Below, one piece after another: positions 1 to 64,000 of a stretch of 64,000 bases of DNA. The stretch comes from Spirochaeta thermophila DSM 6578. GTDB lineage: Bacteria > Spirochaetota > Spirochaetia > Winmispirales > Winmispiraceae. The first letter of the stretch is position 1. The number at the start of each line of letters is the position of its first letter. The stretch is taken from assembly GCF_000184345.1 (NCBI RefSeq), contig NC_017583.1, positions 992,001 to 1,056,000 of the forward strand, given 5' to 3'. The translations under genes and the position numbers were made by a program. A model generated the notes under the pieces. It did no database searches. It was not told the origin of the DNA and saw only the letters and a list, made by a program, of their open reading frames with translations.

Positions 1-300
1 CAGATCGAGGACATACTCTCGCATTCCATGGGATCCGCTGGAGGCCCTCGTCCTGCGGACAGGAAGAGAGAGCGACTCGAGCGGACCATCCTGCGGCTCG
101 CTCGCGCGGGGAACGGGGTCACCTCCCCTGCAGAGGTCGCCCTCGAGGCAGACATCCCCATAGAGAAGGCTCGGGCCGCGCTCGATGCATTGGTGGAGAA
201 GGGGTTCGCGGAACTCAGGGTGAAGAAGACGGGGGTGATCGTCTACGTCTTCCCCGAATTCGTGAAGGATCCCTCGAGGCTCGACATCGAGGAGGTGTGA
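1..300 (+). CDS. Winged-helix-like protein, 5' end outside window (partial)
   Basis: The reading frame is open from the first base of the window, so the ATG at 28 is probably internal and the gene starts upstream. The visible 100 or so residues end in a helical domain (ILRLARAGNGVTSPAEVALE, then a second helix and EKGFAELRVKKTGVIVYVF) that reads like a winged helix: a helix-turn-helix followed by a beta hairpin. It would bind DNA or a protein partner; no target can be inferred. It ends 54 bases before the OmpA-type gene. Function is otherwise unknown. Confidence 0.6.
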   Translation, partial: QIEDILSHSMGSAGGPRPADRKRERLERTILRLARAGNGVTSPAEVALEADIPIEKARAALDALVEKGFAELRVKKTGVIVYVFPEFVKDPSRLDIEEV

Positions 301-354
301 TCTCAGAGGGTGTGGGGGAAGGGCCTTCCTGCCGATAGAGGGAGGGGAGGGAGC

Positions 355-1542
355 ATGCGACGTCTCACAGTGGCACTCTATCTCGGCATCATCGCAGGCA
401 GCCTGCTGGGACTCGAGTTCCGTTACAAACTCGAACCCGGTGAAGCGTACCGGGTGATCTCACGGGTTTCCGAGAAGGTCCGTTACGGACAGATCGAGTA
501 CGCCAACACCTTCCTCAACAGGATCGCGATAGAGGTGACGAAGCGGGAAGGGGAACGTGTCTTCTGTGAGGCCCGCTTCGTCACCGCGGCTCAGGTGGGT
601 ATCGGCTGGGACGTGTACTCCATGGAACGCGAGTACGAAAGCCGGTACTGGCTCTCGCCTTCGGGGAAGGTGGAGATCGCTCCCGAGTACGTGATGCCCG
701 TGGTGCGCGATGTCCCCCTCTTTCCGGAGGAGGACGTACAGCCGGGTGACTCCTGGGTGGCGCAGGGCGAGGAGGTGCACGATTTCGAGGAACTGGGCCT
801 CACCCGGCCGTTCCGATTCCCCATACTGGTCCGGTACACCTATGAGGGGGAAGTGGACTGGAAAGGGCGGCGCCTCCATCTCCTCAAAGTTGAGTACCCG
901 GTCTTCCATGAGCCTTCCGTACCCGATCCCTCGCCGATGGCCCCCGTCCGTATCCATGGCTATTCGAGGCAGAGGCACTACTGGGATGCGGAGCGCGGGA
1001 TGCTCGTGTACTACGAAGAGGAGTTCGCCTTCGTGCTCACCCTCAAGACGGGGGATGTCTACGAGTTCACCGGCACCGCGGACGCCGAGGTGGTGTGGGC
1101 CTCTCCTCTCGACAGGGAGAAGGTGAGGGAAGAGGTGGAGGCCGCGATAGAGGACCTCCAGATCCCCGATGCGGAGGTCGAGACATCAGAGGAGGGGGTG
1201 ACGATCCGCCTCGAGAACATCCAGTTTCCTCCCGATTCGGCGGTGCTGCTCCCCGAGGAACAGGAGAAGCTCCGAAAGATCGCACAGATCCTCTCCCGCT
1301 ATCCGGAGAGGGACCTCCTCGTGGAGGGACATACCGCCCTCGCCGGGACTCCCGAAGGCCGTCTCGCTCTTTCCATCGAGCGGGCGAAGGCGGTGGCCGA
1401 CTTCCTCATGAAGCTGGGGGTGAGACGTCCTGAGCAGATCGTCATACAAGGATACGGTGCCACCCGCCCCATCGCGGACAACGCCACCGAAGCGGGACGC
1501 AGCCGCAACAGGCGGGTGGAGATCACGATCCTCGAGAATTGA
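355..1542 (+). CDS. OmpA-family outer membrane/periplasmic protein
   Basis: A 395-residue exported protein. The ATG at 355 is chosen because it follows a GGGAGGGGAGGG ribosome site and opens a clean signal peptide (MRRLTVALYLGIIAGSLLG); an in-frame GTG at 310 would bury that signal. The middle (about residues 30-270) is beta-rich and unassigned. The C-terminal 110 residues form an OmpA domain: IQFPPDSAVLLPEE, a VEGHTALAG motif, then GYGATRPIADN and the closing NRRVEI, which in the family grips peptidoglycan. It probably anchors the outer membrane to the wall. A similar layout is known in Treponema OmpA-like proteins; that link is from memory. Confidence 0.85.
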   Translation: MRRLTVALYLGIIAGSLLGLEFRYKLEPGEAYRVISRVSEKVRYGQIEYANTFLNRIAIEVTKREGERVFCEARFVTAAQVGIGWDVYSMEREYESRYWLSPSGKVEIAPEYVMPVVRDVPLFPEEDVQPGDSWVAQGEEVHDFEELGLTRPFRFPILVRYTYEGEVDWKGRRLHLLKVEYPVFHEPSVPDPSPMAPVRIHGYSRQRHYWDAERGMLVYYEEEFAFVLTLKTGDVYEFTGTADAEVVWASPLDREKVREEVEAAIEDLQIPDAEVETSEEGVTIRLENIQFPPDSAVLLPEEQEKLRKIAQILSRYPERDLLVEGHTALAGTPEGRLALSIERAKAVADFLMKLGVRRPEQIVIQGYGATRPIADNATEAGRSRNRRVEITILEN

Positions 1543-1548
1543 GTCCCG

Positions 1549-1863
1549 TCATGACCGCCACTTTTCCGGATCCTCCGGTGCGATCACCGCGAAGGCCTCT
1601 CCCGATCGGGGCCCTGCGGTGAGGGTCTCCGCCGCCTCCTTCCATTCCTTGTAGTGCTCCGTCTCCTTGTGGGCCTTCGTGGCCCCCTCGTCCGTGTAGA
1701 CCTCGTAGAGCACGTACTTCCCCGGAGTGTCGAGGCTCCTGAGCACGTCGAACCGAAGAACTCCCGGTTCCTGGACAGAGCCTCGGTGGTTCCGTCTCGT
1801 GACCTCCTCGAATTCCTTCTCTTTGCTGGGGGCCACCTGGATGGTGATGATACGAACGATCAT
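1549..1863 (-). CDS. Antibiotic biosynthesis monooxygenase-fold protein, LsrG/YgiN-like
   Basis: A 104-residue protein with a ferredoxin-like alpha/beta barrel pattern. Motifs such as EPGVLRFDVL, KYVLYEVY and a following HKETEHYKEW match the ABM family that includes quinol monooxygenase YgiN and the autoinducer-2 phosphate isomerase LsrG. The conserved histidines in the last motif favour the LsrG side, but no lsr genes are nearby, so substrate is undetermined. A good ribosome site (CAGGAGGT, six bases before ATG) fixes the start, and a TATACT -10 element lies upstream near 1900. It runs convergent with the OmpA gene, only six bases apart. Confidence 0.8.
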   Translation of the reverse strand: MIVRIITIQVAPSKEKEFEEVTRRNHRGSVQEPGVLRFDVLRSLDTPGKYVLYEVYTDEGATKAHKETEHYKEWKEAAETLTAGPRSGEAFAVIAPEDPEKWRS

Positions 1864-1959
1864 AGTGCGACCTCCTGGAGTATGGTTCGCTGGTATAGTA
1901 TAGGCCCTGATTCGGGGAAAGGGAAGGGAGGAATGTTCGCCTTTTTATGACAAAAATAC

Positions 1960-1988
1960 TTTACATTCAAGGCGATTGTTGCTATACT
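1960..1988 (+). promoter_or_regulatory. Sigma-70 promoter for the rrf2-cysK-metY operon
   Basis: The -35 element TTTACA (1960-1965) and -10 element TATACT (1983-1988) are separated by exactly 17 bases. It lies about 30 bases before the start of the Rrf2 regulator gene and faces it. This is a near-consensus pair in the right place. Confidence 0.75.
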
Positions 1989-2004
1989 TAAACCATATTA
2001 AACC
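1988..2004 (+). promoter_or_regulatory. Direct repeat TTAAACC x2, candidate operator
   Basis: TTAAACC occurs at 1988-1994 and again at 1998-2004, exactly 10 bases (one helical turn) apart, directly after the -10 element and before the ribosome site. A repressor bound here would block transcription start. The obvious candidate is the Rrf2 protein encoded next, but this is inference. Confidence 0.4.
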
Positions 2005-2017
2005 TGTAGGAGATTGT

Positions 2018-2434
2018 ATGAAGGTTCCGGCGAAAGTGAGATATGGCCTACAGGCGCTCGTACACCTGGCCCTCTCCCACGGTGCAGGTCCGGTCTCGGT
2101 GAAGGAGATCGCCGAGCAGTACGGCATCTCCGAGAAGTTCCTCGAGGGGGTTTTCTCCCACCTTCGTGCAGCTGGCCTGGTCCTCAGCACCAAGGGGAAG
2201 GGTGGGGGCTACACGCTTCGCAGGCCTCCTCATAGGATCACTTTACGCGAGGTCGTGACTGCCTTTGAGCCCTATGTGATCTTTCCTCTTTCACACGAGG
2301 CGGACGAGGGCCCCGACGCCCCCATTTGGGCCGATCTCGAGAAGCACATCCAGGTATGGATGGAGGGACGTTCCCTTGAGGAGCTTGTTGGGCTTGTCAA
2401 GAGGAGACGTGGAATCCTCGATTACACGATATAG
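2018..2434 (+). CDS. Rrf2-family transcriptional regulator, cysteine-free (CymR-like)
   Basis: A 138-residue regulator. Start ATG 2018 follows TAGGAGA; the frame is open further upstream but lacks a good site. The N-terminal winged helix ([17 protein letters not shown], then [20 protein letters not shown] and the wing [11 protein letters not shown]) is typical of Rrf2. The protein contains no cysteine at all, so it cannot hold the Fe-S cluster of IscR. It resembles the functional class of Bacillus CymR, which controls cysteine genes and pairs with CysK. The gene is followed by cysK after 11 bases, which fits a sulfur-responsive local regulator. Effector is unproven. Confidence 0.88.
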
Positions 2435-2445
2435 CGGAGGTATGT

Positions 2446-3375
2446 ATGGCTATTGCAAAGGACATCCTCGAGCTGGTGGGTAACACCCCGTTGGTTCGAC
2501 TCAACAAGGTGGCCGATGGCCTTCCCGCCGAGGTGGTGGCGAAGCTCGAGTTCTTCAACCCTCTCTCGAGCGTGAAGGACAGGATAGGTCTTTCCATGGT
2601 AGTGGAGGCCGAGAAAGAAGGCATCCTCACCCCGGGGGCGGTCATCGTGGAGGCCACGAGTGGAAACACCGGGATCGCCCTCGCGTATGTGGGGGCGGTG
2701 AAAGGGTACAGGGTCATCCTCACCATGCCGGAGAGCATGAGCATCGAACGGAGACGGCTCCTTGCAGCTCTCGGGGCCGAGCTCGTGCTCACCCCTGCGG
2801 AGAAAGGGATGAAGGGGGCGGTGGAGAAGGCCGAGGAGCTGGTCCGGACCATTCCGAACGCCTTCCTCGCACGGCAGTTCGAGAATCTCGCCAACCCGAA
2901 GATCCACTATGAGACCACGGGGCCTGAGATCTGGAGGGATACCGAGGGGAAGGTGGACGTGCTGGTCGCCGGGGTGGGTACCGGGGGAACCATCACCGGA
3001 GCCGGTCGCTACCTCAAGGAGCGGAACCCCGAGGTGAAGCTCGTGGCCGTGGAGCCTGCAGATTCCCCGGTACTCTCGGGTGGTGAGCCCGGACCGCACC
3101 TCATCCAGGGGATAGGGGCGGGATTCATCCCCAAGGTGCTGGATCTTTCTCTTATTGATGAGATTATCACCGTGAAGGCCGAAGATGCGGGGGCCGTCGC
3201 GCGGAGACTCGCGAAGGAGGAGGGGATCTTCGCAGGGATTTCGGCCGGTGCGAACGTGTGGGCCGCCCTCCAGGTGGCCTCGCGGGAGGAGTACCGCGGA
3301 AAGCGTGTGGTGGTGATCGTGCCCGATACCGGTGAGCGGTACCTGAGCACCTGGCTCTTCGAAGAAGAGGCGTGA
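2446..3375 (+). CDS. cysK: Cysteine synthase A (O-acetylserine sulfhydrylase)
   Basis: A 309-residue PLP enzyme that makes cysteine from O-acetylserine and sulfide in the cytosol. Visible signatures: [11 protein letters not shown] at the N-terminus, the PLP lysine in LSSVKDRI (about residue 45), the substrate loop [12 protein letters not shown], and the phosphate-binding glycine loop [12 protein letters not shown]. Length equals that of the family. It follows the Rrf2 gene in the same operon and precedes metY by 51 bases. A second cysK-like gene lies at 23873-24829 and differs clearly in sequence, so the two are paralogues, not a recent copy. Confidence 0.95.
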
Positions 3376-3376
3376 C

Positions 3377-3393
3377 GCACGGAATCCCCGTGC
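3377..3393 (+). other. Short intergenic hairpin between cysK and metY
   Basis: GCACGG and CCGTGC pair over a five-base loop at the end of cysK. There is no following T run, so it is not a standard terminator. It may tune read-through or mRNA stability, or be chance. Confidence 0.3.
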
Positions 3394-3426
3394 CTCGCAT
3401 ATACTTGAACGCGACAGGAGGAAACC

Positions 3427-4707
3427 ATGAGATTGGAAACACTGGCGATTCATGGAGGACTGCCACGTGACCTCGATCCACCCAGCAGAGCGTATCCGGT
3501 GCACAGGACCACGGCCTATCTGTTCAGGGATGCAGATCATGCAGCCGACCTCTTCGCCCTCAAAGAGCTGGGCTATATCTACACCCGGCTCCACAACCCC
3601 ACGCAGGACGTGCTCGAACAGCGGGTCGCGGCCCTCGAAGGCGGAGCGGCCGCTCTCGCGGTGGCCTCGGGGACCACGGCGATCTTCTATTCCATCATCA
3701 ATATCGCCACTGCGGGGACAGAGGTGGTCTCCAGCAAGTATCTCTACGGCGGCACCTTCACCATGTTCAACAATATCCTTCCCGACTACGGTATCAAGGT
3801 TCGCTTCGTGGATCCCTATGATCTGGAAGAGGTAAAGGCTGCCATCAACGAGAAGACCCGGGCGGTCTTCGTGGAGACCATCGGGAATCCCACCCTCGAT
3901 GTCCCCGACTTCGAGGCCATCGCCGAGATCGCGCACCGGCACGGCCTCCCTCTCATCGCCGATTCCACCTTCACCACGCCGTACCTCCTGCGACCGATCG
4001 AGCACGGGGTGGATATCGTGGTGCACTCCCTCACCAAGTGGATAGGGGGGCACGGTACGGCAATAGGCGGGATCGTGGTGGACTCAGGGAGGTTCAACTG
4101 GGACAACCCGCGGTTTACCACCCTCACCCAGCCCGATGAGAGCTACCACGGGCTCAGGTTTGCGTATGATCTCGGAGAGCTCAATCCTATTGCCTACATC
4201 ATTCGAATGAGGGTCGTGCCCCTGAGAAACCTCGGTGGGGCCATCTCCCCGGACAACGCATGGATCTTCCTCCAGGGGCTCGAGACCCTCCACCTGCGTA
4301 TGGAGCGGCATTGCGAGAACGCGGCGAAGGTGGCCGACTACCTGAAAGCCCATCCCCAGGTGGAATGGGTGAGGTATCCAGGGCTTCCGGAAGATCCCTC
4401 CTATCCCAATGCGAGTAAGTATCTGAAACGAGGTTTTGGCGGCATGGTGGTCTTCGGGATCAAAGGTGGTAAGGAGGCCGGCAAGCGGTTCATCGACAGC
4501 CTCAAGCTCTTCTCCCATGTGGCGAACGTGGGGGATGCCAAGTCACTCGCCATCCACCCTGGGAGCACCACCCATTCCCAGCTTTCTGAGGAGCAGCAAC
4601 GGGCGGCCGGGATAGACCCCTCGCTCGTACGACTCTCCATCGGTATCGAGCACATCGACGATATCATCGAGGACTTGGAACAGGCCCTTGAGGCATCCAA
4701 GGGCTGA
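3427..4707 (+). CDS. metY: O-acetylhomoserine sulfhydrylase (Cys/Met PLP-dependent family)
   Basis: A 426-residue enzyme of the Cys/Met metabolism fold-type I PLP family. It is expected to join sulfide to O-acetylhomoserine, giving homocysteine for methionine. Evidence: ETLAIHGG at the start, ALASGTTAIF-type region (ALAVASGTTAIFY), SKYLYGGTFTMF, and the PLP lysine in HSLTKWIGGHGTAIGG, the long form typical of MetY rather than MetB/MetC, which are about 40 residues shorter. The start has an AGGAGG site. It closes the rrf2-cysK-metY operon, so both sulfide-assimilating steps sit under one promoter. A related O-succinylhomoserine specificity cannot be excluded. Confidence 0.9.
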   Translation: MRLETLAIHGGLPRDLDPPSRAYPVHRTTAYLFRDADHAADLFALKELGYIYTRLHNPTQDVLEQRVAALEGGAAALAVASGTTAIFYSIINIATAGTEVVSSKYLYGGTFTMFNNILPDYGIKVRFVDPYDLEEVKAAINEKTRAVFVETIGNPTLDVPDFEAIAEIAHRHGLPLIADSTFTTPYLLRPIEHGVDIVVHSLTKWIGGHGTAIGGIVVDSGRFNWDNPRFTTLTQPDESYHGLRFAYDLGELNPIAYIIRMRVVPLRNLGGAISPDNAWIFLQGLETLHLRMERHCENAAKVADYLKAHPQVEWVRYPGLPEDPSYPNASKYLKRGFGGMVVFGIKGGKEAGKRFIDSLKLFSHVANVGDAKSLAIHPGSTTHSQLSEEQQRAAGIDPSLVRLSIGIEHIDDIIEDLEQALEASKG

Positions 4708-4723
4708 GTCTTAAGCTCATCGT

Positions 4724-4753
4724 AAGGAGGAGCCCGGAGGGCTCCTCCTTTTT
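4724..4753 (+). terminator. Rho-independent terminator of the rrf2-cysK-metY operon
   Basis: A perfect 12-base stem AAGGAGGAGCCC / GGGCTCCTCCTT with loop GGA and a T-rich tail, starting 17 bases after the metY stop. Confidence 0.9.
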
Positions 4754-4759
4754 GTACAT

Positions 4760-4799
4760 AAAAAAGCGGGGCCTCTCACCCGACGGGCGGAGGCCCCGC
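4760..4799 (-). terminator. Rho-independent terminator of radC
   Basis: On the minus strand the stem GCGGGGCCTC/GAGGCCCCGC is followed by a run of six T. It lies 24 bases beyond the radC stop and back to back with the metY terminator. Confidence 0.88.
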
Positions 4800-4822
4800 A
4801 TATCGAAGAGGAGGCATGCGGT

Positions 4823-5479
4823 CTACAGGTAGCCTGCCTGTTTGAGGGAGAGGTATCCCTTCTGTGAGAAGACGATATGGTCGAGGAGGGGGATGCCCAG
4901 TATCTCGCCCGCCTCTTTGAGTCTGCGGGTGACCTCTTGGTCCTCCACGCTCGGGGTGAGGGAACCGCTCGGGTGGTTGTGGGCCACGATGATGCTCGCG
5001 GCCCGGTCGGCGATGGGGTCGGCGAAGACCTCGCGGGGGTGGGTGAGTGCCCGGTTCACCAGACCCACGCTCACCACCCTGAGGGCGATGAGCTCCTGGG
5101 CGCCGTTGAGCGAGAGGCAGAGGAAGTGCTCCTGCTTCTTGTCGGCATACGGCCTCAGGAACTGGTAGGCGATCTCCGGCGTGGTGATGGGGGTGGAAGG
5201 AGGTGCAAGATACCTTCGCGCGAGCTCGAAGGCCGCGAGGATGAGCGTGGCCTTTGCCTGCCCCAGCCCCTCGATGGTGGTGAGCTCCTTCACCGAACAG
5301 GAGAAGTTCCGCGCCTCCAGGAAGGAGAGCACCTCCCGTGCGAGCTTCCGGACGCCCTTGCCTTTGATGCCGCTTCCCAGGATCACGCTCATGAGCTCCT
5401 CGCTCGAGAGGGCTCCCGGCCCCCGTTCCACGAGCCGCTCCCTCGGTCTGTCGTGAGGGGGAAGTTCCCGTACCTCCAT
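4823..5479 (-). CDS. radC: RadC family JAB1/MPN domain protein
   Basis: A 218-residue protein. The inner ATG at 5479 is chosen because the bases ATGGAGG just upstream provide its ribosome site; frames starting at 5524 or 5491 lack one. The N-terminal helix-hairpin-helix (GSGIKGKGVRKLAREVL) is followed by a JAMM metal site, VAHNHPSGSLTPSVEDQ, with glutamate further upstream. Despite its name the family is not established in recombination repair; biochemical role is unknown, and some members act in natural transformation. It is transcribed on its own or with katG upstream, although a terminator lies between them. Confidence 0.9.
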   Translation of the reverse strand: MEVRELPPHDRPRERLVERGPGALSSEELMSVILGSGIKGKGVRKLAREVLSFLEARNFSCSVKELTTIEGLGQAKATLILAAFELARRYLAPPSTPITTPEIAYQFLRPYADKKQEHFLCLSLNGAQELIALRVVSVGLVNRALTHPREVFADPIADRAASIIVAHNHPSGSLTPSVEDQEVTRRLKEAGEILGIPLLDHIVFSQKGYLSLKQAGYL

Positions 5480-5535
5480 ACGCGCCTCCATATGCGTTCT
5501 ATTCGAGATGACAGAGGATCTCACTTCCCTGCTTC

Positions 5536-5572
5536 AAAAAAAGCGCAGCACCCTCTCGAGAGAGTGCTGCGC
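5536..5572 (-). terminator. Rho-independent terminator of katG
   Basis: In the minus-strand RNA, GCGCAGCAC and GTGCTGCGC pair and the stem continues inward through one U-G pair and CUCUC/GAGAG, followed by seven U. It lies 25 bases after the katG stop. Confidence 0.9.
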
Positions 5573-5596
5573 CCGCACGGTTCTCGGAGCACGAGG

Positions 5597-7792
5597 CTAT
5601 GAGGGCATCTTGAGATCGAATCTGTCGAGGTTCATCACCTTGTTCCATGCCTCGACGAAATCGAGCACGAACTTCTCTTTTCCGTCATCGGCCGCATATA
5701 CTTCGGCCACGGCACGCAGTTCTTCATGATGGCCGAAGATGAGATCCGCCCTGGTAGCAGTCCAGCGTTGAGATCCCGTCTTTCTGTCATACCCGCGAAA
5801 GAGGTATCGATGGGGATCCGCCTGTTTCCATTCCACTCCCATATCGAGGAGGTGTACGAAGAACTCGTTGGTGAGTACACCGGGGTGGTCCGTGAGGACA
5901 CCATGTGGTTCGTACCGATAGGTGGCCCCGAGTACTCTGAGCCCTCCTATCAGCACCGTCATCTCGGGGACAGTGAGCGTGAGGAGCTGGGCGCGATCCA
6001 CGAGGAAGTACTCGGGAGTGGTATACACGTCTCCCTCGTCGAAGGAGGTGGGGTCCTTGAAATAGTTCCTGAAGCCATCCGCGAAAGGTTCTATCTCCTT
6101 GTAGAATTCCACATCGATGTGCTCTTCCCGGGCGTCCACTCTTCCCGGGGAAAACGGTACCTCGACGTTGTATCCTGCCCTTCTCGCCGCTTCTTCCACC
6201 GCAGCACATCCCCCGAGTACGATGAGGTCGGCGATGGAGACCTTCTTACCGGTTCCTCGTGACTCCTGGAGTTCATTGAACGAACGCTGGATTTCTTCGT
6301 AGACCGGGAGGATCTTCTGGAGGTGCTCCGGATGGTTGACTTCCCACTGGTTCATCGGATGGAGTCTGATCCTCCCGCCGTTTGCTCCTCCCCGTCGGTC
6401 TGAATGTCGATACGAGGCAGCCGAAGACCATGCGGTGTAGACGAGCTGTGGGATACTCAATCCCGATTCCAGGAGCTTTTTCTTGAGATCCTTGATATCC
6501 TCTGCATCGATGAGTTCGTACCCACGTGGGGGAAGGGGATCCTGCCAGATGAACTCTTCCTTCGGCACATATGGTCCCATATAGCAGGATTTGGGGCCCA
6601 TGTCCCGATGGGTGAGTTTGAACCACGCCTTTGCGAATGTGTTCTCGAATTCTTTCGGGTTCTTGAGGAATCTCTGGGCGATCTGGGCGTATACGGGATC
6701 GAAACGAAGGGCGAGATCAGCGGTGAGCATTCTGGGTTTGTGTCTCTTTTGAGGGTCGTAAGGATCGGGCACTATCTCGGGAGCGTCCTTGGCCACCCAC
6801 TGGTGTTTCCCGTCGGGACTCCGTTCCAGCTCCCATTCATACTTGAAGAGGAACTGGAGGTACTGAAGACCGAACTTGGTGGGTGTGGAAGACCAGATCA
6901 CCTCCAGGCCGGAGGTGTACGCATGCGGCCCTTTGCCGGTCTTATACCCGTAGCTCCACCCGAGCCCCATCTGTTCGAGTGATGATGAGGCGGGATCCGG
7001 GCCGAGATGCTTCCCCGGGCCTGCACCATGGCACTTGCCGAATGCATGTCCCCCCGCGATGAGGGCCACTGTCTCCTCGTCGTTCATGCCCATCCGCGCG
7101 AAGGCGAGGCGGATCTCTTCGGCCGATCCCTTGGGATCGGGGTTGCCGCCAGGGCCCTCAGGGTTGACATAGATGAGACCCATTTCCGTGGCTGCATAGG
7201 GCTTTTCGAGCGTCCCTTCTTTGAATCGCTTCTTGCCGGAGAGCATCTGTTCCTCTGCCCCCCAATCCGGACTCTCGTCAGGTTCGTAGATGTCTTCCCT
7301 TCCCAGAGAGAATCCAGCGATCTCGACCCCCATGTCCTCCAGGGCGACTGTGCCTGCGAGAATGATGAGATCGGCCCATGAAAGTTTTTTCCCGTACTTT
7401 TTTTTGAGAGGCCAGAGGAGGCGTATGGCCTTGTCGAGACCGATGTTGTCCGGCCAATTTATCCTCGGGGAGAAACGGATGCTGCCGTTCCGGGCGCCTC
7501 CCCGTCCGTCGTGAATACGATAGCTTCCTGCGCTGTGCCAGGAAAGTCTTATGAAGAGGGGACCGTAGTGACCGAAGTCCGCCGGCCACCAGTCCTGAGG
7601 TGTTTTCATGAGTTCCTTGAGATCCCTGATCACTGCATCGACATCGAGGGATTTGATCTCACTGATGTAGTCGTAGTCCCTTCCATAGGGATTCGATGTC
7701 TCACAGTTCTGGCGGAGGACCTTGAGGTTGAGTTTGTTGGGCCACCAGTCAGTGATCCATCGCTTTCTGGGTTTGATCGTTTCTTCGTTCAT
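5597..7792 (-). CDS. katG: Catalase-peroxidase
   Basis: A 731-residue bifunctional haem enzyme that destroys hydrogen peroxide. Start: the ATG at 7792 is preceded by AAAGGAGGTG at ideal spacing; an in-frame GTG nine bases upstream overlaps that ribosome site. The N-terminal domain carries the distal haem site [11 protein letters not shown] (Arg, Trp and His near residues 82-86), the tyrosine in [12 protein letters not shown] and the methionine in LEQMGLGW that form the Met-Tyr-Trp adduct with the distal tryptophan, and the proximal histidine in [12 protein letters not shown]. The second, haem-free domain repeats the fold ([12 protein letters not shown]). In a presumed strict anaerobe this is an oxidative-stress defence. 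Its leader has unusual RNA structure (see 7748-7850). Confidence 0.96.
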
Positions 7793-7850
7793 GTGGAACA
7801 CCTCCTTTGGATGATGATAAGGAGGAAACCTCCTCCTTACGATAACTCAT
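7749..7850 (-). other. Possible upstream reading frame in the katG leader
   Basis: An ATG at 7850 opens a 33-codon frame that begins [10 protein letters not shown], runs through both arms of the leader hairpin and across the katG start codon in another frame, and stops at 7749. No ribosome site precedes it. If translated, ribosomes would melt the hairpin and could control katG. Weak evidence on its own. Confidence 0.25.
7818..7839 (-). promoter_or_regulatory. Leader hairpin of katG with alternative pairing to its ribosome site
   Basis: In the katG leader RNA, UAAGGAGGA pairs with UCCUCCUUA over the loop GGUU, a perfect nine-base stem. The right arm could instead pair seven bases (CCUCCUU) with the true ribosome site AAGGAGG some 11 bases downstream. 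The two pairings exclude each other, which is the architecture of a translational switch. Function is inferred from the sequence only. Confidence 0.5.
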
Positions 7851-7878
7851 GGTGAATATAAACCAACGGATATACTCA

Positions 7879-7907
7879 ATTATAGTACGAGTTCCTGGAG
7901 CAGGCAA
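7879..7907 (-). promoter_or_regulatory. Promoter of katG
   Basis: On the minus strand, -35 TTGCCT (7902-7907) and a perfect -10 TATAAT (7879-7884) are 17 bases apart. Transcription would begin near 7872, giving a leader of about 80 bases that contains the hairpin. Confidence 0.7.
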
Positions 7908-7938
7908 CAAGAATGTGTGTCTCCTGTGAACGAGGCAG

Positions 7939-7964
7939 AAAAAAAGGAGGGCGAACCGCCCTCC
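7939..7964 (-). terminator. Rho-independent terminator of the rnf operon
   Basis: On the minus strand GGAGGGCG/CGCCCTCC form a perfect eight-base stem over a three-base loop, followed by seven T. It lies 39 bases after the rnfA stop. Confidence 0.9.
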
Positions 7965-8002
7965 GGGTATATGGGGAAGCGGAGCAGGGCTCCGCGGCGG
8001 GC

Positions 8003-8575
8003 TCACATCATCCCGCTGAAGCCCATGAAGGCGAGGGAGAGAAGCCCTGCGGTGATGAGCGTAATGGGCCCTCCCTGCATCCGCTTTGGCACGTCGGCGA
8101 GCTCGAGGCGCTCGCGAATACCCGCCATGAGGACGAGGGCGAGCGTGAATCCCAGGGCCGTGGCGGCCGCGAAGACCACGCTCTCCCCGAATGAGAAGCC
8201 CTTCTGAAGCACCAGGAGCGCTACTCCCAGGATCGCACAGTTGGTCGTGATGAGAGGGAGAAATATTCCGAGGGCCTGATAGAGCGGGGGAGCGATCTTC
8301 TTGAGCACGATCTCCACGAACTGTACGAGGGAGGCGATGACCAGGATGAATGCCACGGTCACGAGGAAGTGGAGCCCCAGGGGCATGAGGACCAGATCGT
8401 GGATGAGGTAGGTGACAAGGGTGGCAAGAGTCATCACGAAGAGCACCGCAGCTCCCATGCCCGTGGCTGTGGAGAGCCTGGAGCTCACACCCAGGAAGGG
8501 ACAGATCCCCAGAAACTGGGCGAATATGATGTTGTTGATGAATATCGCACCGAAGATGATGGCGATGTATTCCAT
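8003..8575 (-). CDS. rnfA: Rnf complex subunit RnfA
   Basis: A 190-residue integral membrane protein with about six hydrophobic segments, the standard RnfA/RsxA size. The N-terminus ([20 protein letters not shown]) and [10 protein letters not shown] are strongly conserved in the family; the cysteine in GICPFLG contributes to the membrane-embedded Fe-S centre shared with RnfE. RnfA and RnfE are inverted homologues that form the ion path. It is the last gene of the operon, three bases after rnfE and just before a terminator. Confidence 0.95.
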
Positions 8576-8578
8576 ACC

Positions 8579-9184
8579 TCAGGCCTCCTTCCTTGCGAGC
8601 TTGTCCCGCAGGGTGTTCATCGCGGGTATGAGGAGTCCCAGGGCGATGAAGGCTCCCGGCGGCATCACGAAAAGGAGGACCGTACTCGCCCCCTCGGGCA
8701 CGAAGGACAGGCCGAAGATCGAGCCGGAACCGAGGATCTCCCTCACCGAACCGAGGATGGTAAGCGCAAAGGTAAAGCCGAGTCCCATGCTCAGCCCGTC
8801 GATGAAGGAGGCACCGACCCCGTGCTTGGAGGCGAAGGCTTCGGCTCGCCCCAGGATGATGCAGTTGACCACGATGAGGGGGATGAAGAGTCCCAGGCTC
8901 TCGTGAAGCTCGGGCACGAAGGCCGCCATCACCAGGTCGATGATGGTCACGAAGGTGGCGATCACCACGATGAAGGAGGGGATGCGTACCTTCTCCGGGA
9001 TGAAGTCGCGGATGAGGCTGATTACCGTGTTAGAGCCGAGGAGTACGGCCGTGGTGGCGAGGCCCATGCCCACGCCGTTGATGGCGGAATTGGTGACCCC
9101 GAGGGTGGGACACATGCCGAGCATGATGACGAAGATGGGGTTTTCCCTGAAGAAGCCCTTGAGGAGGTTCTCTTTCCAGGTCAT
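8579..9184 (-). CDS. rnfE: Rnf complex subunit RnfE
   Basis: A 201-residue membrane protein homologous to Rnf[22 protein letters not shown] carries the conserved cysteine facing that of RnfA, and [20 protein letters not shown] is typical of RnfE/NqrD. Its ATG overlaps the rnfG stop (ATGA), implying coupled translation. Confidence 0.95.
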
Positions 9185-9786
9185 TGTGCAGCCTCCTTGG
9201 AGGTGAGTGGGGACTCTATCTGCGGGAGGTGTGCCATAAGCGCATCGTACGCCCGCTGCAAGGCGTCACAGAACGCCCTGGAACTGATGGTGGCCGCGGT
9301 GAGGGCATCCACCGGGCCGCCATCTTTCTTTACCACAAGGGGGAATTCCGCGGGATTCTTTCCGCGGAACTGAGCCCTGAACTTTTCGGTGGTCATGTTG
9401 GCACCCAGACCGGGGGTCTCCTTGTGCTCGATCACCACCACGTTGTGGATGGTGCCATCCGGAAGAAATCCCGCCATGAGCCAGAACCTGCCGGAGAATC
9501 CCTTGTCGGTATAGGTGCGCACCGCCACGCCCACGAGCGAATCCCCCTTGAGTGCCGGAAAGAAGACGAGTTCTGGGACATCCTCAAAGGTGATGGCATC
9601 CTTCACAGGGTCGTTGTCGAAGAGAGGAAGGACCTCCCTGATGGCCGCCGCCTGTTTTTCTTTCTGCACGTGCTCTATCACAGGGGCCGTACCTCGGTAT
9701 ACCAGGGCAAGGAGGAAAGAGGAGAGGAGGGCGATGACTCCGAGCACCACTGCCATGTTCTTGAGGGTGGAAGACATCTTAGCCAT
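9181..9786 (-). CDS. rnfG: Rnf complex subunit RnfG (covalent FMN)
   Basis: A 201-residue protein with one N-terminal membrane segment (about residues 8-28) and a periplasmic FMN-binding domain. The flavin attachment region reads [12 protein letters not shown], matching the family motif in which the last threonine carries FMN through a phosphoester bond. [20 protein letters not shown] is the usual upstream block. It passes electrons between RnfD and the membrane Fe-S centre. It overlaps rnfD by eight bases. Confidence 0.95.
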
Positions 9787-10810
9787 GGCGCGCCTCCTTC
9801 ATCTGGGTCTGAACCGGACGGGCGCCGAAGCGTGAGGGTGGGAAGGCCCGGTCGATGAGCGGCACAAAGGCGTTCATGATGAGGATGGAGTAGGAGCAAC
9901 CCTCTGGATAGCTTCCGAACAGCCGTATGAGTCCTGCGAGAAGGCCACCTCCTAGGGCATACACGATCTGGCCCGGAGCGGTCATGGGACTGGTCACCAG
10001 GTCGGTGGCCATGAAAAAGGCACCGAGCATCACTCCTCCTGAGAGAAGGTGAAACAAAGGGTCTGCATACCGGGAGGGGGCGATGAGGTGAAAGATCCCG
10101 GTGAGGGCAGCAAGGCTCCCCAGATAGAACACAGGGATCCTCCAGGAGATGACTCTGAGGAGAACAAGGAGGAGTCCACCTATGAGGAGGGCGAGGGCGC
10201 TGGTCTCACCGAGGGAGCCTCCCACGTGTCCGATGAAAAGGTCCCACCTCGAGGGAAGCTTGTCGGCGATCTGATCGAGGGAGAGCCCTGACTTCACCCC
10301 TTCCTTGAGAATCCCGAGAGGAGTGGCTCCTGTGAGGGCGTCGGGTTTCATGAGCGTGCGGGTGACCACCGGCTGCGGCCATGTAGTCATCTCCACCGGA
10401 AAGCTCACGAGCATGAAGGCCCTCCCCGCGAGGGCGGGGTTGAAGGGGTTGGTGCCGAGACCGCCGAAGGCCATCTTTGCGATCCCGATGGCGAAGATGG
10501 CTCCCGCAGCAACCTGCCAGAGCGGGATGCTGGAGGGGAGGTTGAAGGCGAGGAGGAGCCCTGCCACCACGGCGGAGAGGTCGTGTACACTCGAAGGCCT
10601 CTTGAGGAGTACCCGCTGGATGAACCACTCGGTGAATACCGCGGTGCCCACGGACACAATCTCCACCAGAAGCGCCCGTATCCCAAAGAAGTAGATGCTC
10701 GAGATGAGGGCGGGGAAGAGGGCAAGGATGACGATGAGCATCACCGTCTGTACCCGGAACGGTGCCTTCGCGTGGGGTGAAAGTGAAACGACGAGCTTCT
10801 GATCCATCAT
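9779..10810 (-). CDS. rnfD: Rnf complex subunit RnfD (covalent FMN)
   Basis: A 343-residue polytopic membrane protein of the NqrB/RnfD family. The FMN-threonine motif is DALTGATPLG, about halfway along; GGLGTNPFNPALAGRAF and the C-terminal GCSYSILIMNAFVPLIDR are family hallmarks. It probably forms part of the ion channel and passes electrons from RnfC/B toward RnfG. Its start overlaps the rnfC stop by four bases. Confidence 0.95.
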   Translation of the reverse strand: MMDQKLVVSLSPHAKAPFRVQTVMLIVILALFPALISSIYFFGIRALLVEIVSVGTAVFTEWFIQRVLLKRPSSVHDLSAVVAGLLLAFNLPSSIPLWQVAAGAIFAIGIAKMAFGGLGTNPFNPALAGRAFMLVSFPVEMTTWPQPVVTRTLMKPDALTGATPLGILKEGVKSGLSLDQIADKLPSRWDLFIGHVGGSLGETSALALLIGGLLLVLLRVISWRIPVFYLGSLAALTGIFHLIAPSRYADPLFHLLSGGVMLGAFFMATDLVTSPMTAPGQIVYALGGGLLAGLIRLFGSYPEGCSYSILIMNAFVPLIDRAFPPSRFGARPVQTQMKEARHG

Positions 10811-12141
10811 GCACTCCTCTTCTTTCTGAGCATCATCACCGTAGCCTTACCGTAGCGGATATAGTCGAGGAGCGGCCTCGATGCAGGGCAGATGTAGGCG
10901 CACGATCCGCACTCCACACAGTCGACCACGCCACGGGCCTCTGCCTCTTCCCACCGTTCGCGAGCAGAGAGCCGCTCGAGAAGATAGGGCTCGAGACCCA
11001 TGGGACAGGCCTGCACGCACTTCGCGCACCGGATGCACGGCTCCACGGGTCTTCGCACTACCTCCTCCCTCGGGAGAACCAGAATCCCGGAGGTGGTCTT
11101 TGTCACCGGGACCTCCAGGTTGGGAAGCGCCTTGCCCATCATCGGACCGCCTGCGATGACTTTCCCTGTATCAGCGGGGAGACCGCCGAGCTGGGAGAAT
11201 ACCCATTCCAGGGGGGTCCCCACCCGCAGGAAGAAATTCCCGGGTCGGGAGAGGTGTTTCCCGGTCACCGTGACCACCCGTTCCACGAGCGGTATGCCTT
11301 TCTGTACCGCGCGGTAGACCGCATGGGCGGTGCCCACATTGCTCACCACGCACCCTACATCGAGGGGAAGCTTGCCGGAGGGGACCTCCCTACCGGTGAG
11401 GGCCTTGATGAGCTGTTTTTCGGCTCCCTGGGGATACTTCACTTTAAGAGGTCGCACTTCCATCCCTTCCCATTCCTTCACGCGCTCCCTCATCACTTTG
11501 ATGGCGTCGGGCTTGTTCGCCTCTATTCCTATGAACACACGAGGGCCTCCCAAGGCCTTGCGGATGAGCGAGATGCCCACCAGAATTTCGTCGGTCTTCT
11601 CGAGCATGAGCCTGTGGTCGGCGGTGAGGTAGGGTTCGCACTCAACCCCGTTGATGATGAGGGTATCGATCTCCTTCCCGGGTGGGATGGAGAGCTTCAC
11701 GTGGGTGGGGAAGCCCGCACCTCCCATCCCCACGATGCCGGCCTCTTTGATGCGCTCGATGATCTCTTGTGGGGAGAGGTCACAAGTGGTCACGAGCTCG
11801 GGTGACCTGTCGATCCCTTCTTCCCACTCGTCTCCTTCCACCTGGATGAAGATCGCAGGCCTCCGATACCCGCTCAGATCGGTGATCTCGTCCACCTTCA
11901 GCACCTTCCCCGAGACGCTCGAATGCACGTGAGCAGAGATGAAGCCCTGAGCCTCTCCGATGCGGGTGCCGACCTTTACCTGGTCACCCCGTTTCACCAG
12001 AGCACGGGCCGGGGCGCCCAGGTGCTGCCCCAGGGGGATCACCACCTGCTCGGGTAAGGGGAGGTGTTCGATGGGAAGGTGTGCAGTGAGTTTGTGCTCG
12101 TGGGGGTGAATCCCCCCTTTGGGAAACGTCGCGTACTTCAC
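10807..12141 (-). CDS. rnfC: Rnf complex subunit RnfC (NADH/flavin, 4Fe-4S)
   Basis: A 444-residue cytoplasmic subunit where NAD+ meets the complex. I choose the GTG at 12141 because AAGGGAG sits just upstream and the conserved N-terminus KYATFPKGGIHPHEHK follows at once; an ATG frame from 12207 would add 22 residues across a hairpin. Visible parts: NADH/FMN-binding glycine-rich region GMGGAGFPTHVKL, INGVECEPYLTADH, and two C-terminal 4Fe-4S sets CIRCAKCVQACPMGLEP and CVECGSCAYICPASRPL. A 66-base gap containing a stem-loop separates it from rnfB, unlike the overlapping genes that follow. Confidence 0.95.
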   Translation of the reverse strand: MKYATFPKGGIHPHEHKLTAHLPIEHLPLPEQVVIPLGQHLGAPARALVKRGDQVKVGTRIGEAQGFISAHVHSSVSGKVLKVDEITDLSGYRRPAIFIQVEGDEWEEGIDRSPELVTTCDLSPQEIIERIKEAGIVGMGGAGFPTHVKLSIPPGKEIDTLIINGVECEPYLTADHRLMLEKTDEILVGISLIRKALGGPRVFIGIEANKPDAIKVMRERVKEWEGMEVRPLKVKYPQGAEKQLIKALTGREVPSGKLPLDVGCVVSNVGTAHAVYRAVQKGIPLVERVVTVTGKHLSRPGNFFLRVGTPLEWVFSQLGGLPADTGKVIAGGPMMGKALPNLEVPVTKTTSGILVLPREEVVRRPVEPCIRCAKCVQACPMGLEPYLLERLSARERWEEAEARGVVDCVECGSCAYICPASRPLLDYIRYGKATVMMLRKKRSA

Positions 12142-12165
12142 AGCAGCTCCCTTAACCAGAGGATA

Positions 12166-12186
12166 GGGCGCCCCTCGTGGGCGCCC
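12166..12186 (-). other. Stem-loop between rnfB and rnfC
   Basis: Two copies of the palindromic GGGCGCCC (12166-12173 and 12179-12186) flank a five-base loop. There is no T run, so it is more likely an mRNA processing or stability element that sets the rnfB to rnfCDGEA ratio than a full terminator. Confidence 0.55.
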
Positions 12187-12207
12187 GGTACCACACTCGT
12201 CATTCAC

Positions 12208-13077
12208 CTACGACCCCTGAAGGGCCTCTTCTTTCTTCTTGAGTGCCGGCGGGGTGAACGTGGCGGCGATGGCGCCCGTGGGACACTCGGCCACACACTT
12301 CCCGCAGGCGATGCACTTCACGGGGTCGATATAGGCAAGGTTGTGCTCGAGCGTGATCGCCTGGGTCACGGTCTCACACACCTTCACGCACTTCCCGCAA
12401 CCGATACAGGCGACCGCACAGTTCTTCCGCGCGAGGGCTCCCTTCTCCGTGTTCCGGCAGTTGATCCAGACCCTTCTGCCACGCTTGCCCCTGGGCCTGA
12501 GCTCGAAGAGGTTCCGGGGACACACCTCCACACATACCCCGCACGCTGTACACTTCTCTTCGTCCACCACAGGAAGCCCGGTGACAGGGTCCATACTGAT
12601 GGCATCGAAGGGACACGCCTCGGCGCAGTCGCCGTAGTGGAGGCAACCGTACGGACAGCCTCCTTCGCCCATGGAGGCCATATGCGCAATTCTGCAGGTA
12701 CGCGTCCCATCATAGGTAAATTTGGGAGGTGCGGCCTCGCACGAGCCGCCACACCGTAGGACCGCCACCGGGATATCCTTCCCGCCGAGCTCCACGCCCA
12801 GGAAGGCGCCGATACGCGTCATGGTCTCCTGCCCACCGGGTGGACAGAAGAGACCAGAGGTATCGCCTTTATCGGCCCCCGACACGAGGGCCTTGGCCAG
12901 GCCTGCACAGCCCGGAAAACCGCAGGCCCCGCAGTTGATACCCGGAAGCATCTCGGTCACCGCAGCCACGCGCGGATCCTCCTCCACCGCAAACTTACGC
13001 GAAGCCCAGTAGAGGATCAGTGCGAACACAGCGGCCATCACCACGAGTGTGGCGACAGAAGCGATGATGATAGTCAC
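12208..13077 (-). CDS. rnfB: Rnf complex subunit RnfB (ferredoxin-type)
   Basis: A 289-residue protein with an N-terminal membrane anchor (about residues 1-26), the NCGACGFPGCAG four-iron motif after it, and several further CxxCxxCxxxCP sets that make a polyferredoxin. It takes electrons from reduced ferredoxin. The start is GTG 13077 with GATGAGGAG upstream. It opens the rnf genes proper, order B-C-D-G-E-A, unlike the A-B-C-D-G-E order in Escherichia coli. The last about 90 residues contain two more CxxCxxCxxxCP motifs (CIGCGKCVKVCE and CIACGKCVAECP). Confidence 0.95.
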   Translation of the reverse strand: MTIIIASVATLVVMAAVFALILYWASRKFAVEEDPRVAAVTEMLPGINCGACGFPGCAGLAKALVSGADKGDTSGLFCPPGGQETMTRIGAFLGVELGGKDIPVAVLRCGGSCEAAPPKFTYDGTRTCRIAHMASMGEGGCPYGCLHYGDCAEACPFDAISMDPVTGLPVVDEEKCTACGVCVEVCPRNLFELRPRGKRGRRVWINCRNTEKGALARKNCAVACIGCGKCVKVCETVTQAITLEHNLAYIDPVKCIACGKCVAECPTGAIAATFTPPALKKKEEALQGS

Positions 13078-13087
13078 GGTATACTCC

Positions 13088-13519
13088 TCATCGTGTGGTA
13101 TGGGAGTGGCGTTCCACCCTCACGCTGAAACTGCGTTCCAGGCTCTTCCGGAAGAGGGCGAGGATACCGTAGTAGAGGGCCACGGTCCCCAGTCCCACAA
13201 TCGCGGAGACGACCTCGGCTGCACCCAGAGCCAAGGACGCGAAGATCCCTCCCAGGAGGAGGAAAGCAGGGAGGGCGAGACCCAAAAGGATGGCCTTCCA
13301 GCCCAGACGCTCCTCTATGACCAGGCGGACCCGCTCGCCGGGCTCCACCGGTTCCTCCGTCGTGACGAGGAGTTCCTGCTCTTGCGAATCTCCCAGAGTG
13401 CAGGCACCTCGTGCCGCACAGTGGGAACAGAGGGTGGAGCGTTGCATGACGATGCGGACACGGTTCTCTTCCCGAGCGACCACCACACCGTCGTGCGAAA
13501 TGTTCTGCACAGTGGCCAT
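13088..13519 (-). CDS. rseC: RseC/SoxR-reducing family membrane protein
   Basis: A 143-residue protein of the RseC/MucC family. The cytoplasmic N-terminal part has the cysteine set STLCSHCAARGACTLGD, and two membrane helices follow (about residues 75-95 and 100-120). RseC in Escherichia coli works with the Rsx (Rnf) complex to keep SoxR reduced. Lying ten bases before rnfB in the same direction, it is probably the first gene of the operon and an accessory factor for the complex. A perfect -35 TTGACA (13569-13574, minus strand) lies upstream but no -10 stands at the usual distance, so the promoter is unresolved. Confidence 0.88.
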   Translation of the reverse strand: MATVQNISHDGVVVAREENRVRIVMQRSTLCSHCAARGACTLGDSQEQELLVTTEEPVEPGERVRLVIEERLGWKAILLGLALPAFLLLGGIFASLALGAAEVVSAIVGLGTVALYYGILALFRKSLERSFSVRVERHSHTTR

Positions 13520-13722
13520 ACCGGCTCCTTTTCTCGTATACCCTATACTCTCCTTTTTGGGCCGAGTCTGTCAAGAAAGACATCCAATGAAGCCATCCTT
13601 ATTCCCAGATCGACACTCGTGAAGTATTCTCCCGGACCTGTATCACGAAGGTGAGAGTGCAGAAAGGGGTGTATGAATAATAATTTATCTATAAGATTGA
13701 AGATTTTCATCTTCCTTGTGAC

Positions 13723-13751
13723 TTGCGATCCCTGTTTCCCCCTACTATAGT
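13723..13751 (+). promoter_or_regulatory. Promoter of the sugar phosphorylase gene
   Basis: -35 TTGCGA (13723-13728) and -10 TATAGT (13746-13751) with a 17-base spacer, ending 31 bases before the start codon at 13783. The rest of the gap back to 13520 is AT-rich and holds no gene I can support. Confidence 0.65.
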
Positions 13752-13782
13752 CTTTATATAGAGAAGCGCATGAGGAGGATGT

Positions 13783-15546
13783 ATGGAACCTGTGGATCGC
13801 ATGAGAGAGCTCCTCTCGTTCATCTATGGACCGGAGACGGGACGTGACACCCATGAGGCGCTTCATGCCCTTCTTGATGGGTGGAGGGGCCGTCTTCCTT
13901 CTCCTGACGAGGAGTATGCCTCCGGCCGCCTTCCGCTCGATCACACAGATGCGGTGCTCATCACGTATGGTGATCAGTTCGGAAGAAAAGGGGAAGCCCC
14001 CCTCGCCACCCTCGGAGAGTTCCTTCGAGAGTACCTCTCCGGCACGATGAAGGGAGTCCATATCCTCCCCTTTTTCCCCTATTCCTCCGACGACGGATTC
14101 TCGGTGATGGACTACCGCCGGGTGAACCCGGAATGGGGCACCTGGGACGATGTCCGCCGTATAAGCGAAGACTTCCGCCTCATGGTGGACCTCGTACTCA
14201 ACCATTGTTCTGCCAAGAGCGAGTGGTTCAGGCGCTTCCTCCAGGGCGATCCTGAGTACGAGGACTTCTTCATCACCGTGGAGCCCGGCACCGATCTCTC
14301 AGGGGTCTTCAGACCCCGTGCCCTTCCCCTTGTTCACGAGTTCGAGAGTGCGAAGGGGCCGGTACTGGTGTGGACCACCTTCAGCCGGGATCAGGTGGAT
14401 CTCAACTATGCGAACCCACGGGTCCTCCTGGAGATGATCGACATCTTCCTCTTTTATGTCTCTCAAGGGGCCCAGATCATCAGGCTTGATGCCATCGCCT
14501 ATCTGTGGAAGGAACTCGGTACTCCCTGTATCCATCACCCCAAGACCCATGCCGTGGTGAAGCTCTTCAGGGCGATCTGTGAGGAGGTCTGCCCCTGGGT
14601 CCTCATCATCACCGAGACCAATGTGCCTCACAAAGAAAACATCTCCTATTTCGGTGATATGGACGAGGCCCATCTCGTGTATCAGTTCGCCCTTCCTCCC
14701 CTCGTCCTGGATGCCTTTCTCCGGAAAGATGTCTCCTACCTCAGGGAGTGGGCACGTACCATCGATACCTACGGCGGAAAGGTGAGCTACTTCAATTTCC
14801 TTGCCTCTCATGATGGGATAGGCGTACTTCCGGCTCGAGGCATTCTCCCTGATGAGTACATCGATGCCATGATCGAGGCGGTGAAGGATAGAGGAGGGCT
14901 CATTTCCTACAAGAGTACACCCCAGGGAGAGGTGCCCTATGAGCTCAACATCAACTATCTGAGTGCGATCAGCGAGAGCCACCTCGACCGCCCGACCCGG
15001 GCGAGGAAGTTCCTCGCAAGCCAAGCCGTGATGCTCTCCCTGGTGGGGATGCCCGGAATCTATGTCCACAGCCTTCTGGGTTCGGAAAACTGGCGCGAAG
15101 GGGTGGAGAAGACCGGGATGAACCGCACGATCAACCGGCAGAAGCTCTCCTACGAAGGGGTGCTCGAGGAGCTACGCGATCCTGAGAGCCTGAGGAGCAT
15201 GGTCTTCGAGGGCTACCTCGACATGCTCGCCGCCCGACGGAAGAGTCGCGCCTTTGATCCCAGGGGGATGCAGGAGGTGCTCGAGGCCCCTGAGACCGTG
15301 TTTGCCCTCCTGAGGAGGAGCCCTGACGCCACAGAGGAGGTGCTCTGCCTCATCAACGTGAGCCACATCGAGCAGGAGTGCGTCTTCCCCTCCTCGATAT
15401 TCAGAACCGCGCCGGATGCGCACCTGTTCACCGAGCTCACAAGCGGGGACACCCTCGTCCCCTACCGAGAGGACGAGGACCGCTTCTCCATCTCGCTCGG
15501 CGGCTACGAGGTCCTCTGGCTCACACCGTATCGGGACAAGGGCTGA
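13783..15546 (+). CDS. GH13 subfamily 18 sugar phosphorylase (sucrose phosphorylase family)
   Basis: A 587-residue alpha-amylase-superfamily enzyme that should split a glucoside with phosphate, giving glucose 1-phosphate. Start ATG 13783 follows GAGGAGG. The barrel is visible: VHILPFFPYSSDDGFSVMDY, MVDLVLNHCS, catalytic nucleophile Asp (about residue 236) in IIRLDAIAY, acid/base Glu (about 278) in IITETNVPH, and transition-state Asp (about 344) in ASHDGIG. GH13_18 members act on sucrose, sucrose 6-phosphate, glucosylglycerate or glucosylglycerol. Which one applies here cannot be read; the size and the neighbouring glycosyltransferase make a compatible-solute substrate plausible. The 3' end overlaps the opposing gene by 26 bases. 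Confidence 0.85.
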   Translation: MEPVDRMRELLSFIYGPETGRDTHEALHALLDGWRGRLPSPDEEYASGRLPLDHTDAVLITYGDQFGRKGEAPLATLGEFLREYLSGTMKGVHILPFFPYSSDDGFSVMDYRRVNPEWGTWDDVRRISEDFRLMVDLVLNHCSAKSEWFRRFLQGDPEYEDFFITVEPGTDLSGVFRPRALPLVHEFESAKGPVLVWTTFSRDQVDLNYANPRVLLEMIDIFLFYVSQGAQIIRLDAIAYLWKELGTPCIHHPKTHAVVKLFRAICEEVCPWVLIITETNVPHKENISYFGDMDEAHLVYQFALPPLVLDAFLRKDVSYLREWARTIDTYGGKVSYFNFLASHDGIGVLPARGILPDEYIDAMIEAVKDRGGLISYKSTPQGEVPYELNINYLSAISESHLDRPTRARKFLASQAVMLSLVGMPGIYVHSLLGSENWREGVEKTGMNRTINRQKLSYEGVLEELRDPESLRSMVFEGYLDMLAARRKSRAFDPRGMQEVLEAPETVFALLRRSPDATEEVLCLINVSHIEQECVFPSSIFRTAPDAHLFTELTSGDTLVPYREDEDRFSISLGGYEVLWLTPYRDKG

Positions 15547-16804
15547 TGTTGTTGTAGCCGAAGTGGCTCACCAGGATGGAAGTGAGCTTGGTCTTGAGCA
15601 CGCTGTAGGAGTAGTACTGACGCGCGAGCTCGTAGTTGTGGTCCACCCACTCCTGTATCACGTCGGGCCTCTTGAGCAGTTCCCGCGCGGTATCGATGAG
15701 ATCGGTGGTGATGAACTCGTCCATCTCGAGGCACTTGAACCCCTTGGGCCGTATGTCGTGGCTGTAGACCGAGTAGTTGTTCACCAGGAGCGGTTTCTTG
15801 AAGAAGATGGCCTCGAGAAAGGCGTTACCGAAGCCCTCGTAGATGGAAGGATAGGTCACCAGATCCGCGTGGGGATAGACGTCGTAGAGTGAGTAGATCT
15901 TCCTCCCGTCAGGGGTGTACCCGCGCGTCTCTCCTATGATGTCGCTCACAAAAATCGCATTCACCCCGAGCATCTGAGCGTACTCTCTCACCCTTTGTTC
16001 GTACTCGTGGCCTTCATCGCCCGATGCATGGGAGATCACCAGCTTGGCAGGAAGACCGAGTCGGGCGGTGAACTCTATGGCATGCTCGATTCCCTTGCGC
16101 TGGACCACCCTCGTGGGCTGGAGGATGAAGAGTTCGTCCTCGCGTATGCCAAAGGCCTCCCGCACGTCCTGCGCCCACTCATCGGGAGGTGGGGGAGGCA
16201 CTTCGAACTCCATCACGTTGGGGATGAGGGTGGATGAGATGCCGGTGCGGAGGGCGAGTTGGTTCTGCGCCGAGCTGTTGATGACCACGTGGTGTACACT
16301 CGCGAGGTGGGGGGGATAGGCCCAGTTGATGTAGTCCCACACGCAGTTGGTGAGGAACCGCTTGCGCTCCCAGTAGAAGTCGTGGTGGTGCCCTATCACC
16401 TTGAACCCCGTCTCGGCGATGAACTCCGTGAGGGCGAGCGCGAGGGGGATGTTGAGGGGAATGGCAAGTACATTCTCGGGGATGAGGAGGTCGAGGGAAA
16501 AACGCCGGACGAACTCGTAGATGTGTGTCTTGAGCGTTTCCCTCCTCTCGTGGACCATACGACTGGTCTCAGGATCTCTCACCGTCTGGTAGAAGCAACG
16601 GTAGTAGAGCGTCTTTGCGTCGGAGGTCTGGAAGTGTGCCTCAGGGACCTCGTACGAGCGGTCGGGAGGGGTGTCGAGCTGACCCGCCATGAAGAAGCAC
16701 TCGAACCCCATGCGGGTGAGCACGTCGGCCCACTTTTTCGTCTCGAGTGAGACCCCGTCGGTCCCCGAGATCCTGAACGAAATGAATCCGATCCTCAGCG
16801 ACAT
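15521..16804 (-). CDS. Glycosyltransferase family 4 (GT-B fold)
   Basis: A 427-residue cytosolic glycosyltransferase. The start has TAGGAGGA six bases upstream. The N-terminal Rossmann half begins with RIGFISFRISGTDGVSLETKKWADVL; the donor-binding half has QPTRVVQRKGIEHAIEF and the EX7E-type motif in YPSIYEGFGNAFLEAIF. Long acceptor-side sequences such as IGHHHDFYWERKRFL resemble retaining GT4 enzymes that act on small soluble acceptors. Together with the facing sugar phosphorylase it may make or remodel a solute such as (mannosyl)glucosylglycerate. That pairing is inference. Confidence 0.75.
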   Translation of the reverse strand: MSLRIGFISFRISGTDGVSLETKKWADVLTRMGFECFFMAGQLDTPPDRSYEVPEAHFQTSDAKTLYYRCFYQTVRDPETSRMVHERRETLKTHIYEFVRRFSLDLLIPENVLAIPLNIPLALALTEFIAETGFKVIGHHHDFYWERKRFLTNCVWDYINWAYPPHLASVHHVVINSSAQNQLALRTGISSTLIPNVMEFEVPPPPPDEWAQDVREAFGIREDELFILQPTRVVQRKGIEHAIEFTARLGLPAKLVISHASGDEGHEYEQRVREYAQMLGVNAIFVSDIIGETRGYTPDGRKIYSLYDVYPHADLVTYPSIYEGFGNAFLEAIFFKKPLLVNNYSVYSHDIRPKGFKCLEMDEFITTDLIDTARELLKRPDVIQEWVDHNYELARQYYSYSVLKTKLTSILVSHFGYNNISPCPDTV

Positions 16805-16818
16805 GGTTCCTCCTCCTA

Positions 16819-16847
16819 TTCAGTATTGGGTACAGGGGGGGTAAAGT
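16819..16847 (-). promoter_or_regulatory. Promoter of the glycosyltransferase gene
   Basis: Minus strand -35 TTGACT (16842-16847), 17-base spacer, -10 AATACT (16819-16824), 15 bases before the start codon region. Moderately good match. Confidence 0.5.
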
Positions 16848-16867
16848 CAAATGATATCCGTCTTTTC

Positions 16868-16896
16868 TTGACAGTAGCGCTTCCATTCCCTACGCT
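16868..16896 (+). promoter_or_regulatory. Promoter of the membrane protein/CPBP protease pair
   Basis: A perfect -35 TTGACA (16868-16873) with a weak -10 TACGCT (16891-16896) 17 bases on. The start codon follows at 16927 behind AAGGAGG. Confidence 0.5.
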
Positions 16897-16926
16897 CTTT
16901 GTATACGGGATTTAAGGAGGTGACCC

Positions 16927-17955
16927 ATGGAAGAACGTGTTCGAACGTACGGTCTCGGCGAGATGCTCGGCACTACGTTCCGGATGACAGGTGAGTTGTG
17001 GCGCCCCTTCCTGGTGGTATGGGTATGCCTCTGGGGTTTCACCGGGGTGTTCCTGGCGGGTACGGCGAGGGTTCTTCCCGGGATCATGAGGACGCTCGTC
17101 TTCACGGGCGAGGAGCTCTCACACCACTATGATCGGGGTCTCGACCTCATGCAGGCGGTCCTCGCCCAGTTCGGGAGACTCTGGGTCTGGGATCTGGTGT
17201 TGATGATCGTTCAGTGGATGGGTACACTCGTGGTGGGGCTTCTCGCATGGGATCACGTCCACCGTGCTGAGGGGAACCTCCAGGGTGCGCTCGTGAGGGT
17301 GGTCCGAGCCTTGGGACGCCTCATCTTCCAGTGGCTCGTCATGGCCGGATTGGTACTGCTCTCGCTCATCGGCCTCGGTGTCGTGGGGGCCGTGGGAGGC
17401 TTCCTCGCCTCTCTCCTCCTCGAAGAGAGGGTGGCCACTGTGCTCATCACCGTCCTCGTCGTCCTCCTCGTGGTGGCGTGGTACGTATTCCTCGTCTGGT
17501 TTTTGGTGGCAGTGAACTTCTCGGCGTATGCCGTGATCTTCGAAGACAGGGGCGCGTGGGCCGGTATACGTCGGAGTCTGGAACTCGTCTCAGGCTCGTG
17601 GTGGAGGGTCTTCGGGTATCTCTTCCTCTTCTGGTTGCTCGTGGGGTTCATGGGGCTTCTCCTGAGTTTCCTCGTCCAGTCTCCTTTGAGCTTGAGTCTC
17701 TTCTCTCGGATCCTCCTCTCACCCGATCCAAGGAACCTGGAGGATCTCGTCTCCAGGATGCTCTCCTTCTACAGCAGTCCCTGGGTCTGGGTGGGAGTCT
17801 GGGTGGTGGAAGGGATCCAGCTCATCGGCTCCCACATCCTCGCTCCTGTCTTCACCGCGCTTCTCTTCGTGGATCTCTCGGTGCGGAAGAACGCCCCGGC
17901 ATCCGATGTCGTAGAACCCGAGGCAGGCGTGCCGCCCGAGGGGGGCGACGTGTGA
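16927..17955 (+). CDS. Polytopic membrane protein of unknown function
   Basis: A 342-residue protein with about six long hydrophobic segments (for example around residues 26-46, 80-105, 135-160, 175-200, 235-260 and 280-305) and short charged loops, including an amphipathic stretch with FEDRGAWAGIRRSLELVSGSWWRVFGY of the kind seen in YciC/GPDPase membrane-domain proteins. It starts at ATG 16927 with a strong AAGGAGGTG site. Its stop overlaps the GTG of the protease gene, so the two are made together. I do not recognise a specific function. Confidence 0.75.
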   Translation: MEERVRTYGLGEMLGTTFRMTGELWRPFLVVWVCLWGFTGVFLAGTARVLPGIMRTLVFTGEELSHHYDRGLDLMQAVLAQFGRLWVWDLVLMIVQWMGTLVVGLLAWDHVHRAEGNLQGALVRVVRALGRLIFQWLVMAGLVLLSLIGLGVVGAVGGFLASLLLEERVATVLITVLVVLLVVAWYVFLVWFLVAVNFSAYAVIFEDRGAWAGIRRSLELVSGSWWRVFGYLFLFWLLVGFMGLLLSFLVQSPLSLSLFSRILLSPDPRNLEDLVSRMLSFYSSPWVWVGVWVVEGIQLIGSHILAPVFTALLFVDLSVRKNAPASDVVEPEAGVPPEGGDV

Positions 17956-18947
17956 ACGAGAGAGGGGCATCCCCCATCCCTACCTTCGAACGCCCCGGGC
18001 AGAGTCCGGTGTTGGGGGCCTTCATCCTCGTCTTCCTCACAGGAGGGCTGTACCTGGCGATAGGCGGGCTCGTGGGCGAACTGGTGGGGGCCTTCCTCTT
18101 CCTCGTGGGGAAGGGATTGGAGAGTCCTTCCCTCCTGGACGAGGACTTTCCCTCTCTCCTCAGGGAGTTCTACCGGGCCGTGAAGGTCCCTTCCCTCGTT
18201 CTCACCCTTGTAGTGGAGTGGGGAGTCTTCGTTGGGCTCGCCTCCCTCCTCGTGCGTCGCTGGCACACCCCTCATGTGTGGGAGTATGCCCTGAGAGGAA
18301 AGGCCGACCTTGGAGTGACCGTGGGCGCCTTTCTCTGGGGGCCCATCTTGGTTCCTCTCTCCTCGTTCCTGAGTTCGTGGAACATCTTGCTCTTTCCCGG
18401 GCTCGAGGAATTGTTCGAGGTCTCGAGGGAACTCTACCGGGCTGGGAGTCCCCTCGAATGGGTGCTCGTCACGGTGAGCGTGGGGCTCACCCCCGCCTTT
18501 TGCGAGGAGTTCCTCTTCCGAGGATTCTTCCAGCAGACTCTTCAGCGAAGGATGCCTCTGTGGGCAGCGGTGCTCATCTCGTCGGGCGTGTTCTCCCTGT
18601 TCCACCGTAGTTTTCTCGGCGTGGTCTCCCTCTTCGCGGTGGGACTTGCCCTCGGGCTCGTCTATGCGGCCACCGGCTCCATCCTCTCCTCGGGGGTGCT
18701 CCACTTCTCCTACAACATGACCATCGTGCTCCTTGAAAACGGCCTCCTGCCCTTGGGGGGGCCGACGTCAGGTGGAAATCCGTCGTTCGAGTTCCCGGCG
18801 GTGTTCCTCTCGGGGGTGTGTTCGGTAGGGATGGGGACCTGGCTGTGGAGGAGGGCTCGGAGGCGGTCCGCGACGAAGGACCCGCAGCCCCCCGAAGGAG
18901 GCGTTACGATAGGTGAAGGGAGACGCTCCTCCTTTGACCAGGACTGA
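17952..18947 (+). CDS. CPBP (CAAX/Abi-type) intramembrane metalloprotease
   Basis: A 331-residue membrane protein. The start is GTG 17952, overlapping the previous stop by four bases; the frame is open upstream but only as a shadow. The family motifs are present in the second half: EEFLFRGFFQQTL (glutamate pair and arginine), then FHRSFLGVV with the conserved histidine, then HFSYNMTI. These residues form the glutamate-based metal site of CAAX prenyl-protease-like enzymes. Bacterial members serve in bacteriocin immunity, membrane protein processing or unknown roles. Its substrate is not evident here. Confidence 0.85.
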   Translation: MNERGASPIPTFERPGQSPVLGAFILVFLTGGLYLAIGGLVGELVGAFLFLVGKGLESPSLLDEDFPSLLREFYRAVKVPSLVLTLVVEWGVFVGLASLLVRRWHTPHVWEYALRGKADLGVTVGAFLWGPILVPLSSFLSSWNILLFPGLEELFEVSRELYRAGSPLEWVLVTVSVGLTPAFCEEFLFRGFFQQTLQRRMPLWAAVLISSGVFSLFHRSFLGVVSLFAVGLALGLVYAATGSILSSGVLHFSYNMTIVLLENGLLPLGGPTSGGNPSFEFPAVFLSGVCSVGMGTWLWRRARRRSATKDPQPPEGGVTIGEGRRSSFDQD

Positions 18948-19003
18948 ACCGATCCTGCACTCCAATAGAGATCATGCGCTCATGATCCCGTAGGGCTCCT
19001 TCT

Positions 19004-19767
19004 CTAGAGGTCCAGATCGATCTCCAGATGGCGGGCGAGGAGGATGGCGGCCTCGGCCGCCCTCAAGGGGAGGTAGACCTCGGTGATCCTTTCGGTGTAG
19101 GACGAAGGTTCCGGGTTGATCTCGATGATATGGGCGCCGGCCCGCTCGGCGATGTGGGGAATGGATGCAGCGGGATACACCACTCCGGCGGTCCCTATCA
19201 CGAGGAGGCACTGGGCCTTGCGGGCTTCATCGACGCTTCTGGTGTAGGCCTCGGCCGGGATCGCCTCGCCGAAGAAGACGAAGTCCGGTTTGATGAGACC
19301 TCCGCACGAACAGGTGGGGGGGCCTCCATCTCGAACACTTCCCGGGCTGTGTACCGCCTCCTGCAGAGGGTGCAGACCGCCTCCCGGGTGTTGCCGTGGT
19401 ATTCTATCACATTCCGTGATCCGGCCCGGTGGTGGAGGTTGTCGATGTTCATGGTGATCACCGCATGGAGCAGTCCTTGTGCCTCCATACGGGCGAGGAG
19501 GACGTGGGCCGGATTGGGTTCCGGGGGATGGTCCACCGAGAAGAACATCTCCCGTATGGCCTCCCAGCTCTCCTTCGAATGGCGGAAAAAGAAGTCTATC
19601 TCCAGTACCTTCGGGTCGTAACGTGACCAGAGGCCGTCGGGTCCTCTGAAGGTAGGGACCCCGCTCTCATGTGAGATACCGGCGCCGGTGAATCCCACGG
19701 TGTAGGAGGATGTCTTGATCAAGGTTGCCGCTCGTTCGAGGAGAGTCTCAAGCATTTCCCGATCCAT
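19004..19767 (-). pseudogene. NAD-dependent protein deacylase (sirtuin), frameshifted
   Basis: A sirtuin interrupted by one frameshift. Codons 1-150 read GFTGAGISHESGVPTFRGPDGLW, TMNIDNLHHRAG, catalytic His (about residue 124) in EYHGNT and the first zinc pair VCTLC. The frame then breaks in a run of seven C (G7 on the plus strand, 19316-19322). In the next frame the family sequence continues without further damage: TCSCGGLIKPDFVFFGEAIP, then VIGTAGVVYPAASIP and EINPEPS to the stop at 19004. Eight C, or five, would restore one frame. As written, the product lacks the second zinc pair and part of the NAD site. Options are sequencing error, phase variation by slippage, or recent loss. Its start lies inside the hydrolase gene end. 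Confidence 0.88.
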
Positions 19768-20731
19768 GGCGCACCTCTTCCCGGGAAAAGATCACCACCC
19801 GCTCGAGGAAGTCCTCGATATAGCGGGCCACGGTATGGGGCGCTTCCATGTGTGGCATGTGTCCCATATGTGCCATGGAATAAAAATAGCAGAGGCCGAG
19901 GCGTCTCGTAAACTCCGGGGCATGGTGGATCCGCATCACTCTGTCATCCCGTCCCCACAGGAGGAGCACCGGCTGCGTGATCTTGGGGAGGACGTCCTCG
20001 AGGTATCCGTCGTGGATGAGGTGTTTGGTGACCAGCTTGAGGGCTTCGTTTCCGCCCTGTTCGAAGAGTGAGGAGAGAACGTACTCGAGGTAGTCCTCGG
20101 GGACTGCCTCGGGAGAGGTGAAGGCGTTCTGCTTGATGCTCGTACGGGCGATCGCAGGGTTGTTGAAGGAAAAGCCCAGGTCCACGAGAGGACCGAGTCT
20201 CGTGAGGAGGAAGAGGAAGTTGTCGTCCTGGACCGCGAATCCGTAGGGTCCGATGAGCACGAGGGCGGGGATGCGATCGGGCGCCGAGGCGGCGAGATGT
20301 GAGGCGAGCCTCCCCCCCAGGGAGTGGCCTATCACGAGGTACCGGGGAATGTCGAGGCGTTCCATGAGTTCGATGAAGAGCGGGGTGTAGGAAGAGACCC
20401 GGTAGAACGAGGGGTCGGTGGGTTTGGATGAGTAGCCGGAACCCGGCCAGTCGGGGGCGATGATCCGGTGTTCACGGAGCTCGCCGGCAAGGGGGATGGC
20501 CTCGTAACCGCTGCCGTTGTATCCGTGGATGAAGAGGAGAGGGAGTCCTCTCGCTGTGGGGTTGAGGTCGAAGTAGGAGATGGTCAACTCCCCCACCTGA
20601 ATGAAGTGTTGATCCGGATGTACCGGTGTGGGATGTGTGGACACGTCAGGACCTCCTCTGCAGGAGAGTAGGGCGATGAGCACAGCCATCGCCGGAACGA
20701 GGCGGAACGCGGGGTTGCAACGGCTCCTCAT
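19748..20731 (-). CDS. Alpha/beta hydrolase lipoprotein
   Basis: A 327-residue exported hydrolase. The ATG at 20731 begins a lipoprotein signal (VPAMAVLIALLSC, lipobox cysteine about residue 24); a longer frame to 20830 would hide it. Oxyanion region LLFIHGYNGSGYEA, nucleophile serine in VIGHSLGGRLA, acid in LLLWGRDDRVM and histidine in MAHMGHMPHMEAP form the full catalytic triad. It resembles small ester or lactone hydrolases; substrate unknown. The sirtuin frame starts 20 bases before its stop, suggesting coupled expression. It is divergent from pyrF-pyrE with overlapping control regions. Confidence 0.85.
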   Translation of the reverse strand: MRSRCNPAFRLVPAMAVLIALLSCRGGPDVSTHPTPVHPDQHFIQVGELTISYFDLNPTARGLPLLFIHGYNGSGYEAIPLAGELREHRIIAPDWPGSGYSSKPTDPSFYRVSSYTPLFIELMERLDIPRYLVIGHSLGGRLASHLAASAPDRIPALVLIGPYGFAVQDDNFLFLLTRLGPLVDLGFSFNNPAIARTSIKQNAFTSPEAVPEDYLEYVLSSLFEQGGNEALKLVTKHLIHDGYLEDVLPKITQPVLLLWGRDDRVMRIHHAPEFTRRLGLCYFYSMAHMGHMPHMEAPHTVARYIEDFLERVVIFSREEVRHGSGNA

Positions 20732-20760
20732 TGCACCAGGTATGCTCTCCGTGTTATAAG
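20731..20760 (+). promoter_or_regulatory. Promoter of pyrFE
   Basis: -35 TTGCAC (20731-20736) and -10 TATAAG (20755-20760), 18-base spacer. It overlaps the start codon of the divergent hydrolase gene. A second TATACT at 20775-20780 is too close to the coding start to serve with a ribosome site. Confidence 0.45.
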
Positions 20761-20796
20761 CATTACACTGTGAGTATACTGAAAAGGAGCGCGTCC

Positions 20797-22191
20797 GTGG
20801 GATTTTTCGAGGCACTTTCCGACCGGGCAAGACAAAAACGATCCCTCCTCTGTGTGGGGCTCGATCCTCGTCTTCCGGAGGGAACGCAGGACCCCTACGA
20901 GGCCCTCATGAGGGAGAATCTCCGCATCGTGGAGGCGACCGCCCCCTATGCAGTGGCCTACAAGCCGAACAGTGCCTTCTACGAGGCGTGGGGGACTGAG
21001 GGGATGCGGGCGCTCAAGGATACGGTGGAACTGGTCCACCAGCGGACCGATGCCCTGGTGGTGTTGGATGTGAAGCGTGGCGACATCGGAGCCACGGCCG
21101 AGGCGTACGCGCGTGCGGCCTTCGAGTGGCTGGGGGTGGATGCGGTGACCCTCTCGCCCTACATGGGTGAGGATGCGGCACGTCCGTTCCTCGCCTATGA
21201 GGGGAAGGGGGTCTTCGTGCTCTGTCGGACGAGCAACCCTTCCGCCGGGCGGTTCCAGGAGCTGGAGGTGGAAGGAGAGCCGCTCTTCCTCAGGGTGGCC
21301 GACGAGGCGGTGCGGTGGGACGGGGAGGTGGGGCTCGTGGTGGCGGGGAACACGCCCGAGGCCCTTTCTCTCCTGCGTGAGCGGTTCCCGGATGTGTGGT
21401 TCCTCGCCCCGGGGGTGGGGGCGCAGGGGGGGAGTGCGGGGGATGCGGTGTGGGCGGGGATGGATGCGGAGGGATTGGGGGTGCTGGTGGTGGTGGCGCG
21501 GGGGATCGCCCGGGCCGAGGATCCGGGAGAAGCGGCGGCGCAGGTGGTGGAGGAGATACGGGATGCGCAGGCGGCGGGCCGCGGGTGGACGGGTGAGGGG
21601 CTGAAGGAGCGTGTACTGAAGGGACTGGTGGAGGCCGGGTGCTTCAAGGTGGGCGACTTCGTCCTCAAGTCGGGGAAGCGGTCTCCGTTCTATATCGACC
21701 TACGCCGCGTCCCTTCGTTCCCCGAGCTCTTCCCCAAGGTGATCAGCGCCTACGCCTCGCTCGCACGAGGGCTCGGATTCGATCGTATTGCAGGGATCCC
21801 CACGGCCGGGCTTCCCATCGCCGCGGGGCTTGCGCTCCATCTAAGGAAGCCGCTCATCTATCCGAGACTCGACGCCAAAGGCTACGGCACGGGCAACAGG
21901 GTGGAAGGGGAGTGGAAGCCCGGGGAACGCGTCCTTCTGGTGGACGATCTCATCACCACAGGAGGCTCGAAGATCGAGGCGGCCACGGTACTCCGGGATG
22001 CAGGCCTTGTGGTTGAAGACCTCGTGGTACTTCTGGAGCGCGGGGTGCGGGGACGCAAGGAGATGGAAGAGGTCGGTATCCGTCTCCACGCCTATGCCCA
22101 CATCCGCGAGTTCCTCCCGGTGTGCAGGGGCATGGGGCTCATCACCGAAGGGGAAGAGGAGAGGATGCGCGCCTTCGTAGAGGAGACCTGA
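20797..22191 (+). CDS. pyrFE: Bifunctional orotidine-5'-phosphate decarboxylase / orotate phosphoribosyltransferase
   Basis: A 464-residue fusion that performs the last two steps of UMP synthesis. Start GTG 20797 with AAAAGGAG seven bases before it; the ATG at 20731 lies in the promoter. The N-terminal 270 residues are a type-2 PyrF: SLLCVGLDPRLPEG, VLDVKRGDIGATAEAYA with the catalytic Lys/Asp set, and VTLSPYMGEDA. The C-terminal 190 are PyrE: KVGDFVLKSGKRSPFYIDLR and the PRPP loop VLLVDDLITTGGSKIEAA. The order decarboxylase-then-transferase is the reverse of animal UMP synthase. The PyrF half contains a very G-rich stretch (about 21400-21520). It overlaps mscS by one base. Confidence 0.95.
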   Translation: MGFFEALSDRARQKRSLLCVGLDPRLPEGTQDPYEALMRENLRIVEATAPYAVAYKPNSAFYEAWGTEGMRALKDTVELVHQRTDALVVLDVKRGDIGATAEAYARAAFEWLGVDAVTLSPYMGEDAARPFLAYEGKGVFVLCRTSNPSAGRFQELEVEGEPLFLRVADEAVRWDGEVGLVVAGNTPEALSLLRERFPDVWFLAPGVGAQGGSAGDAVWAGMDAEGLGVLVVVARGIARAEDPGEAAAQVVEEIRDAQAAGRGWTGEGLKERVLKGLVEAGCFKVGDFVLKSGKRSPFYIDLRRVPSFPELFPKVISAYASLARGLGFDRIAGIPTAGLPIAAGLALHLRKPLIYPRLDAKGYGTGNRVEGEWKPGERVLLVDDLITTGGSKIEAATVLRDAGLVVEDLVVLLERGVRGRKEMEEVGIRLHAYAHIREFLPVCRGMGLITEGEEERMRAFVEET

Positions 22192-23354
22192 TGGACGAGA
22201 TGTGGAAGGCGTTGATCACTTTCCTTTCGAAGCCGCTGAGCATCGGGGGACTCGACTTTCCCTTCACCGTAGGAGACGTGATCCTTTCCTTCCTCATCCC
22301 TTTGGTTGGTGCGGTGCTCCTCTACAGGGTACTCAGCTTCGTCTTTGCCAGGCTTCTTCAGAGGAGCAGCTTCAAGGAGGAGACGAAGAGGCGTATCCTC
22401 CGCTGGACCCGGCGGTCGCTCCGGGTGGTCTTCGGACTGCTCGCCTTCTTCCTTATCTTCGGCCTCTTCGGTACGAGGCTCGGTGAGTACCTGGGGAAGA
22501 TCTACGCCGTGCTTAACGAACCCCTCTACAGCACGGGGGATACCCGCATCTCTCTCATCACTCTCATCCTCCTCATCCCCGTGTTCTATGCCGCCACGGT
22601 GAGTGGAAACCTGATGCGTCGGATGCTCGAGCACTCCATCCTCCAGCGTGTGAAGGGAATGGATCCGTCGCGTCGGTTCACCCTGGTGAACCTGGCCCGT
22701 TACCTCACGATCGTCTTCGTCTCTCTGGTGGGACTCTCGTTCATAGGGATCAACCTCTCCTCGCTGATGGTGCTCCTCGGGGTGCTCGGTCTTGGAATCG
22801 GATTCGGGCTCCAGTCGGTGGTGGCTAACTTCTTCGCAGGGCTCATCATCATCTCCACCCGGCCCATCAAGGAGGGAGACCGTATCCTGTTCGGCGACAT
22901 AGAGGGAACGGTCCATGAGATACGTATGCTCACCACGGTGGTGAACACCCTCTTCAACGAGAGCATCATCCTGCCGAATTCCAAGATCGTCCAGGAGGCG
23001 GTCTACAACTTTTCTCACTACGACCGGAGGGTGGTGCTCCGAAATCCGGTGCAGGTCTCGTACAAGAGCGATGTGCGCCTGGTGGAGAAGGTGCTCCTCG
23101 AGGTGGGGGAACGCTGTCCCTACAGGGTGAAGAACAGGCCGCCGGTGGTCTACCTCAACTCGTTCGACGATTCGGGCATCACCTTCACCCTCTACACCTG
23201 GATCTCGAACGTCGACGAGAAGTACCCCGCCCGAAGCTGGATCAACTTCGCGATATGGGAGGCCTTCAAGGCCAATGGTATTGAGATTCCTTATCCCCAA
23301 CGGGATGTGTACATCCACAAACTGCCTGGAAAGATCGAAGGCATGGAAGAGTAA
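22191..23354 (+). CDS. mscS: Small-conductance mechanosensitive channel (MscS family)
   Basis: A 387-residue membrane channel that opens under membrane tension to release solutes. ATG 22191 overlaps the pyrFE stop (TGATG). Three or four hydrophobic segments precede the pore helix, which is clear: GVLGLGIGFGLQSVVANFFAGLIII, with the usual small-residue packing, followed by STRPIKEGDRI and the beta domain. The C-terminal part matches the cytoplasmic cage. Length is above that of E. coli MscS (286) because of an extra N-terminal membrane part. Confidence 0.92.
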   Translation: MDEMWKALITFLSKPLSIGGLDFPFTVGDVILSFLIPLVGAVLLYRVLSFVFARLLQRSSFKEETKRRILRWTRRSLRVVFGLLAFFLIFGLFGTRLGEYLGKIYAVLNEPLYSTGDTRISLITLILLIPVFYAATVSGNLMRRMLEHSILQRVKGMDPSRRFTLVNLARYLTIVFVSLVGLSFIGINLSSLMVLLGVLGLGIGFGLQSVVANFFAGLIIISTRPIKEGDRILFGDIEGTVHEIRMLTTVVNTLFNESIILPNSKIVQEAVYNFSHYDRRVVLRNPVQVSYKSDVRLVEKVLLEVGERCPYRVKNRPPVVYLNSFDDSGITFTLYTWISNVDEKYPARSWINFAIWEAFKANGIEIPYPQRDVYIHKLPGKIEGMEE

Positions 23355-23408
23355 GACAGGTGGTATCCTGCAGGGGCCCTAGAGAACGAATCTCAGGTTT
23401 CAGGTGTG

Positions 23409-23876
23409 CTAAATCGAAAAGTCCTGTCCTTCCACGATGGCTTCGTACATGCCCTTCTTGGCCTTGTCGATGAGGTCCTTGAGGGTGATGGAGGCGAAGT
23501 ACTGACGGAGGTGGGAGGCGGTCTCTTTCCAGACTTCGTAGAGCAGGCAGCGTTCGGCTTTCTCACAGAGCTCGGGCCCGGACTTGCCTTCTTCCTCGGT
23601 GCAGGGGGTGATGCCGAGGCCTTCGTCCACTGCGTCGAAGATGTCCTTGATGGTGATGCTCTCGAGAGGTCGCGAGAGCACGAATCCTCCTCCCGGCCCC
23701 CTCACCGAATCGATGATGCCCACCTTGCGCAGTTTGAAGAAGATCTGTTCGAGGAACTCCGGGGAGATGCTCTCCTCTTCCGCGATCTTCTTGATGGGTA
23801 TGGGCTTGGATTCCGTGCTCAGGGCGAGGTTCACCATCGCCCTGATGGCGTATCGACCTTTTGTGGTGATTCTCAT
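23409..23876 (-). CDS. Rrf2-family regulator with cysteine cluster (IscR-like)
   Basis: A 155-residue regulator. The true start is ATG 23876, overlapping the cysK stop (ATGA). Winged helix: TTKGRYAIRAMVNLALS, IAEEESISPEFLEQIF, and wing GPGGGFVLSRP. Unlike the Rrf2 protein at 2018 it has three cysteines, in CTEEEGKSGPELCEKAERC, in the place where IscR-type regulators bind an Fe-S cluster; the spacing (11 then 5 residues) differs from E. coli IscR. It is last in the epmA-efp-cysK-rrf2 set, so regulator and cysteine supply are co-expressed. Confidence 0.88.
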   Translation of the reverse strand: MRITTKGRYAIRAMVNLALSTESKPIPIKKIAEEESISPEFLEQIFFKLRKVGIIDSVRGPGGGFVLSRPLESITIKDIFDAVDEGLGITPCTEEEGKSGPELCEKAERCLLYEVWKETASHLRQYFASITLKDLIDKAKKGMYEAIVEGQDFSI

Positions 23877-24829
23877 CGGTACAACCCCGTGCTCAGGTAT
23901 GGTATCCCGCTGTCCGGGAATATGATGACCACCTGCGCGCCTTTGATGCCCGCAGATGAGAGATATGCGAGTGCGCCCATGAGCGCGGCCCCGGAGGAGA
24001 TGCCCACCAGGAGGCCTTCCACGCGGGCGATGCGTTTCGCCCCTTCCTTCGCCTCCTCGCTCGAGACGGTGACCACCTGGTCCACCACCTTGAGATCGAG
24101 GGTCTTGGGGACGAAGCCGGCTCCGATCCCGGAGATGCCGTGCCTGCCCGGTTCTCCGCCGTGTATCACGGCGGACTCGGCGGGCTCCACGCCGATCACG
24201 AGGCACTCGGGTTTCTTTTTCTTGAGGAAGCGCCCCGCTCCGCTGATGGTGCCGCCTGTACCGATGCCGGCCACCAGGATGTCCACCTGTCCTTCGGTGT
24301 CGTACCAGATCTCGGGCCCGGTGGTCTGGTAGTGGGCTTCCGGATTGCCGGGGTTGATGAACTGGCTGAGCATGTAGCTGTCAGGGATCTCCTCTACGAG
24401 CTCCTCGGCCCGCTCGATGGCCCCCCGCATCCCTTGCTCGGCGGGGGTGAGTTCGAGACGGGCACCCAGGGCTGCGAGCATGTGGCGCCGTTCCACCGGG
24501 GCGGTGTCGGGCATCACGAGGATGACCCGGTAGCCTCGGGCCGCTCCGAAGGCTGCGAGGCTCACCCCGGTGTTTCCGCTCGTGGGTTCGATGATGGTGT
24601 CGCCCGGTTTGATCCTTCCCGAGGAGGCGGCCTGGCTGAGGATGTGGGCCACCATCCGGTCCTTCACCGAACCGGTGGGGTTGTACCACTCGAGCTTCGC
24701 AAGGAGGGTGTTGCCTTCTTCTTCGGAGATCCGGCTGAGCCGATAGAGGGGGGTGTTACCGGTGAGGGCCGTGATGTCGTCGATGAGATTCCGTCGTGCT
24801 CTTCTTCTCCGAGTGCTGCCTGCAGGCAC
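23873..24829 (-). CDS. cysK: Cysteine synthase family protein (second CysK)
   Basis: A 318-residue PLP enzyme. GTG start at 24829 with AGGAAGGA upstream. It shows the family blocks: ALTGNTPLYRLS, PLP lysine in NPTGSVKDRM, EPTSGNTGVSLAAFG, and GIGTGGTISGAGRF. It has a short basic N-terminal tail (TRRRRARR) not present in the first CysK. It should make cysteine from O-acetylserine; related activities (cystathionine beta-synthase, O-phosphoserine use) are possible. It sits between efp and an Rrf2 gene. Confidence 0.92.
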   Translation of the reverse strand: MPAGSTRRRRARRNLIDDITALTGNTPLYRLSRISEEEGNTLLAKLEWYNPTGSVKDRMVAHILSQAASSGRIKPGDTIIEPTSGNTGVSLAAFGAARGYRVILVMPDTAPVERRHMLAALGARLELTPAEQGMRGAIERAEELVEEIPDSYMLSQFINPGNPEAHYQTTGPEIWYDTEGQVDILVAGIGTGGTISGAGRFLKKKKPECLVIGVEPAESAVIHGGEPGRHGISGIGAGFVPKTLDLKVVDQVVTVSSEEAKEGAKRIARVEGLLVGISSGAALMGALAYLSSAGIKGAQVVIIFPDSGIPYLSTGLYR

Positions 24830-24846
24830 CGCCGTTCCTTCCTGGG

Positions 24847-25410
24847 TCAGGTGTTCACGCGCTCCACGTACTCGCCGGTCTCCGTGTTGACGAGGATCTT
24901 CTCTCCCTCTTTGATGAAGATGGGCACCTTCACCTGGAGTCCGGTCTCACAGGTGACGGTCTTGGTGACGTTGCTCACCGTGTCTCCCCGCAGGGCCTCG
25001 GGGGCTTCGGTGACCACCAGGACCATCTTCGGGGGGAGCTTCACGTCGAGGGGGGCGCCGTTCCAGAAGACGAGGTCGTACACCTCGCCCTCCTTGAGAT
25101 AGTGACCCTTCTCTTCGTGTCCTTCCATGGGGATCTCGAACTGCTCGTAGGTCTCGTTGTCCATGAAGTGGAAGGATGTGCCGTCGCTGTAGAGGTACTG
25201 GGCGCGTCGTTCCTCGATGTTGGCCTCTTCCACCGAGTCGTTCGTCTTGATGGTCTCTCTGAGTACGAGCCCGGTCTTCACGTGCTTGAGTTTGAGCCGC
25301 ACGAATGCGGATCCTTTGCCGGGATTGACGAACTCCCGCTCGGCCACGAAGTAGGGCTCTCCTTTGTACAGGAGATACATGCCTTTGTCGATGCTTCCTG
25401 CCTTGATCAT
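24847..25410 (-). CDS. efp: Elongation factor P
   Basis: A 187-residue, three-domain factor that frees ribosomes stalled on proline runs. N-terminal SH3-like domain ends in the modification loop NPGKGSAFVRLKL; Lys32 corresponds to the lysine that carries beta-lysine in E. coli. Two OB domains follow, ending ETGEYVERVNT. The start is preceded by a GAAGG site. The gene lies 36 bases after epmA, whose product modifies that lysine, so factor and modifying enzyme are encoded together. Confidence 0.96.
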   Translation of the reverse strand: MIKAGSIDKGMYLLYKGEPYFVAEREFVNPGKGSAFVRLKLKHVKTGLVLRETIKTNDSVEEANIEERRAQYLYSDGTSFHFMDNETYEQFEIPMEGHEEKGHYLKEGEVYDLVFWNGAPLDVKLPPKMVLVVTEAPEALRGDTVSNVTKTVTCETGLQVKVPIFIKEGEKILVNTETGEYVERVNT

Positions 25411-25446
25411 ATCCTTCAGCTTCTCCGTTCGATAATCATTAAGTTT

Positions 25447-26421
25447 TTAGTCCACTATTTCTTCTATAGTATCAGATAATGGGAAAAAGATCACCCCCCT
25501 TATGTCCTTTTCGCCGGTGAGGTACATGAGGAGTCTGTCCACGCCGAGGGCCACGCCGCTCGTGGGGTGGGGGATCCGCGCACACGTGGCAGGGAAGTCG
25601 GGAGGGGGGGGAGGGGTGGAGGTGCCTCGCCTCGTGAGTTCGCCTTCCATGAAGCGTTCCACCCGGACGGGGTCGGTCTCCTCTGTATAGCAGTTGGCGA
25701 GTTCCATCCCCCCTGCGTAGAGTTCCCAGCGTTCGCGCCAGGGCGTGTCGGGGATGGGGCGTGCGAGGGTGGGGACGAGGGTGGGGTAGTGGGTGAGGAC
25801 GAGGGGGCGGTCGATGGGGAGGTGGGGTTCCACGAAGGTGAGGAAGATGCGGTGGAAGAGGTCCTCCGCGCTCTCGCGGGGGGAGACTTCCAGGCCGAGT
25901 CGCGTGGCGTGGGAGGCGAGGGCCTCACGGGAGTGGTGTGCCTCGAGGGAGAAGCCTGCGTAGCGGGTGAAGGCTTCTTCCATGGTGAGGCGGTGGAAGG
26001 GGGGGGAGAGGTGGGGGGCGTCGAGGGAGTGGGCGAGTGTGGCGAAGAGCTCCTCGGTGAGGGAGATCTGGTCGTCGGCGGTGGAGCCGGTGGTGTACCA
26101 CTCGAGCATGGTGAACTCGGGGCTGTGCCGGGGAGAGGGGGGTTCGGCGTCCCGGAAGACGTGGGAGATCTGGAAGATGTCGCCGTATCCCTGGGCGAGG
26201 AGGTGCTTCATCCAGAGTTCGGGGGAGGGGAGGAGGGAGAGGGCACGGGGAGTGTCGTGGAGAGGGTGGTGGGTGGTGGTGAAGGGGCGGATGTGGGCCT
26301 CGGGGATGAGGTAAGGGGCGAGGTGGGGGGTGTCCACTTCGAGGTGGTCGTGTGCGCGGAAGAAGGCGCGCAGCTCGGAGAGGAGGCGGGCGCGGATATG
26401 GGCGATGTGGAGAGAGCGCAT
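25447..26421 (-). CDS. epmA: EF-P beta-lysylation ligase EpmA (GenX/PoxA, truncated lysyl-tRNA synthetase type)
   Basis: A 324-residue class II synthetase catalytic core without the anticodon-binding domain. Start ATG 26421 begins MRSLHIAHIRARLLSEL; the frame upstream to 26604 is non-coding in appearance. Motif 2 region RDAEPPSPRHSPEFTMLEWY and motif 3 GVALGVDRLLMYL are clear, as is GGMELANCYTEETDP. It activates beta-lysine and attaches it to EF-P. No ribosome site precedes the ATG; a TATGCT -10-like box ends 11 bases upstream, so the message may be leaderless. The coding strand is extremely C-rich, giving proline and histidine runs. EpmB, the lysine aminomutase partner, is not in this window. 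Confidence 0.92.
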   Translation of the reverse strand: MRSLHIAHIRARLLSELRAFFRAHDHLEVDTPHLAPYLIPEAHIRPFTTTHHPLHDTPRALSLLPSPELWMKHLLAQGYGDIFQISHVFRDAEPPSPRHSPEFTMLEWYTTGSTADDQISLTEELFATLAHSLDAPHLSPPFHRLTMEEAFTRYAGFSLEAHHSREALASHATRLGLEVSPRESAEDLFHRIFLTFVEPHLPIDRPLVLTHYPTLVPTLARPIPDTPWRERWELYAGGMELANCYTEETDPVRVERFMEGELTRRGTSTPPPPPDFPATCARIPHPTSGVALGVDRLLMYLTGEKDIRGVIFFPLSDTIEEIVD

Positions 26422-26509
26422 GGGGGTGTTGTAGCATAGGGGAGTGGGGGAGGTGAAGGGGTGAGGGGGCGGAGGTCTCGTTCCGGCGGGGTGAGGCACG
26501 TATACTGTG

Positions 26510-26537
26510 TTGACAGGTCGGAAGGTGATCGTATAGG
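26510..26537 (+). promoter_or_regulatory. Promoter of the MTA/SAH nucleosidase gene
   Basis: Perfect -35 TTGACA (26510-26515), 16-base spacer, -10 TATAGG (26532-26537), 24 bases before the start codon. Confidence 0.65.
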
Positions 26538-26561
26538 AATGGTACCGGCGGGAGAATGGGT

Positions 26562-27266
26562 ATGTATCTTGTACTCGGCGCGATGAACGAGGAGATCGCC
26601 GCATACCGGGACGTCTTCCATGTCATCTCCGAAGAGGACTGGAACGGGTTCCCCATCTACCGGATGCGTTATCGATCCCTCGATCTCGTGGTGGCGAAGA
26701 GCGGGGTCGGCAAGGTCCTCGCCGCCATGGTCTGCCAGCACCTCCTCGAGGTATATACACCGCAGGCGGTGATCTTCACCGGCATAGGGGGAGCCCTCAA
26801 CCCCTCCTACGACATAGGGGATCTCGTGGTCTCTCGTGACTGCATGCAGCACGATCTCGACGCCACGGCCCTGGGGATACCTCGGGGCAAGGTCCCGTTC
26901 ACCCCTTACCACGTGCTGGAGGCAGACCCCTGTCTGCGTGCCTTCATGCAGGGCTTCACGCCCTCGTGGGGAAGGGTGTGGGAAGGGCGGGTCCTCACCG
27001 GGGACCAGTTCGTGGCAGGGGCGCAGAGGGGGCGGATGGCCTACCTCATCGAGGAGCTCGGAGGGGATGTAGTGGAGATGGAGGGCGCGAGCGTAGGGCT
27101 GGTGTGTACGGTGAACCGGACGCCCTTCCTCCTTCTCAGGATCATCTCCGACAGGGCGGACGGCAATGCCCCTTCGGACTTCGCGGCCTTCCTCGGCCGC
27201 GCTTCTTCCCATCTTGCGGAGGCCCTCGTCTTTCTCCTCGATAGACTCGGGGAGAGAGGGGAATGA
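26562..27266 (+). CDS. mtnN: 5'-methylthioadenosine/S-adenosylhomocysteine nucleosidase
   Basis: A 234-residue purine nucleosidase. Of two close ATGs, 26562 is chosen because GGAG lies seven bases upstream, while the ATG at 26556 touches it. Motifs: GAMNEEI, KSGVGKVLAA, FTGIGGALNP, LTGDQFVAG, the ribose-binding VEMEGASVG and the catalytic aspartate in RIISDRADGNAP. It splits adenine from MTA and SAH, linking to methionine salvage and methylation. The related futalosine hydrolase is an alternative. It is probably a single-gene unit; the 185 bases after it, to galK, hold only a promoter. Confidence 0.88.
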   Translation: MYLVLGAMNEEIAAYRDVFHVISEEDWNGFPIYRMRYRSLDLVVAKSGVGKVLAAMVCQHLLEVYTPQAVIFTGIGGALNPSYDIGDLVVSRDCMQHDLDATALGIPRGKVPFTPYHVLEADPCLRAFMQGFTPSWGRVWEGRVLTGDQFVAGAQRGRMAYLIEELGGDVVEMEGASVGLVCTVNRTPFLLLRIISDRADGNAPSDFAAFLGRASSHLAEALVFLLDRLGERGE

Positions 27267-27393
27267 GGTGGTGTCTCTGGGATTGGGGAACGAGGGGCCC
27301 GAGGATCCTATTGGCGAAGAGTGTGGCCTACGGTCGCCCCATCGGGTTTCCCCCTGGAAATCTCTTGTACTGTAAAAGAATAACGATTTTTTA

Positions 27394-27422
27394 TTGAATA
27401 GATTTGTTTTTTCGGGTAATAT
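27394..27422 (+). promoter_or_regulatory. Promoter of the galK-like to aat gene run
   Basis: -35 TTGAAT (27394-27399), 17-base spacer, -10 TAATAT (27417-27422) inside an AT-rich pocket that stands out from the surrounding GC-rich DNA. Start codon at 27452 behind CCAGGAGG. Confidence 0.7.
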
Positions 27423-27451
27423 GGGGAAAAGCGTACCAGGAGGACGTGGGC

Positions 27452-28597
27452 ATGTCTGATATCCGGGAGCTCCATAGAGAGGAATATGGAGTCCTCCCAG
27501 AGATAGCGGTCTCGGCTCCCGGTGTGGTGAGTCTCCTCGGTGAACATACCGAGGAACACGAGGGCCGGGCCATCCAGTTCGCCGCCTCCCACCGGGTGGA
27601 TGTGGCTATCTCGAGGAGAAAGGACTCCTCCCTCAGGTTCTACTCCGCCTCCCTCCGAGAGAGGAAGAAGACGAGCATACCCAACCTCAAATATAGGAAA
27701 GAGGACCGGTGGGCGAACTATCTCAAGGGTTTCTATGCACAGCTTCTGGACTGGGGGGCTCCCCCGCACGGCCTCGAGGTGACCATCTATTCCACGGTGA
27801 AACCGCAGATCGGTCTGGCTTCCTCGAGCGCCATGGAACTGGCCTTTGCGGTAGCTCTCGCGACCTTGAGCGGGGTGCACATCTCCGAGGCGCAGCTCAT
27901 CGATCTCATCCAGGCGGGAGAGGAGGAGTATCTCGGCACCGTGCCCAGACGCGTGGATTTCCTCACCATGTTCCACGCGAAGAGGGATCATCTGGTGATG
28001 GTGGATACCCGAACCTGGGAGACCGAGGTGCTGCCTTTGGGATTCCCGGGGACGACGTTTCTCCTGACGGATGCGAATGTGCCCGAGCATATCCTCACCG
28101 AGGAGTACGGGGGAATGGACGAGGAGTTCGAAGAGTTCCTCACAGACTTCCTCCGGGAACAGGGGCGACGGTCGCTCCGCGACTTTTCGGTGGAGGAGCT
28201 CAGATCTTCCATGGGTCGCATCCCCGAGCACGTGAGGCGGAAGGCCCTCCACGTGGTGGAGGAGTTCCTCAGGGTGGAGGAGGCCCGGCATGCGCTTCAG
28301 AGGAGAGACAAGGTGCTCTTCGGGAGGGTGCTCTCCCGGTCGCACGAGAGCCTCAGGGACAACTATGAGGTCTCCTGCCCGGAGTTCGACTGGATCGCCA
28401 AACGCTGTTTCGAGGTGCCCGATGTATACGGTTCGCGACTCGTGGGGACGGGGCTCCGTGGGTGCATCGTGACGTTCCTGGAGGAGCGGGCCGTCTCCCT
28501 CTATCGTGAGAGGGTGGAAGAGTACGAGCGGATCTTCGGTTTCACGGCCGACGTGTATGAGTGCAGACCCTCCGATGGCGTCGAGGTGATCTCCTGA
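27452..28597 (+). CDS. GHMP-family kinase, galactokinase-like
   Basis: A 381-residue sugar kinase. ATG 27452 follows CCAGGAGG. The galactokinase layout is visible: APGVVSLLGEHTEEHEG near the N-terminus, ATP-binding GLASSSAMELAFA, and C-terminal GTGLRGC. Two signatures are altered. The substrate-binding EHTDYN is EHTEEHE, and the region of the catalytic Asp (usually GIMDQ) reads RRVDFLT. So it is a GHMP kinase of galactokinase descent whose sugar may not be galactose. It is first in an eight-gene run and overlaps surE by one base. Confidence 0.75.
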   Translation: MSDIRELHREEYGVLPEIAVSAPGVVSLLGEHTEEHEGRAIQFAASHRVDVAISRRKDSSLRFYSASLRERKKTSIPNLKYRKEDRWANYLKGFYAQLLDWGAPPHGLEVTIYSTVKPQIGLASSSAMELAFAVALATLSGVHISEAQLIDLIQAGEEEYLGTVPRRVDFLTMFHAKRDHLVMVDTRTWETEVLPLGFPGTTFLLTDANVPEHILTEEYGGMDEEFEEFLTDFLREQGRRSLRDFSVEELRSSMGRIPEHVRRKALHVVEEFLRVEEARHALQRRDKVLFGRVLSRSHESLRDNYEVSCPEFDWIAKRCFEVPDVYGSRLVGTGLRGCIVTFLEERAVSLYRERVEEYERIFGFTADVYECRPSDGVEVIS

Positions 28598-29355
28598 TGC
28601 GGGTGCTCCTCACGAACGACGACGGGATCGAGAGCCCGGGGTTGTGGGCCCTCCATGAGGCACTGAAAGATCGTTACGAGGTGGTGGTGATGGCCCCTGA
28701 GCAGGAGATGAGCGGCACATCACAGACCATCACCCTCAGGACACCCATCCGGGTGAGGGAACGCGCCCCGGGGATATACACGTGTGGGGGGTTTCCGGCC
28801 GACTGCGTGGTGGTCGCCTGCATGAGCCCGGAGACCAGGCCGGATGTGGTGGTCTCCGGCATCAACCCCGGCCCGAACCTCGGAACCGACATCCTCTACT
28901 CGGGAACCGCGGCCGCTGCCCGCCAGGCCGCCCTCATGGACCTCCCGGCACTCGCGGTCTCTCTTGCGGACTCTCCGCCCTATGCGTTCGAGCCGTTCGC
29001 GCTCTATATACGCGAGGCCCTGGAGCGCCTGGTCGATGCCTGGGAACCGGATCTCTTTTTCAATATCAACGCACCCAACCTCCAGTCCCGGTCCCCCCGC
29101 GTGGTGGTCACCCGACCTGCACGGAGGGTCTACTCGGACTCGGTGCAACGGTTCGAAGGACCGGACGGTTCCCGTTACTTCATCGTCTACGGTACCGCGG
29201 TGCACGTCTCGGAAGCCCCCGGCTGCGGTTTCGAAGAGGATATGCCGCTGGATTGCAGCGTGGTGGACGAGGGGGGGATTTCCATTTCCCCTGTTCTGGT
29301 GCATCCTGTATGTCACAGGAGCCTGATGTCCCTTCAGGCGCGATTGGGGGAGTGA
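28597..29355 (+). CDS. surE: 5'/3'-nucleotidase SurE
   Basis: A 252-residue metal-dependent phosphatase acting on nucleoside monophosphates. N-terminal MRVLLTNDDGIESPG holds the metal-binding Asp pair; MSGTSQTITL, then SGINPGPNLGTDILYSGTAAAA and PALAVS are all family blocks. ATG overlaps the galK-like stop (TGATG). Three bases separate it from the TPR gene. A stationary-phase survival role is known in E. coli. Confidence 0.95.
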   Translation: MRVLLTNDDGIESPGLWALHEALKDRYEVVVMAPEQEMSGTSQTITLRTPIRVRERAPGIYTCGGFPADCVVVACMSPETRPDVVVSGINPGPNLGTDILYSGTAAAARQAALMDLPALAVSLADSPPYAFEPFALYIREALERLVDAWEPDLFFNINAPNLQSRSPRVVVTRPARRVYSDSVQRFEGPDGSRYFIVYGTAVHVSEAPGCGFEEDMPLDCSVVDEGGISISPVLVHPVCHRSLMSLQARLGE

Positions 29356-29358
29356 CGC

Positions 29359-30036
29359 ATGGTGGAGAGCCCCTTCCAGCGCGGGAAACAGCTCTTTCAG
29401 GAAGGGAAGTACCGGGAAGCCCTCCAGGAGTTCCTCTCTTCCGACGGAACCGAGGGGTTGAGTCCCTCAGACCAGGCCTACTACATGGGACTCTGTTACG
29501 CACGTCTGGGGGAGTACGAGGAGGCCCTCCTCTACCTGGAGCAGGTTCTCACCACCGATACGCATCCACTCAAGCGGTACCAGGTTCGTATGCTCATCGG
29601 ATACATCTACTCACTTACCGAACGCTACAAGCTGGCCCAGCTCGAGTTCGAGCGGGTGGTCGAGGAGGGATTCGAGTCCGCCACGGTCTACAACGCCCTC
29701 GCTCATGTGCGGTACATGCTCGGTGAGCTGAGAGAGAGTCTCAGCGCCGCGGAAAAGGCGCTTTCCCTCGATCCGGACAACCCGAGTGCCCTCAATTCCA
29801 TGGGCTACCTCCTCGCCGAACAGGGGGTGCGGCTCTCCCTCGCCCTCAAGTACTGCAGGAAGGCGGTCCAGAAGGCGCCCCGTAACCCCGCGTACCAGGA
29901 CTCCCTCGCATGGGCGCTCTACAAGAACGGTCAGTTCGCGGAGGCGAGGAATGTGATCAGGGTGGCCCACGCCCTTGCTCCCGACTCTCCGACCATAAGG
30001 GAACACTACGAGATCATCGTGGGGGAGAGGCCATGA
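29359..30036 (+). CDS. TPR-repeat protein
   Basis: A 225-residue protein built of about five or six tetratricopeptide repeats, for example GKQLFQEGKYREALQEFL, YYMGLCYARLGEYEEALLYLEQVL and the C-terminal block on AEKALSLDPDNPSALNSMGYLLAE. No signal peptide, so it is cytosolic. It is a scaffold for protein contacts. It overlaps the next gene by four bases, which suggests a joint role with that exported TPR/NHL protein. Partner unknown. Confidence 0.82.
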   Translation: MVESPFQRGKQLFQEGKYREALQEFLSSDGTEGLSPSDQAYYMGLCYARLGEYEEALLYLEQVLTTDTHPLKRYQVRMLIGYIYSLTERYKLAQLEFERVVEEGFESATVYNALAHVRYMLGELRESLSAAEKALSLDPDNPSALNSMGYLLAEQGVRLSLALKYCRKAVQKAPRNPAYQDSLAWALYKNGQFAEARNVIRVAHALAPDSPTIREHYEIIVGERP

Positions 30037-32042
30037 GGATGCGCTGGCTCGTCTTGTGGCTTGGGCTCGCCGGAGGTCTCCTCGCACAGGAGGTTTCCAT
30101 CGAAGGCATCAGGGCCGAGGAGGAGTTCAGGTGGGGGGTGAGGGCCTTCCATCTCGGTTTCCTCCACGAGTCCATCCTCTCGTTTCAGAAGAGTCTCTCC
30201 TATCGCCCCGACCTCCTCCAGGCACATCTCTGGCTGGGGAGGGCCTACCTCAGGTCCGGTTTCTACGACGCAGCGCTCACAGAGTGGGAGTACGTCCTCT
30301 CCCACGGTCATGCACCCCCGTACCTTCAGTACAAGTACGAAACCGTGAAGAGATGGGTGGGTGTGCTCCTTGAGGAAGACTACCGGATCTCGTTCGTGTC
30401 CGTGTTTCAGAAGGAGGCGAGGGAGGGGGAACGGATCCTCTTCCGGAACCCCGCGGGTGTTGACGTGGGACCCGACGGTTCGATATGGATCGCTGCCTTC
30501 GGGAGCAACGAGGTGGTACACCTCTCCCCCACCGGCAGGTTCATACAGAGCTTCAAAGGCGAGCTCGGGGGATTCTCGGCCCCCTTCGATGTGAAGCTCT
30601 CTCCGGACGGGTTCCTCTATGTGTCGGAGTTCATGGCGGACAGGATCTCCGTGCTCGATCGATACGGCCGAAGGGTGCGGAGCTTCGGCAAGAGGGGGAT
30701 GGGCCCGGGTGCGCTTCTCGGCCCTCAGTACCTTGCGTTCGATGAACAGGGATATGTCTATGTCACCGAGTGGGGAAACCGGAGGGTGAGCAAGTTCACC
30801 CCCGAGGGGGAGTTCCTTTTCTCTTTCGGGACGGGAGGGAGCGACTTCTCCGGGCTTCAGGGGCCGAGAGGGATCGCCGTTCGAGGAGGTGAGGTGTATG
30901 TGGCCGATACCGCGCGGGGGAGCATCGTGGTCTTCGATACCGAGGGGAACTACCTGAGGGAGATGGGGAAGGGGCTCTTCCGTGAGGTGGAGACCCTGTA
31001 CCCTTCGGATGGACGGTTCTTCCTCACGGCGGGCGATCGACTGCTCCTCTACGATCCGTCCACGGGGTCCCTCGCCCGGGTGGGTGAGCTCTCGGCCAGG
31101 CGTCTCATGGGTATGGCGCGGACCCCCAACGGAGATCTGGTGGTGAGCGACATCGATACCAACCAGGTGCATTTCATGGTGGAGGTGGCGGCGGTCTACG
31201 GCGGGCTCTATGTGGACGTGGAGCGGGTGGATGCGCGCGACTTCCCGCAGGTGTTCGTGGACGTGGCCGTGCGCGATCGGGACGGGAGGCCTCTCGTGGG
31301 ACTGGAGAACTCCAACTTCCTCTTCACCGAGGGGGGGAGAAACCCGGGAGAGGTCCGGCTGGTCTTCCAGGCGGATCGGAGCGCCCGCAGCGAGGTGGCC
31401 CTGATCCTGGAGCACTCCCCGGAAATGAGAAGGTATGCGGGCCGTCTCTCTTCACTCGTCGCCTCCCTTCTCCCTTCTCTCTCTTCTCAGGGATCGGTGG
31501 CGGTCTTCGCCGCGAAAGACGAGCCGGTCCTCCTTGCGGAGTCGGGTCAGGAAGAGCCGCTCTCCCCCGACCGCCTGGTGGAAGGGGCCTTCCCCTCACG
31601 CTGGAGGCCGGATCTCGCCTTGAGGCAGGCGGCCTTCCAGGTGTTGAAGTATCGGGGCAAACGAGCGGTGGTCTTTTTCTCCTCGGGTGCCTTCCCTCCC
31701 GGCGCCTTTTCCTCGTACAGCATCGACACCATTCTGGGCCTCTTCCTCCAGAACGAGATCACCCTCCACGTGGTCGACATGTCGGGTGGACGCACCATCC
31801 CCGACGAGCTCGCTTACCTCGTCGAGAAGACGGGCGGCGAGGTGTTCGATCCCTCGGCCCCCCGAGGCCTTTCCGATCTTGCACAGAGGATCGGGAGTCA
31901 GCACTCGGGGCGATACGTGCTCTCGTATACTTCGATTTCCAACCCCGATTTCGGCCGCTCCTTCATCCCCGTGGAAGTGGAGGTGCGCTTCTTCAGTCGT
32001 TCCGGACGGGACGAATCGGGGTACTTCGGACCAGCGCAATGA
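30033..32042 (+). CDS. Exported TPR / NHL beta-propeller / VWA-like protein
   Basis: A 669-residue exported protein. ATG 30033 overlaps the previous stop; signal peptide MRMRWLVLWLGLAGGLLA. Three parts are visible: a short TPR part (about residues 30-125, LAQEV... LGRAYLRSGFYDAALTEWEY), an NHL-type six-bladed propeller (about 150-420; VDVGPDGSIWIAAFGSNEV, VSEFMADRISVLDRYGRRV, VTEWGNRRVSKF, VADTARGSIVVFD), and a von Willebrand A-like part (about 440-660) with VVFFSSGAFPPG. The usual MIDAS DxSxS is degenerate (EHSPEM), so metal-dependent ligand binding is doubtful. Role is likely in the periplasm or on the surface; partner unknown. Confidence 0.8.
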   Translation: MRMRWLVLWLGLAGGLLAQEVSIEGIRAEEEFRWGVRAFHLGFLHESILSFQKSLSYRPDLLQAHLWLGRAYLRSGFYDAALTEWEYVLSHGHAPPYLQYKYETVKRWVGVLLEEDYRISFVSVFQKEAREGERILFRNPAGVDVGPDGSIWIAAFGSNEVVHLSPTGRFIQSFKGELGGFSAPFDVKLSPDGFLYVSEFMADRISVLDRYGRRVRSFGKRGMGPGALLGPQYLAFDEQGYVYVTEWGNRRVSKFTPEGEFLFSFGTGGSDFSGLQGPRGIAVRGGEVYVADTARGSIVVFDTEGNYLREMGKGLFREVETLYPSDGRFFLTAGDRLLLYDPSTGSLARVGELSARRLMGMARTPNGDLVVSDIDTNQVHFMVEVAAVYGGLYVDVERVDARDFPQVFVDVAVRDRDGRPLVGLENSNFLFTEGGRNPGEVRLVFQADRSARSEVALILEHSPEMRRYAGRLSSLVASLLPSLSSQGSVAVFAAKDEPVLLAESGQEEPLSPDRLVEGAFPSRWRPDLALRQAAFQVLKYRGKRAVVFFSSGAFPPGAFSSYSIDTILGLFLQNEITLHVVDMSGGRTIPDELAYLVEKTGGEVFDPSAPRGLSDLAQRIGSQHSGRYVLSYTSISNPDFGRSFIPVEVEVRFFSRSGRDESGYFGPAQ

Positions 32043-32380
32043 TCGGTGCTCTTTGGTACTACCTCGTCCGCGGCAGGAAGGAGTGGGAGGACCTGTGCAA
32101 CCGTTGCGGGAGGTGTTGTTACACCAAGGAGGTCCAGCCCGATGGCACGGTCTTCATAGACTATTCTTCTCCGTGTCGCTATCTTAATAGTGAGACGAAT
32201 CTGTGCACGGTGTACGAACGTCGATTCAAGGTGTGTAGGGAGTGCAGGAAGGTGACGATATTCCATGCCCTGTGGGCCAGGTACATGCCCAGGGAATGTG
32301 CGTACGTGCAGTTCTACCGTCATGGAGGATATCGCCGCAAGGGAGGGAACCGTGGCAGAGGAATGGACGCCGCTCTTTGA
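32039..32380 (+). CDS. YkgJ-family cysteine cluster protein
   Basis: A 113-residue protein with [13 protein letters not shown] near the N-terminus and further cysteines in [26 protein letters not shown]. This matches the CxxCxxCC family (YkgJ, UPF0153), thought to bind zinc or iron. No function is established for the family. It overlaps the stop of the preceding gene by four bases and the probable clpS start by 29 bases. Confidence 0.82.
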
Positions 32381-32669
32381 AGAAGAGGAGGCGGTGGAGG
32401 AGGAGACCGAGGTTTCGGAACCCGAGATGTACTGGGTGGTCCTCCTCAACGACGATTTCACGCCTATGGAGTTCGTGGTGGACATCCTCGTGGATATCTT
32501 CCACAAGGACAGAGTGGAGGCCACGAAGATCATGCTCACCGTACACCGCACGGGCAAGGGAAAGGTGGCGACCTACCCCTATGACATCGCCGTGACCAAG
32601 GTCGCCCAGGTACACAGACGTGCACGTGAAGCCGGTCACCCTCTGAGGTGCACCGTGGAGAAGGCGTAG
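32352..32669 (+). CDS. clpS: ClpS adaptor protein
   Basis: A 105-residue adaptor that delivers N-degron proteins to ClpAP. GTG 32352 is preferred since GGGAGGG stands five bases upstream; ATG 32322 has no site. After an acidic disordered N-terminal tail, the core reads [21 protein letters not shown] (binding pocket for N-terminal hydrophobic residues), then [22 protein letters not shown] and [22 protein letters not shown]. Eight bases separate it from clpA. Confidence 0.93.
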
Positions 32670-32677
32670 GAGGAAGG

Positions 32678-34954
32678 ATGAAGCTGAGTACTGAGGTACA
32701 GGATATACTCTATGCGGCCTATGAGGATGCGAGGGGGAGACGCCATGAGTACGTGACCCCCGAGCACATCCTCTATGTTTCGCTTCAGTTTCAGATGGTG
32801 AAGCGCGTGTTCGAGTACTGCGAGGTGGACATCCCGGCTCTTGCCCGTCCTCTCGAAAAGTATCTCTCGACCAAGGTGCCGCTCAGCAACGATCCGCCGG
32901 AACAGTCTCTCGGATTCCAGAGTGTGATCGATCGGGCGTACTTCCAGACCAAAGCCGCCTCCCGCGAAGAGATCGACGTCGGTATGCTCCTGGTGGCGAT
33001 CTACGACGAGGAGTACACCTATGCGGGACACATCCTCCGGGAGCTCGGGGTGAAGCGCGTGACGCTGCTGGAGGCGGTCACCAGGGCGAGGGAGGAGCAG
33101 GAGACCCCCGAGGTGGAGGAATCGCCCAAGGAAGACAGGGAACCCAGGAAGAAACGGAGCGCCTCGAACCCCCTGGAGGCCTTTGCCGTGGATCTGGTCC
33201 AGCGGGCGAGGGAAGGGGGGATCGAGCCTCTCGTCGGGAGGGAGGATCTCCTCGAGCGCACCATACAAGTCCTCTGCCGGCGGTTCAAGAACAACCCGCT
33301 TCACGTGGGGGAGGCGGGGGTGGGAAAGACGGCGCTCACAGAGGGGCTCGCCCTCAGGATCGCGGAGGGAACGGTCCCTGAGATCCTGAAGGGGTACAAG
33401 ATCTATGCCCTCGATATGGGCGCGCTCATCGCCGGCACCCGTTTCAGGGGGGACTTCGAGGAGCGTCTCAAGGCCGTCATCAAGGCCCTCCTCGCCGAGG
33501 AACGGGCCATCCTCTTCATCGACGAGATACACACGATAGTGGGCGCCGGAGCCACCACGGGAGGCGCCCTGGATGCCTCCAACATCCTCAAGCCTGTACT
33601 CGCTTCAGGCAGGATCAGATGCATAGGGAGCACCACCTACGAGGAGTATCGGAAATTCCTGGAGAAGGACAGGGCCCTCGCCCGCCGGTTCCAGAAGATC
33701 GACGTGCCCGAGCCCACCCCGGAGGAGACCCTCGAGATCCTCATGGGTATCACGGACCGATACGAGACATACCACAACGTACGGTATTCCCGTGAAGCCC
33801 TCGAGGCGGCGGTCCGACTCTCCACGGAGTACATCACGGATCGACATCAACCCGACAAGGCCATCGACGTGATCGACGAGATAGGGGCCTACATACGCAT
33901 GAGGACCTACCGCGAAGGAGTCGAGGCCGGGGAGCCCGTCGAAGTGACGGTGCACGATGTGGAGAGGGTGGTTTCCAGGATCGCCCGCATCCCCGAACGC
34001 ACGGTCTCTACGTCGGAGAGGGAGCGACTCCGGAACCTCGAGCAGGAGCTGAAAGCACGCCTGTTCGGTCAGGACGAGGCCGTGGAGGCCGTGGTCCAGG
34101 CCATCAAGAGGGCCCGGGCCGGCTTCAGGAGGCCCGACAAGCCGGTGGCCTCCTTCCTCTTCGTGGGCCCCACCGGGGTGGGGAAGACCGAGCTCGCCCG
34201 CTCGCTCGCCGACATCATGGGAGTGCCCCTCCTCCGGTTCGACATGAGCGAGTACCAGGAGAAGCACACCGTCTCTCGTCTCCTCGGTTCCCCTCCCGGC
34301 TATGTGGGATATGAGGAGGGCGCGCTTCTCACCGATGCGGTGCGTAAACATCCCCATGCCGTGCTCCTCCTCGACGAGATAGAGAAGGCCCATCCCGATA
34401 TCTTCAATGTCCTGCTCCAGGTCATGGACTACGCCACCATCACCGACAACACCGGCAAGAAGGCGGATTTCAGGAACATCGTCCTCATCATGACCTCGAA
34501 TGCCGGGGCACGGGAGCTCGGTCAGAGGATGATAGGATTCGGAGAGCGTGTGATGCAGGAGGAGAGTATCATACATGCCGTGGAACAGCTCTTCAGTCCT
34601 GAGTTCAGGAACCGGCTCGACAAGGTCATCGTCTTCAAGCGTCTGGCCCCCGAGATCGTGGAGCAGATAGTGAGAAAGGAGCTCAGACTCTTCCAGGAGC
34701 AGCTCGCGGAGAAGGGTGTCACGCTCGAGGTCACCGATCGATGCGTGCGATGGCTCGCGGAACACGGGTATTCGCCGGTCTTCGGGGCGCGGAACATCGC
34801 CCGGCTCGTAGAGGAGAAGATCAAGGGCTTCTTCGTGGATGCCGTGCTCTTCGGTCCCCTCTCCGAGGGCGGGAAGGCCGTCGCCGACATCGAAGACGAC
34901 GATGTGGTGGTGAGGTGTGAGGATGAGGAGGAGACGACCGATCCCGTATCTTGA
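32678..34954 (+). CDS. clpA: ATP-dependent Clp protease unfoldase ClpA
   Basis: A 758-residue AAA+ unfoldase, the length of ClpA. ATG 32678 follows TAGGAGGAAGG. An N-domain (about 1-140) is followed by D1 with Walker A GEAGVGKT (about 211) and Walker B AILFIDEIHTI, then D2 with GPTGVGKT (about 497), VLLLDEIEKAHPDIFN and the sensor GARNIARLVEEKIKG. The ClpB-type coiled-coil middle domain is absent, as expected for ClpA. It should feed ClpP, which is not in this window. It overlaps aat by 32 bases. Confidence 0.95.
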   Translation: MKLSTEVQDILYAAYEDARGRRHEYVTPEHILYVSLQFQMVKRVFEYCEVDIPALARPLEKYLSTKVPLSNDPPEQSLGFQSVIDRAYFQTKAASREEIDVGMLLVAIYDEEYTYAGHILRELGVKRVTLLEAVTRAREEQETPEVEESPKEDREPRKKRSASNPLEAFAVDLVQRAREGGIEPLVGREDLLERTIQVLCRRFKNNPLHVGEAGVGKTALTEGLALRIAEGTVPEILKGYKIYALDMGALIAGTRFRGDFEERLKAVIKALLAEERAILFIDEIHTIVGAGATTGGALDASNILKPVLASGRIRCIGSTTYEEYRKFLEKDRALARRFQKIDVPEPTPEETLEILMGITDRYETYHNVRYSREALEAAVRLSTEYITDRHQPDKAIDVIDEIGAYIRMRTYREGVEAGEPVEVTVHDVERVVSRIARIPERTVSTSERERLRNLEQELKARLFGQDEAVEAVVQAIKRARAGFRRPDKPVASFLFVGPTGVGKTELARSLADIMGVPLLRFDMSEYQEKHTVSRLLGSPPGYVGYEEGALLTDAVRKHPHAVLLLDEIEKAHPDIFNVLLQVMDYATITDNTGKKADFRNIVLIMTSNAGARELGQRMIGFGERVMQEESIIHAVEQLFSPEFRNRLDKVIVFKRLAPEIVEQIVRKELRLFQEQLAEKGVTLEVTDRCVRWLAEHGYSPVFGARNIARLVEEKIKGFFVDAVLFGPLSEGGKAVADIEDDDVVVRCEDEEETTDPVS

Positions 34955-35762
34955 GGGCGTGGCCTACCTTTCCCACAGGGAACGGATCTTGTTTCCTTCT
35001 CCCTTGGATGCCGACGAGGATATCGTGGCGGCGGGGGGCAATCTCTCGCCTGGCGTGCTTCTCTCGGCCTACGAGCAGGGGATCTTCCCCTGGTACGAGG
35101 AGGGGTATCCCATCCTCTGGTGGTCGCCCGAGGTTCGTTGCATCCTCTGGTCGAACGACCTCCACATCTCCAAGCGTCTGAGGCGTGACCTTCGACGCAG
35201 CGACTTCCGGTTTTCCGCAGATCTCGCCTTTGAACAGGTGATCCACGCCTGTGCGACGGTACCCAGGCGGGGACAGGAGGGAACGTGGATCACACCGGAG
35301 ATGCACGATGCCTATATCCGCCTCCATCACCTGGGTTACGCTCACTCGGTGGAGGTCTGGAGAGGGGAAGCGCTCGTGGGAGGGTTCTATGGTGTGAGCC
35401 TCGGGCGGGTCTTCTTCGGCGAGTCGATGTTTTCCCTGGTGGACAATGCCTCCAAGGCGGCCCTCGTCTTCTCCAGGGCCCTCTTCCTCAGGCTGGGCAT
35501 CACCCTCGTCGACTGCCAGGTGCCCACCGATCATCTCCTGAGAATGGGGGCGGTCACCGTTCCGCGCGAGGACTTCCTTGCCTCTCTCGGGCCTCTCCTC
35601 CGCACCCCGTCGAGGAGGGGAACGTGGAGGGTGAGCAGCCTCCGGGGGACATGCCTTCTACCGGGTCTTACGCACATGGAGGAGCCGCTCTCCGAACTGC
35701 TTTTTCTTGAGAAGTCGCGAGAGCGTGAGACGGTAGATCTCGCAGAGATGGGAGGTGTATGA
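34923..35762 (+). CDS. aat: Leucyl/phenylalanyl-tRNA--protein transferase
   Basis: A 279-residue enzyme that adds Leu or Phe to N-terminal Arg/Lys, creating ClpS ligands. ATG 34923. Core motifs: FPSPLDADEDIVAAGGNLSPGVLLSAYEQGIFPWYEEG, WWSPEVRCIL, GTWITPEMHDAYIRLHHLGYAHSVEVW, GGFYGVSLGRVFFGESMFS and VDCQVPTDHLLRMGA. The family normally ends near residue 220-235; here the frame runs some 55 residues further with no recognisable fold and overlaps an opposing gene by 105 bases. With clpS and clpA it makes a compact N-degron operon. Confidence 0.93.
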   Translation: MRRRRPIPYLEGVAYLSHRERILFPSPLDADEDIVAAGGNLSPGVLLSAYEQGIFPWYEEGYPILWWSPEVRCILWSNDLHISKRLRRDLRRSDFRFSADLAFEQVIHACATVPRRGQEGTWITPEMHDAYIRLHHLGYAHSVEVWRGEALVGGFYGVSLGRVFFGESMFSLVDNASKAALVFSRALFLRLGITLVDCQVPTDHLLRMGAVTVPREDFLASLGPLLRTPSRRGTWRVSSLRGTCLLPGLTHMEEPLSELLFLEKSRERETVDLAEMGGV

Positions 35763-36029
35763 GGAGATCTGCTCGATGCTCCTCACGGCTTCATGGGCGA
35801 GGAAGTCGATGTTGTAGGTGGAGAGCTCTTCCTGGAGGTGGGCGGATTCTTCCTCGATCTCGTCCTGTGAGAGATGCGGTGCCTCTATGAGAAAGTCCTG
35901 ATACAGCACGAGGATGCGCTCGAGGGCCTCCATGGAGTAGCGGAGGAAGGCGAGTTCCTCCTCCACCTTGTCTCTCATAAGACTTTTGTGTTTGAAGAGA
36001 TAGACGATTTTTTTTCTCGATGGCATCAT
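35658..36029 (-). CDS. Small coiled-coil hypothetical protein
   Basis: A 123-residue, mostly helical, charged protein (RDKVEEELAFLRYSMEALERI, SQDEIEEESAHLQEEL and so on). It starts at ATG 36029 or 36026 after GGAGACC. No family is recognised. Its 3' third lies antisense to the extended tail of aat. The 20-residue basic C-terminus (LSRLLKKKQFGERLLHVRKT) falls in the overlap. It is kept as a gene because nothing else explains 35763-36029 and because its composition is protein-like. Function unknown. Confidence 0.6.
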   Translation of the reverse strand: MMPSRKKIVYLFKHKSLMRDKVEEELAFLRYSMEALERILVLYQDFLIEAPHLSQDEIEEESAHLQEELSTYNIDFLAHEAVRSIEQISSYTSHLCEIYRLTLSRLLKKKQFGERLLHVRKTR

Positions 36030-36098
36030 GTGGTCTCCCTATTAAGAGCCTAGTCCATCCACTGCCGATATGCAAGCTCCGGTATTCCAGGGAAAGAG

Positions 36099-37429
36099 GG
36101 GACTGTAACATCGAGTGTTGAAAAAGGCGGGGAAAAAAGATAAGGGGTATCTCCCACCAACACACACTTACAGCTAAGGAGGAGATACCCCATGACACAT
36201 GTACCTGCGACACACTCTACCCTTTCTCGCCTGATGAGGCAAGTGGAAGACCAGGTACGGGAGCACGTCCTCCAGACGTACAAGAGCTACCTGGAGCGCC
36301 TCCTTGAGGCACTCAGAGATGCGGTAGTGGGAAGAGACCGATATGCCAGAGGAGGTCCTGAGGACGTCTCCTACTACCGGTACGGCTACAGGAAGTGGAA
36401 GACCGTGCAGGTCCCATGGGGAACCCTTACTGAGGTACGCGTGCCGCGTATCCGTACCAGCTGCGGGAAAGAGGTGAGGCTGGTGACCTATGAGCACAGG
36501 CTCAAGGCCCTCACCGAGGAACTTCTGCTTGGGTATGTGGGAGGGATGAGTGCGCGGACGTGGACCATTCTCTTACGGGAGCTGGGGATAGGAGAGGCTC
36601 ACCCGCAGACCCTGCTGAGGCTCATCAGACGTCTTCGCGAAGAGAAAGAGCGGTGGCGGAAGCGGCCCCTCAGCGGGGTGAAGGCCCTTGTGCTGGATGG
36701 GGTATGGGCCAAGAGGCGGGGGAGCGATCAGAAGAAGCTGGTGGTCTTAAGTGCCGTGGGGGTGAAGGAGGACGGGACACACGAGCTGCTTGACTGGATC
36801 GTTGCAGCGCGTGAGGACCGAGCGAGCTACGAGCGACTCCTTACCGGGCTCTACGAGCGGGGGCTTGAGGAGGTGGAGCTGGTGGTGGCCGATGAGGCAG
36901 AAGGCATCTGGCAGGCGGTGGAGACCGTGTATCCCGAGGCGAAAAAGCAGATATGTCTGTGGCACCTGCAGCGGACGCTTGAACAGAAGCTCCTGCAGGA
37001 TATGGGGGAACGGAAGGGGAAGAACGCAGACCTCCAGAAGGAGAGGCGAGCTTTTCGAGCGGAGTACTGGAAGCTCTTTGAGGCAGGAGGGAAGGAGGAG
37101 GCAGAGGGTGCGTGTGAGGCATTCGTGAAGAAGTGGGCGCCGAAGGCTCCCCGGATGACGGCTGCTCTCCTGTGGCGGAAGGAGCGGCTCTTCTCCTATC
37201 TGGAGTTACCCTATGAGTGGAAGGAGAAGGTGAGGACGAGCAACCTTGCGGAGAACATGTTTCGTCACATGAGGAGCTTTCTGCGGAGGTATCCTGGGTA
37301 TATGAGCCGTGCCCATGCAGATGAGGTGGTAGGCCTCTACGTGGTGGGCATGCAGGTGATACAAGAGGTGGGGAGATGCACCCCTTATCAACTCCAGCTC
37401 AATTTCAACACTCCCCCTTGACAGTGCCC
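36099..37429 (+). mobile_element. IS256-family insertion sequence
   Basis: An element of about 1.33 kb with one transposase gene and imperfect inverted ends. The left end begins GGGACTGTAACATC with GAGTGTTGAAA further in; the right end, read inward on the other strand, begins GGGCACTGTCAAGGG with GAGTGTTGAAA. No clean target-site duplication flanks it, so the ends have drifted or the ends are a few bases off. It stands between the aat-side gene and two tRNA genes. Confidence 0.8.
36192..37421 (+). CDS. IS256-family (Mutator-type) transposase
   Basis: A 409-residue DDE transposase, intact. ATG 36192 follows AAGGAGGAG. The catalytic residues are visible: first Asp in LVLDGVWAKRRG, second Asp in LVVADEAEGIWQAV, and Glu in RTSNLAENMFRHMRSFLRRYPG. 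CLWHLQRTLEQKL between them is the typical helical insertion. The stop lies inside the right terminal repeat. No frameshift or stop interrupts it, so the element may still be mobile. Confidence 0.92.
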   Translation: MTHVPATHSTLSRLMRQVEDQVREHVLQTYKSYLERLLEALRDAVVGRDRYARGGPEDVSYYRYGYRKWKTVQVPWGTLTEVRVPRIRTSCGKEVRLVTYEHRLKALTEELLLGYVGGMSARTWTILLRELGIGEAHPQTLLRLIRRLREEKERWRKRPLSGVKALVLDGVWAKRRGSDQKKLVVLSAVGVKEDGTHELLDWIVAAREDRASYERLLTGLYERGLEEVELVVADEAEGIWQAVETVYPEAKKQICLWHLQRTLEQKLLQDMGERKGKNADLQKERRAFRAEYWKLFEAGGKEEAEGACEAFVKKWAPKAPRMTAALLWRKERLFSYLELPYEWKEKVRTSNLAENMFRHMRSFLRRYPGYMSRAHADEVVGLYVVGMQVIQEVGRCTPYQLQLNFNTPP

Positions 37430-37444
37430 AGGGGGGGCTGGATG

Positions 37445-37473
37445 TTGACATTCTGGAGGCCTTGGTGTATAGT
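37445..37473 (+). promoter_or_regulatory. Promoter of the tRNA-Lys/tRNA-Glu unit
   Basis: Perfect -35 TTGACA (37445-37450), 17-base spacer, -10 TATAGT (37468-37473), ending 15 bases before tRNA-Lys. It begins only 16 bases past the right end of the IS element. Confidence 0.85.
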
Positions 37474-37488
37474 CCACGCCGTCGCGGG

Positions 37489-37561
37489 GGGCCGCTAGCT
37501 CAGCTGGTAGAGCAACGCCCTTTTAAGGCGTGGGTCACAGGTTCGAATCCTGTGCGGCTCA
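37489..37561 (+). tRNA. tRNA-Lys (anticodon TTT)
   Basis: A 73-base cloverleaf. The acceptor stem GGGCCGC/GCGGCTC closes with one G-U pair; the anticodon loop CTTTTAA in stem ACGCC/GGCGT gives anticodon TTT; the T arm is ACAGG-TTCGAAT-CCTGT. Discriminator A; CCA is not encoded. Confidence 0.97.
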
Positions 37562-37577
37562 AGCTTCGGCGATACAT

Positions 37578-37649
37578 GTCTCCTTCGTCTAGGGGTTAGG
37601 ACACAGGGTTTTCATCCCTGTAACAGGGGTTCGAATCCCCTAGGAGACG
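37578..37649 (+). tRNA. tRNA-Glu (anticodon TTC)
   Basis: A 72-base cloverleaf. Acceptor stem GTCTCCT/AGGAGAC, anticodon stem CAGGG/CCCTG with loop TTTTCAT giving TTC, T arm with TTCGAAT. Discriminator G, no encoded CCA. Sixteen bases after tRNA-Lys, same transcript. Confidence 0.97.
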
Positions 37650-37652
37650 CTG

Positions 37653-37679
37653 GCCGCCATCGGAGATGGCGGCTTTTTT
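37653..37679 (+). terminator. Rho-independent terminator of the tRNA unit
   Basis: GCCGCCATC/GATGGCGGC perfect nine-base stem with loop GGA and six T. Confidence 0.92.
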
Positions 37680-37695
37680 CATGTCCCGGCAAGCG

Positions 37696-37719
37696 AAAAA
37701 GCCCCGCCTACGCGGGGCT
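37696..37719 (-). terminator. Rho-independent terminator of the beta-barrel gene
   Basis: Minus-strand stem AGCCCCGC/GCGGGGCT over a four-base loop followed by five T, eight bases beyond the stop at 37727. Confidence 0.88.
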
Positions 37720-37726
37720 CCCTGTG

Positions 37727-38215
37727 TCACCTGCTCCAGAATCTGAATCCGAGGGATCCCTGGAGCCCGAAGTTGAAATCCGGAAACTTGAAGGGATCCG
37801 CGATCCTCTGGGTGAAGGTGGGAGCGAGCTCGAGGAAGAGCTCGAGCGGACTCAAAGGGAAGATGTTGAGTCCGATGGGCACCCTCCCCCCCAGCTGGAT
37901 GTCGTTCTCGTCGTTCATCCTCGCGTATCCCACGTAGAACCCCAACCCGAGGTAGTAGTTGAGCACGCCCACGAGCTGCTCGTTTGTGAACCAGTAGTCC
38001 CCGGTGAGGCCGATGGAGACCTGCTCGGACCCCACCGTGAATCCGAGCCCCCAGAGGAGAGGGGAGCCGTTGGGTTTCACGGACAGGAAGGCGTTGGTAC
38101 CGGGGAGCCCTCCGACCGGTTCGAGTCCGAATGCGAGGCCGATGCCGAATCCGTGAGCGCTGAGGGCCACTGCCGTCAGGAGCGCCACCATGAGCACGCG
38201 TTTCCGTACGGTCAT
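37727..38215 (-). CDS. Small outer membrane beta-barrel protein (spirochaetal type)
   Basis: A 162-residue exported protein. Start ATG 38215 with GGAGGAAAC upstream; the much longer open frame to 38764 is a shadow of the opposite gene. Signal peptide of about 22 residues (KRVLMVALLTAVALSAHG). The rest alternates short beta strands with glycine/aromatic residues (FGIGLAFGLEP, LGFTVGSEQVSIGL, YYLGLGFYVGYARM) and ends in the aromatic C-terminal strand GSLGFRFWSR, typical of outer membrane barrels. It resembles the BAPKO_0422-like family of spirochaetes (from memory). Function unknown. Confidence 0.72.
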   Translation of the reverse strand: MTVRKRVLMVALLTAVALSAHGFGIGLAFGLEPVGGLPGTNAFLSVKPNGSPLLWGLGFTVGSEQVSIGLTGDYWFTNEQLVGVLNYYLGLGFYVGYARMNDENDIQLGGRVPIGLNIFPLSPLELFLELAPTFTQRIADPFKFPDFNFGLQGSLGFRFWSR

Positions 38216-38350
38216 GCCGTTTCCTCCTTCTCTAATATGAATCTGCACGGTGCACCCATACAACATAGAGCGTATCGAGAGGAAAAACAAGTGGAGAGAA
38301 CTTTCCAAAATGATTGTCGCTACTGGACCGGCTTCGTGGAGAGGATCCTG

Positions 38351-38379
38351 TTGCATTGTGCAGGGGCGTGGGATAGACT
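38351..38379 (+). promoter_or_regulatory. Promoter of the ATPase/TOPRIM-like gene
   Basis: -35 TTGCAT (38351-38356), 17-base spacer, -10 TAGACT (38374-38379), about 36 bases before the start codon. Confidence 0.5.
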
Positions 38380-38414
38380 GGGGATGTACCCTTTCCATTG
38401 CCGAGGAGAAGGGA

Positions 38415-40124
38415 ATGCTCACAAAGCTCTGCGTACGGAATTTCAAAGTGTTGGACGAATGTGAGATCGACCTCTCACAGCGGGTGGTGTTCGTCGGGCC
38501 CAACAACTCGGGAAAGACCTCCGCTCTCCAAGCGATCGCCTTGTGGGATCTCGGCGTGAAGAGATGGCTCGAGAAGAGGGGAACCCAGGATGTCCCCTCC
38601 AAACGGGCTGGGGTGACGATCAGCCGGCAGGATCTCATATCCATCCCCGTGCCCTCGGCGAAACTATTGTGGAGGGATCTCCATGTGAGAGAGGGAGAGC
38701 GGATAGGAGGGAGGGCCCAGACCCGGAATGTGAGGATCGAGATTGGGGTGGAGGGTGTGGACACGAACCTGTGGGAGTGTCGTTTGGAATTCGATTATGC
38801 AAACGAAGAATCCATCTACTGTCGTCCTCCGCTCGGTCCGAACAGACGGCGGCTCGATGTACCCGCCCATCTCAAGGATCTTCAGATCGCCTATCTTCCC
38901 CCGATGTCAGGTCTTGCAGCCCGGGAAGACCGTCTTGAGCTGGGATCCATACGGGTGAGGCTGGGAGAAGGCCGCACGGCCGAGGTGTTACGGAATCTAT
39001 GCTGGCAAGTTCTGCAAAGTGAGAACGGGAGGGAAAAGTGGGAGAGGATAAAAGAAGACATGTATCGTCTCTTTGGGTCGAGACTCAACGATCCCAAGTA
39101 CAACCTGGAACGCGGGGAGATCACTCTCGATTACTCTGCTCCCTCCAACACGGTACTCGAAATTTCGGCTACGGGACGCGGCGAGCAGCAGACACTGCTC
39201 CTGCTCGCATATATGGCGATCAACACAGGATCTGTGCTCCTGCTCGACGAACCTGATGCGCACCTTGAGATTCTCCGGCAGAGGCAGATCTACGAGTTGT
39301 TGTGTGAACACTCGGAGGCAACCAACAGTCAGATCATTGCAGCGAGTCACTCAGAAATCCTTCTCAATGAAGCAGCACAACGGGATCTGGTCATAGCTTT
39401 CGTCGGAAGGCCCCATCGAGTTGATGACCGGGGAAGCCAGCTGTTGAAGGCATTGCGCGACATCGGTCACGACCAATACTATCTGGCCGAGACCACGGGA
39501 TGGGTCTTGTACCTTGAAGGTTCTACGGATTTGGCTATACTCAAGGCCCTCGCCCGGAAACTGGGGCATCCGGTTGAGAAGGTGTTGGAGCGTCCCTTTG
39601 TCCACTACGTAGGGAATCAGCCACGGAAAGCAGAGGAACACTTCTATGCACTTCGGGAAGCCAAACAGGATCTTGTCGGTATCGCCGTGTATGATCGTCT
39701 TGACAGAGCATTGCCTCAGGATCCCGATCTGAGACATGTCATGTGGTCCAAGAGGGAAATAGAGAACTACATCTGCCGCAAGGAGGTGCTCCTCGCATAT
39801 GCCGAGGCGGAGGGGAAGCGTCATAGCGGCGAGCTGTTTGGGGCTCGATGGCGTGAAGAGATGGAGAAGGCCATTGAAGAGATCGAAGCCGCACTGAGGA
39901 CTCTGGGCAAAGATCCATGGGGTGGGGATCTCAAAGCGAGTGACGAATTCCTTGCCCCGCTGTTCAAGAACTTCTACGAGAGGATTGGACTACGCAATGA
40001 AATGGCGAAGACCAACTACCATGTGCTCGCGGATTTCATCTCCCCCGATGACGTGGATCGAGATGTCCGTGAGGTGTTGGATGCGATCGCAGAGGTGGCA
40101 GGTTCTGCAAAGAGACGGTCTTGA
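38415..40124 (+). CDS. ABC-type ATPase fused to TOPRIM/DUF4435-like nuclease (OLD- or PARIS-like)
   Basis: A 569-residue protein. ATG 38415 follows GAGGAGAAG; the open frame back to 38250 crosses the promoter. The N-terminal SMC/ABC-like ATPase has Walker A VGPNNSGKTSA (about 28-38), signature-like ATGRGEQQTLLL, Walker B SVLLLDEPDAHLE (about 277) and the H-loop ASHSEILLNEA. The C-terminal half is TOPRIM-like: YLEGSTDLAIL (Glu about 371), AVYDRLDR (Asp about 427) and SKREIENYICR. This is the plan of OLD nucleases and of fused AriA-AriB (PARIS) proteins. Base composition is lower (50% GC in 39301-39360) than its neighbours, suggesting transfer. It stands alone between a barrel protein and a TPR lipoprotein. 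A defence role is inference. Confidence 0.75.
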   Translation: MLTKLCVRNFKVLDECEIDLSQRVVFVGPNNSGKTSALQAIALWDLGVKRWLEKRGTQDVPSKRAGVTISRQDLISIPVPSAKLLWRDLHVREGERIGGRAQTRNVRIEIGVEGVDTNLWECRLEFDYANEESIYCRPPLGPNRRRLDVPAHLKDLQIAYLPPMSGLAAREDRLELGSIRVRLGEGRTAEVLRNLCWQVLQSENGREKWERIKEDMYRLFGSRLNDPKYNLERGEITLDYSAPSNTVLEISATGRGEQQTLLLLAYMAINTGSVLLLDEPDAHLEILRQRQIYELLCEHSEATNSQIIAASHSEILLNEAAQRDLVIAFVGRPHRVDDRGSQLLKALRDIGHDQYYLAETTGWVLYLEGSTDLAILKALARKLGHPVEKVLERPFVHYVGNQPRKAEEHFYALREAKQDLVGIAVYDRLDRALPQDPDLRHVMWSKREIENYICRKEVLLAYAEAEGKRHSGELFGARWREEMEKAIEEIEAALRTLGKDPWGGDLKASDEFLAPLFKNFYERIGLRNEMAKTNYHVLADFISPDDVDRDVREVLDAIAEVAGSAKRRS

Positions 40125-40142
40125 CTCCTCCCACGCATTCCC

Positions 40143-40172
40143 TTGACTTTCCTCCGCGGGCCTGGATAGGCT
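40143..40172 (+). promoter_or_regulatory. Promoter of the TPR lipoprotein gene, start at or beside the ATG
   Basis: -35 TTGACT (40143-40148), 18-base spacer, -10 TAGGCT (40167-40172, extended by TGGA). The ATG at 40179 follows the -10 after six bases, so the message would have no leader. No ribosome site is present. Confidence 0.55.
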
Positions 40173-40178
40173 CCTCTC

Positions 40179-41096
40179 ATGGCTGTACGAGGCCTCGTCC
40201 CGGCGGCGATCCTCTGTCTTCTCGTGATGACCTCCTGTGCCTCCTCCCCCCGGCCCGATCTCGCAGAGGCATACTTCTCTCTCGGCAACGCCTACTACGA
40301 GGAAGGAGACTTCTCCCGGGCCGTTGGGGCGTATACCCAGGCACTGAGGTTCTCCCCGCACACCCCCCGTATCGAGTACAACCTCGCCCGCACCTACATC
40401 CGGACGGGTGAGTACGACCGGGCCGAGGCCCTCCTCGAGGGACTGCTCGAGAGGGATCCTGTGAACACCATGGTCCTCTCCACCCTGGCCTACCTCTTCA
40501 TCTGCAAAGGGGATCCCGACACCGCCGAGGACTTCTACCGTCGGGCGCTCGAGCTCTCGCCGGGCGATGTCACGATTCTCTACAACCTCGCCCGTCTCCG
40601 CATGGAAGAGGGTGATGTGAGTGCGGCCCTCGCGTACGCAGGGGAGGCGTACGAGATCTCTCCGGAGAAGAAGGAGGTGCTGCTCCTCTATGCCATCCTG
40701 CGGCTCGAGACCGCTCCCACGGACGAGGAGGCCGTCACCCTCGGGGAGACGGCACTCTCTTCGTATCCCAAGGATCCGTATCTGCTCCGCGCGCTCGCCC
40801 GGGCGTATGAAGCGGCCCAGCGATACGCCGATGCCCTCACCCTCCTTTCCACACTCACCTCGGTGAACCCCGAGGATCCCGATGCCTTCTTCTTGAGGGC
40901 TCGCCTGCGACTCCTCTATGCCGGTGAGGTGAAAGAAGGGCTCGACGACCTCCGGAAGGCCTGTGAACTGGGTTTCTCCGACAGGGAACGGGCAGAGGAG
41001 CTCCTCTCCTCTCCCTTCCTCGTCCCTGTGGATGAGGTGAAGGGGATCCTGGAGGAGCATGATCTCCTTCCGGAAGGGATGCTCCCCCAGGAATGA
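40179..41096 (+). CDS. TPR-repeat lipoprotein
   Basis: A 305-residue lipoprotein. Signal VPAAILCLLVMTSC with the lipobox cysteine near residue 20. At least six TPR units follow (AYFSLGNAYYEEGDFSRAVGAYTQAL, YNLARTYIRTGEYDRAEALLEGLL, and so on), including one SEL1-like stretch near the end (GLDDLRKACELGFSDRERAEELLSSP). It is expected at the inner or outer membrane as a scaffold. The promoter suggests a leaderless message (see promoter entry). No partner is evident. Confidence 0.82.
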   Translation: MAVRGLVPAAILCLLVMTSCASSPRPDLAEAYFSLGNAYYEEGDFSRAVGAYTQALRFSPHTPRIEYNLARTYIRTGEYDRAEALLEGLLERDPVNTMVLSTLAYLFICKGDPDTAEDFYRRALELSPGDVTILYNLARLRMEEGDVSAALAYAGEAYEISPEKKEVLLLYAILRLETAPTDEEAVTLGETALSSYPKDPYLLRALARAYEAAQRYADALTLLSTLTSVNPEDPDAFFLRARLRLLYAGEVKEGLDDLRKACELGFSDRERAEELLSSPFLVPVDEVKGILEEHDLLPEGMLPQE

Positions 41097-41100
41097 GGTG

Positions 41101-41733
41101 TCAGAGGCCTCGTACGGCTTGTTCGACGAGGTGGACCACCTCTTCTATCGAACGATCGGAGGGTATGTCCACCAGCCTGGACTTCTTGCCGTAGTAGGTG
41201 ATGAGGGGTGCGGTCTGGGTCCGATAGACCTCGAGGCGATGGCGTATGGCCTCGGGCCTGTCGTCCGGACGGATGACGAGGTCTTCCCCGGTCTCGTCGT
41301 CCTTCCCTTCCACTTTCGGGGGGTTGTAGATGACGTGGTAGACCCTCCCCGTAGAGGGACAGACCCTTCGCCCCGAGAGGCGCTTCACCACTTCCTCGTC
41401 GTCGATCACGAAGTTGACTACCTTCTCCGGCGGCGAGAAGGCCTCCAAGGCTTCCGCCTGGGGGATGGTACGGGGGAATCCGTCGAGGATGTATCCGTGT
41501 CCGGCATCGGGGGCCTTGAGCCGCTCCCGGACGAGGGCCACGGTGAGCTCGTCGGGTACCAGTTCCCCCCGGGCGAGGATCCCTTCCACCTCTCTTCCCA
41601 GATCGGTCTTCCGGGAGATGGCGTCCCTGAAGAGGTCCCCGGTGGAGATGTGGGGGATCCCGAGCCGATCCTTCAGGATGGCTGCCACCGTACCTTTACC
41701 CGCCCCGGGGGGGCCGAGGAATACCAATCGCAT
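41101..41733 (-). CDS. adk: Adenylate kinase
   Basis: A 210-residue enzyme interconverting AMP, ADP and ATP. Start ATG 41733 is chosen by GAAGGAG seven bases upstream; an ATG six bases earlier overlaps that site. P-loop FLGPPGAGKGTVA, ISTGDLFRDAI, the DGFPRT block and the LID region (RRVCPSTGRVYHVIYNPPKVEGKDDETGEDL), whose four zinc cysteines are mostly absent, so the lid is the hydrophilic or single-cysteine kind. It is convergent with the TPR lipoprotein gene, four bases apart, and divergent from the small gene at 41848. Confidence 0.95.
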   Translation of the reverse strand: MRLVFLGPPGAGKGTVAAILKDRLGIPHISTGDLFRDAISRKTDLGREVEGILARGELVPDELTVALVRERLKAPDAGHGYILDGFPRTIPQAEALEAFSPPEKVVNFVIDDEEVVKRLSGRRVCPSTGRVYHVIYNPPKVEGKDDETGEDLVIRPDDRPEAIRHRLEVYRTQTAPLITYYGKKSRLVDIPSDRSIEEVVHLVEQAVRGL

Positions 41734-41802
41734 CAGCATGCTCCTTCCCGTCGTGGATGTATGGCTCTCATGTACCATGGAACACGTTGTATGACAAGCA
41801 TG

Positions 41803-41831
41803 TTGTACAGCGGTCGGGAATGGGTTAGTAT
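41803..41831 (+). promoter_or_regulatory. Promoter of the small coiled-coil gene
   Basis: -35 TTGTAC (41803-41808), 17-base spacer, -10 TAGTAT (41826-41831), then AGGAGGT and the ATG at 41848. Confidence 0.6.
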
Positions 41832-41847
41832 GGAACAGGAGGTGTGT

Positions 41848-42168
41848 ATGGATTTTCTTGCAAAACTCAGGGAGTTGGTGGACAGGGGGGTAGACGTGTC
41901 GGCGGAATTCCTCGCCAAGGCCAAGGCCAAGGCCGAGGAGGCGGGAGAGAAGGGTGCGCTCAGGGTCGAGATCTATCAACTCGAGCAGAAGGCCAAGCAG
42001 GTGAGCACCCTGCTCGGGGCGGAGGTGTACCACGCCTTCATCGAGAAGGGACAGAAGACCATCACCGCCGAATCCCCGGCGATACGGGATCATCTCGAGG
42101 AGCTCTCGCGTCTCCGTTCCCTGCTCGAGACCAAACAGCGGCGTCTCGAGGAGTTGTCGGATACATAA
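41848..42168 (+). CDS. Small coiled-coil protein of unknown function
   Basis: A 106-residue protein. ATG 41848 has AGGAGGT four bases upstream; ATG 41830 lies on the -10 box. It is almost wholly helical and charged: DFLAKLRELVDRGVDVSAEF, AKAKAKAEEAGEKGALRVE, and C-terminal HLEELSRLRSLLETKQRRLEEL. It looks like a coiled-coil or helical-bundle protein akin to small apolipoprotein-like or phasin-like proteins. No family recognised. It has its own promoter and is followed by cheW with its own promoter. Confidence 0.65.
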   Translation: MDFLAKLRELVDRGVDVSAEFLAKAKAKAEEAGEKGALRVEIYQLEQKAKQVSTLLGAEVYHAFIEKGQKTITAESPAIRDHLEELSRLRSLLETKQRRLEELSDT

Positions 42169-42184
42169 CCTCGAGGGTTTCCTC

Positions 42185-42213
42185 TTGCACAATACCATAT
42201 CCTCCCTTATTCT
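42185..42213 (+). promoter_or_regulatory. Promoter of the cheW-nadK-recN operon
   Basis: -35 TTGCAC (42185-42190), 17-base spacer, -10 TATTCT (42208-42213), 18 bases before the cheW start. Confidence 0.6.
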
Positions 42214-42230
42214 ATGGGGAAGGGGGAAGC

Positions 42231-42710
42231 ATGGCCGAACAGGATCAACTCCAACTGGTGACGTTTCAGCTCGGGAACGAGATCTACGGCGTGGATATCT
42301 TCGATGTGAGGGAGATCCAGCGGAGGCAAGAGGTCCGTCCCATTCCCAACGCCCCTCCTTTTATCGAGGGTATTTTCAAGTTGCGGAGGGATATCATCCC
42401 GGTGATCAACCTCCATAGGCGGTTCCACATCCCGGAACCCGAACTCTCGGAGGAGGATCGCCTGCTCAGTGGGATACTCATTCTCGAGATAGACAGGAAC
42501 AAGATAGGGGTCCTCATCGACAAGGTACTCAGGGTGGTGTCCATTCCCCATGAGAAGGTACAGCCTCCTCCCGAGGTCTTCACCGGTATCGGTACCGAGT
42601 ACATCGAGGGGGTGGTCCAGCAGGAGGATGGGTACCTCATCGTTCTGGATGTCCACAGACTCTTCAGCCCCAAGGAGCTCAGGCAGATTGAACGCACCAT
42701 TGCAAGGTAA
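42231..42710 (+). CDS. cheW: Chemotaxis coupling protein CheW
   Basis: A 159-residue CheW domain. ATG 42231 with AAGGGGGAAG upstream; the much longer open frame to 41844 is a shadow. LVTFQLGNEIYGVDIFDVREI, EGIFKLRRDIIPVINLHRRF, LEIDRNKIGVLIDKVLRVV and the C-terminal VVQQEDGYLIVLDVHRLFSPKEL mark the two-subdomain SH3-like fold. It links methyl-accepting receptors to the CheA kinase. No other chemotaxis gene is near; the following genes concern metabolism and DNA repair. Confidence 0.95.
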   Translation: MAEQDQLQLVTFQLGNEIYGVDIFDVREIQRRQEVRPIPNAPPFIEGIFKLRRDIIPVINLHRRFHIPEPELSEEDRLLSGILILEIDRNKIGVLIDKVLRVVSIPHEKVQPPPEVFTGIGTEYIEGVVQQEDGYLIVLDVHRLFSPKELRQIERTIAR

Positions 42711-42720
42711 GGGAGCCGAC

Positions 42721-43737
42721 ATGTCGATTCCTCTGTTCCGTCCCTCCATCCGACGGAGAGACATGGAGGCCGTACTCGCACAGATGGTCGACGAACGCCT
42801 CGCCCCGGGTGAGGTCTCCAGGACCTTCGCGAGGGATCTCTCGAGGGTCCTGGGTGCAGTCGACGGAGTGGCCTTTCGGGAGTACGAGCGTGCCCTCCTC
42901 ACATTGATGGGGGTGCTCGAGCTCTCTTCTGGTGACCGCATCCTTGCCTCGCCCCTCCTTCCCGCTGTGTACGGTGAGGTGTGGGCGCGGTTAGGGGTGG
43001 ATGTGGTGGTGGCCGACGTGGATCCGCGGACGGGTGATCCCCGGGGGCTCGAGGACCTCGTCGACGGAGTGAGGGCGGTCTTCTGGAATCTCCCCCTGGG
43101 GGTGGTGCCGCACATGGGGACGCTCGCCTCCCTGGGGGTACCGCTCGTGTTGGATATGTCCCAGGGGGTGGGGGCCTCGTGGGAAGGCGCACCGGTGGGG
43201 AGCTTCGCCCGATATGTGGTGGTGAGTCTCGAGTCGGATGGGATCATCACCACCGGAGGCGGTGCGGTGATCGGCGGATGCGGAAAGAAGGAGGCCCAGG
43301 CCCTTGTCCGGGCGAGGACGGAGATCCATTTCGGCAACCTCCTCTCGGACATGAACGCCGCTCTCGGTATGACTCAGCTCGCCCAGCTCGACGAATTCAT
43401 GGAACGGCGCAGGGGGATCTGGGAGGTCTATCTCGATGCCCTCATGAGGTCCCGACATTCGGGTTTCTCCTCCGTCCATGAAGGGGCCGTCTCGGTGCCC
43501 TGGACCTTTCCCGTCCTCCTCTCCTCGGAACGGAAGGCGGCCTTCCAGTATGCGAAGAAACAGGGGGTGGAGGCGGGCGAGGCCTTCGAGGATACGCTCA
43601 TCGCCTGCTTCGATGTGGGAAGGTCGTGTCCGGGAGCGGAGGAACTCCTCCGTCGCTGTCTCATCTTCCCGCTCTATCCCATCATGTCCAAGGAGCGGGT
43701 CCAACGGGTGGCGCGTGTGATCGCCTCCCTCCCTTGA
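42721..43737 (+). CDS. DegT/DnrJ/EryC1-like protein lacking the PLP lysine
   Basis: A 338-residue protein with the fold-type I plan of sugar aminotransferases. The start SIPLFRPSIRRRDMEAVLAQM and the end region LIFPLYPIMSKERVQRVARVI fit DegT proteins, and VPLVLDMSQGVGASWEGAPVG is the cofactor Asp block. The Schiff-base lysine, normally in S-F-x-x-x-K, is absent: the segment reads VVVSLESDGIITTGGGAVIGG, with Asp at the expected position. It may be non-catalytic, use PLP differently, or bind nucleotide-sugars. The ribosome site is GGGAGC. It lies between cheW and nadK. Confidence 0.7.
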   Translation: MSIPLFRPSIRRRDMEAVLAQMVDERLAPGEVSRTFARDLSRVLGAVDGVAFREYERALLTLMGVLELSSGDRILASPLLPAVYGEVWARLGVDVVVADVDPRTGDPRGLEDLVDGVRAVFWNLPLGVVPHMGTLASLGVPLVLDMSQGVGASWEGAPVGSFARYVVVSLESDGIITTGGGAVIGGCGKKEAQALVRARTEIHFGNLLSDMNAALGMTQLAQLDEFMERRRGIWEVYLDALMRSRHSGFSSVHEGAVSVPWTFPVLLSSERKAAFQYAKKQGVEAGEAFEDTLIACFDVGRSCPGAEELLRRCLIFPLYPIMSKERVQRVARVIASLP

Positions 43738-43751
43738 ATCCGGGTGGACGT

Positions 43752-44597
43752 ATGCCAGATGTCGTGGTGATCGCAAATCTCGAGAAGCCGCGTACCCCTC
43801 GTATCCTCAATGAGGTGGAGGAGCGTCTCAGGGGGGAAGGGCTTTCGTACCGCGTGGTCGGTCTGGAGGGGTCACTCCCCGAAGCCTCCCTCGACGGCGC
43901 GCGGTTGGCGATCTCCATAGGAGGCGACGGTACGGTTCTCTACAGCGCGCGGCTCGTGGCTTCCCACGGGGTACCGCTTCTGCCGATCAACGCCGGGAGG
44001 TTGGGCTTCCTCGCGGAGCTCGGCGAGGGGGAGTGGAGCGAGGTCTTCTCTTCCTGGAAGGAGGGGGAGGCCCTTGTGAGCGAGCGTCTCATGCTCAGGG
44101 CCACGGTCTCCAGGGGTGGGGAGGTGGTCGCCTCGTGCATCGGGCTCAACGATGCGGTGATCTCTTCGTCCGGTATCTCGAAGATCGTGCGTCTCTCGGT
44201 GGTCATGCACTCCTGTACCATGGGCGAGTATCATGCCGACGGGGTGATCATCGCCACTCCCACGGGGTCCACGGCCTACTCGGCCGCGGCCGGAGGCCCC
44301 ATCCTCCATCCCGAGGTGCCGGCCTTCATCGTCACGCCCATCTGTGCCCTCTCGCTCGCGAGCAGGCCGGTGGTGACCCCTGCTTCCGAGCCGGTGATCG
44401 CCCGGGTGCATCAGCACCTGCGTACGGGGGTGATCCTCACCATAGACGGGCAGGAGGTGGTGGAGCTCGCTCCCGGCGACGAGGTGCGGGTGGAGGATGC
44501 GGGGATCAGGGCGCGCCTCCTGCTGTCTCCGCGGTGGACGTTCTACGACGTGCTCCGGACCAAACTCGGATGGTCGGGAGGACCGGTGTATGCTTGA
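43752..44597 (+). CDS. nadK: NAD kinase
   Basis: A 281-residue enzyme making NADP+ from NAD+. ATG 43752. Catalytic glycine motif SIGGDGTVLYSAR, LPINAGRLGFLAEL, NDAVISSSG and the TPTGSTAYSAAAGGPI block are unmistakable. It overlaps recN by eight bases; nadK-recN adjacency is common in bacteria. Confidence 0.96.
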   Translation: MPDVVVIANLEKPRTPRILNEVEERLRGEGLSYRVVGLEGSLPEASLDGARLAISIGGDGTVLYSARLVASHGVPLLPINAGRLGFLAELGEGEWSEVFSSWKEGEALVSERLMLRATVSRGGEVVASCIGLNDAVISSSGISKIVRLSVVMHSCTMGEYHADGVIIATPTGSTAYSAAAGGPILHPEVPAFIVTPICALSLASRPVVTPASEPVIARVHQHLRTGVILTIDGQEVVELAPGDEVRVEDAGIRARLLLSPRWTFYDVLRTKLGWSGGPVYA

Positions 44598-46287
44598 GCA
44601 GCTCTCGGTGCGTAACTATGCGATCATGCGTGAGCTCGTGGTGGACTTTTCCTCGGGGTTCACGGTCCTCACGGGTGAGACCGGGGCGGGGAAGTCCATA
44701 CTCATAGGGGCGTTGGGGCTCCTCGGCGGGGGCAAGGCGGATGCGGATGTGGTGCGCGCCGGGCAGGAGCAGGCCGAGGTGGCGGGGGTCTTCGTGGTGG
44801 AGGGCAATCGGGAGGCCCTGGCCTGGCTCGGGGCGCGCGAGATTGAACCCGAGGACGGCCGGGTGGTGGTACGGCGGGTGGTCAGGAGTTCCGGTCGGTC
44901 GAGTGCCTTCATCCAGGCCGCGCCGGTGACGGTCGCGGACCTCGAGGAGTTCTCGGGGTTCCTCTTCGATATCCACGGTCAGCACGAGCACCAGTCGCTC
45001 TTCCGAACCGAGTTGCATCGGCAGTACCTGGACGCCTTCGGCGGGTTGGAGGGGGATGCGGCCGCGTACGCCGAGGTTTTCAGGCGGCTCACCGAGCGGC
45101 GGCGTGAGCTCGAGGATCTCCTCTCCAAGGAGCGGGACCTCGTACGGGAGCGGGAGCTCCTCGCCCATGCGGTGGAGGAGATCGAGGCGGCACGGCTCAC
45201 ACCGGGCGAGGACGAACAGGTGGAACAGGAGCTCTCCCTCCTTTCCCACCTCGAGCAGGTGGCCGAGGACCTCAAGGACTTCTTCTCCCTCGCGACCGAG
45301 GGGCCACAGGCGGTGCTTCCCGCCCTCAAACAGATGCGGAGGCTCCTCGGTCAGGTGGAGCGGGTGGACAGGAGGGTGGAGCCCCTGGGGGCACGTCTCG
45401 AGAGCGCCTACTACGAGCTCGAGGATGTGACGGAGCAGATCAGGTCGTATCGGGAGGGGCTCGATTTCTCTCCCGAGCGGCTCGAGGCGGTGGCGGAGCG
45501 GAGCGCGCTCATCCAGCGCCTCAAGCGCAAGTACGGCGACACCGTGGAGGAGGTGCTATCCTTCCTCGAGGAGGCGCGCCGGAAGCTCTCGAGGTTCGAG
45601 TCGTACGATGAGGAGACGGCCCGTCTCAGGATGGAGGTGGAGGAGCTCCAGCGGGAGGTGCTCCGACGGGCAAAGGCCCTCATGGAGGCCCGCGTCCGGG
45701 TGGGCGAGGAGTTCGCCCGGAGGGTGGAGACGATCATCCGCTCCCTGGGGATGCAGAAGGCACGGTTCTCCGTCCAGGTGGAGCAGCGTCTCTCGGAGCG
45801 GGGGGCGCCCGTGTGCACCCCTTCGGGTATGGACCGGGTGGAGTTCCTCATCGCCCCCAATCCGGGTGAAGACTTCAAGCCTCTCCGCAAGATCGCCTCT
45901 GGTGGTGAGATCTCTCGGGTGATGCTCGCCATAAAGACCCTCACGGCGCAGAGCGATCCCATCGCCACCCTCGTGTTCGACGAGGTGGATACGGGTATAG
46001 GGGGGGAGGTGGCCCTCGCGGTGGGCGAGTACCTCTACGAGGTGGCGAGATACAAGCAGGTGCTCTGTATCACGCACATCGCATCGATCGCCGCTAGGGG
46101 GGATCATCACCTGGTGGTGCGCAAGCGGGTTGAGGGAAACGAGACTATGGCCGATATTGAATATGTGGAAGGGGATGACCGGGAGGAGGAACTAGCGCGC
46201 ATGCTCTCGGGGGACGTGGACAGCAGGGTCTCGCGGGAGCATGCACGGGAGCTACTCATGAAGTACGGAGGATCCACGCGTGGCTAA
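44590..46287 (+). CDS. recN: DNA repair protein RecN
   Basis: A 565-residue SMC-like ATPase for double-strand break repair. ATG 44590 lies inside the nadK end. Walker A LTGETGAGKSILIGAL; FDIHGQHEHQSLF; a long coiled coil in the middle (about residues 150-350); signature KIASGGEISRVMLAIK; Walker B TLVFDEVDTGIGGEVA; and the ITHIASIAARGDHHLVV histidine loop. It overlaps the next gene by eight bases. Confidence 0.96.
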   Translation: MLEQLSVRNYAIMRELVVDFSSGFTVLTGETGAGKSILIGALGLLGGGKADADVVRAGQEQAEVAGVFVVEGNREALAWLGAREIEPEDGRVVVRRVVRSSGRSSAFIQAAPVTVADLEEFSGFLFDIHGQHEHQSLFRTELHRQYLDAFGGLEGDAAAYAEVFRRLTERRRELEDLLSKERDLVRERELLAHAVEEIEAARLTPGEDEQVEQELSLLSHLEQVAEDLKDFFSLATEGPQAVLPALKQMRRLLGQVERVDRRVEPLGARLESAYYELEDVTEQIRSYREGLDFSPERLEAVAERSALIQRLKRKYGDTVEEVLSFLEEARRKLSRFESYDEETARLRMEVEELQREVLRRAKALMEARVRVGEEFARRVETIIRSLGMQKARFSVQVEQRLSERGAPVCTPSGMDRVEFLIAPNPGEDFKPLRKIASGGEISRVMLAIKTLTAQSDPIATLVFDEVDTGIGGEVALAVGEYLYEVARYKQVLCITHIASIAARGDHHLVVRKRVEGNETMADIEYVEGDDREEELARMLSGDVDSRVSREHARELLMKYGGSTRG

Positions 46288-47113
46288 GGTGAGCGCCGAG
46301 GCACGGGCGCGCTACACGGAGCGTATTCGGAAGTATACGAGCAGGCTCGAGCAGCTCTCGGCGAGGGAGCGGAACCTGTCGGCCATCGTCTCGAAGGCCG
46401 ATTCGGGGTTTGAGGTGCAGAAGCTCGCCCTCGCGGAACTTCTTCTCAACAAGGTCTCCTTGTACCTGGTGATGGACGCGCTCTCGGAGACGCTCCTGGG
46501 GGTGAAGAACGATGGGTTCCTCAACGAGGCGAGAAAGGTGTGGTCACAGAGCGTGATCCAGATCGAGGAGGTGGTCTCCGACTTCATCGATCCTTCCATC
46601 TCCGATCTCAAGGACAGGCTGGATGCCATAAGCGGTATGGATGAGAAGGAGCGGTTCCGCCTCATCCACAAGTTGGGGTTCGCCCTGGAGAGCGTGAGGG
46701 AGGCCTTCGGTGAGGGCTCGAAGTGGAAGTGGGCCTTCGTGGATATGGAGGCTCGATTCGCCACGGTGGCAAAGAATATCCTCGACCTGCGCACCCTGGT
46801 GGAGAAGCTCGATCCCCGGGTGGAGGGGTACAGGGAGCGGGTGCAGTACCTGGAGCTCGTGAAGCGCCTCCTCATGCAGGCGGCGGAGCGCTACAGGGAG
46901 CGCTATGAGCTGGCCACCCACAGGCTCGAGGATTTCAGGAAGGCGATCCTCTATCTCGAGAGTTACAAGCGGCTCATGATGCTCCTGGGTGAACGCGAGG
47001 AGGTGGAGATGGTGTCGAAGAAGATCGAGGTGTGGCGTAACAAGATGGAGGACGACGAGAAGAAGATGCAGCAGAGGGGCGCTGCGGGCGGGGGACAGCC
47101 TCAGGGGGCCTGA
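46280..47113 (+). CDS. Helical hypothetical protein coupled to recN
   Basis: A 277-residue cytosolic, largely helical protein starting at GTG 46280 within the recN end. Segments such as YTSRLEQLSARERNLSAIV and RYRERYELATHRLEDFRKAIL suggest long helices; no motif, signal peptide or membrane part is seen. It ends with a glycine/glutamine-rich tail. The tight overlap with recN suggests a related task or just shared transcription. Not recognised; possibly spirochaete-specific. The 3' end overlaps cdd by 13 bases on the other strand. Confidence 0.75.
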   Translation: MAKVSAEARARYTERIRKYTSRLEQLSARERNLSAIVSKADSGFEVQKLALAELLLNKVSLYLVMDALSETLLGVKNDGFLNEARKVWSQSVIQIEEVVSDFIDPSISDLKDRLDAISGMDEKERFRLIHKLGFALESVREAFGEGSKWKWAFVDMEARFATVAKNILDLRTLVEKLDPRVEGYRERVQYLELVKRLLMQAAERYRERYELATHRLEDFRKAILYLESYKRLMMLLGEREEVEMVSKKIEVWRNKMEDDEKKMQQRGAAGGGQPQGA

Positions 47114-47523
47114 GGGTTGAGATGGCGGAGGGAGTCGTGGGGATACAGTTCGCCCAGGGTGAATACCCTCGGTTCTCCTTCGGGATCGTGGCAGACGATC
47201 GGAGTTTCGGGGGGGAGGAACTCGCTGAGGACCTGCCTGCAGGCTCCACAGGGGGTGAGGAGGGTGGGGACGTCGGGGCTGTAGATGGCGAGGGCGGTGA
47301 AGGCGCGTCGGCCTTCGAGGAGGGCGCGGAACAGGGCGGTGCGTTCGGCGCACACGGTGAGGCCGTACGATCGGTTCTCCATGTTGGCTCCCTGGACGAT
47401 GGTGCCGTCGTCGCAGAGGAGGGCTGCGCCTACGTGGATGTGGGAGTAGGGGGCGTAGGCGAGGCCGGCGGCGGTGCGTGCGGCGGTGAGGAGTGCCTCG
47501 ATGTGTCGGGGGTCGAGGGGCAT
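47101..47523 (-). CDS. cdd: Cytidine deaminase
   Basis: A 140-residue homotetrameric-type enzyme turning (deoxy)cytidine into (deoxy)uridine. ATG 47523 with GGAGG five bases upstream; the long frame further upstream is a shadow. Zinc site: catalytic Glu and Cys in VCAERTALFRAL and the paired cysteines in TPCGACRQVLSEF. YAPYSHIHVGAALL is the substrate block. The coding strand is strongly C-rich. Confidence 0.95.
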   Translation of the reverse strand: MPLDPRHIEALLTAARTAAGLAYAPYSHIHVGAALLCDDGTIVQGANMENRSYGLTVCAERTALFRALLEGRRAFTALAIYSPDVPTLLTPCGACRQVLSEFLPPETPIVCHDPEGEPRVFTLGELYPHDSLRHLNPQAP

Positions 47524-47546
47524 GAGGGCCTCCGGATCCGGTTTTG

Positions 47547-47574
47547 TTGACAGTCTTCCTTCCGATTTTATAGG
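47547..47574 (+). promoter_or_regulatory. Promoter of the membrane-anchored propeller-like gene
   Basis: Perfect -35 TTGACA (47547-47552), 16-base spacer, -10 TATAGG (47569-47574), 20 bases before the GTG start at 47594. Confidence 0.65.
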
Positions 47575-47593
47575 ATAGTCCCGGGAGTGGGAA

Positions 47594-48586
47594 GTGAGTC
47601 GAGCAGGTGTCTTCTGGATCTTGGTGCTTTCGGTGGTGTTGTTCGTCGTCTTCCCGTACAGGGTGAGGACGGGTGTGGGATTGGTGCCGGAGTGGGGCGG
47701 AGGGGAGGGGGGGGATGTGGGGAGGGTGGTGTGGGTGTACGGGGGACCGGGGGTCGTGGGGGCGGTGGGGGAGGAGGGGTGGCGGGAAGTGAGGGGGGAG
47801 GGTGTGGTGGGGGGGAGGTGGGGTGTGGTGGCGCGGGAGGGGGATGGCTGGGTGGTGCGGGGGTGGGACGGGAGGGTGCAGGGGCGGCTCCCGGACAGAG
47901 GGGTGCCGTTCGTGAAGGATGATCGGCTCTTCATGGTGGGGCGGTTCGGGAGGAGGGTCTGGGAGTGGGGGACCGACGGGGAGGAGCGGGGGATGTGGGT
48001 CCATGCGGGGATGCTCACGGCGTTGGACGTGAGGGGGGGAGTGATGGCGGCGGGAGAGGTGGGGGGGCGAGTGGTGGTCCGGGGGAGGGGGGGTGAGGGG
48101 GTGTGGGAGGGGGGGGGAGTGGTGTACGGTGTGGCCCTCAGCCCGAATCTCTCCCTCTGTGCGGCGGTGGTGGGGCTCCACCCCCAGCAGGTGGTACTCC
48201 TCGGCATCGACGGAGGCCTCGAGGAGCGTATGCGCTTCGTCCTCGACTCCTCCTTCAGACGTCCGGTCTTCCTTTCTTTTCTTTCAGACACCCTTCTGGG
48301 TGTGGAATCGGCGCAAGGGTTCCTCCTCGTTGATCTGAGGACCCGCGAGATCTGGACGCTTCCTCTCTCCTCTCCCCGCCTCACCGCCGCCCTGGGTGCG
48401 GATCTCCACCTGGTGGACCACGGCGATGGTCCGGGGAGGATGCTCTCCTTCATCTCATCCCTCATGCATGCGGTCCTCTTCTCCCTTCCCCTTCCTCCTC
48501 CTGCCTTCTCCGGTTCCGAAGGACGGAGGGTCTTCCTCCGCCATCCGGGAGGGGTGTTCTCCTTGTCACTGGAGGATGACGTATGA
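47594..48586 (+). CDS. Membrane-anchored hypothetical protein, possibly a beta-propeller
   Basis: A 330-residue protein. GTG 47594 follows GGGAGTGGGAA. One N-terminal membrane segment (about residues 5-22, VFWILVLSVVLFVVF). The next 150 residues are dominated by G, V, W, R and E, as the DNA here is almost only G, T and A on this strand; short repeats like GWVVRGWDGRV suggest propeller blades. After about 48130 composition returns to normal and the sequence (VALSPNLSLCAAVVG, VFLSFLSDTLLGVESAQGFLLVDLRTREIW) reads like WD40-type blades. Function unknown. It overlaps the next gene by four bases. Confidence 0.7.
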   Translation: MSRAGVFWILVLSVVLFVVFPYRVRTGVGLVPEWGGGEGGDVGRVVWVYGGPGVVGAVGEEGWREVRGEGVVGGRWGVVAREGDGWVVRGWDGRVQGRLPDRGVPFVKDDRLFMVGRFGRRVWEWGTDGEERGMWVHAGMLTALDVRGGVMAAGEVGGRVVVRGRGGEGVWEGGGVVYGVALSPNLSLCAAVVGLHPQQVVLLGIDGGLEERMRFVLDSSFRRPVFLSFLSDTLLGVESAQGFLLVDLRTREIWTLPLSSPRLTAALGADLHLVDHGDGPGRMLSFISSLMHAVLFSLPLPPPAFSGSEGRRVFLRHPGGVFSLSLEDDV

Positions 48587-49419
48587 GGAAGGCCCTCTTT
48601 CCCTTCCTGGGGGTGCTGTTCTCCTTTCTGACGTCTCCTCTCTGGGCCTATCAGTGGCCCGTGGATCCCTCCTTCCTTTCCATGGGGTTCGGAAGCCATG
48701 TCGAGGGGATGACGCTCCCCGGGCTCATCTTCACCTCACGGGGGACGGTGTCGCCGGTGGCGGCCGGTGAGGTGGTCTTCACGAGAGAGGCCGGGGATGC
48801 AGGTTCCCTTCCCCTGTGGACGTCCTCTCTCGTGGTGATCGCACACGAGGAGGACTTCTTCTCCATCTATCAGGGGCTTCCCCCTTCTCCCCTGCCTCCT
48901 GTGGCGGGGCCGATCACTCCTCTCGCCGATATCGAAGGGACCTCGTGGTACTTCGAGCTCTTCGATCTCCGGCGGCAAAAGATTGTGAATCCCCTCATCG
49001 TCCTTCCCCCCGTCGATCCTCCCGATACCCGTCCCCCCCGTATCCTGGACCTCGTTATGGAGAGGGATAGGGAACGGATCTCACTCCCCTCCGGGGGGGA
49101 GACCGTCATACCCCCCGGCGTGTGGAGGTTCTTCCTGCGGGCTGATGATCCCGGGCCCCTGGGAGAGGGTCTCTGGTTCCGGTGTTCACTCCTCCTCCAA
49201 GGGGTGGAGCTTTCGACGATCGAGTGGAGCAGTCTCTCCCTGGTCCAGAAGGCCCTTCTCCCCGAGGGGAGCGTGCCGGGAGAGCCTGTCTACACCGGGG
49301 ACGGGTTGGTCTTTCTCGGTGCGTTCAGGCTCCTCCCCGGCCGACAGCAGCTTCGGGTTGTGGCCCGTGATCTTGCCGGAAATCTCTCCTCCCGGGTGTA
49401 TCCCCTGGTCGTACGATAG
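48583..49419 (+). CDS. Exported LytM/M23-like protein with degenerate metal site
   Basis: A 278-residue exported protein, signal peptide of about 22 residues (RKALFPFLGVLFSFLTSPLWA). The region around residues 25-130 follows the LytM endopeptidase plan: FGSHVEGMTLPGLIFTS, VSPVAAGEVVFT, VVIAHEEDFFSIYQGL. The zinc ligands are largely missing (no HxH, final His replaced in YQGL), so it should bind the wall or regulate an amidase rather than cut. The C-terminal half is beta-rich. ATG overlaps the stop of the preceding gene; the two probably act together at the envelope. Confidence 0.65.
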   Translation: MRKALFPFLGVLFSFLTSPLWAYQWPVDPSFLSMGFGSHVEGMTLPGLIFTSRGTVSPVAAGEVVFTREAGDAGSLPLWTSSLVVIAHEEDFFSIYQGLPPSPLPPVAGPITPLADIEGTSWYFELFDLRRQKIVNPLIVLPPVDPPDTRPPRILDLVMERDRERISLPSGGETVIPPGVWRFFLRADDPGPLGEGLWFRCSLLLQGVELSTIEWSSLSLVQKALLPEGSVPGEPVYTGDGLVFLGAFRLLPGRQQLRVVARDLAGNLSSRVYPLVVR

Positions 49420-49428
49420 GAGTGTGTG

Positions 49429-50283
49429 ATGAAGACGTATTCCTCGATCCCTGGAGACGAGCCCGTACGAGAAATCCCGTGTTACGTGTGCGGATCGGAG
49501 GAGCGCCTCCCCTTCTGGAAGGGAGAGGGCTTCGGTTACGTGAGATGCAGGGCGTGCGGGTTCGTGTACCAGTATCCCCAACCGGTGCCTCGGGCCCTCC
49601 ATGCCCGGTACGACCAGCGGTACTTCCAGTATGAGCTGGAGAACGAGGAGAACTTCTTCCAGCTCATGCTCAAGGGGCTCCGGGACGTGGGATTCTTCTG
49701 GCTCGAGCGGACCCTGCCCGTCCGTCGGTTCCTGGACATCGGCTGTGCCACGGGTCGCCTCATCGCCCACCTCTCCTCCAGGGGATGGGAGACGAAGGGG
49801 GTCGAGATCTGTCATCACTCGGTCTGTCACGCGCGGGAACACCATGGTGTGGACGTCTTCGAGGGGACCCTCGAGGAAGCTCCCTTCGAGCCCGAATCCT
49901 TCTCGGTGATCCATTCCTCGCACGTGATCGAACACGTCCCGGATCCCGTGAGCTTTCTCGAACGCATCCATTCGCTCCTCGTGCCGGGAGGCTGGTGTAT
50001 CCTGGTCACTCCGAACCGGGAGGGCCTCCAGGCCCGTCTCCTCAAGGAGCGCTGGAGGTCGGCCATCCCCGATCACGTCTTCCTCTTCACGAAGCGACAT
50101 CTTTCCCGTCTCCTCGTCCGGGCGGGGCTCTCTCCCGTGCGGTGGAAGACCTGGGGGGGGATCGCGAAGGGCCTCGCCCCCGAGTATCTCAAGCGCCCGT
50201 TGGACGTGCTGGCGAAGTGGTGGGGGTTCGGCGACGTGATGATCGTCCTTTCCAGGAAGACGGGTGCGTTACTTGACAGGTGA
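49429..50283 (+). CDS. Class I SAM-dependent methyltransferase with zinc ribbon
   Basis: A 284-residue enzyme. ATG 49429 with AGGAG four bases upstream. It begins with a zinc-ribbon pair, CYVCGSEE and CRACGFVY, followed by the Rossmann methyltransferase: FLDIGCATGRLIAHLSSRGWETKGVEI (SAM loop and acidic residue), SFSVIHSSHVIEHVPDP and LVPGGWCILVTPN. This architecture is common in methyltransferases of surface-polysaccharide clusters, but no such genes are adjacent. Substrate unknown. Confidence 0.85.
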   Translation: MKTYSSIPGDEPVREIPCYVCGSEERLPFWKGEGFGYVRCRACGFVYQYPQPVPRALHARYDQRYFQYELENEENFFQLMLKGLRDVGFFWLERTLPVRRFLDIGCATGRLIAHLSSRGWETKGVEICHHSVCHAREHHGVDVFEGTLEEAPFEPESFSVIHSSHVIEHVPDPVSFLERIHSLLVPGGWCILVTPNREGLQARLLKERWRSAIPDHVFLFTKRHLSRLLVRAGLSPVRWKTWGGIAKGLAPEYLKRPLDVLAKWWGFGDVMIVLSRKTGALLDR

Positions 50284-50302
50284 AAAAGCTTTTCCCTAGG
50301 AT
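50273..50302 (+). promoter_or_regulatory. Promoter of the DUF4912-GH57 pair, start at or beside the ATG
   Basis: Perfect -35 TTGACA (50273-50278), 18-base spacer, -10 TAGGAT (50297-50302), with the ATG at 50309 six bases later. There is no ribosome site, so the message is probably leaderless. Confidence 0.6.
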
Positions 50303-50308
50303 AGACCT

Positions 50309-51022
50309 ATGTTGAGAAAGCGACTCGAGCAGCTTTCGGTCGCGGAACTGCAGCGCCTCGCGAACAGGGAAGGGGTGCGCCTCCCCGAGGATGCGGAGAA
50401 GGACGAGCTGGTGGACATCCTCCTGGATTTCTACGAGGAGAGGAGGGAGGAACGCGAGTTGTTCACCAACCATCCCATGAGGATAGAGCAGCGGAAGTAC
50501 GAGATCTCGCTCGACGAGGAGATCGACTACGGCGAGGAGGAGTTCCCCTTCCCGCGGGAATACAACCGGACAGGCATCTACCTCCTTCTGAGGGATCCTT
50601 CCTGGGCCTTCTGCTACTGGGAGATACCTCAGACCTTCCTCGTTCGCCTCAAGAAGGAGGAGTTCGGGGGGCTCTTCCTGAGAGTACATCGGGGAACGAT
50701 GGATGGAGAGGGGTTCCTCTCCGAGGAGAGCTTCGTGATTCCCGTACAATTGCAGGACCGCTCCTGGTACATCAACATCCCCGTGCAGGGAGCGGCCTAC
50801 CGCGTGGATCTCATCACCATGGAGAAGGATCGCGAGGTGCTGCTCTGCAGGTCCAACGTGGTACACGTCCCCGTACCGCAGGTGAAACCGAAACGACCCG
50901 GCGAGGTGAGTCTCAACTCAGACATCCTCATCTCAATCTCGGCCCTCCACAACCGCGAGGAGCTCTTCTTCCCCGATGGGGGGGTTGATAGTACGAGTTC
51001 AAGTTCCTACTATGGTGGGTGA
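50309..51022 (+). CDS. DUF4912 protein with N-terminal Rho-N/SAP-like helix pair
   Basis: A 237-residue protein. An N-terminal helical part (LEQLSVAELQRLANREGVRLPEDAEKDELVDILLDFYEE, here shown in pieces) resembles the Rho-N or SAP motif. The DUF4912 domain follows: YNRTGIYLLLRDPSWAFCYW, then RVHRGTMDGEG and WYINIPVQGAAYRVDL. DUF4912 is often found beside GH57 branching enzymes, as here, four bases from the next gene. A carbohydrate-binding role for it has been suggested by that context; not proven. Confidence 0.8.
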   Translation: MLRKRLEQLSVAELQRLANREGVRLPEDAEKDELVDILLDFYEERREERELFTNHPMRIEQRKYEISLDEEIDYGEEEFPFPREYNRTGIYLLLRDPSWAFCYWEIPQTFLVRLKKEEFGGLFLRVHRGTMDGEGFLSEESFVIPVQLQDRSWYINIPVQGAAYRVDLITMEKDREVLLCRSNVVHVPVPQVKPKRPGEVSLNSDILISISALHNREELFFPDGGVDSTSSSSYYGG

Positions 51023-51025
51023 CGT

Positions 51026-52642
51026 ATGACCCAGGGATACCTGCTCTTCCACCTCCACGCACATCTCCCTTTTGTCCGTCATCCCGAACACCCGCGTTTT
51101 CTGGAAGAGTTCTGGCTCTACGAGGCCATCTCGGAGACCTATCTCCCCCTCCTGAGGGTCTTCGAACGCCTGGAGAAGGACGGAGTCCCGTTTTCCCTCT
51201 CGATGTCCGTGTCCCCGACCCTCATCTCCATGCTCACCGACCCCCTCCTCCAGGAACGTTACGTCCATCATCTCCATCTCCTCCTCGAGCTGGGGGAGAA
51301 GGAGCAGCGGCGGGTCCAGGGAAAGGCCGCACTCGAACGCGTGGTGGAGATGTACCTCGACCTCTACCGGACGAATCTCGAGGACTTCGAATCGAAATAC
51401 GCTCGCAACATCGTAAAGGGTTTCGATTACTTCTACAAGAAGGGATATCTCGAGATCATCCCCACGGCGGCCACGCATGCCTATCTTCCCCTCTTCACCA
51501 TCTATCCCTCTGCGGTGTGGGCCCAGATCTCCCTGGGGATGAGCACCCATCTGTCCACCTTCGGGCTTCCGGCCCGGGGGTTCTGGCTCCCTGAATGCGG
51601 GTATGAGCCGGGTCTCGAGGAGTACCTCCACGCCGCGCAGATCGATTACTTCTTCACCGCGGCCCATGGCATCCTCTTTGCCGAGAGGCGGCCGGAGTAC
51701 GGCATCTTCGCACCGGTCCGAACCCCGTCCGGCGTGGTGGCCTTCGGTCGCGATCCTGCAGCGGCACGCGCCGTGTGGTCGTCCGAGGACGGCTACCCGG
51801 CCGATCCGGTCTACCGGGACTTCTACCGGGACGTGGGGTACGAGCTCCCCCTCGAGGACGTTGCGTTCTTCCTCCCCGACGGGGAGAACCGGGTCTTCAC
51901 GGGCTACAAGTACCATGCGATCACGGGCCGCTCGGGAGAGAAGGAGATCTACGATCCGGACCGGGCCCTCGCCCGGGTGGAGGAGCATGCCGCGCACTTC
52001 GTGAAAGAGCGGGCGGAGCAGGTGCGGCAGGTGTCCAAGCACATGCCCTTTCCTCCTGCGATCGTCTGTCCCTACGATGCGGAGCTCTTCGGCCACTGGT
52101 GGTTCGAGGGACCCGCCTGGCTCGAGGCGATGATCAGGAAGGTGGCGGAGGAGGAGACCCTTTCCCTCATACGTCCCTCCGACTACCTGAAAGAGGGGTA
52201 TCCCTTCCAGGAGAATCGTCCCTCGTTCTCCAGTTGGGGGACCAAGGGCTATTCGGAGGTGTGGCTCGACGGTCGGAACGACTGGATCTATCGACACCTC
52301 CATGCGGCCGTGGAGCAGATGGAAGACCTCGTGGAGCGTTTCTCCGATGCCGAGGGGCTGCGGCGGCGGGCCCTCAATCAGGCGGCGAGGGAGCTCCTCC
52401 TCGCGCAGGCCTCGGACTGGCCCTTCATCATCCGGAACGGGACCATGGTCCCCTACGCGCTCCGGAGGATCAAGGAACACCTCTTCTATTTCAGAAAGAT
52501 CTACGACGCGTTTGCCCGGGGGGCGCTCCCTGCGGATCTCATCACCGGGAGGGAGCGGCGGTATCCTCTCTTCGGAGATATGGATTATCGTGTCTTCGCT
52601 CGAGCGAACGTGCCGGTGAGTCCGTCCCTCTACATCCTCTGA
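51026..52642 (+). CDS. GH57 1,4-alpha-glucan branching enzyme (DUF1957 type)
   Basis: A 538-residue glycoside hydrolase family 57 enzyme. N-terminal motif LFHLHAHLPFVRHPEHP; catalytic nucleophile Glu (about residue 190) in FWLPECGYEPG; acid/base Asp (about 351) in VCPYDAELFGHWWFEGP; the C-terminal helical DUF1957-type part includes LLLAQASDWPFIIRNGTM. It should transfer alpha-1,4 chains to form alpha-1,6 branches in glycogen. GH57 branching enzymes are frequent in thermophiles. It is preceded by its DUF4912 partner. Confidence 0.9.
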   Translation: MTQGYLLFHLHAHLPFVRHPEHPRFLEEFWLYEAISETYLPLLRVFERLEKDGVPFSLSMSVSPTLISMLTDPLLQERYVHHLHLLLELGEKEQRRVQGKAALERVVEMYLDLYRTNLEDFESKYARNIVKGFDYFYKKGYLEIIPTAATHAYLPLFTIYPSAVWAQISLGMSTHLSTFGLPARGFWLPECGYEPGLEEYLHAAQIDYFFTAAHGILFAERRPEYGIFAPVRTPSGVVAFGRDPAAARAVWSSEDGYPADPVYRDFYRDVGYELPLEDVAFFLPDGENRVFTGYKYHAITGRSGEKEIYDPDRALARVEEHAAHFVKERAEQVRQVSKHMPFPPAIVCPYDAELFGHWWFEGPAWLEAMIRKVAEEETLSLIRPSDYLKEGYPFQENRPSFSSWGTKGYSEVWLDGRNDWIYRHLHAAVEQMEDLVERFSDAEGLRRRALNQAARELLLAQASDWPFIIRNGTMVPYALRRIKEHLFYFRKIYDAFARGALPADLITGRERRYPLFGDMDYRVFARANVPVSPSLYIL

Positions 52643-52732
52643 AAGCCTCGTCATCACCTCTTCCTATCTCAACATGTGTTGAGATGAGCCCCTTTTATCG
52701 GCAGAATCCCGTCTCACCTTGAGTCTTTTTTA

Positions 52733-52760
52733 TTGACAAACCTCAAAAATGCGGTAGTAT
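52733..52760 (+). promoter_or_regulatory. Promoter of the mraZ division cluster
   Basis: Perfect -35 TTGACA (52733-52738), 16-base spacer, -10 TAGTAT (52755-52760). Its -10 touches the first TGGGA box. The region 52643-52732 before it shows no gene. Confidence 0.8.
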
Positions 52761-52796
52761 GGGAAATAAGTGGGAAAAAGTGGGAAATTTTAGGGG
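52760..52796 (+). promoter_or_regulatory. MraZ operator boxes
   Basis: TGGGA occurs at 52760, 52771 and 52781, spaced 11 and 10 bases, with a related TAGGGG at 52791. MraZ is known to bind tandem TGGG-type repeats with about 10-base spacing and repress its own operon. The array covers the transcription start. Confidence 0.8.
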
Positions 52797-52807
52797 GAAA
52801 GTGGAAC

Positions 52808-53248
52808 ATGATCACCGGGGAGTTCAGGAACACGCTGGATGACAAAGGCAGGCTCCTCCTCCCTTCCAAGATGAGGGTCGAGCTCCCCGGCAATTCTCTG
52901 ATCCTCACGCGTGGGATCGATCGATGCCTCTGGCTCTTTCCCCCTGAGGAGTGGGCCCGTATCTCCGAGAACCTGCTCACGAGCATCTCTCCCTTCCAGC
53001 AGAAGGCCCGGCTCCTCCAGCGGAGGATCGTCGCTCCCGCCCAGGAGGTGGAGATCGACAAGGCGGGGAGGATCACGGTTCCCCAGGCGATGCGTGAGTT
53101 CGCAGGGCTCCAGAGGGATGTGGTGATTCTGGGCATCAAGAAGTATATAGAGCTCTGGGACGCCGAGGAGCTCGAACGGTACTGGGAACTCCATGAGGAA
53201 GAGTTCCAGGAGGCGGCCGAGGACCTGGGGAAGATGGTGTTCTTCTGA
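52808..53248 (+). CDS. mraZ: Transcriptional regulator MraZ
   Basis: A 146-residue protein with two SpoVT/AbrB-like repeats: FRNTLDDKGRLLLPSKMRVEL and VEIDKAGRITVPQAMREFAG. The start at ATG 52808 follows GGGGGAAAG. MraZ forms a ring that binds the boxes in front of its gene and controls the division cluster. It is followed by rsmH after 17 bases. Confidence 0.96.
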   Translation: MITGEFRNTLDDKGRLLLPSKMRVELPGNSLILTRGIDRCLWLFPPEEWARISENLLTSISPFQQKARLLQRRIVAPAQEVEIDKAGRITVPQAMREFAGLQRDVVILGIKKYIELWDAEELERYWELHEEEFQEAAEDLGKMVFF

Positions 53249-53265
53249 ACAAAGGAGGAGACGAG

Positions 53266-54240
53266 ATGGTGAGCATGGAGATAGTACATGTACCGGTATT
53301 GAGGGAAGAGGTGGGCGCCTTTCTTTCGGTGCGGGACGGTCTGGTGGTGGACGCGACGCTCGGTGAGGGCGGACACAGCGAGGCCCTCCTGGAATCTCAT
53401 CCCGGCATCCGGCTCCTCGGGGTGGATGCGGATCCCATCATGCTCTCCCGGGCTGGCGAGCGTCTCAGTCGGTTCGGGGATCGGGTGCGCCTCGTCCAGG
53501 GGTGGTTCGACGAGGTCCTGGAGTCCTTCCCTGCGGAAGACAGACCGGTGGGGATCCTGATGGATCTGGGCATCTCGTCGTATCATCTCGAGAAGTCTGG
53601 GAGGGGTTTCTCTTTTCTCCGGAGAGAGCCGCTCGACATGCGGCTCTCTCCGTATCTCCCCATGAAGGCCTCCGACGTGGTGAACACCTATTCCGAGACC
53701 GAGCTGGTGGATGTCTTCTCCCGGTTCGGGGAGGAGCCCTTCTCGAGGCGGATCGCACGGGCGATCGTGAGCGAGAGGAGGAAGATGCCCATCACCACGA
53801 GCGATCACCTGGCTGAGGTGGTGATGAAGGCCGTGCCTCCCAAGGCACGGCGTGGACGGATCCATCCGGCCACGAGGGTCTTCCAGGCCCTGAGGATCGT
53901 GGTGAACAAGGAGCTGGAGAGAGTGGAGAGGGCCGTGAGGGCGGGAGTGAGACTCCTCGCGCCGGGGGGGAGGATGGCGGTCATCTCCTTTCACTCCCTC
54001 GAGGACAGGATCGTGAAGCGTCTCTTCCGTTTCTATGCCAGCGCCTGTACCTGCCCCCCGGAAGAGCCGATATGTAGGTGTGGGGGACAGGGCATAGTCG
54101 AAGTGCTCACGAAGAAGCCGGTCCGTCCCGGCGAAGAGGAGGTGAGGACCAACCCGGCTTCCAGGAGCGCCAGGCTGAGGGTGCTCGAGAAGGTCCGGGA
54201 TGCGGCGCACCTCAGGGAGGAGGGACATGCGCTACCTTAG
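53266..54240 (+). CDS. rsmH: 16S rRNA C1402 N4-methyltransferase RsmH (MraW)
   Basis: A 324-residue SAM-dependent methyltransferase. ATG 53266 with AAAGGAGG seven bases upstream. HVPVLREEVGAFL, VVDATLGEGGHSEALLE (SAM loop), LMDLGISSYHLE and ARRGRIHPATRVFQALRIVVNKEL, then ISFHSLEDRIVKRLF are the family blocks. It is the usual second gene of the division cluster, overlapping ftsL by 14 bases. Confidence 0.97.
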   Translation: MVSMEIVHVPVLREEVGAFLSVRDGLVVDATLGEGGHSEALLESHPGIRLLGVDADPIMLSRAGERLSRFGDRVRLVQGWFDEVLESFPAEDRPVGILMDLGISSYHLEKSGRGFSFLRREPLDMRLSPYLPMKASDVVNTYSETELVDVFSRFGEEPFSRRIARAIVSERRKMPITTSDHLAEVVMKAVPPKARRGRIHPATRVFQALRIVVNKELERVERAVRAGVRLLAPGGRMAVISFHSLEDRIVKRLFRFYASACTCPPEEPICRCGGQGIVEVLTKKPVRPGEEEVRTNPASRSARLRVLEKVRDAAHLREEGHALP

Positions 54241-54496
54241 GTGGCTCGGTGTGTTTCTCTTTTCTCTCCTCTTCTTTCTCAATATCTGGCAGGGGTACCG
54301 GTATGCGGCCCTCAAGGAGGAACTCCGGCGGCTCGAACTGGAGCAGCAACGGATGGTGGAGGAGAACAAGAAGCTCATCACCGCGGTGGAGGCCCTCAGA
54401 CATCCTCAGCGGATAGAGCGCCTCGGCGAGGAATCCCTGGGCCTCGGGCCCGTGGGAGACCGTCTCGTCATCGAGGTGGAAGGAGGGGGGGAATGA
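54227..54496 (+). CDS. ftsL: FtsL-like cell division protein
   Basis: An 89-residue bitopic membrane protein: short cytoplasmic start, one membrane helix (about residues 5-24, WLGVFLFSLLFFLNIW), then a coiled coil (KEELRRLELEQQRMVEENKKL). Sequence conservation in FtsL is low, so the call rests on size, shape and place between rsmH and murF. It would join FtsQ and FtsW at the septum. Confidence 0.8.
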   Translation: MRYLRWLGVFLFSLLFFLNIWQGYRYAALKEELRRLELEQQRMVEENKKLITAVEALRHPQRIERLGEESLGLGPVGDRLVIEVEGGGE

Positions 54497-55905
54497 GCGC
54501 CCGTACCCTTCCCGCCCTCTCCCTGGACCAGCTGGCTTCCATCGTAGGAGCTCGCCTCGTCGCCCCATCCGGAGAACGTCCCCCGATCCGGAGGGTCACG
54601 ATCGATTCCCGGGAGTGTGAAGAAGGTGTGCTCTTCGTCCCACTCAGGGGTCGTTTCACCGATGGTCACCTCTACCTGGGAGAGGCCTTCCAACGAGGCG
54701 CGTCTGCAGCCCTGGTGCAGGAGACCGTGTTCTCTGAAGCGGGATCGGCCCTCCTGAAACACGTGGTCCAGACCCGCGGGGCCCTCCTCGTGGTGCCCGA
54801 TACGCTCGAGGCCCTTCAGACCCTGGGCGAGTGGTACCTTTCGTCCCTCCGGGTTCCGATTCGGATAGGGGTGACCGGGAGCAGCGGGAAGACGTCCACC
54901 AAGGAGATGCTCAGAGCCGTGCTCTCCCTCCACTATTCGAGGGTGTGGGCCACCGAAGGGAACCTCAATTCGGAAATAGGCGTGCCGCTCTCGATCCTCG
55001 GTATCCGGGAGGAGCCTGAGGTGGTGATCTGCGAGATGGGTATCGATCATGTCGGGGAGATGGACGTGCTCGCACGTATCGTGAAGCCCAATCTCGCGGT
55101 CGTCACGGGGATAGGGAGTGCGCATCTGGAGCGGTTTGGCACGAGGGAGCGCATCGCACGCGAGAAGGCGAAGATCTTCTCCTCTTTCGACGATCGCTCG
55201 GTGGGCTTCATCCCCGAGGACGAGGAGTTCTTCCATGTCCTGGTGGAGGGGTGGCGTGGAACCTTCCTCCCCTACGGACCTGCCACGGTGGAGGGCTTCG
55301 AGGGGTGGGAGAGTCGGGGGCTCGAAGGCGTGATCCTTTTGTGGAAGGGGCTGCGTATACCGCTCCAGGGATACGGGGAACACATGGTGAGGAATGCCCT
55401 GGGGGTGATCCGTCTCTCCGATCACCTGGGTGTTCCTCCCTCGATGGTGGCGGAGGGGCTCCAGGCCTACCGTCCGCTCTTCGGGAGAGGGGAGCTCAAG
55501 GAGATCGGGGGGGTGTGGTTCCTCGTGGATTGTTACAATGCGAATCCCGAGTCCATGAGGGCTTCGCTCGAGGGCGTGCGGGGTCTCAAGGGGGTCCGGA
55601 GGCGCATCGTGGTCCTCGGGAGCATGCGTGAGCTGGGGGATGCCGCTCCGTCCGAGCACAGGAGGCTGGGGGACTATCTCGCCGGATATCCGGCGGATGT
55701 GGTGCTGCTGGTGGGTGAGGAGATGGAAGCCGCCTTTGCTGTGCTCGAGGGGCGGAGCGGGGTCTGGTGGATGAGGACCGTGGAGGAGGCGTCCTCGCTC
55801 CTCGTTTCGATCGTTCAGGAAGGGGATCTCGTGCTGCTCAAAGGCTCGAGGGCACTGGGCCTGGAACGGATCATCCAGGACTTCGAGGGGAGGTATCATG
55901 CTTAA
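54493..55905 (+). CDS. murF: UDP-N-acetylmuramoyl-tripeptide--D-alanyl-D-alanine ligase
   Basis: A 470-residue Mur ligase adding D-Ala-D-Ala to the peptidoglycan precursor. ATG 54493 overlaps the ftsL stop. N-terminal ITIDSRECEEGVLFVPLRG-type block (VTIDSRECEEGVLFVPL), P-loop GVTGSSGKTSTKEML, NSEIGVPLSIL, and YNANPESMRASL with GSMRELGD. MurF is the only Mur ligase in this cluster; murE, murD and murC must lie elsewhere. Confidence 0.95.
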   Translation: MSARTLPALSLDQLASIVGARLVAPSGERPPIRRVTIDSRECEEGVLFVPLRGRFTDGHLYLGEAFQRGASAALVQETVFSEAGSALLKHVVQTRGALLVVPDTLEALQTLGEWYLSSLRVPIRIGVTGSSGKTSTKEMLRAVLSLHYSRVWATEGNLNSEIGVPLSILGIREEPEVVICEMGIDHVGEMDVLARIVKPNLAVVTGIGSAHLERFGTRERIAREKAKIFSSFDDRSVGFIPEDEEFFHVLVEGWRGTFLPYGPATVEGFEGWESRGLEGVILLWKGLRIPLQGYGEHMVRNALGVIRLSDHLGVPPSMVAEGLQAYRPLFGRGELKEIGGVWFLVDCYNANPESMRASLEGVRGLKGVRRRIVVLGSMRELGDAAPSEHRRLGDYLAGYPADVVLLVGEEMEAAFAVLEGRSGVWWMRTVEEASSLLVSIVQEGDLVLLKGSRALGLERIIQDFEGRYHA

Positions 55906-56980
55906 GGAACTACTCTATCCGCTCGTGAAGTACTTCACGCCTTTCAATATCTTCCAGTATATCACCTTCAGGGCGGCCTACGCCGCTGTCACCGCGCTCC
56001 TCATCTCCTTCGTCTTGGGGCCCATGGTGATCGACTGGCTTCGTCGACTCAAAGCGGGGGAGGAGGTGAGAGAGGACGGCCCGAGCACCCATCGGGCGAA
56101 GTCGGGTACACCTACCATGGGGGGAACCTTCATCATCTTCTCCATCCTGATCTCGGTGCTCCTCTGGCAAGATCTTCGCAATCCTTACACCTGGATCATG
56201 CTCCTCTCGGTGGTGGGTTTCGGTCTTCTCGGTTTTGTCGACGACTACCTCAAGGTCTTCAAGAAGAACCGTACGGGATTGCGGGCAGGGGTGAAGTTCA
56301 TAGGACAGATCGTCCTCTCCCTTCTCATCCTCTTCTTCATCCTCAGACAGGGGAACGAGTACACCACCCTCCTCTACATCCCCTTCTTCAAGAATCCGGT
56401 CCTCGATCTCTCGTATTGGTACATTCCCTTCGCCGTGATCTTCATCGTCGGGTATTCCAATGCCGTGAACCTGACCGACGGGCTCGACGGTCTCGCCACC
56501 GGCCTGGTGATCATGGTGGGGCTGGCGGTGGCGGTCTTCGCCTACCTGTCCGGTCGTGTGGACTTCTCGGAGTACCTCCAGATACCGTATCTTCCCGGGA
56601 GTGGAGAGCTCGCGGTCTTCGCCACGGCCCTGGTGGGGGCGAGCATCGGTTTCCTCTGGTTCAACGCGCATCCCGCCGAGGTCATGATGGGCGACACGGG
56701 GAGCCTCAGCCTGGGGGGAACCCTGGCCGTCCTGGGTATCCTCCTCAAGAAGGAAATCCTTCTGCTCATCGTGGGGGGGGTGTTCGTCCTCGAGACCGCG
56801 TCCGTGATCCTCCAAGTCCTCTCCTACAAGCTTCGGGGAGGGAAGCGGATCTTCAGGATGGCGCCGCTCCACCACCACTTCGAGCTCTCGGGCTGGCCCG
56901 AGAGTAAGGTGGTGATCCGCATGTGGATACTCGGAGGCCTGTTTGCGATCATAGGGCTCTCCACGCTCAAGATCCAGTAA
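55898..56980 (+). CDS. mraY: Phospho-N-acetylmuramoyl-pentapeptide transferase
   Basis: A 360-residue polytopic enzyme making lipid I. About ten membrane helices. KSGTPTMGGTFIIFSI, FGLLGFVDDYLKV (metal-binding aspartates), NAVNLTDGLDGLATG and the cytosolic MAPLHHHFELSGWPESKVV are diagnostic. It overlaps murF by eight bases. Confidence 0.97.
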   Translation: MLKELLYPLVKYFTPFNIFQYITFRAAYAAVTALLISFVLGPMVIDWLRRLKAGEEVREDGPSTHRAKSGTPTMGGTFIIFSILISVLLWQDLRNPYTWIMLLSVVGFGLLGFVDDYLKVFKKNRTGLRAGVKFIGQIVLSLLILFFILRQGNEYTTLLYIPFFKNPVLDLSYWYIPFAVIFIVGYSNAVNLTDGLDGLATGLVIMVGLAVAVFAYLSGRVDFSEYLQIPYLPGSGELAVFATALVGASIGFLWFNAHPAEVMMGDTGSLSLGGTLAVLGILLKKEILLLIVGGVFVLETASVILQVLSYKLRGGKRIFRMAPLHHHFELSGWPESKVVIRMWILGGLFAIIGLSTLKIQ

Positions 56981-56988
56981 GGGGTACC

Positions 56989-58119
56989 ATGAGAGGCGGA
57001 TTCGCACCCGAACGTGTCCACGACTCCTCGAGAGGCACCTTCCTCCCGTTGCTGGTGGTGCTCCTCCTCTCGGTGGGGCTCTCCATGCTCTTCTCTGCCT
57101 CCCACTATCGCTCGGAAGTCCTGGTGGGCAACCCCTACTACTTCGTGCTCCAACAGGCGGTGAGGGTTGCGGTGGGTCTCGTGGTGGCGGGAGCCCTCGT
57201 CCTCATCCCCCTCGAGGTCCTGCAGCGCACCGTGCCCTGGATGGTCCTGGGCACCCTGGGGCTCCTCCTCCTCACCTTCGTGCCCGGTATAGGGGTGTCG
57301 TTCTTCGGTGCGAACCGCTGGATCGTGGTAGCCGGCGTCTCCTTCCAGCCTTCGGAACTCGCCAAATTCGTCCTCGTCTTCTACCTCTCCTACATCCTCT
57401 CCAGGAAACGTGACAGGTTCGAGGATCCGGGGGTCTCCATCGTGCCGCCCGCGGTCGTCCTCTTTTCCTTCGTGTTGCTCGTCTATCTCCAGAACGACTT
57501 CTCCACCGCCATCTTCCTCCTCTTCTCGGGGATGTACGTGTTCTTCGCGGCAGGGGTGCCCTTCAGGTACTTCGCCTTTTTCTTCATGGTGGGCGTTCCG
57601 CTCTTCCTCATCCTTCTGTTCACCAGGGAACACCGCGTGCTGAGACTCCTGGCCTATCTCGACCCGTCCCGTGATCCCGACGGTGTGGGATACCAGATAC
57701 AGGCCTCGCTCCGCGCCCTTTCGGAGGGGGGCTTCTGGGGCAAGGGCATGGGAAACGGCACCTACAAGTATGGGGTGTTGCCCGAAGCCCATTCGGACTT
57801 CATCTTCGCCACGGTGGGGGAGGAGTTGGGATTCGTGGGGGTGGTGGGGATCTGCCTCCTGTTCGCGATGCTCGTCCTGGAAGGGTACCGGATAGGGATG
57901 CGCCAGGGAGAGGACTTCCCCAGGCTGCTCGCCTTTTCCGTGACGACCACCCTCGCCCTCCAGGTGCTCATAAACCTCTCGGTGGTGTGCGGTCTGCTTC
58001 CCACGACCGGGGTGCCGCTCCCGTTTTTCTCCGCAGGAGGGTCGGCGGCCCTCGTGACCCTCATGTTCTGCGGACTCCTTGGAAATCTGTCACGGAGGGG
58101 GAGGGACCCGCATGGCTGA
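56989..58119 (+). CDS. ftsW: Division-specific lipid II glycosyltransferase FtsW
   Basis: A 376-residue SEDS protein with about ten membrane segments. ATG 56989. FFGANRWIVVAGVSFQPSELAKFV, YLQNDFSTAIFLLFSG and GLLPTTGVPLPFFSAGGSAAL are the SEDS hallmarks. It polymerises lipid II at the septum together with a class B penicillin-binding protein, whose gene (ftsI) is not here. It overlaps ftsQ by eight bases. Confidence 0.95.
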   Translation: MRGGFAPERVHDSSRGTFLPLLVVLLLSVGLSMLFSASHYRSEVLVGNPYYFVLQQAVRVAVGLVVAGALVLIPLEVLQRTVPWMVLGTLGLLLLTFVPGIGVSFFGANRWIVVAGVSFQPSELAKFVLVFYLSYILSRKRDRFEDPGVSIVPPAVVLFSFVLLVYLQNDFSTAIFLLFSGMYVFFAAGVPFRYFAFFFMVGVPLFLILLFTREHRVLRLLAYLDPSRDPDGVGYQIQASLRALSEGGFWGKGMGNGTYKYGVLPEAHSDFIFATVGEELGFVGVVGICLLFAMLVLEGYRIGMRQGEDFPRLLAFSVTTTLALQVLINLSVVCGLLPTTGVPLPFFSAGGSAALVTLMFCGLLGNLSRRGRDPHG

Positions 58120-58927
58120 CCACATGCTCTATGCGGAATACCTGACCCCTGCGAAGGAACGGGGATCGAGAGGGCGGTGGATCTGGTGGGTGCTTGCCTG
58201 CTCCTTGCTGGCGGGCGCCCTCTACCTCGTAGTGCAGGTGGTGCTCCTCCCCCGGCTCAGGATCACGAGGATCATCCTGGAGGGGGATCTCCCGGCGTCT
58301 TCCGAGGTGATCCTCGAGCGGGCGGGACTCGATGTCGGACATCCCATCCTTTTCACGGTGAGGACCGAGGAGATCCGGCGGAGACTCGAGGCCTGGCCCG
58401 TGGTGGCCCACGTGGAGGTGGAGAAGGTCTTCCCCGGGACATTGAGGATAAGCCTTGCCTCTCGCACGCCGCTCGTGTATCTTCTCGTCGATCGGGACGG
58501 GGTCCTCGTCCCTGCGGTGTGCGACGAGGAGGGTGTGGTGTTCCTCGCGGGGAAGCAGGTCCCCGCTGTGGACCTGCCCGTGCTCAGCGGTGTGCGGTTC
58601 TCCAAGTTCATGGTGGGGGCCCGGGTGCCTGAGGCGGTACGGGCCTTCCTGAAGGATGTAGACGAACTCCGGAAGACGAGTCCCCGGACTCTGGGGCTGA
58701 TCTCGGAGTTCAGGCTGGTGGCCCGCGGGGAATACCTCTTCGACATCCAGGTCTTCTTCAGAGGCTACCGGGTGCCGGTGAGGTTCGAGGGCCATCTCAC
58801 CGAGGAGAAGGTGCACTATGCCCTCATGATTCTCGATGTGCTCTCGGAGGAGGGCCTCCTGGAGGGGATGTCTGAAGTGGATTTCAGAGGAGGGCGTATT
58901 ACGTATACGAAGAGGAGTGGTGTCTGA
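58112..58927 (+). CDS. ftsQ: Cell division protein FtsQ/DivIB
   Basis: A 271-residue bitopic protein: a cytoplasmic tail, one membrane helix (about residues 23-45), a POTRA domain (RITRIILEGDLPASSEVILERAGLDVGHP in pieces) and a beta domain with VVAHVEVEKVFPGTLRISLASRTPL. ATG 58112 after a GGAGGGGGA site. It stands in the usual place before ftsA. Confidence 0.92.
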   Translation: MADHMLYAEYLTPAKERGSRGRWIWWVLACSLLAGALYLVVQVVLLPRLRITRIILEGDLPASSEVILERAGLDVGHPILFTVRTEEIRRRLEAWPVVAHVEVEKVFPGTLRISLASRTPLVYLLVDRDGVLVPAVCDEEGVVFLAGKQVPAVDLPVLSGVRFSKFMVGARVPEAVRAFLKDVDELRKTSPRTLGLISEFRLVARGEYLFDIQVFFRGYRVPVRFEGHLTEEKVHYALMILDVLSEEGLLEGMSEVDFRGGRITYTKRSGV

Positions 58928-60156
58928 TGGATCCCGTGGTAGTCGGACTGGATATAGGGACCACACAGGTGAGGAGTCTCATCGCCGAGCTTTCCGAGAG
59001 GGGGGAGCTCGAGGTGACAGGGGTGGGGAGGGCCGTCTCTCCTGGTCTGCGCCGCGGGGTGGTCATCAATATCGATGCCACCCTCGAGGCGGTGCGTGAG
59101 GCGATCGAGCATGCCGAGATGATGGCGGGAAGGGAGGTGGAGGATGTCTTCACCGGGATCGCGGGCACACACATAGAGGGGATCAACTCGAAGGGAGTGG
59201 TGGCCGTCTCTCCAAAGGGCAAGGAGCGGAAGGTCTCTCAGGAGGATATCGTGCGGGTCCTCGATGCGGCCAAGGCCCTTGGGCTCCCCATGGACCGGGA
59301 GATCCTCCATGCGATTCCCCAGGAGTACAAGGTGGACGAGCAGGACCACATCAAGGACCCTCTCAACATCCTCGGTGTGCGGCTGGAGGCCGACGTGCAC
59401 ATCATCACCGGATCGGTCACGGCTTCCCAAAACCTCATCAAGTGCGTCCAGCGGGCAGGGTATGACGTGCACGGCCTCTTCCTCGAAGCCCTTGCGGCGG
59501 GCAAGGCGGTCCTCACCGAGGACGAGAAGGACCTGGGAGTCGTCCACATCGACATCGGAGGAGGCACTACCGATGTGGTGGTGTATCTGGGTGGAGCGCC
59601 GTACCTCACGGGAGCCATCCCCATAGGGGCCTCCCAGGTGACTTCCGACCTCTCCATCATGCTGGAGACTCCGTTCGAGGCTGCGGAGCGGCTGAAACGC
59701 CAATCGGGGTGCTGTTTCCTCCCCCTCGTGGAGGACGAAGAAGTCATCATCCCGGGGGTGGGGGGACGGCCTCCCCTCGCGACCAGCAGGGCCGAGGTGG
59801 TGCACATCATACAGGCTCGTATGACCGAGATCTACGAGCTCATACTCGAGAAGATCCAGAAGAAGGGCTATCTCCCCCACGTGGGTGGGGGGGTGGTGCT
59901 CACAGGAGGAGGCGCCCTCCTCGAGGGGGCTTCCGAGCTCGCCATGGAGGTCTTCGGCAAGCCCGCCCGTGTGGGGTATCCCATGGGGGTCAAGGGGCTT
60001 CCTCCGGAGTTCGAGACGCCGGAGTTCGCCACCGCGGTGGGTCTCCTCCTCTTCGGGAAGGAAGTGCTCCTCGAGGAAGGTGTGAGGCCGTTGTCCCAGA
60101 GGAGATCGTCGTGGTTCTCCTCGATCGGGCAGTGGCTCAAGAACTTTTTCGAATGA
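58927..60156 (+). CDS. ftsA: Cell division protein FtsA
   Basis: A 409-residue actin-like ATPase that tethers FtsZ to the membrane. ATG overlaps the ftsQ stop by one base. [17 protein letters not shown] (phosphate 1), [19 protein letters not shown] (phosphate 2), [12 protein letters not shown] (adenosine) and a C-terminal amphipathic helix ([16 protein letters not shown]) for membrane binding. Confidence 0.97.
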
Positions 60157-60181
60157 CGCCCTTGAGGCGAAGGGAGGGGAA

Positions 60182-61342
60182 ATGAATATCGAATTGATCG
60201 ACGAGTTTTCACAGAACCCCACGCGAATAAAGGTGATCGGTGTGGGCGGAGGCGGATGCAACGCCGTGAACCGCATGATAGAGGCGGGGGTGCAGCACGT
60301 GGACTTCGTCGCCATGAACACCGACGTGCAAGCCCTGGGGCTCTCCCTGGCCGATACCAAGGTGCCCCTGGGTAAGAAACTCACCGGTGGTCTGGGAGCC
60401 GGAGGGAATCCCGAAGTGGGGGGAAAGGCGGCCGAGGAGGACAGGGACACCATACGGGATCTCCTCACCGGTGCGGACATGGTGTTCATCACTGCGGGTA
60501 TGGGGGGAGGGACGGGGACCGGGGCGGCGCCGGTGATCGCGAGTGTGGCGAGGGAGCTGGACATCCTCACCGTGGGGGTGGTGACCAGGCCCTTCGGTTT
60601 CGAGGGCAGACAGAAGGCTCGGATCGCCGAGGAAGGGATCCGAAAGATGCGCGAGTTCGTGGACACCCTCATCATCATACCCAACGAGAACCTGCTCAAG
60701 GTGGTGAAACCGAACACCCCCCTCAGAGAGGCCTTCAAGGTGGCGGACGATGTCCTCAGGCAGGGGGTGCAGGGCATCTCCGACCTCATCACCAGGCCGG
60801 GTATCATCAATATCGATTTCGCGGACGTCCGCAAGATCATGAAGGGAAGGGGCGATGCCCTCATGGGGGTCGGAAGGGGTCGTGGTGAGAATCGAGCCGT
60901 CGACGCCGCCACCACCGCCATCAACAACCCCCTCCTCGACGACATCCAGATCGAAGGGGCGAAAGGAATACTCGTGAACGTGACGGCGGGGCCCGACTTC
61001 ACCCTCCAGGAGTACAGCGAGGTGATGAACATCATCAATGCGAACTCCAAGTCCGACGAGGAGACCGAGATCATCGTGGGCACGGCCGAGGATCCCGAGA
61101 TGGAGGACTGGGTGGTGGTCACGGTGATCGCCACCGGATTCCAGCACGTGAGGGCGGTGGAGGAGGAGAAGCCCGCCCAGGAACGAAAGGAAGTCCTCTC
61201 GGTGGACGAGTGGGACAGGATACTCGGGAAGGGGGGGGCCCCGAAGAAGGAAGAACGGATGGTTCCACGGTCGCTCTTCCCCAGCGAGGACGAGTTGGGC
61301 ATCCCTGCTGTCCTGAGGTATCAGCGAAGGAAGGGACAGTGA
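60182..61342 (+). CDS. ftsZ: Cell division protein FtsZ
   Basis: A 386-residue tubulin-like GTPase that forms the division ring. [17 protein letters not shown], the signature [14 protein letters not shown] (about residue 111), [11 protein letters not shown] (T7 loop region) and the C-terminal tail [16 protein letters not shown], which binds Fts[16 protein letters not shown] is the T3 region. Its ribosome site is AGGGAGGGGA. Confidence 0.98.
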
Positions 61343-61351
61343 GGAAGGTCT

Positions 61352-62251
61352 ATGACTACCGGGCATGAGCGCCTGCTGCGCCGATACCGGACGCATCTCG
61401 TTGCAGAGCTGGGGCGTTCGCGCCTCACCGAGGAGACGTATCTACCTCTCTGTGAACGGTTCTGCGCATGGTTGGAGTGCAGGGGATTGGAGGTGGAGAC
61501 GGTCTCCCGCCGTACGTGTGAGGAGTTCATCGTCGACGAGCGGGGGGAAGGCAAGGAAACCCGCACGATCGCCAAGGAGATGAGCGCCCTCCGATCGTTC
61601 TTCAGGTTCCTGGTGCTCGAGGGGGTGCGGCCCGACAACCCGCTCGAGGAGATGGATGCGCCCCGGATCTCGCGGACCCTGCCCCGCGTCCTCGAGGAAG
61701 AGGAGGTGGAGATCCTCCTCGAAGCGGTGGATACCACCCCCCCCGAGGGGATGCGGGACAGATGCCTCCTGGAGGTGCTCTATTCCTGCGGGCTTCGGGT
61801 CTCCGAGGCGTGCGGACTCGACCTCCAGGACATCTTCCTCTCCGAGGGGTTCGTGAAGGTGCGGGGCAAGGGGGAGAAGGAGCGTCTCGTGCCCTTCGGA
61901 AAGGAGGCCGGGCACTGGATGAGGCGATACCTCTCCGAGGCGCGACCGGTCCTGGCGGCACGCCGTCCTGGCTCGCGGGAGCAGGCGGTCTTCCTCAACC
62001 GATGGGGACGACGTCTTTCGCGGAAGGGCGCCTGGATCCGACTCAAGAGGCTCGTCGCGGCCAGCGGGGTGGACGCAAAGCTCCACACGTTTCGACACAC
62101 GTGCGCCACCCACCTGCTCCACGGAGGGGCGAATCTGAGGGAGGTGCAGGAGTTCCTTGGGCATGCCGATATCTCCACGACGCAGATCTACACCCATGTG
62201 GACGCCCGTCGCCTCGCATCCTACCATCACATGTACCACCCAAGGGGGTAG
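61352..62251 (+). CDS. xerC: Tyrosine recombinase XerC/XerD
   Basis: A 299-residue integrase-fold recombinase of core-genome size. N-terminal SAM-like domain (about 1-105). Catalytic set: Arg in SCGLRVSEACGL, Lys in VRGKGEKERLVP, His and Arg in HTFRHTCATHLL, His in FLGHADISTTQ and nucleophile Tyr in IYTHVD. It resolves chromosome dimers at dif. Only nine bases follow ftsZ, so division and chromosome resolution are linked. Whether it is C or D type is not clear. Confidence 0.93.
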   Translation: MTTGHERLLRRYRTHLVAELGRSRLTEETYLPLCERFCAWLECRGLEVETVSRRTCEEFIVDERGEGKETRTIAKEMSALRSFFRFLVLEGVRPDNPLEEMDAPRISRTLPRVLEEEEVEILLEAVDTTPPEGMRDRCLLEVLYSCGLRVSEACGLDLQDIFLSEGFVKVRGKGEKERLVPFGKEAGHWMRRYLSEARPVLAARRPGSREQAVFLNRWGRRLSRKGAWIRLKRLVAASGVDAKLHTFRHTCATHLLHGGANLREVQEFLGHADISTTQIYTHVDARRLASYHHMYHPRG

Positions 62252-62253
62252 CC

Positions 62254-62967
62254 ATGAGAGCTCGTGTCCTCCTCATTCTGGTGCCTCTGCTTCTCCTTGG
62301 AGGGTGCAGGAAGGACGATACCGAGGCCATGCTCGAGCGACTCCTCGTCTTCGAGCCCGAACCTGAGCAGACGAAGCAGGACCCCGAACGTATCGCCGAG
62401 CTGAAGGAGGGTATAGAGAAGTACAGGCAGGTGGTCCAGGAGAAGGTCCGTGCCGCAGGACAGCTCGGGGTCTACTACAAGCTCCTGGCCGAGGCCTACA
62501 TGCAGCAGGGTATGTTCGGTCTCGCGCTCGAGGCCCTTGAAGAGGCGATCACCATCTATCCCGAGAATCCGGTATTGTTTCAGATGGCGGGAATCTGCGC
62601 GGGCCGGATGGCGAAGGCCCAGATGGATCCCGTGGAGCGCGATCGGTATCTCCAACTCTCCGAGTCCTACTACCTCAGGGCCCTTGATCTCGACCCCAGG
62701 CTCAAGGAGAGCCTCTACGGGATCGCCATCCTCTATGTCTTCGAGATGGGGCGGCCGGAGGATGCGATTCCACATCTCAGGAAGCTCGTGGAAATCGATC
62801 CGGGCTGGATGGAGCCGTATTTCGTGCTCGCGAGGGCCTATGTGGAGGTGGGCAGGATAGAGGAGGCCAAGGAGGAGTACCGCTACGTGGTGGAACACGC
62901 CCGGGATCGTGAGATCAAGACGAGGGCCCAGGAGCATATCCTCCAGCTCTCAGGAGGCACGGAGTGA
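62254..62967 (+). CDS. TPR-repeat lipoprotein
   Basis: A 237-residue lipoprotein, ATG 62254, two bases after the xerC stop. Signal RARVLLILVPLLLLGGC with lipobox cysteine near residue 18. Three or four TPR units follow (YYKLLAEAYMQQGMFGLALEALEEAI, AIPHLRKLVEIDPGWMEPYFVLARAYVEVGRIEEAKEEY, given in shortened form). Likely envelope scaffold. It overlaps dprA by four bases (GTGA). Confidence 0.85.
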   Translation: MRARVLLILVPLLLLGGCRKDDTEAMLERLLVFEPEPEQTKQDPERIAELKEGIEKYRQVVQEKVRAAGQLGVYYKLLAEAYMQQGMFGLALEALEEAITIYPENPVLFQMAGICAGRMAKAQMDPVERDRYLQLSESYYLRALDLDPRLKESLYGIAILYVFEMGRPEDAIPHLRKLVEIDPGWMEPYFVLARAYVEVGRIEEAKEEYRYVVEHARDREIKTRAQEHILQLSGGTE

Positions 62968-63986
62968 AGGTGAATCCGCTCGCCCTTGCAGTGGACCTGC
63001 TCCCCGCTCTCTCGGGGAAGGAGAAGGAGAAGGTCTTCGCCTCGCTCTCCTCTGTGGAGGAGTTCGCCCGTCTCACTCAGGGCGAGATAGAGAGGATGAT
63101 CGGCAGGATCATCCCTCGGGCCCGTCTTTCTCCGGCGGAGGCCCTGAAGGCTGCAGAGAAGGAGGTGCGGCTCTGCGAGGCGAAGGGTATCTCCGTGTGT
63201 CGGAGGGGGGAGCGGCTCTATCCTCCCCTGCTTGGAGAGACTTTTGACCCTCCCTTCCTTCTTTACTATATTGGAAATCTGGAGCCAAAGGAACCCCGTT
63301 TCTTCGTCTCGGTGGTGGGTACACGGCATCCCACCCTCGAGGGAAGCCGGGCGGCCTATCTTCTCGGGTGTGACGCGGTCCAGGAAGGGGGTGTGGTGGT
63401 CTCGGGGCTCGCGAGAGGTATAGACGGTGCAGCCCACAAGGGGGCGGTGGATGCGGGAGGTCCCACGTGGGCGGTGCTCGGATCGGGCCTGTGCGAGCTG
63501 TACCCTCGGCATCACCGCCGCCTCGCCATCCGGATCGTAGAGGCGGGAGGAGCCCTGATCTCCGAGTATGCCCCCTCCGTACCGGCACGAAAGCACCACT
63601 TCCCGGAGCGGAACAGGATCATCGCGGGATGCACGAGGGGGACCGTGGTGGTGGAGGCACCGGCGCGTTCCGGCGCTCTCATCACCGCCCAGTACGCCCT
63701 GGACGAGGGGCGGGATGTCTTCGTCCACGGCGATCTCCTCTCCTCGCCTCAGGGAGAGGGGGTACGGGCCCTCGCCGACTCGGGGGCGAAGGCCGTAGGC
63801 GGGATTGCGGACATCCTGGAGGATTGGGGTATCCCTTCGCAGAGGGAGGCCCCGGCCGATGGGGGAGGGGGTTCCCGGACCGAGGACCGGGGACGCCCCG
63901 GAGAGACCGTGGCCCGCCTCATGGAGGCGGAACTCGAGGGACACATCCTTCGACACGGTGGATCGATCATAAAGAGGAAGCCATGA
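62964..63986 (+). CDS. dprA: DNA processing protein DprA (Smf)
   Basis: A 340-residue protein that loads RecA on incoming single-stranded DNA during transformation. GTG start 62964. Rossmann-fold core: VVGTRHPTLEGSR, VVSGLARGIDGAAHKGAVDAGGPT, LGSGLCELYPRHH, LISEYAP, FPERNRIIAGCTRGTVVVEAPARSGALITAQYALDEGRDVF are family blocks (quoted in shortened runs). C-terminal part is short with a glycine-rich linker. It suggests latent natural competence, as does radC. Confidence 0.94.
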   Translation: MKVNPLALAVDLLPALSGKEKEKVFASLSSVEEFARLTQGEIERMIGRIIPRARLSPAEALKAAEKEVRLCEAKGISVCRRGERLYPPLLGETFDPPFLLYYIGNLEPKEPRFFVSVVGTRHPTLEGSRAAYLLGCDAVQEGGVVVSGLARGIDGAAHKGAVDAGGPTWAVLGSGLCELYPRHHRRLAIRIVEAGGALISEYAPSVPARKHHFPERNRIIAGCTRGTVVVEAPARSGALITAQYALDEGRDVFVHGDLLSSPQGEGVRALADSGAKAVGGIADILEDWGIPSQREAPADGGGGSRTEDRGRPGETVARLMEAELEGHILRHGGSIIKRKP

Positions 63987-64000
63987 AGAAAAAGCGTGAC
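63983..64000 (+). CDS. Start of the next gene (partial; possibly topA)
   Basis: An ATG overlapping the dprA stop opens MKKKRD before the window ends. AGAGGAAG upstream is a ribosome site. In many bacteria topA follows dprA, and a lysine-rich start would suit it, but six codons cannot prove this. Confidence 0.4.

Follow-up and report, generated by a model that had tools for sequence, protein, structure and literature searches.

A horizontally acquired ATPase-TOPRIM gene in Spirochaeta thermophila and its likeness to PARIS defence effectors

Background

Proteins which combine an OLD-type ABC ATPase with a TOPRIM domain are already known as a kind of defence factor. In PARIS, which consists of AriA and AriB or of AriAB fusions, AriB is held by hexamers of AriA; once an anti-restriction protein of a phage binds, AriB is released, dimerises and cuts tRNA-Lys, its residue E26 being essential (PMC12409363, PMC9122126). 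The system works without a restriction-modification (R-M) partner (PMC9122126), and its modules can also be found inside BREX loci: the BREX locus of Salmonella contains a DUF4435-ATPase pair (PMC9009780), and OLD-ABC/TOPRIM modules in BREX and BREX-related loci have been proposed to be suicidal backup effectors (PMC12839542).

Class 1 OLD proteins, including P2 Old, the T. scotoductus OLD (6p74) and E. coli YbjD, are defined as single genes without a UvrD helicase or reverse transcriptase neighbour (PMC10568477). In YbjD the Toprim domain is reported to be dispensable (PMC13261556). The two-metal site of the Burkholderia OLD is built from E400, E404, D455 and E508, while D457 acts through water and its exchange alone (D457A) had no discernible effect on cleavage (PMC6755086). 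HEC-04/IbfA, in which an ABC ATPase is likewise joined to TOPRIM, is encoded within Hma loci and protects against phages (PMC12111858), and PrrC has set the precedent for a guard of R-M systems (PMC12707154).

The gene analysed here lies in a stretch of 64,000 nucleotides (the window) of Spirochaeta thermophila DSM 6578, whose genome is complete in a single contig of 2,560,222 bp.

Results

The gene and its ATPase half

38415-40124, plus strand: ATPase-TOPRIM gene, 569 aa plus stop (ORF translation, Pfam, alignment, AlphaFold model)
38415-39419, plus strand: OLD/AriA-type ABC ATPase domain, residues 1-335 (PF13304/PF13175; AlphaFold model)
38496-38519, plus strand: Walker A GPNNSGKT, residues 28-35 (sequence, alignment)
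39237-39269, plus strand: Walker B LLLDEPDAHLE, residues 275-285 (sequence, alignment)

The open reading frame of the original prediction was confirmed. A longer frame, started by GTG at 38250, would give 624 aa; the start was placed at the ATG at 38415 because a AGGAGAAGG ribosome site precedes it and because nearly all relatives start there as well (M1 is at least 90% conserved in 81 aligned rows). Upstream of the gene, no good sigma-70 promoter was found by scan. A chance reading frame is excluded by the 229 encoding relatives that were obtained in one scan.

Walker A, Walker B and the H-loop (His312) are all in place, and G28, K34, D278, E279 and H312 are invariant among the 81 relatives, in whose alignment most of the invariant residues fall into the ATPase half. 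Pfam assigns AAA_21 (PF13304; 5e-19, 69.9 bits, cut-off 27) and AAA_15 (PF13175; 1.3e-18, 68.2 bits, cut-off 32.1) to residues 1-317, the OLD-type ATPase families that are expected of PARIS (AriAB), and gives nothing after residue 317. In the AlphaFold model, residues 1-335 align with PtuA, SMC/Rad50 heads and AriA 8v46_B (Z 16.5), and the best Foldseek match of the full-length model is the Class 1 OLD 6p74.

The C-terminal half

39465-40121, plus strand: AriB/OLD-like TOPRIM plus helical domain, residues 351-569, no Pfam family (predicted model, structure comparison)

A TOPRIM-like fold had been proposed to follow residue 350, in keeping with the general plan of OLD nucleases, and a likeness to AriB and DUF4435 had been hinted at. 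When the C-terminal domain was folded alone, with 31 relatives in the input (model mf67aba2ee948), such a fold was predicted (pLDDT 95.1, pTM 0.90), and the OLD-type plan of an AAA_21/AAA_15 ATPase followed by a TOPRIM-like domain holds. The best solved-structure match of this model is AriB 8ux9_A (Z 10.7, rmsd 4.4, 188 of 219 residues), and a second PARIS structure, AriB 8v46_D, reaches Z 10.3. These are followed by the C-termini of Class 2 OLD proteins with Z 7.5-8.3 (8.3 for OLD 6nk8), then by the Eco8 retron and GajA at about 6-7, unrelated rows lying near 5. On the predicted model, the AriB-like effector fold of PARIS (AriAB) is therefore present, as is a likeness to the OLD TOPRIM at Z 7-8.

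At the level of Pfam no family exceeded its cut-off for the C-terminal half, either in the protein or in 32 C-terminal members, and PF14491/DUF4435 (27-bit cut-off) had no match in the protein, in these members or in the whole genome. The OLD-like_TOPRIM family PF20469, by which a Class 1 OLD would be recognised, was seen in one of the 32 members with E 0.21. A PDB sequence search with the C-terminal profile gave chance matches only, and the direct hhalign comparison of the C-terminal domain with DUF4435 was weak (probability 5%, E 0.0075). DUF4435 was reached only over a bridged route of profile-profile comparisons, in which the family matches one set of other proteins of ATPase-TOPRIM type (E 1e-16) as well as such proteins from prophages (E 5e-11), the latter in turn matching spirochaete DUF4435 proteins (E 5e-5); the prophage protein L124 scores 88.5 bits with PADLOC AriAB. 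PADLOC AriA (8e-22) and AriAB (4e-17) are among the best matches of the protein itself, the AriAB score being 60.2 bits; for comparison, the published fused-protein models carry 80 or 20 bits (PMC9122126).

Homology of the C-terminal half to the AriB/OLD TOPRIM superfamily is supported by these comparisons. As far as sequence profiles can tell, it lies outside DUF4435 as currently defined, and the protein is not formally a PARIS member because PF14491/DUF4435 is not matched and the second aspartate of the DxD motif is replaced. Of the AriB/DUF4435 hint, the fold, the motifs and the bridging phage proteins, which are linked to fused AriAB and to DUF4435, have stood, whereas the PF14491 match and an intact DxD have not; the profile search that had been recommended thus returned the OLD-type ATPase (PF13175) but no DUF4435.

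The putative active site

39516-39530, plus strand: EGSTD, residues 368-372, with the putative TOPRIM glutamate E368 and second-metal ligand D372 (alignment; motif mapping to Burkholderia OLD E400/E404)
39690-39704, plus strand: YDRLD, residues 426-430, D427 invariant, Leu at DxD position 429 (alignment)
39750-39770, plus strand: KREIENY, residues 446-452, E448 and Y452 invariant, putative counterpart of OLD E508 (alignment; motif comparison with PMC6755086)

The motifs EGSTD and KREIENY were located as predicted. D427 and E448 are kept in all 81 rows, E368 in 79 and D372 in 78, and conservation is at least 96% for each of E368, D372, D427, E448, E450, K507 and K532. The aspartate pair that had been read from YDRLD, D427 and D430, holds for D427 only, D430 not being invariant. 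The position of the second DxD aspartate is taken by Leu in 64/81, by Ile in 8/81 and by Asp in 2/81 rows; both aspartates are kept in 10/10 DUF4435 reference rows. Of the intact TOPRIM glutamate and DxD that characterise PARIS, the glutamate and the first aspartate are thus retained.

Going by motif order, not by superposition of coordinates, E368, D372, D427 and E448/E450 are the putative counterparts of E400, E404, D455 and E508 of the Burkholderia OLD. By analogy, TOPRIM nuclease activity with DRL remains plausible, given that D457A was tolerated in that protein; it is not assured, as the DxD is degenerate.

A mirror image of the active-site change of the main family is found in a spirochaete paralogue (L017, 1492-3282), which is 34-38% identical, has an intact DND motif and lacks EGxxD in the alignment. 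Its source genome (G010) holds several relatives.

Foreign origin and a clean empty site

38373-40134, no strand: insert of 1762 bp that the collinear sister genome lacks (blastn comparison with its locus L108)
36192-37421: Mutator-family transposase, about 1 kb from the gene
37489-37561: tRNA-Lys(ttt) (tRNA prediction confirmed)
37578-37650: tRNA-Glu(ttc) (tRNA prediction confirmed)

The sister genome G001 is collinear with about 96% identity on both flanks and lacks exactly 38373-40134. In blastn, 37430-38372 matches L108 4461-5400 and 40135-42235 matches L108 5401-7501, and since the flanks are contiguous at 5400/5401 nothing else is missing between the two genomes at this locus. The insert holds only the ATPase-TOPRIM gene with a 42 bp leader and a 10 bp tail, and no target-site duplication was found at its junctions.

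The GC content of the gene (55.4%) is below that of its neighbours, as had been noted, and its GC3 of 0.634 is the lowest when compared with 42 long ORFs of the window (mean 0.765), against which its codon fit is the poorest as well, a few of these reference ORFs possibly being spurious. Of 60 related genomes, almost none contains the gene. In the tree of 81 relatives it falls into a branch of seven rows in which the other named sequences come from Chloroflexota and Bacteroidota (MAGs; SH-aLRT 99), two spirochaete rows being placed elsewhere, away from the gene. The empty sister site, the lowest GC3 and codon fit and the closest relatives in Chloroflexota and Bacteroidota MAGs mean that the gene is foreign and horizontally acquired, which bears out the lateral acquisition suggested by the original prediction; the opposite picture, a gene conserved in place in all relatives with normal codon use, was not found. 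From composition and tree we infer a gain in this genome instead of a loss in the sister.

A 10-mer, AAGGGAATGC, occurs just twice in the window, in inverted orientation, at 38409-38418 (plus strand) and 40135-40144 (minus strand). One copy is part of the insert and lies where the gene starts, and the other is found at the right junction, in sequence common to the empty site; 0.07 were expected and no shuffle gave two.

The gene neighbours are ordinary: a TPR protein and a short ORF to which Pfam assigns nothing adjoin directly, and adenylate kinase, DegT aminotransferase, NAD kinase and a RecN-like gene lie further out. No UvrD helicase, reverse transcriptase or PtuB HNH gene was found beside the gene among its neighbours in the window, which is the gene context of a Class 1 OLD. 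The gene itself is not part of a restriction operon, the hsdM-like genes being located about 320 kb away. Both tRNA genes and the mobile element that had been taken as signs of a defence spot do exist, but not with that meaning: the tRNA-Lys/tRNA-Glu pair is also present beside the empty site of the sister and no tRNA-Lys was near relatives in the 45 loci examined, so that tRNA-Lys was rejected as a linked target and its proximity is attributed to chance. The Mutator-family IS is not part of the insert and recurs in about 30 copies across the genome, and was rejected as a carrier on these grounds.

Upstream of tRNA-Lys, synteny with the sister breaks at this IS (window 37421-37430). The gene which precedes the tRNA pair in the sister is located at 1,455,033 here (region 1,453,718-1,456,184), and as it adjoins another copy of the IS, recombination between IS copies is suggested to be behind the break.

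Relatives and their operons

A scan of 84,980 species genomes gave the 229 encoding stretches; the best 80, which are 54-72% identical, were kept, and these are spread over more than ten phyla. Neighbourhoods were examined at 79 loci, some operon assignments being made by sequence clustering with a PADLOC-typed neighbour. At 18 of them the gene is located in a DNA-modification operon:

Type III (nine loci): L025, L026, L027, L034, L045, L065, L073, L085, L099
Type I (four loci): L050, L054, L067, L083
Hma (four loci): L032, L035, L036, L078
Pgl/BREX (one locus): L042, gene between pglW and pglX

The embedded gene is usually found between the two main subunits for modification and restriction, and the orders mod-gene-res and res-gene-mod both occur. 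Of the adjacent genes about 21/113 are of these operon types, versus at most 3/113 of the genes more than 5 kb away (Fisher p about 1e-4), and the embedding requires at least 13 changes on the tree. In one Planctomycetota and two Pseudomonadota records (L025, L026, L027) mod is 72-76% and the ATPase-TOPRIM gene 86-90% identical, which indicates that both were probably transferred across phyla as a unit. The remaining 61 loci have other neighbours, as does the window gene, and a strict confinement to R-M operons was rejected for this reason. A Dnd (phosphorothioate) neighbourhood at L062/L080 was dropped, only a cysteine-desulfurase-like gene being present. No close relatives were found in phage records; plasmids hold only distant ones, and viral contigs two close ones (L116, L117).

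Some further relatives deserve mention. In the Hma-like locus L078 (6227-8011) another AAA ATPase (383 aa) and a 209-aa partner lie directly upstream of the ATPase-TOPRIM gene, and two sensor-effector modules may possibly be nested in one operon. The loci L124, L125, L126 and L132, in viral contigs of 37-48 kb, encode ATPase-TOPRIM proteins of about 598 aa with an intact RDRD motif; they look like fused PARIS carried by prophages, as L124 exceeds 80 bits with AriAB. One relative (L004, 482-2212, genome G036) contains two in-frame TGA stops and is probably decaying.

Discussion

With PARIS the family shares the OLD-ABC ATPase, the AriB-like TOPRIM and the motif order EGxxD ... D ... (E)IENY, but it forms one chain of 569 aa, is not matched by PF14491 and reads DRL at the DxD, and the window gene stands alone. 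Class 1 OLD proteins are likewise single-gene ABC ATPase-TOPRIM proteins of similar length; the C-terminal half of the family is, however, nearer to AriB, lacks the OLD-like_TOPRIM profile match, and relatives are often found in R-M operons. HEC-04/IbfA also lies between Hma genes (compare L032), yet its profile matches the protein only with E 0.362 and 9.6 bits over some 43 residues around Walker A; this identity was rejected, and HEC-04/IbfA is, on the profile comparison, a different family in a similar niche. Gabija GajA and the retron PtuA/Septu belong to the same ATPase superfamily, whereas the family has another C-terminal domain and no GajB helicase, PtuB HNH or reverse transcriptase. 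Gabija (Class 2 OLD) was rejected, as no GajB UvrD-like helicase adjoins the gene and GajA profiles match the ATPase only. The effectors of PMC12839542 are OLD-ABC TOPRIM genes inserted within DNA-modification operons too, but that survey concerned BREX/BR loci, whereas members of the family are for the most part on their own and, where they are embedded, occur mainly in operons of type III, type I and Hma systems. PrrC shares the principle of a nuclease that resides in an R-M operon until anti-restriction sets it off, although it is a HEPN anticodon nuclease of unrelated fold. The family is a distinct variant by virtue of a C-terminal half outside current family models, its degenerate DxD and its repeated embedding in operons of type III, type I and Hma. 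No description of it was found in open-licence papers.

The explanation that we favour, with somewhat more confidence than doubt, is that the gene encodes a horizontally acquired, stand-alone, one-chain abortive-infection effector of PARIS-like type. In such an effector the ATPase half would oligomerise with ATP and sense the infection, while keeping the AriB-like TOPRIM nuclease half to which it is fused in an inactive state. The switch would be something made by the phage, most probably an anti-restriction protein or some other indication that restriction has been put out of action, upon which the nuclease would cut host nucleic acid (tRNA by analogy with AriB, alternatively DNA) and thereby abort the infection. 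The PARIS-like character is supported by AriB as best fold match, by the bridged profile chain and by the PADLOC AriA/AriAB scores. For a function in defence speak the foreign and polymorphic nature of the gene, the fact that relatives recur in restriction-type operons, as would suit an antiviral trigger of last resort, and the BREX precedents (PMC12839542, PMC9009780). Against the PARIS-like reading stand the lack of a PF14491 match, the weak direct comparison with DUF4435, the degenerate DxD, the 61 relatives and the window gene outside R-M operons and the fact that the fold match was obtained on a predicted model.

The main rival, serious even if we consider it rather unlikely, is a Class 1 OLD-type nuclease that would attack phage or damaged DNA directly, with ATP as modulator, and would not be a tRNase released by a sensor. 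The single gene without UvrD helicase or reverse transcriptase alongside (compare PMC10568477), the full-length Foldseek match to 6p74 and the second rank of OLD C-terminal domains behind AriB (Z 8.3) would agree with it, but AriB matches better and over more residues, PF20469 is all but missing among the 32 members, and embedding in R-M operons resembles PARIS or PrrC more than P2 Old. The same embedding, between modification and restriction genes of type III (in both orders), type I, Hma and Pgl systems, together with the joint transfer with mod across phyla and the precedent of PrrC, could also suggest a dedicated R-M guard whose ATPase would bind to or sense the restriction complex, the TOPRIM half firing when that complex is inhibited. 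We regard this as improbable: most relatives and the window gene lie outside such operons, the partner R-M types are structurally unrelated, making a shared docking surface hard to imagine, and PARIS itself requires no such partner.

Two further readings carry still less weight. The TOPRIM half might be catalytically dead or dispensable, growth arrest being caused by the ATPase as reported for YbjD; the loss of the second DxD aspartate in 79/81 members, the concentration of invariant residues in the ATPase half and the YbjD precedent point in this direction, yet all seven candidate residues from E368 to K532 are retained and the corresponding Burkholderia exchange had no discernible effect on cleavage, which makes this quite improbable. 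That the gene is a housekeeping or repair ATPase, as its SMC/RecF-like ATPase fold might suggest, is hardly credible in view of its absence from the collinear sister site and from nearly all relatives in the class, and of its foreign composition.

A more novel reading, which we consider rather unlikely, about as much so as the OLD-type nuclease, is that the family represents a separate and widespread class of single-chain 'anti-anti-restriction' effectors, in which the ATPase would monitor many unrelated restriction types and the TOPRIM would work with a degenerate DRL metal site.

Conclusion

The analysis has revealed a coherent ATPase-TOPRIM family in more than ten phyla to which standard models assign only generic ATPases. 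The S. thermophila member, a single thermophilic gene that is naturally polymorphic at a clean site, with and without, provides a test case for fused PARIS-like proteins as second-line defence, and also for the degree of degeneration that the active site of a TOPRIM can tolerate without losing its function.
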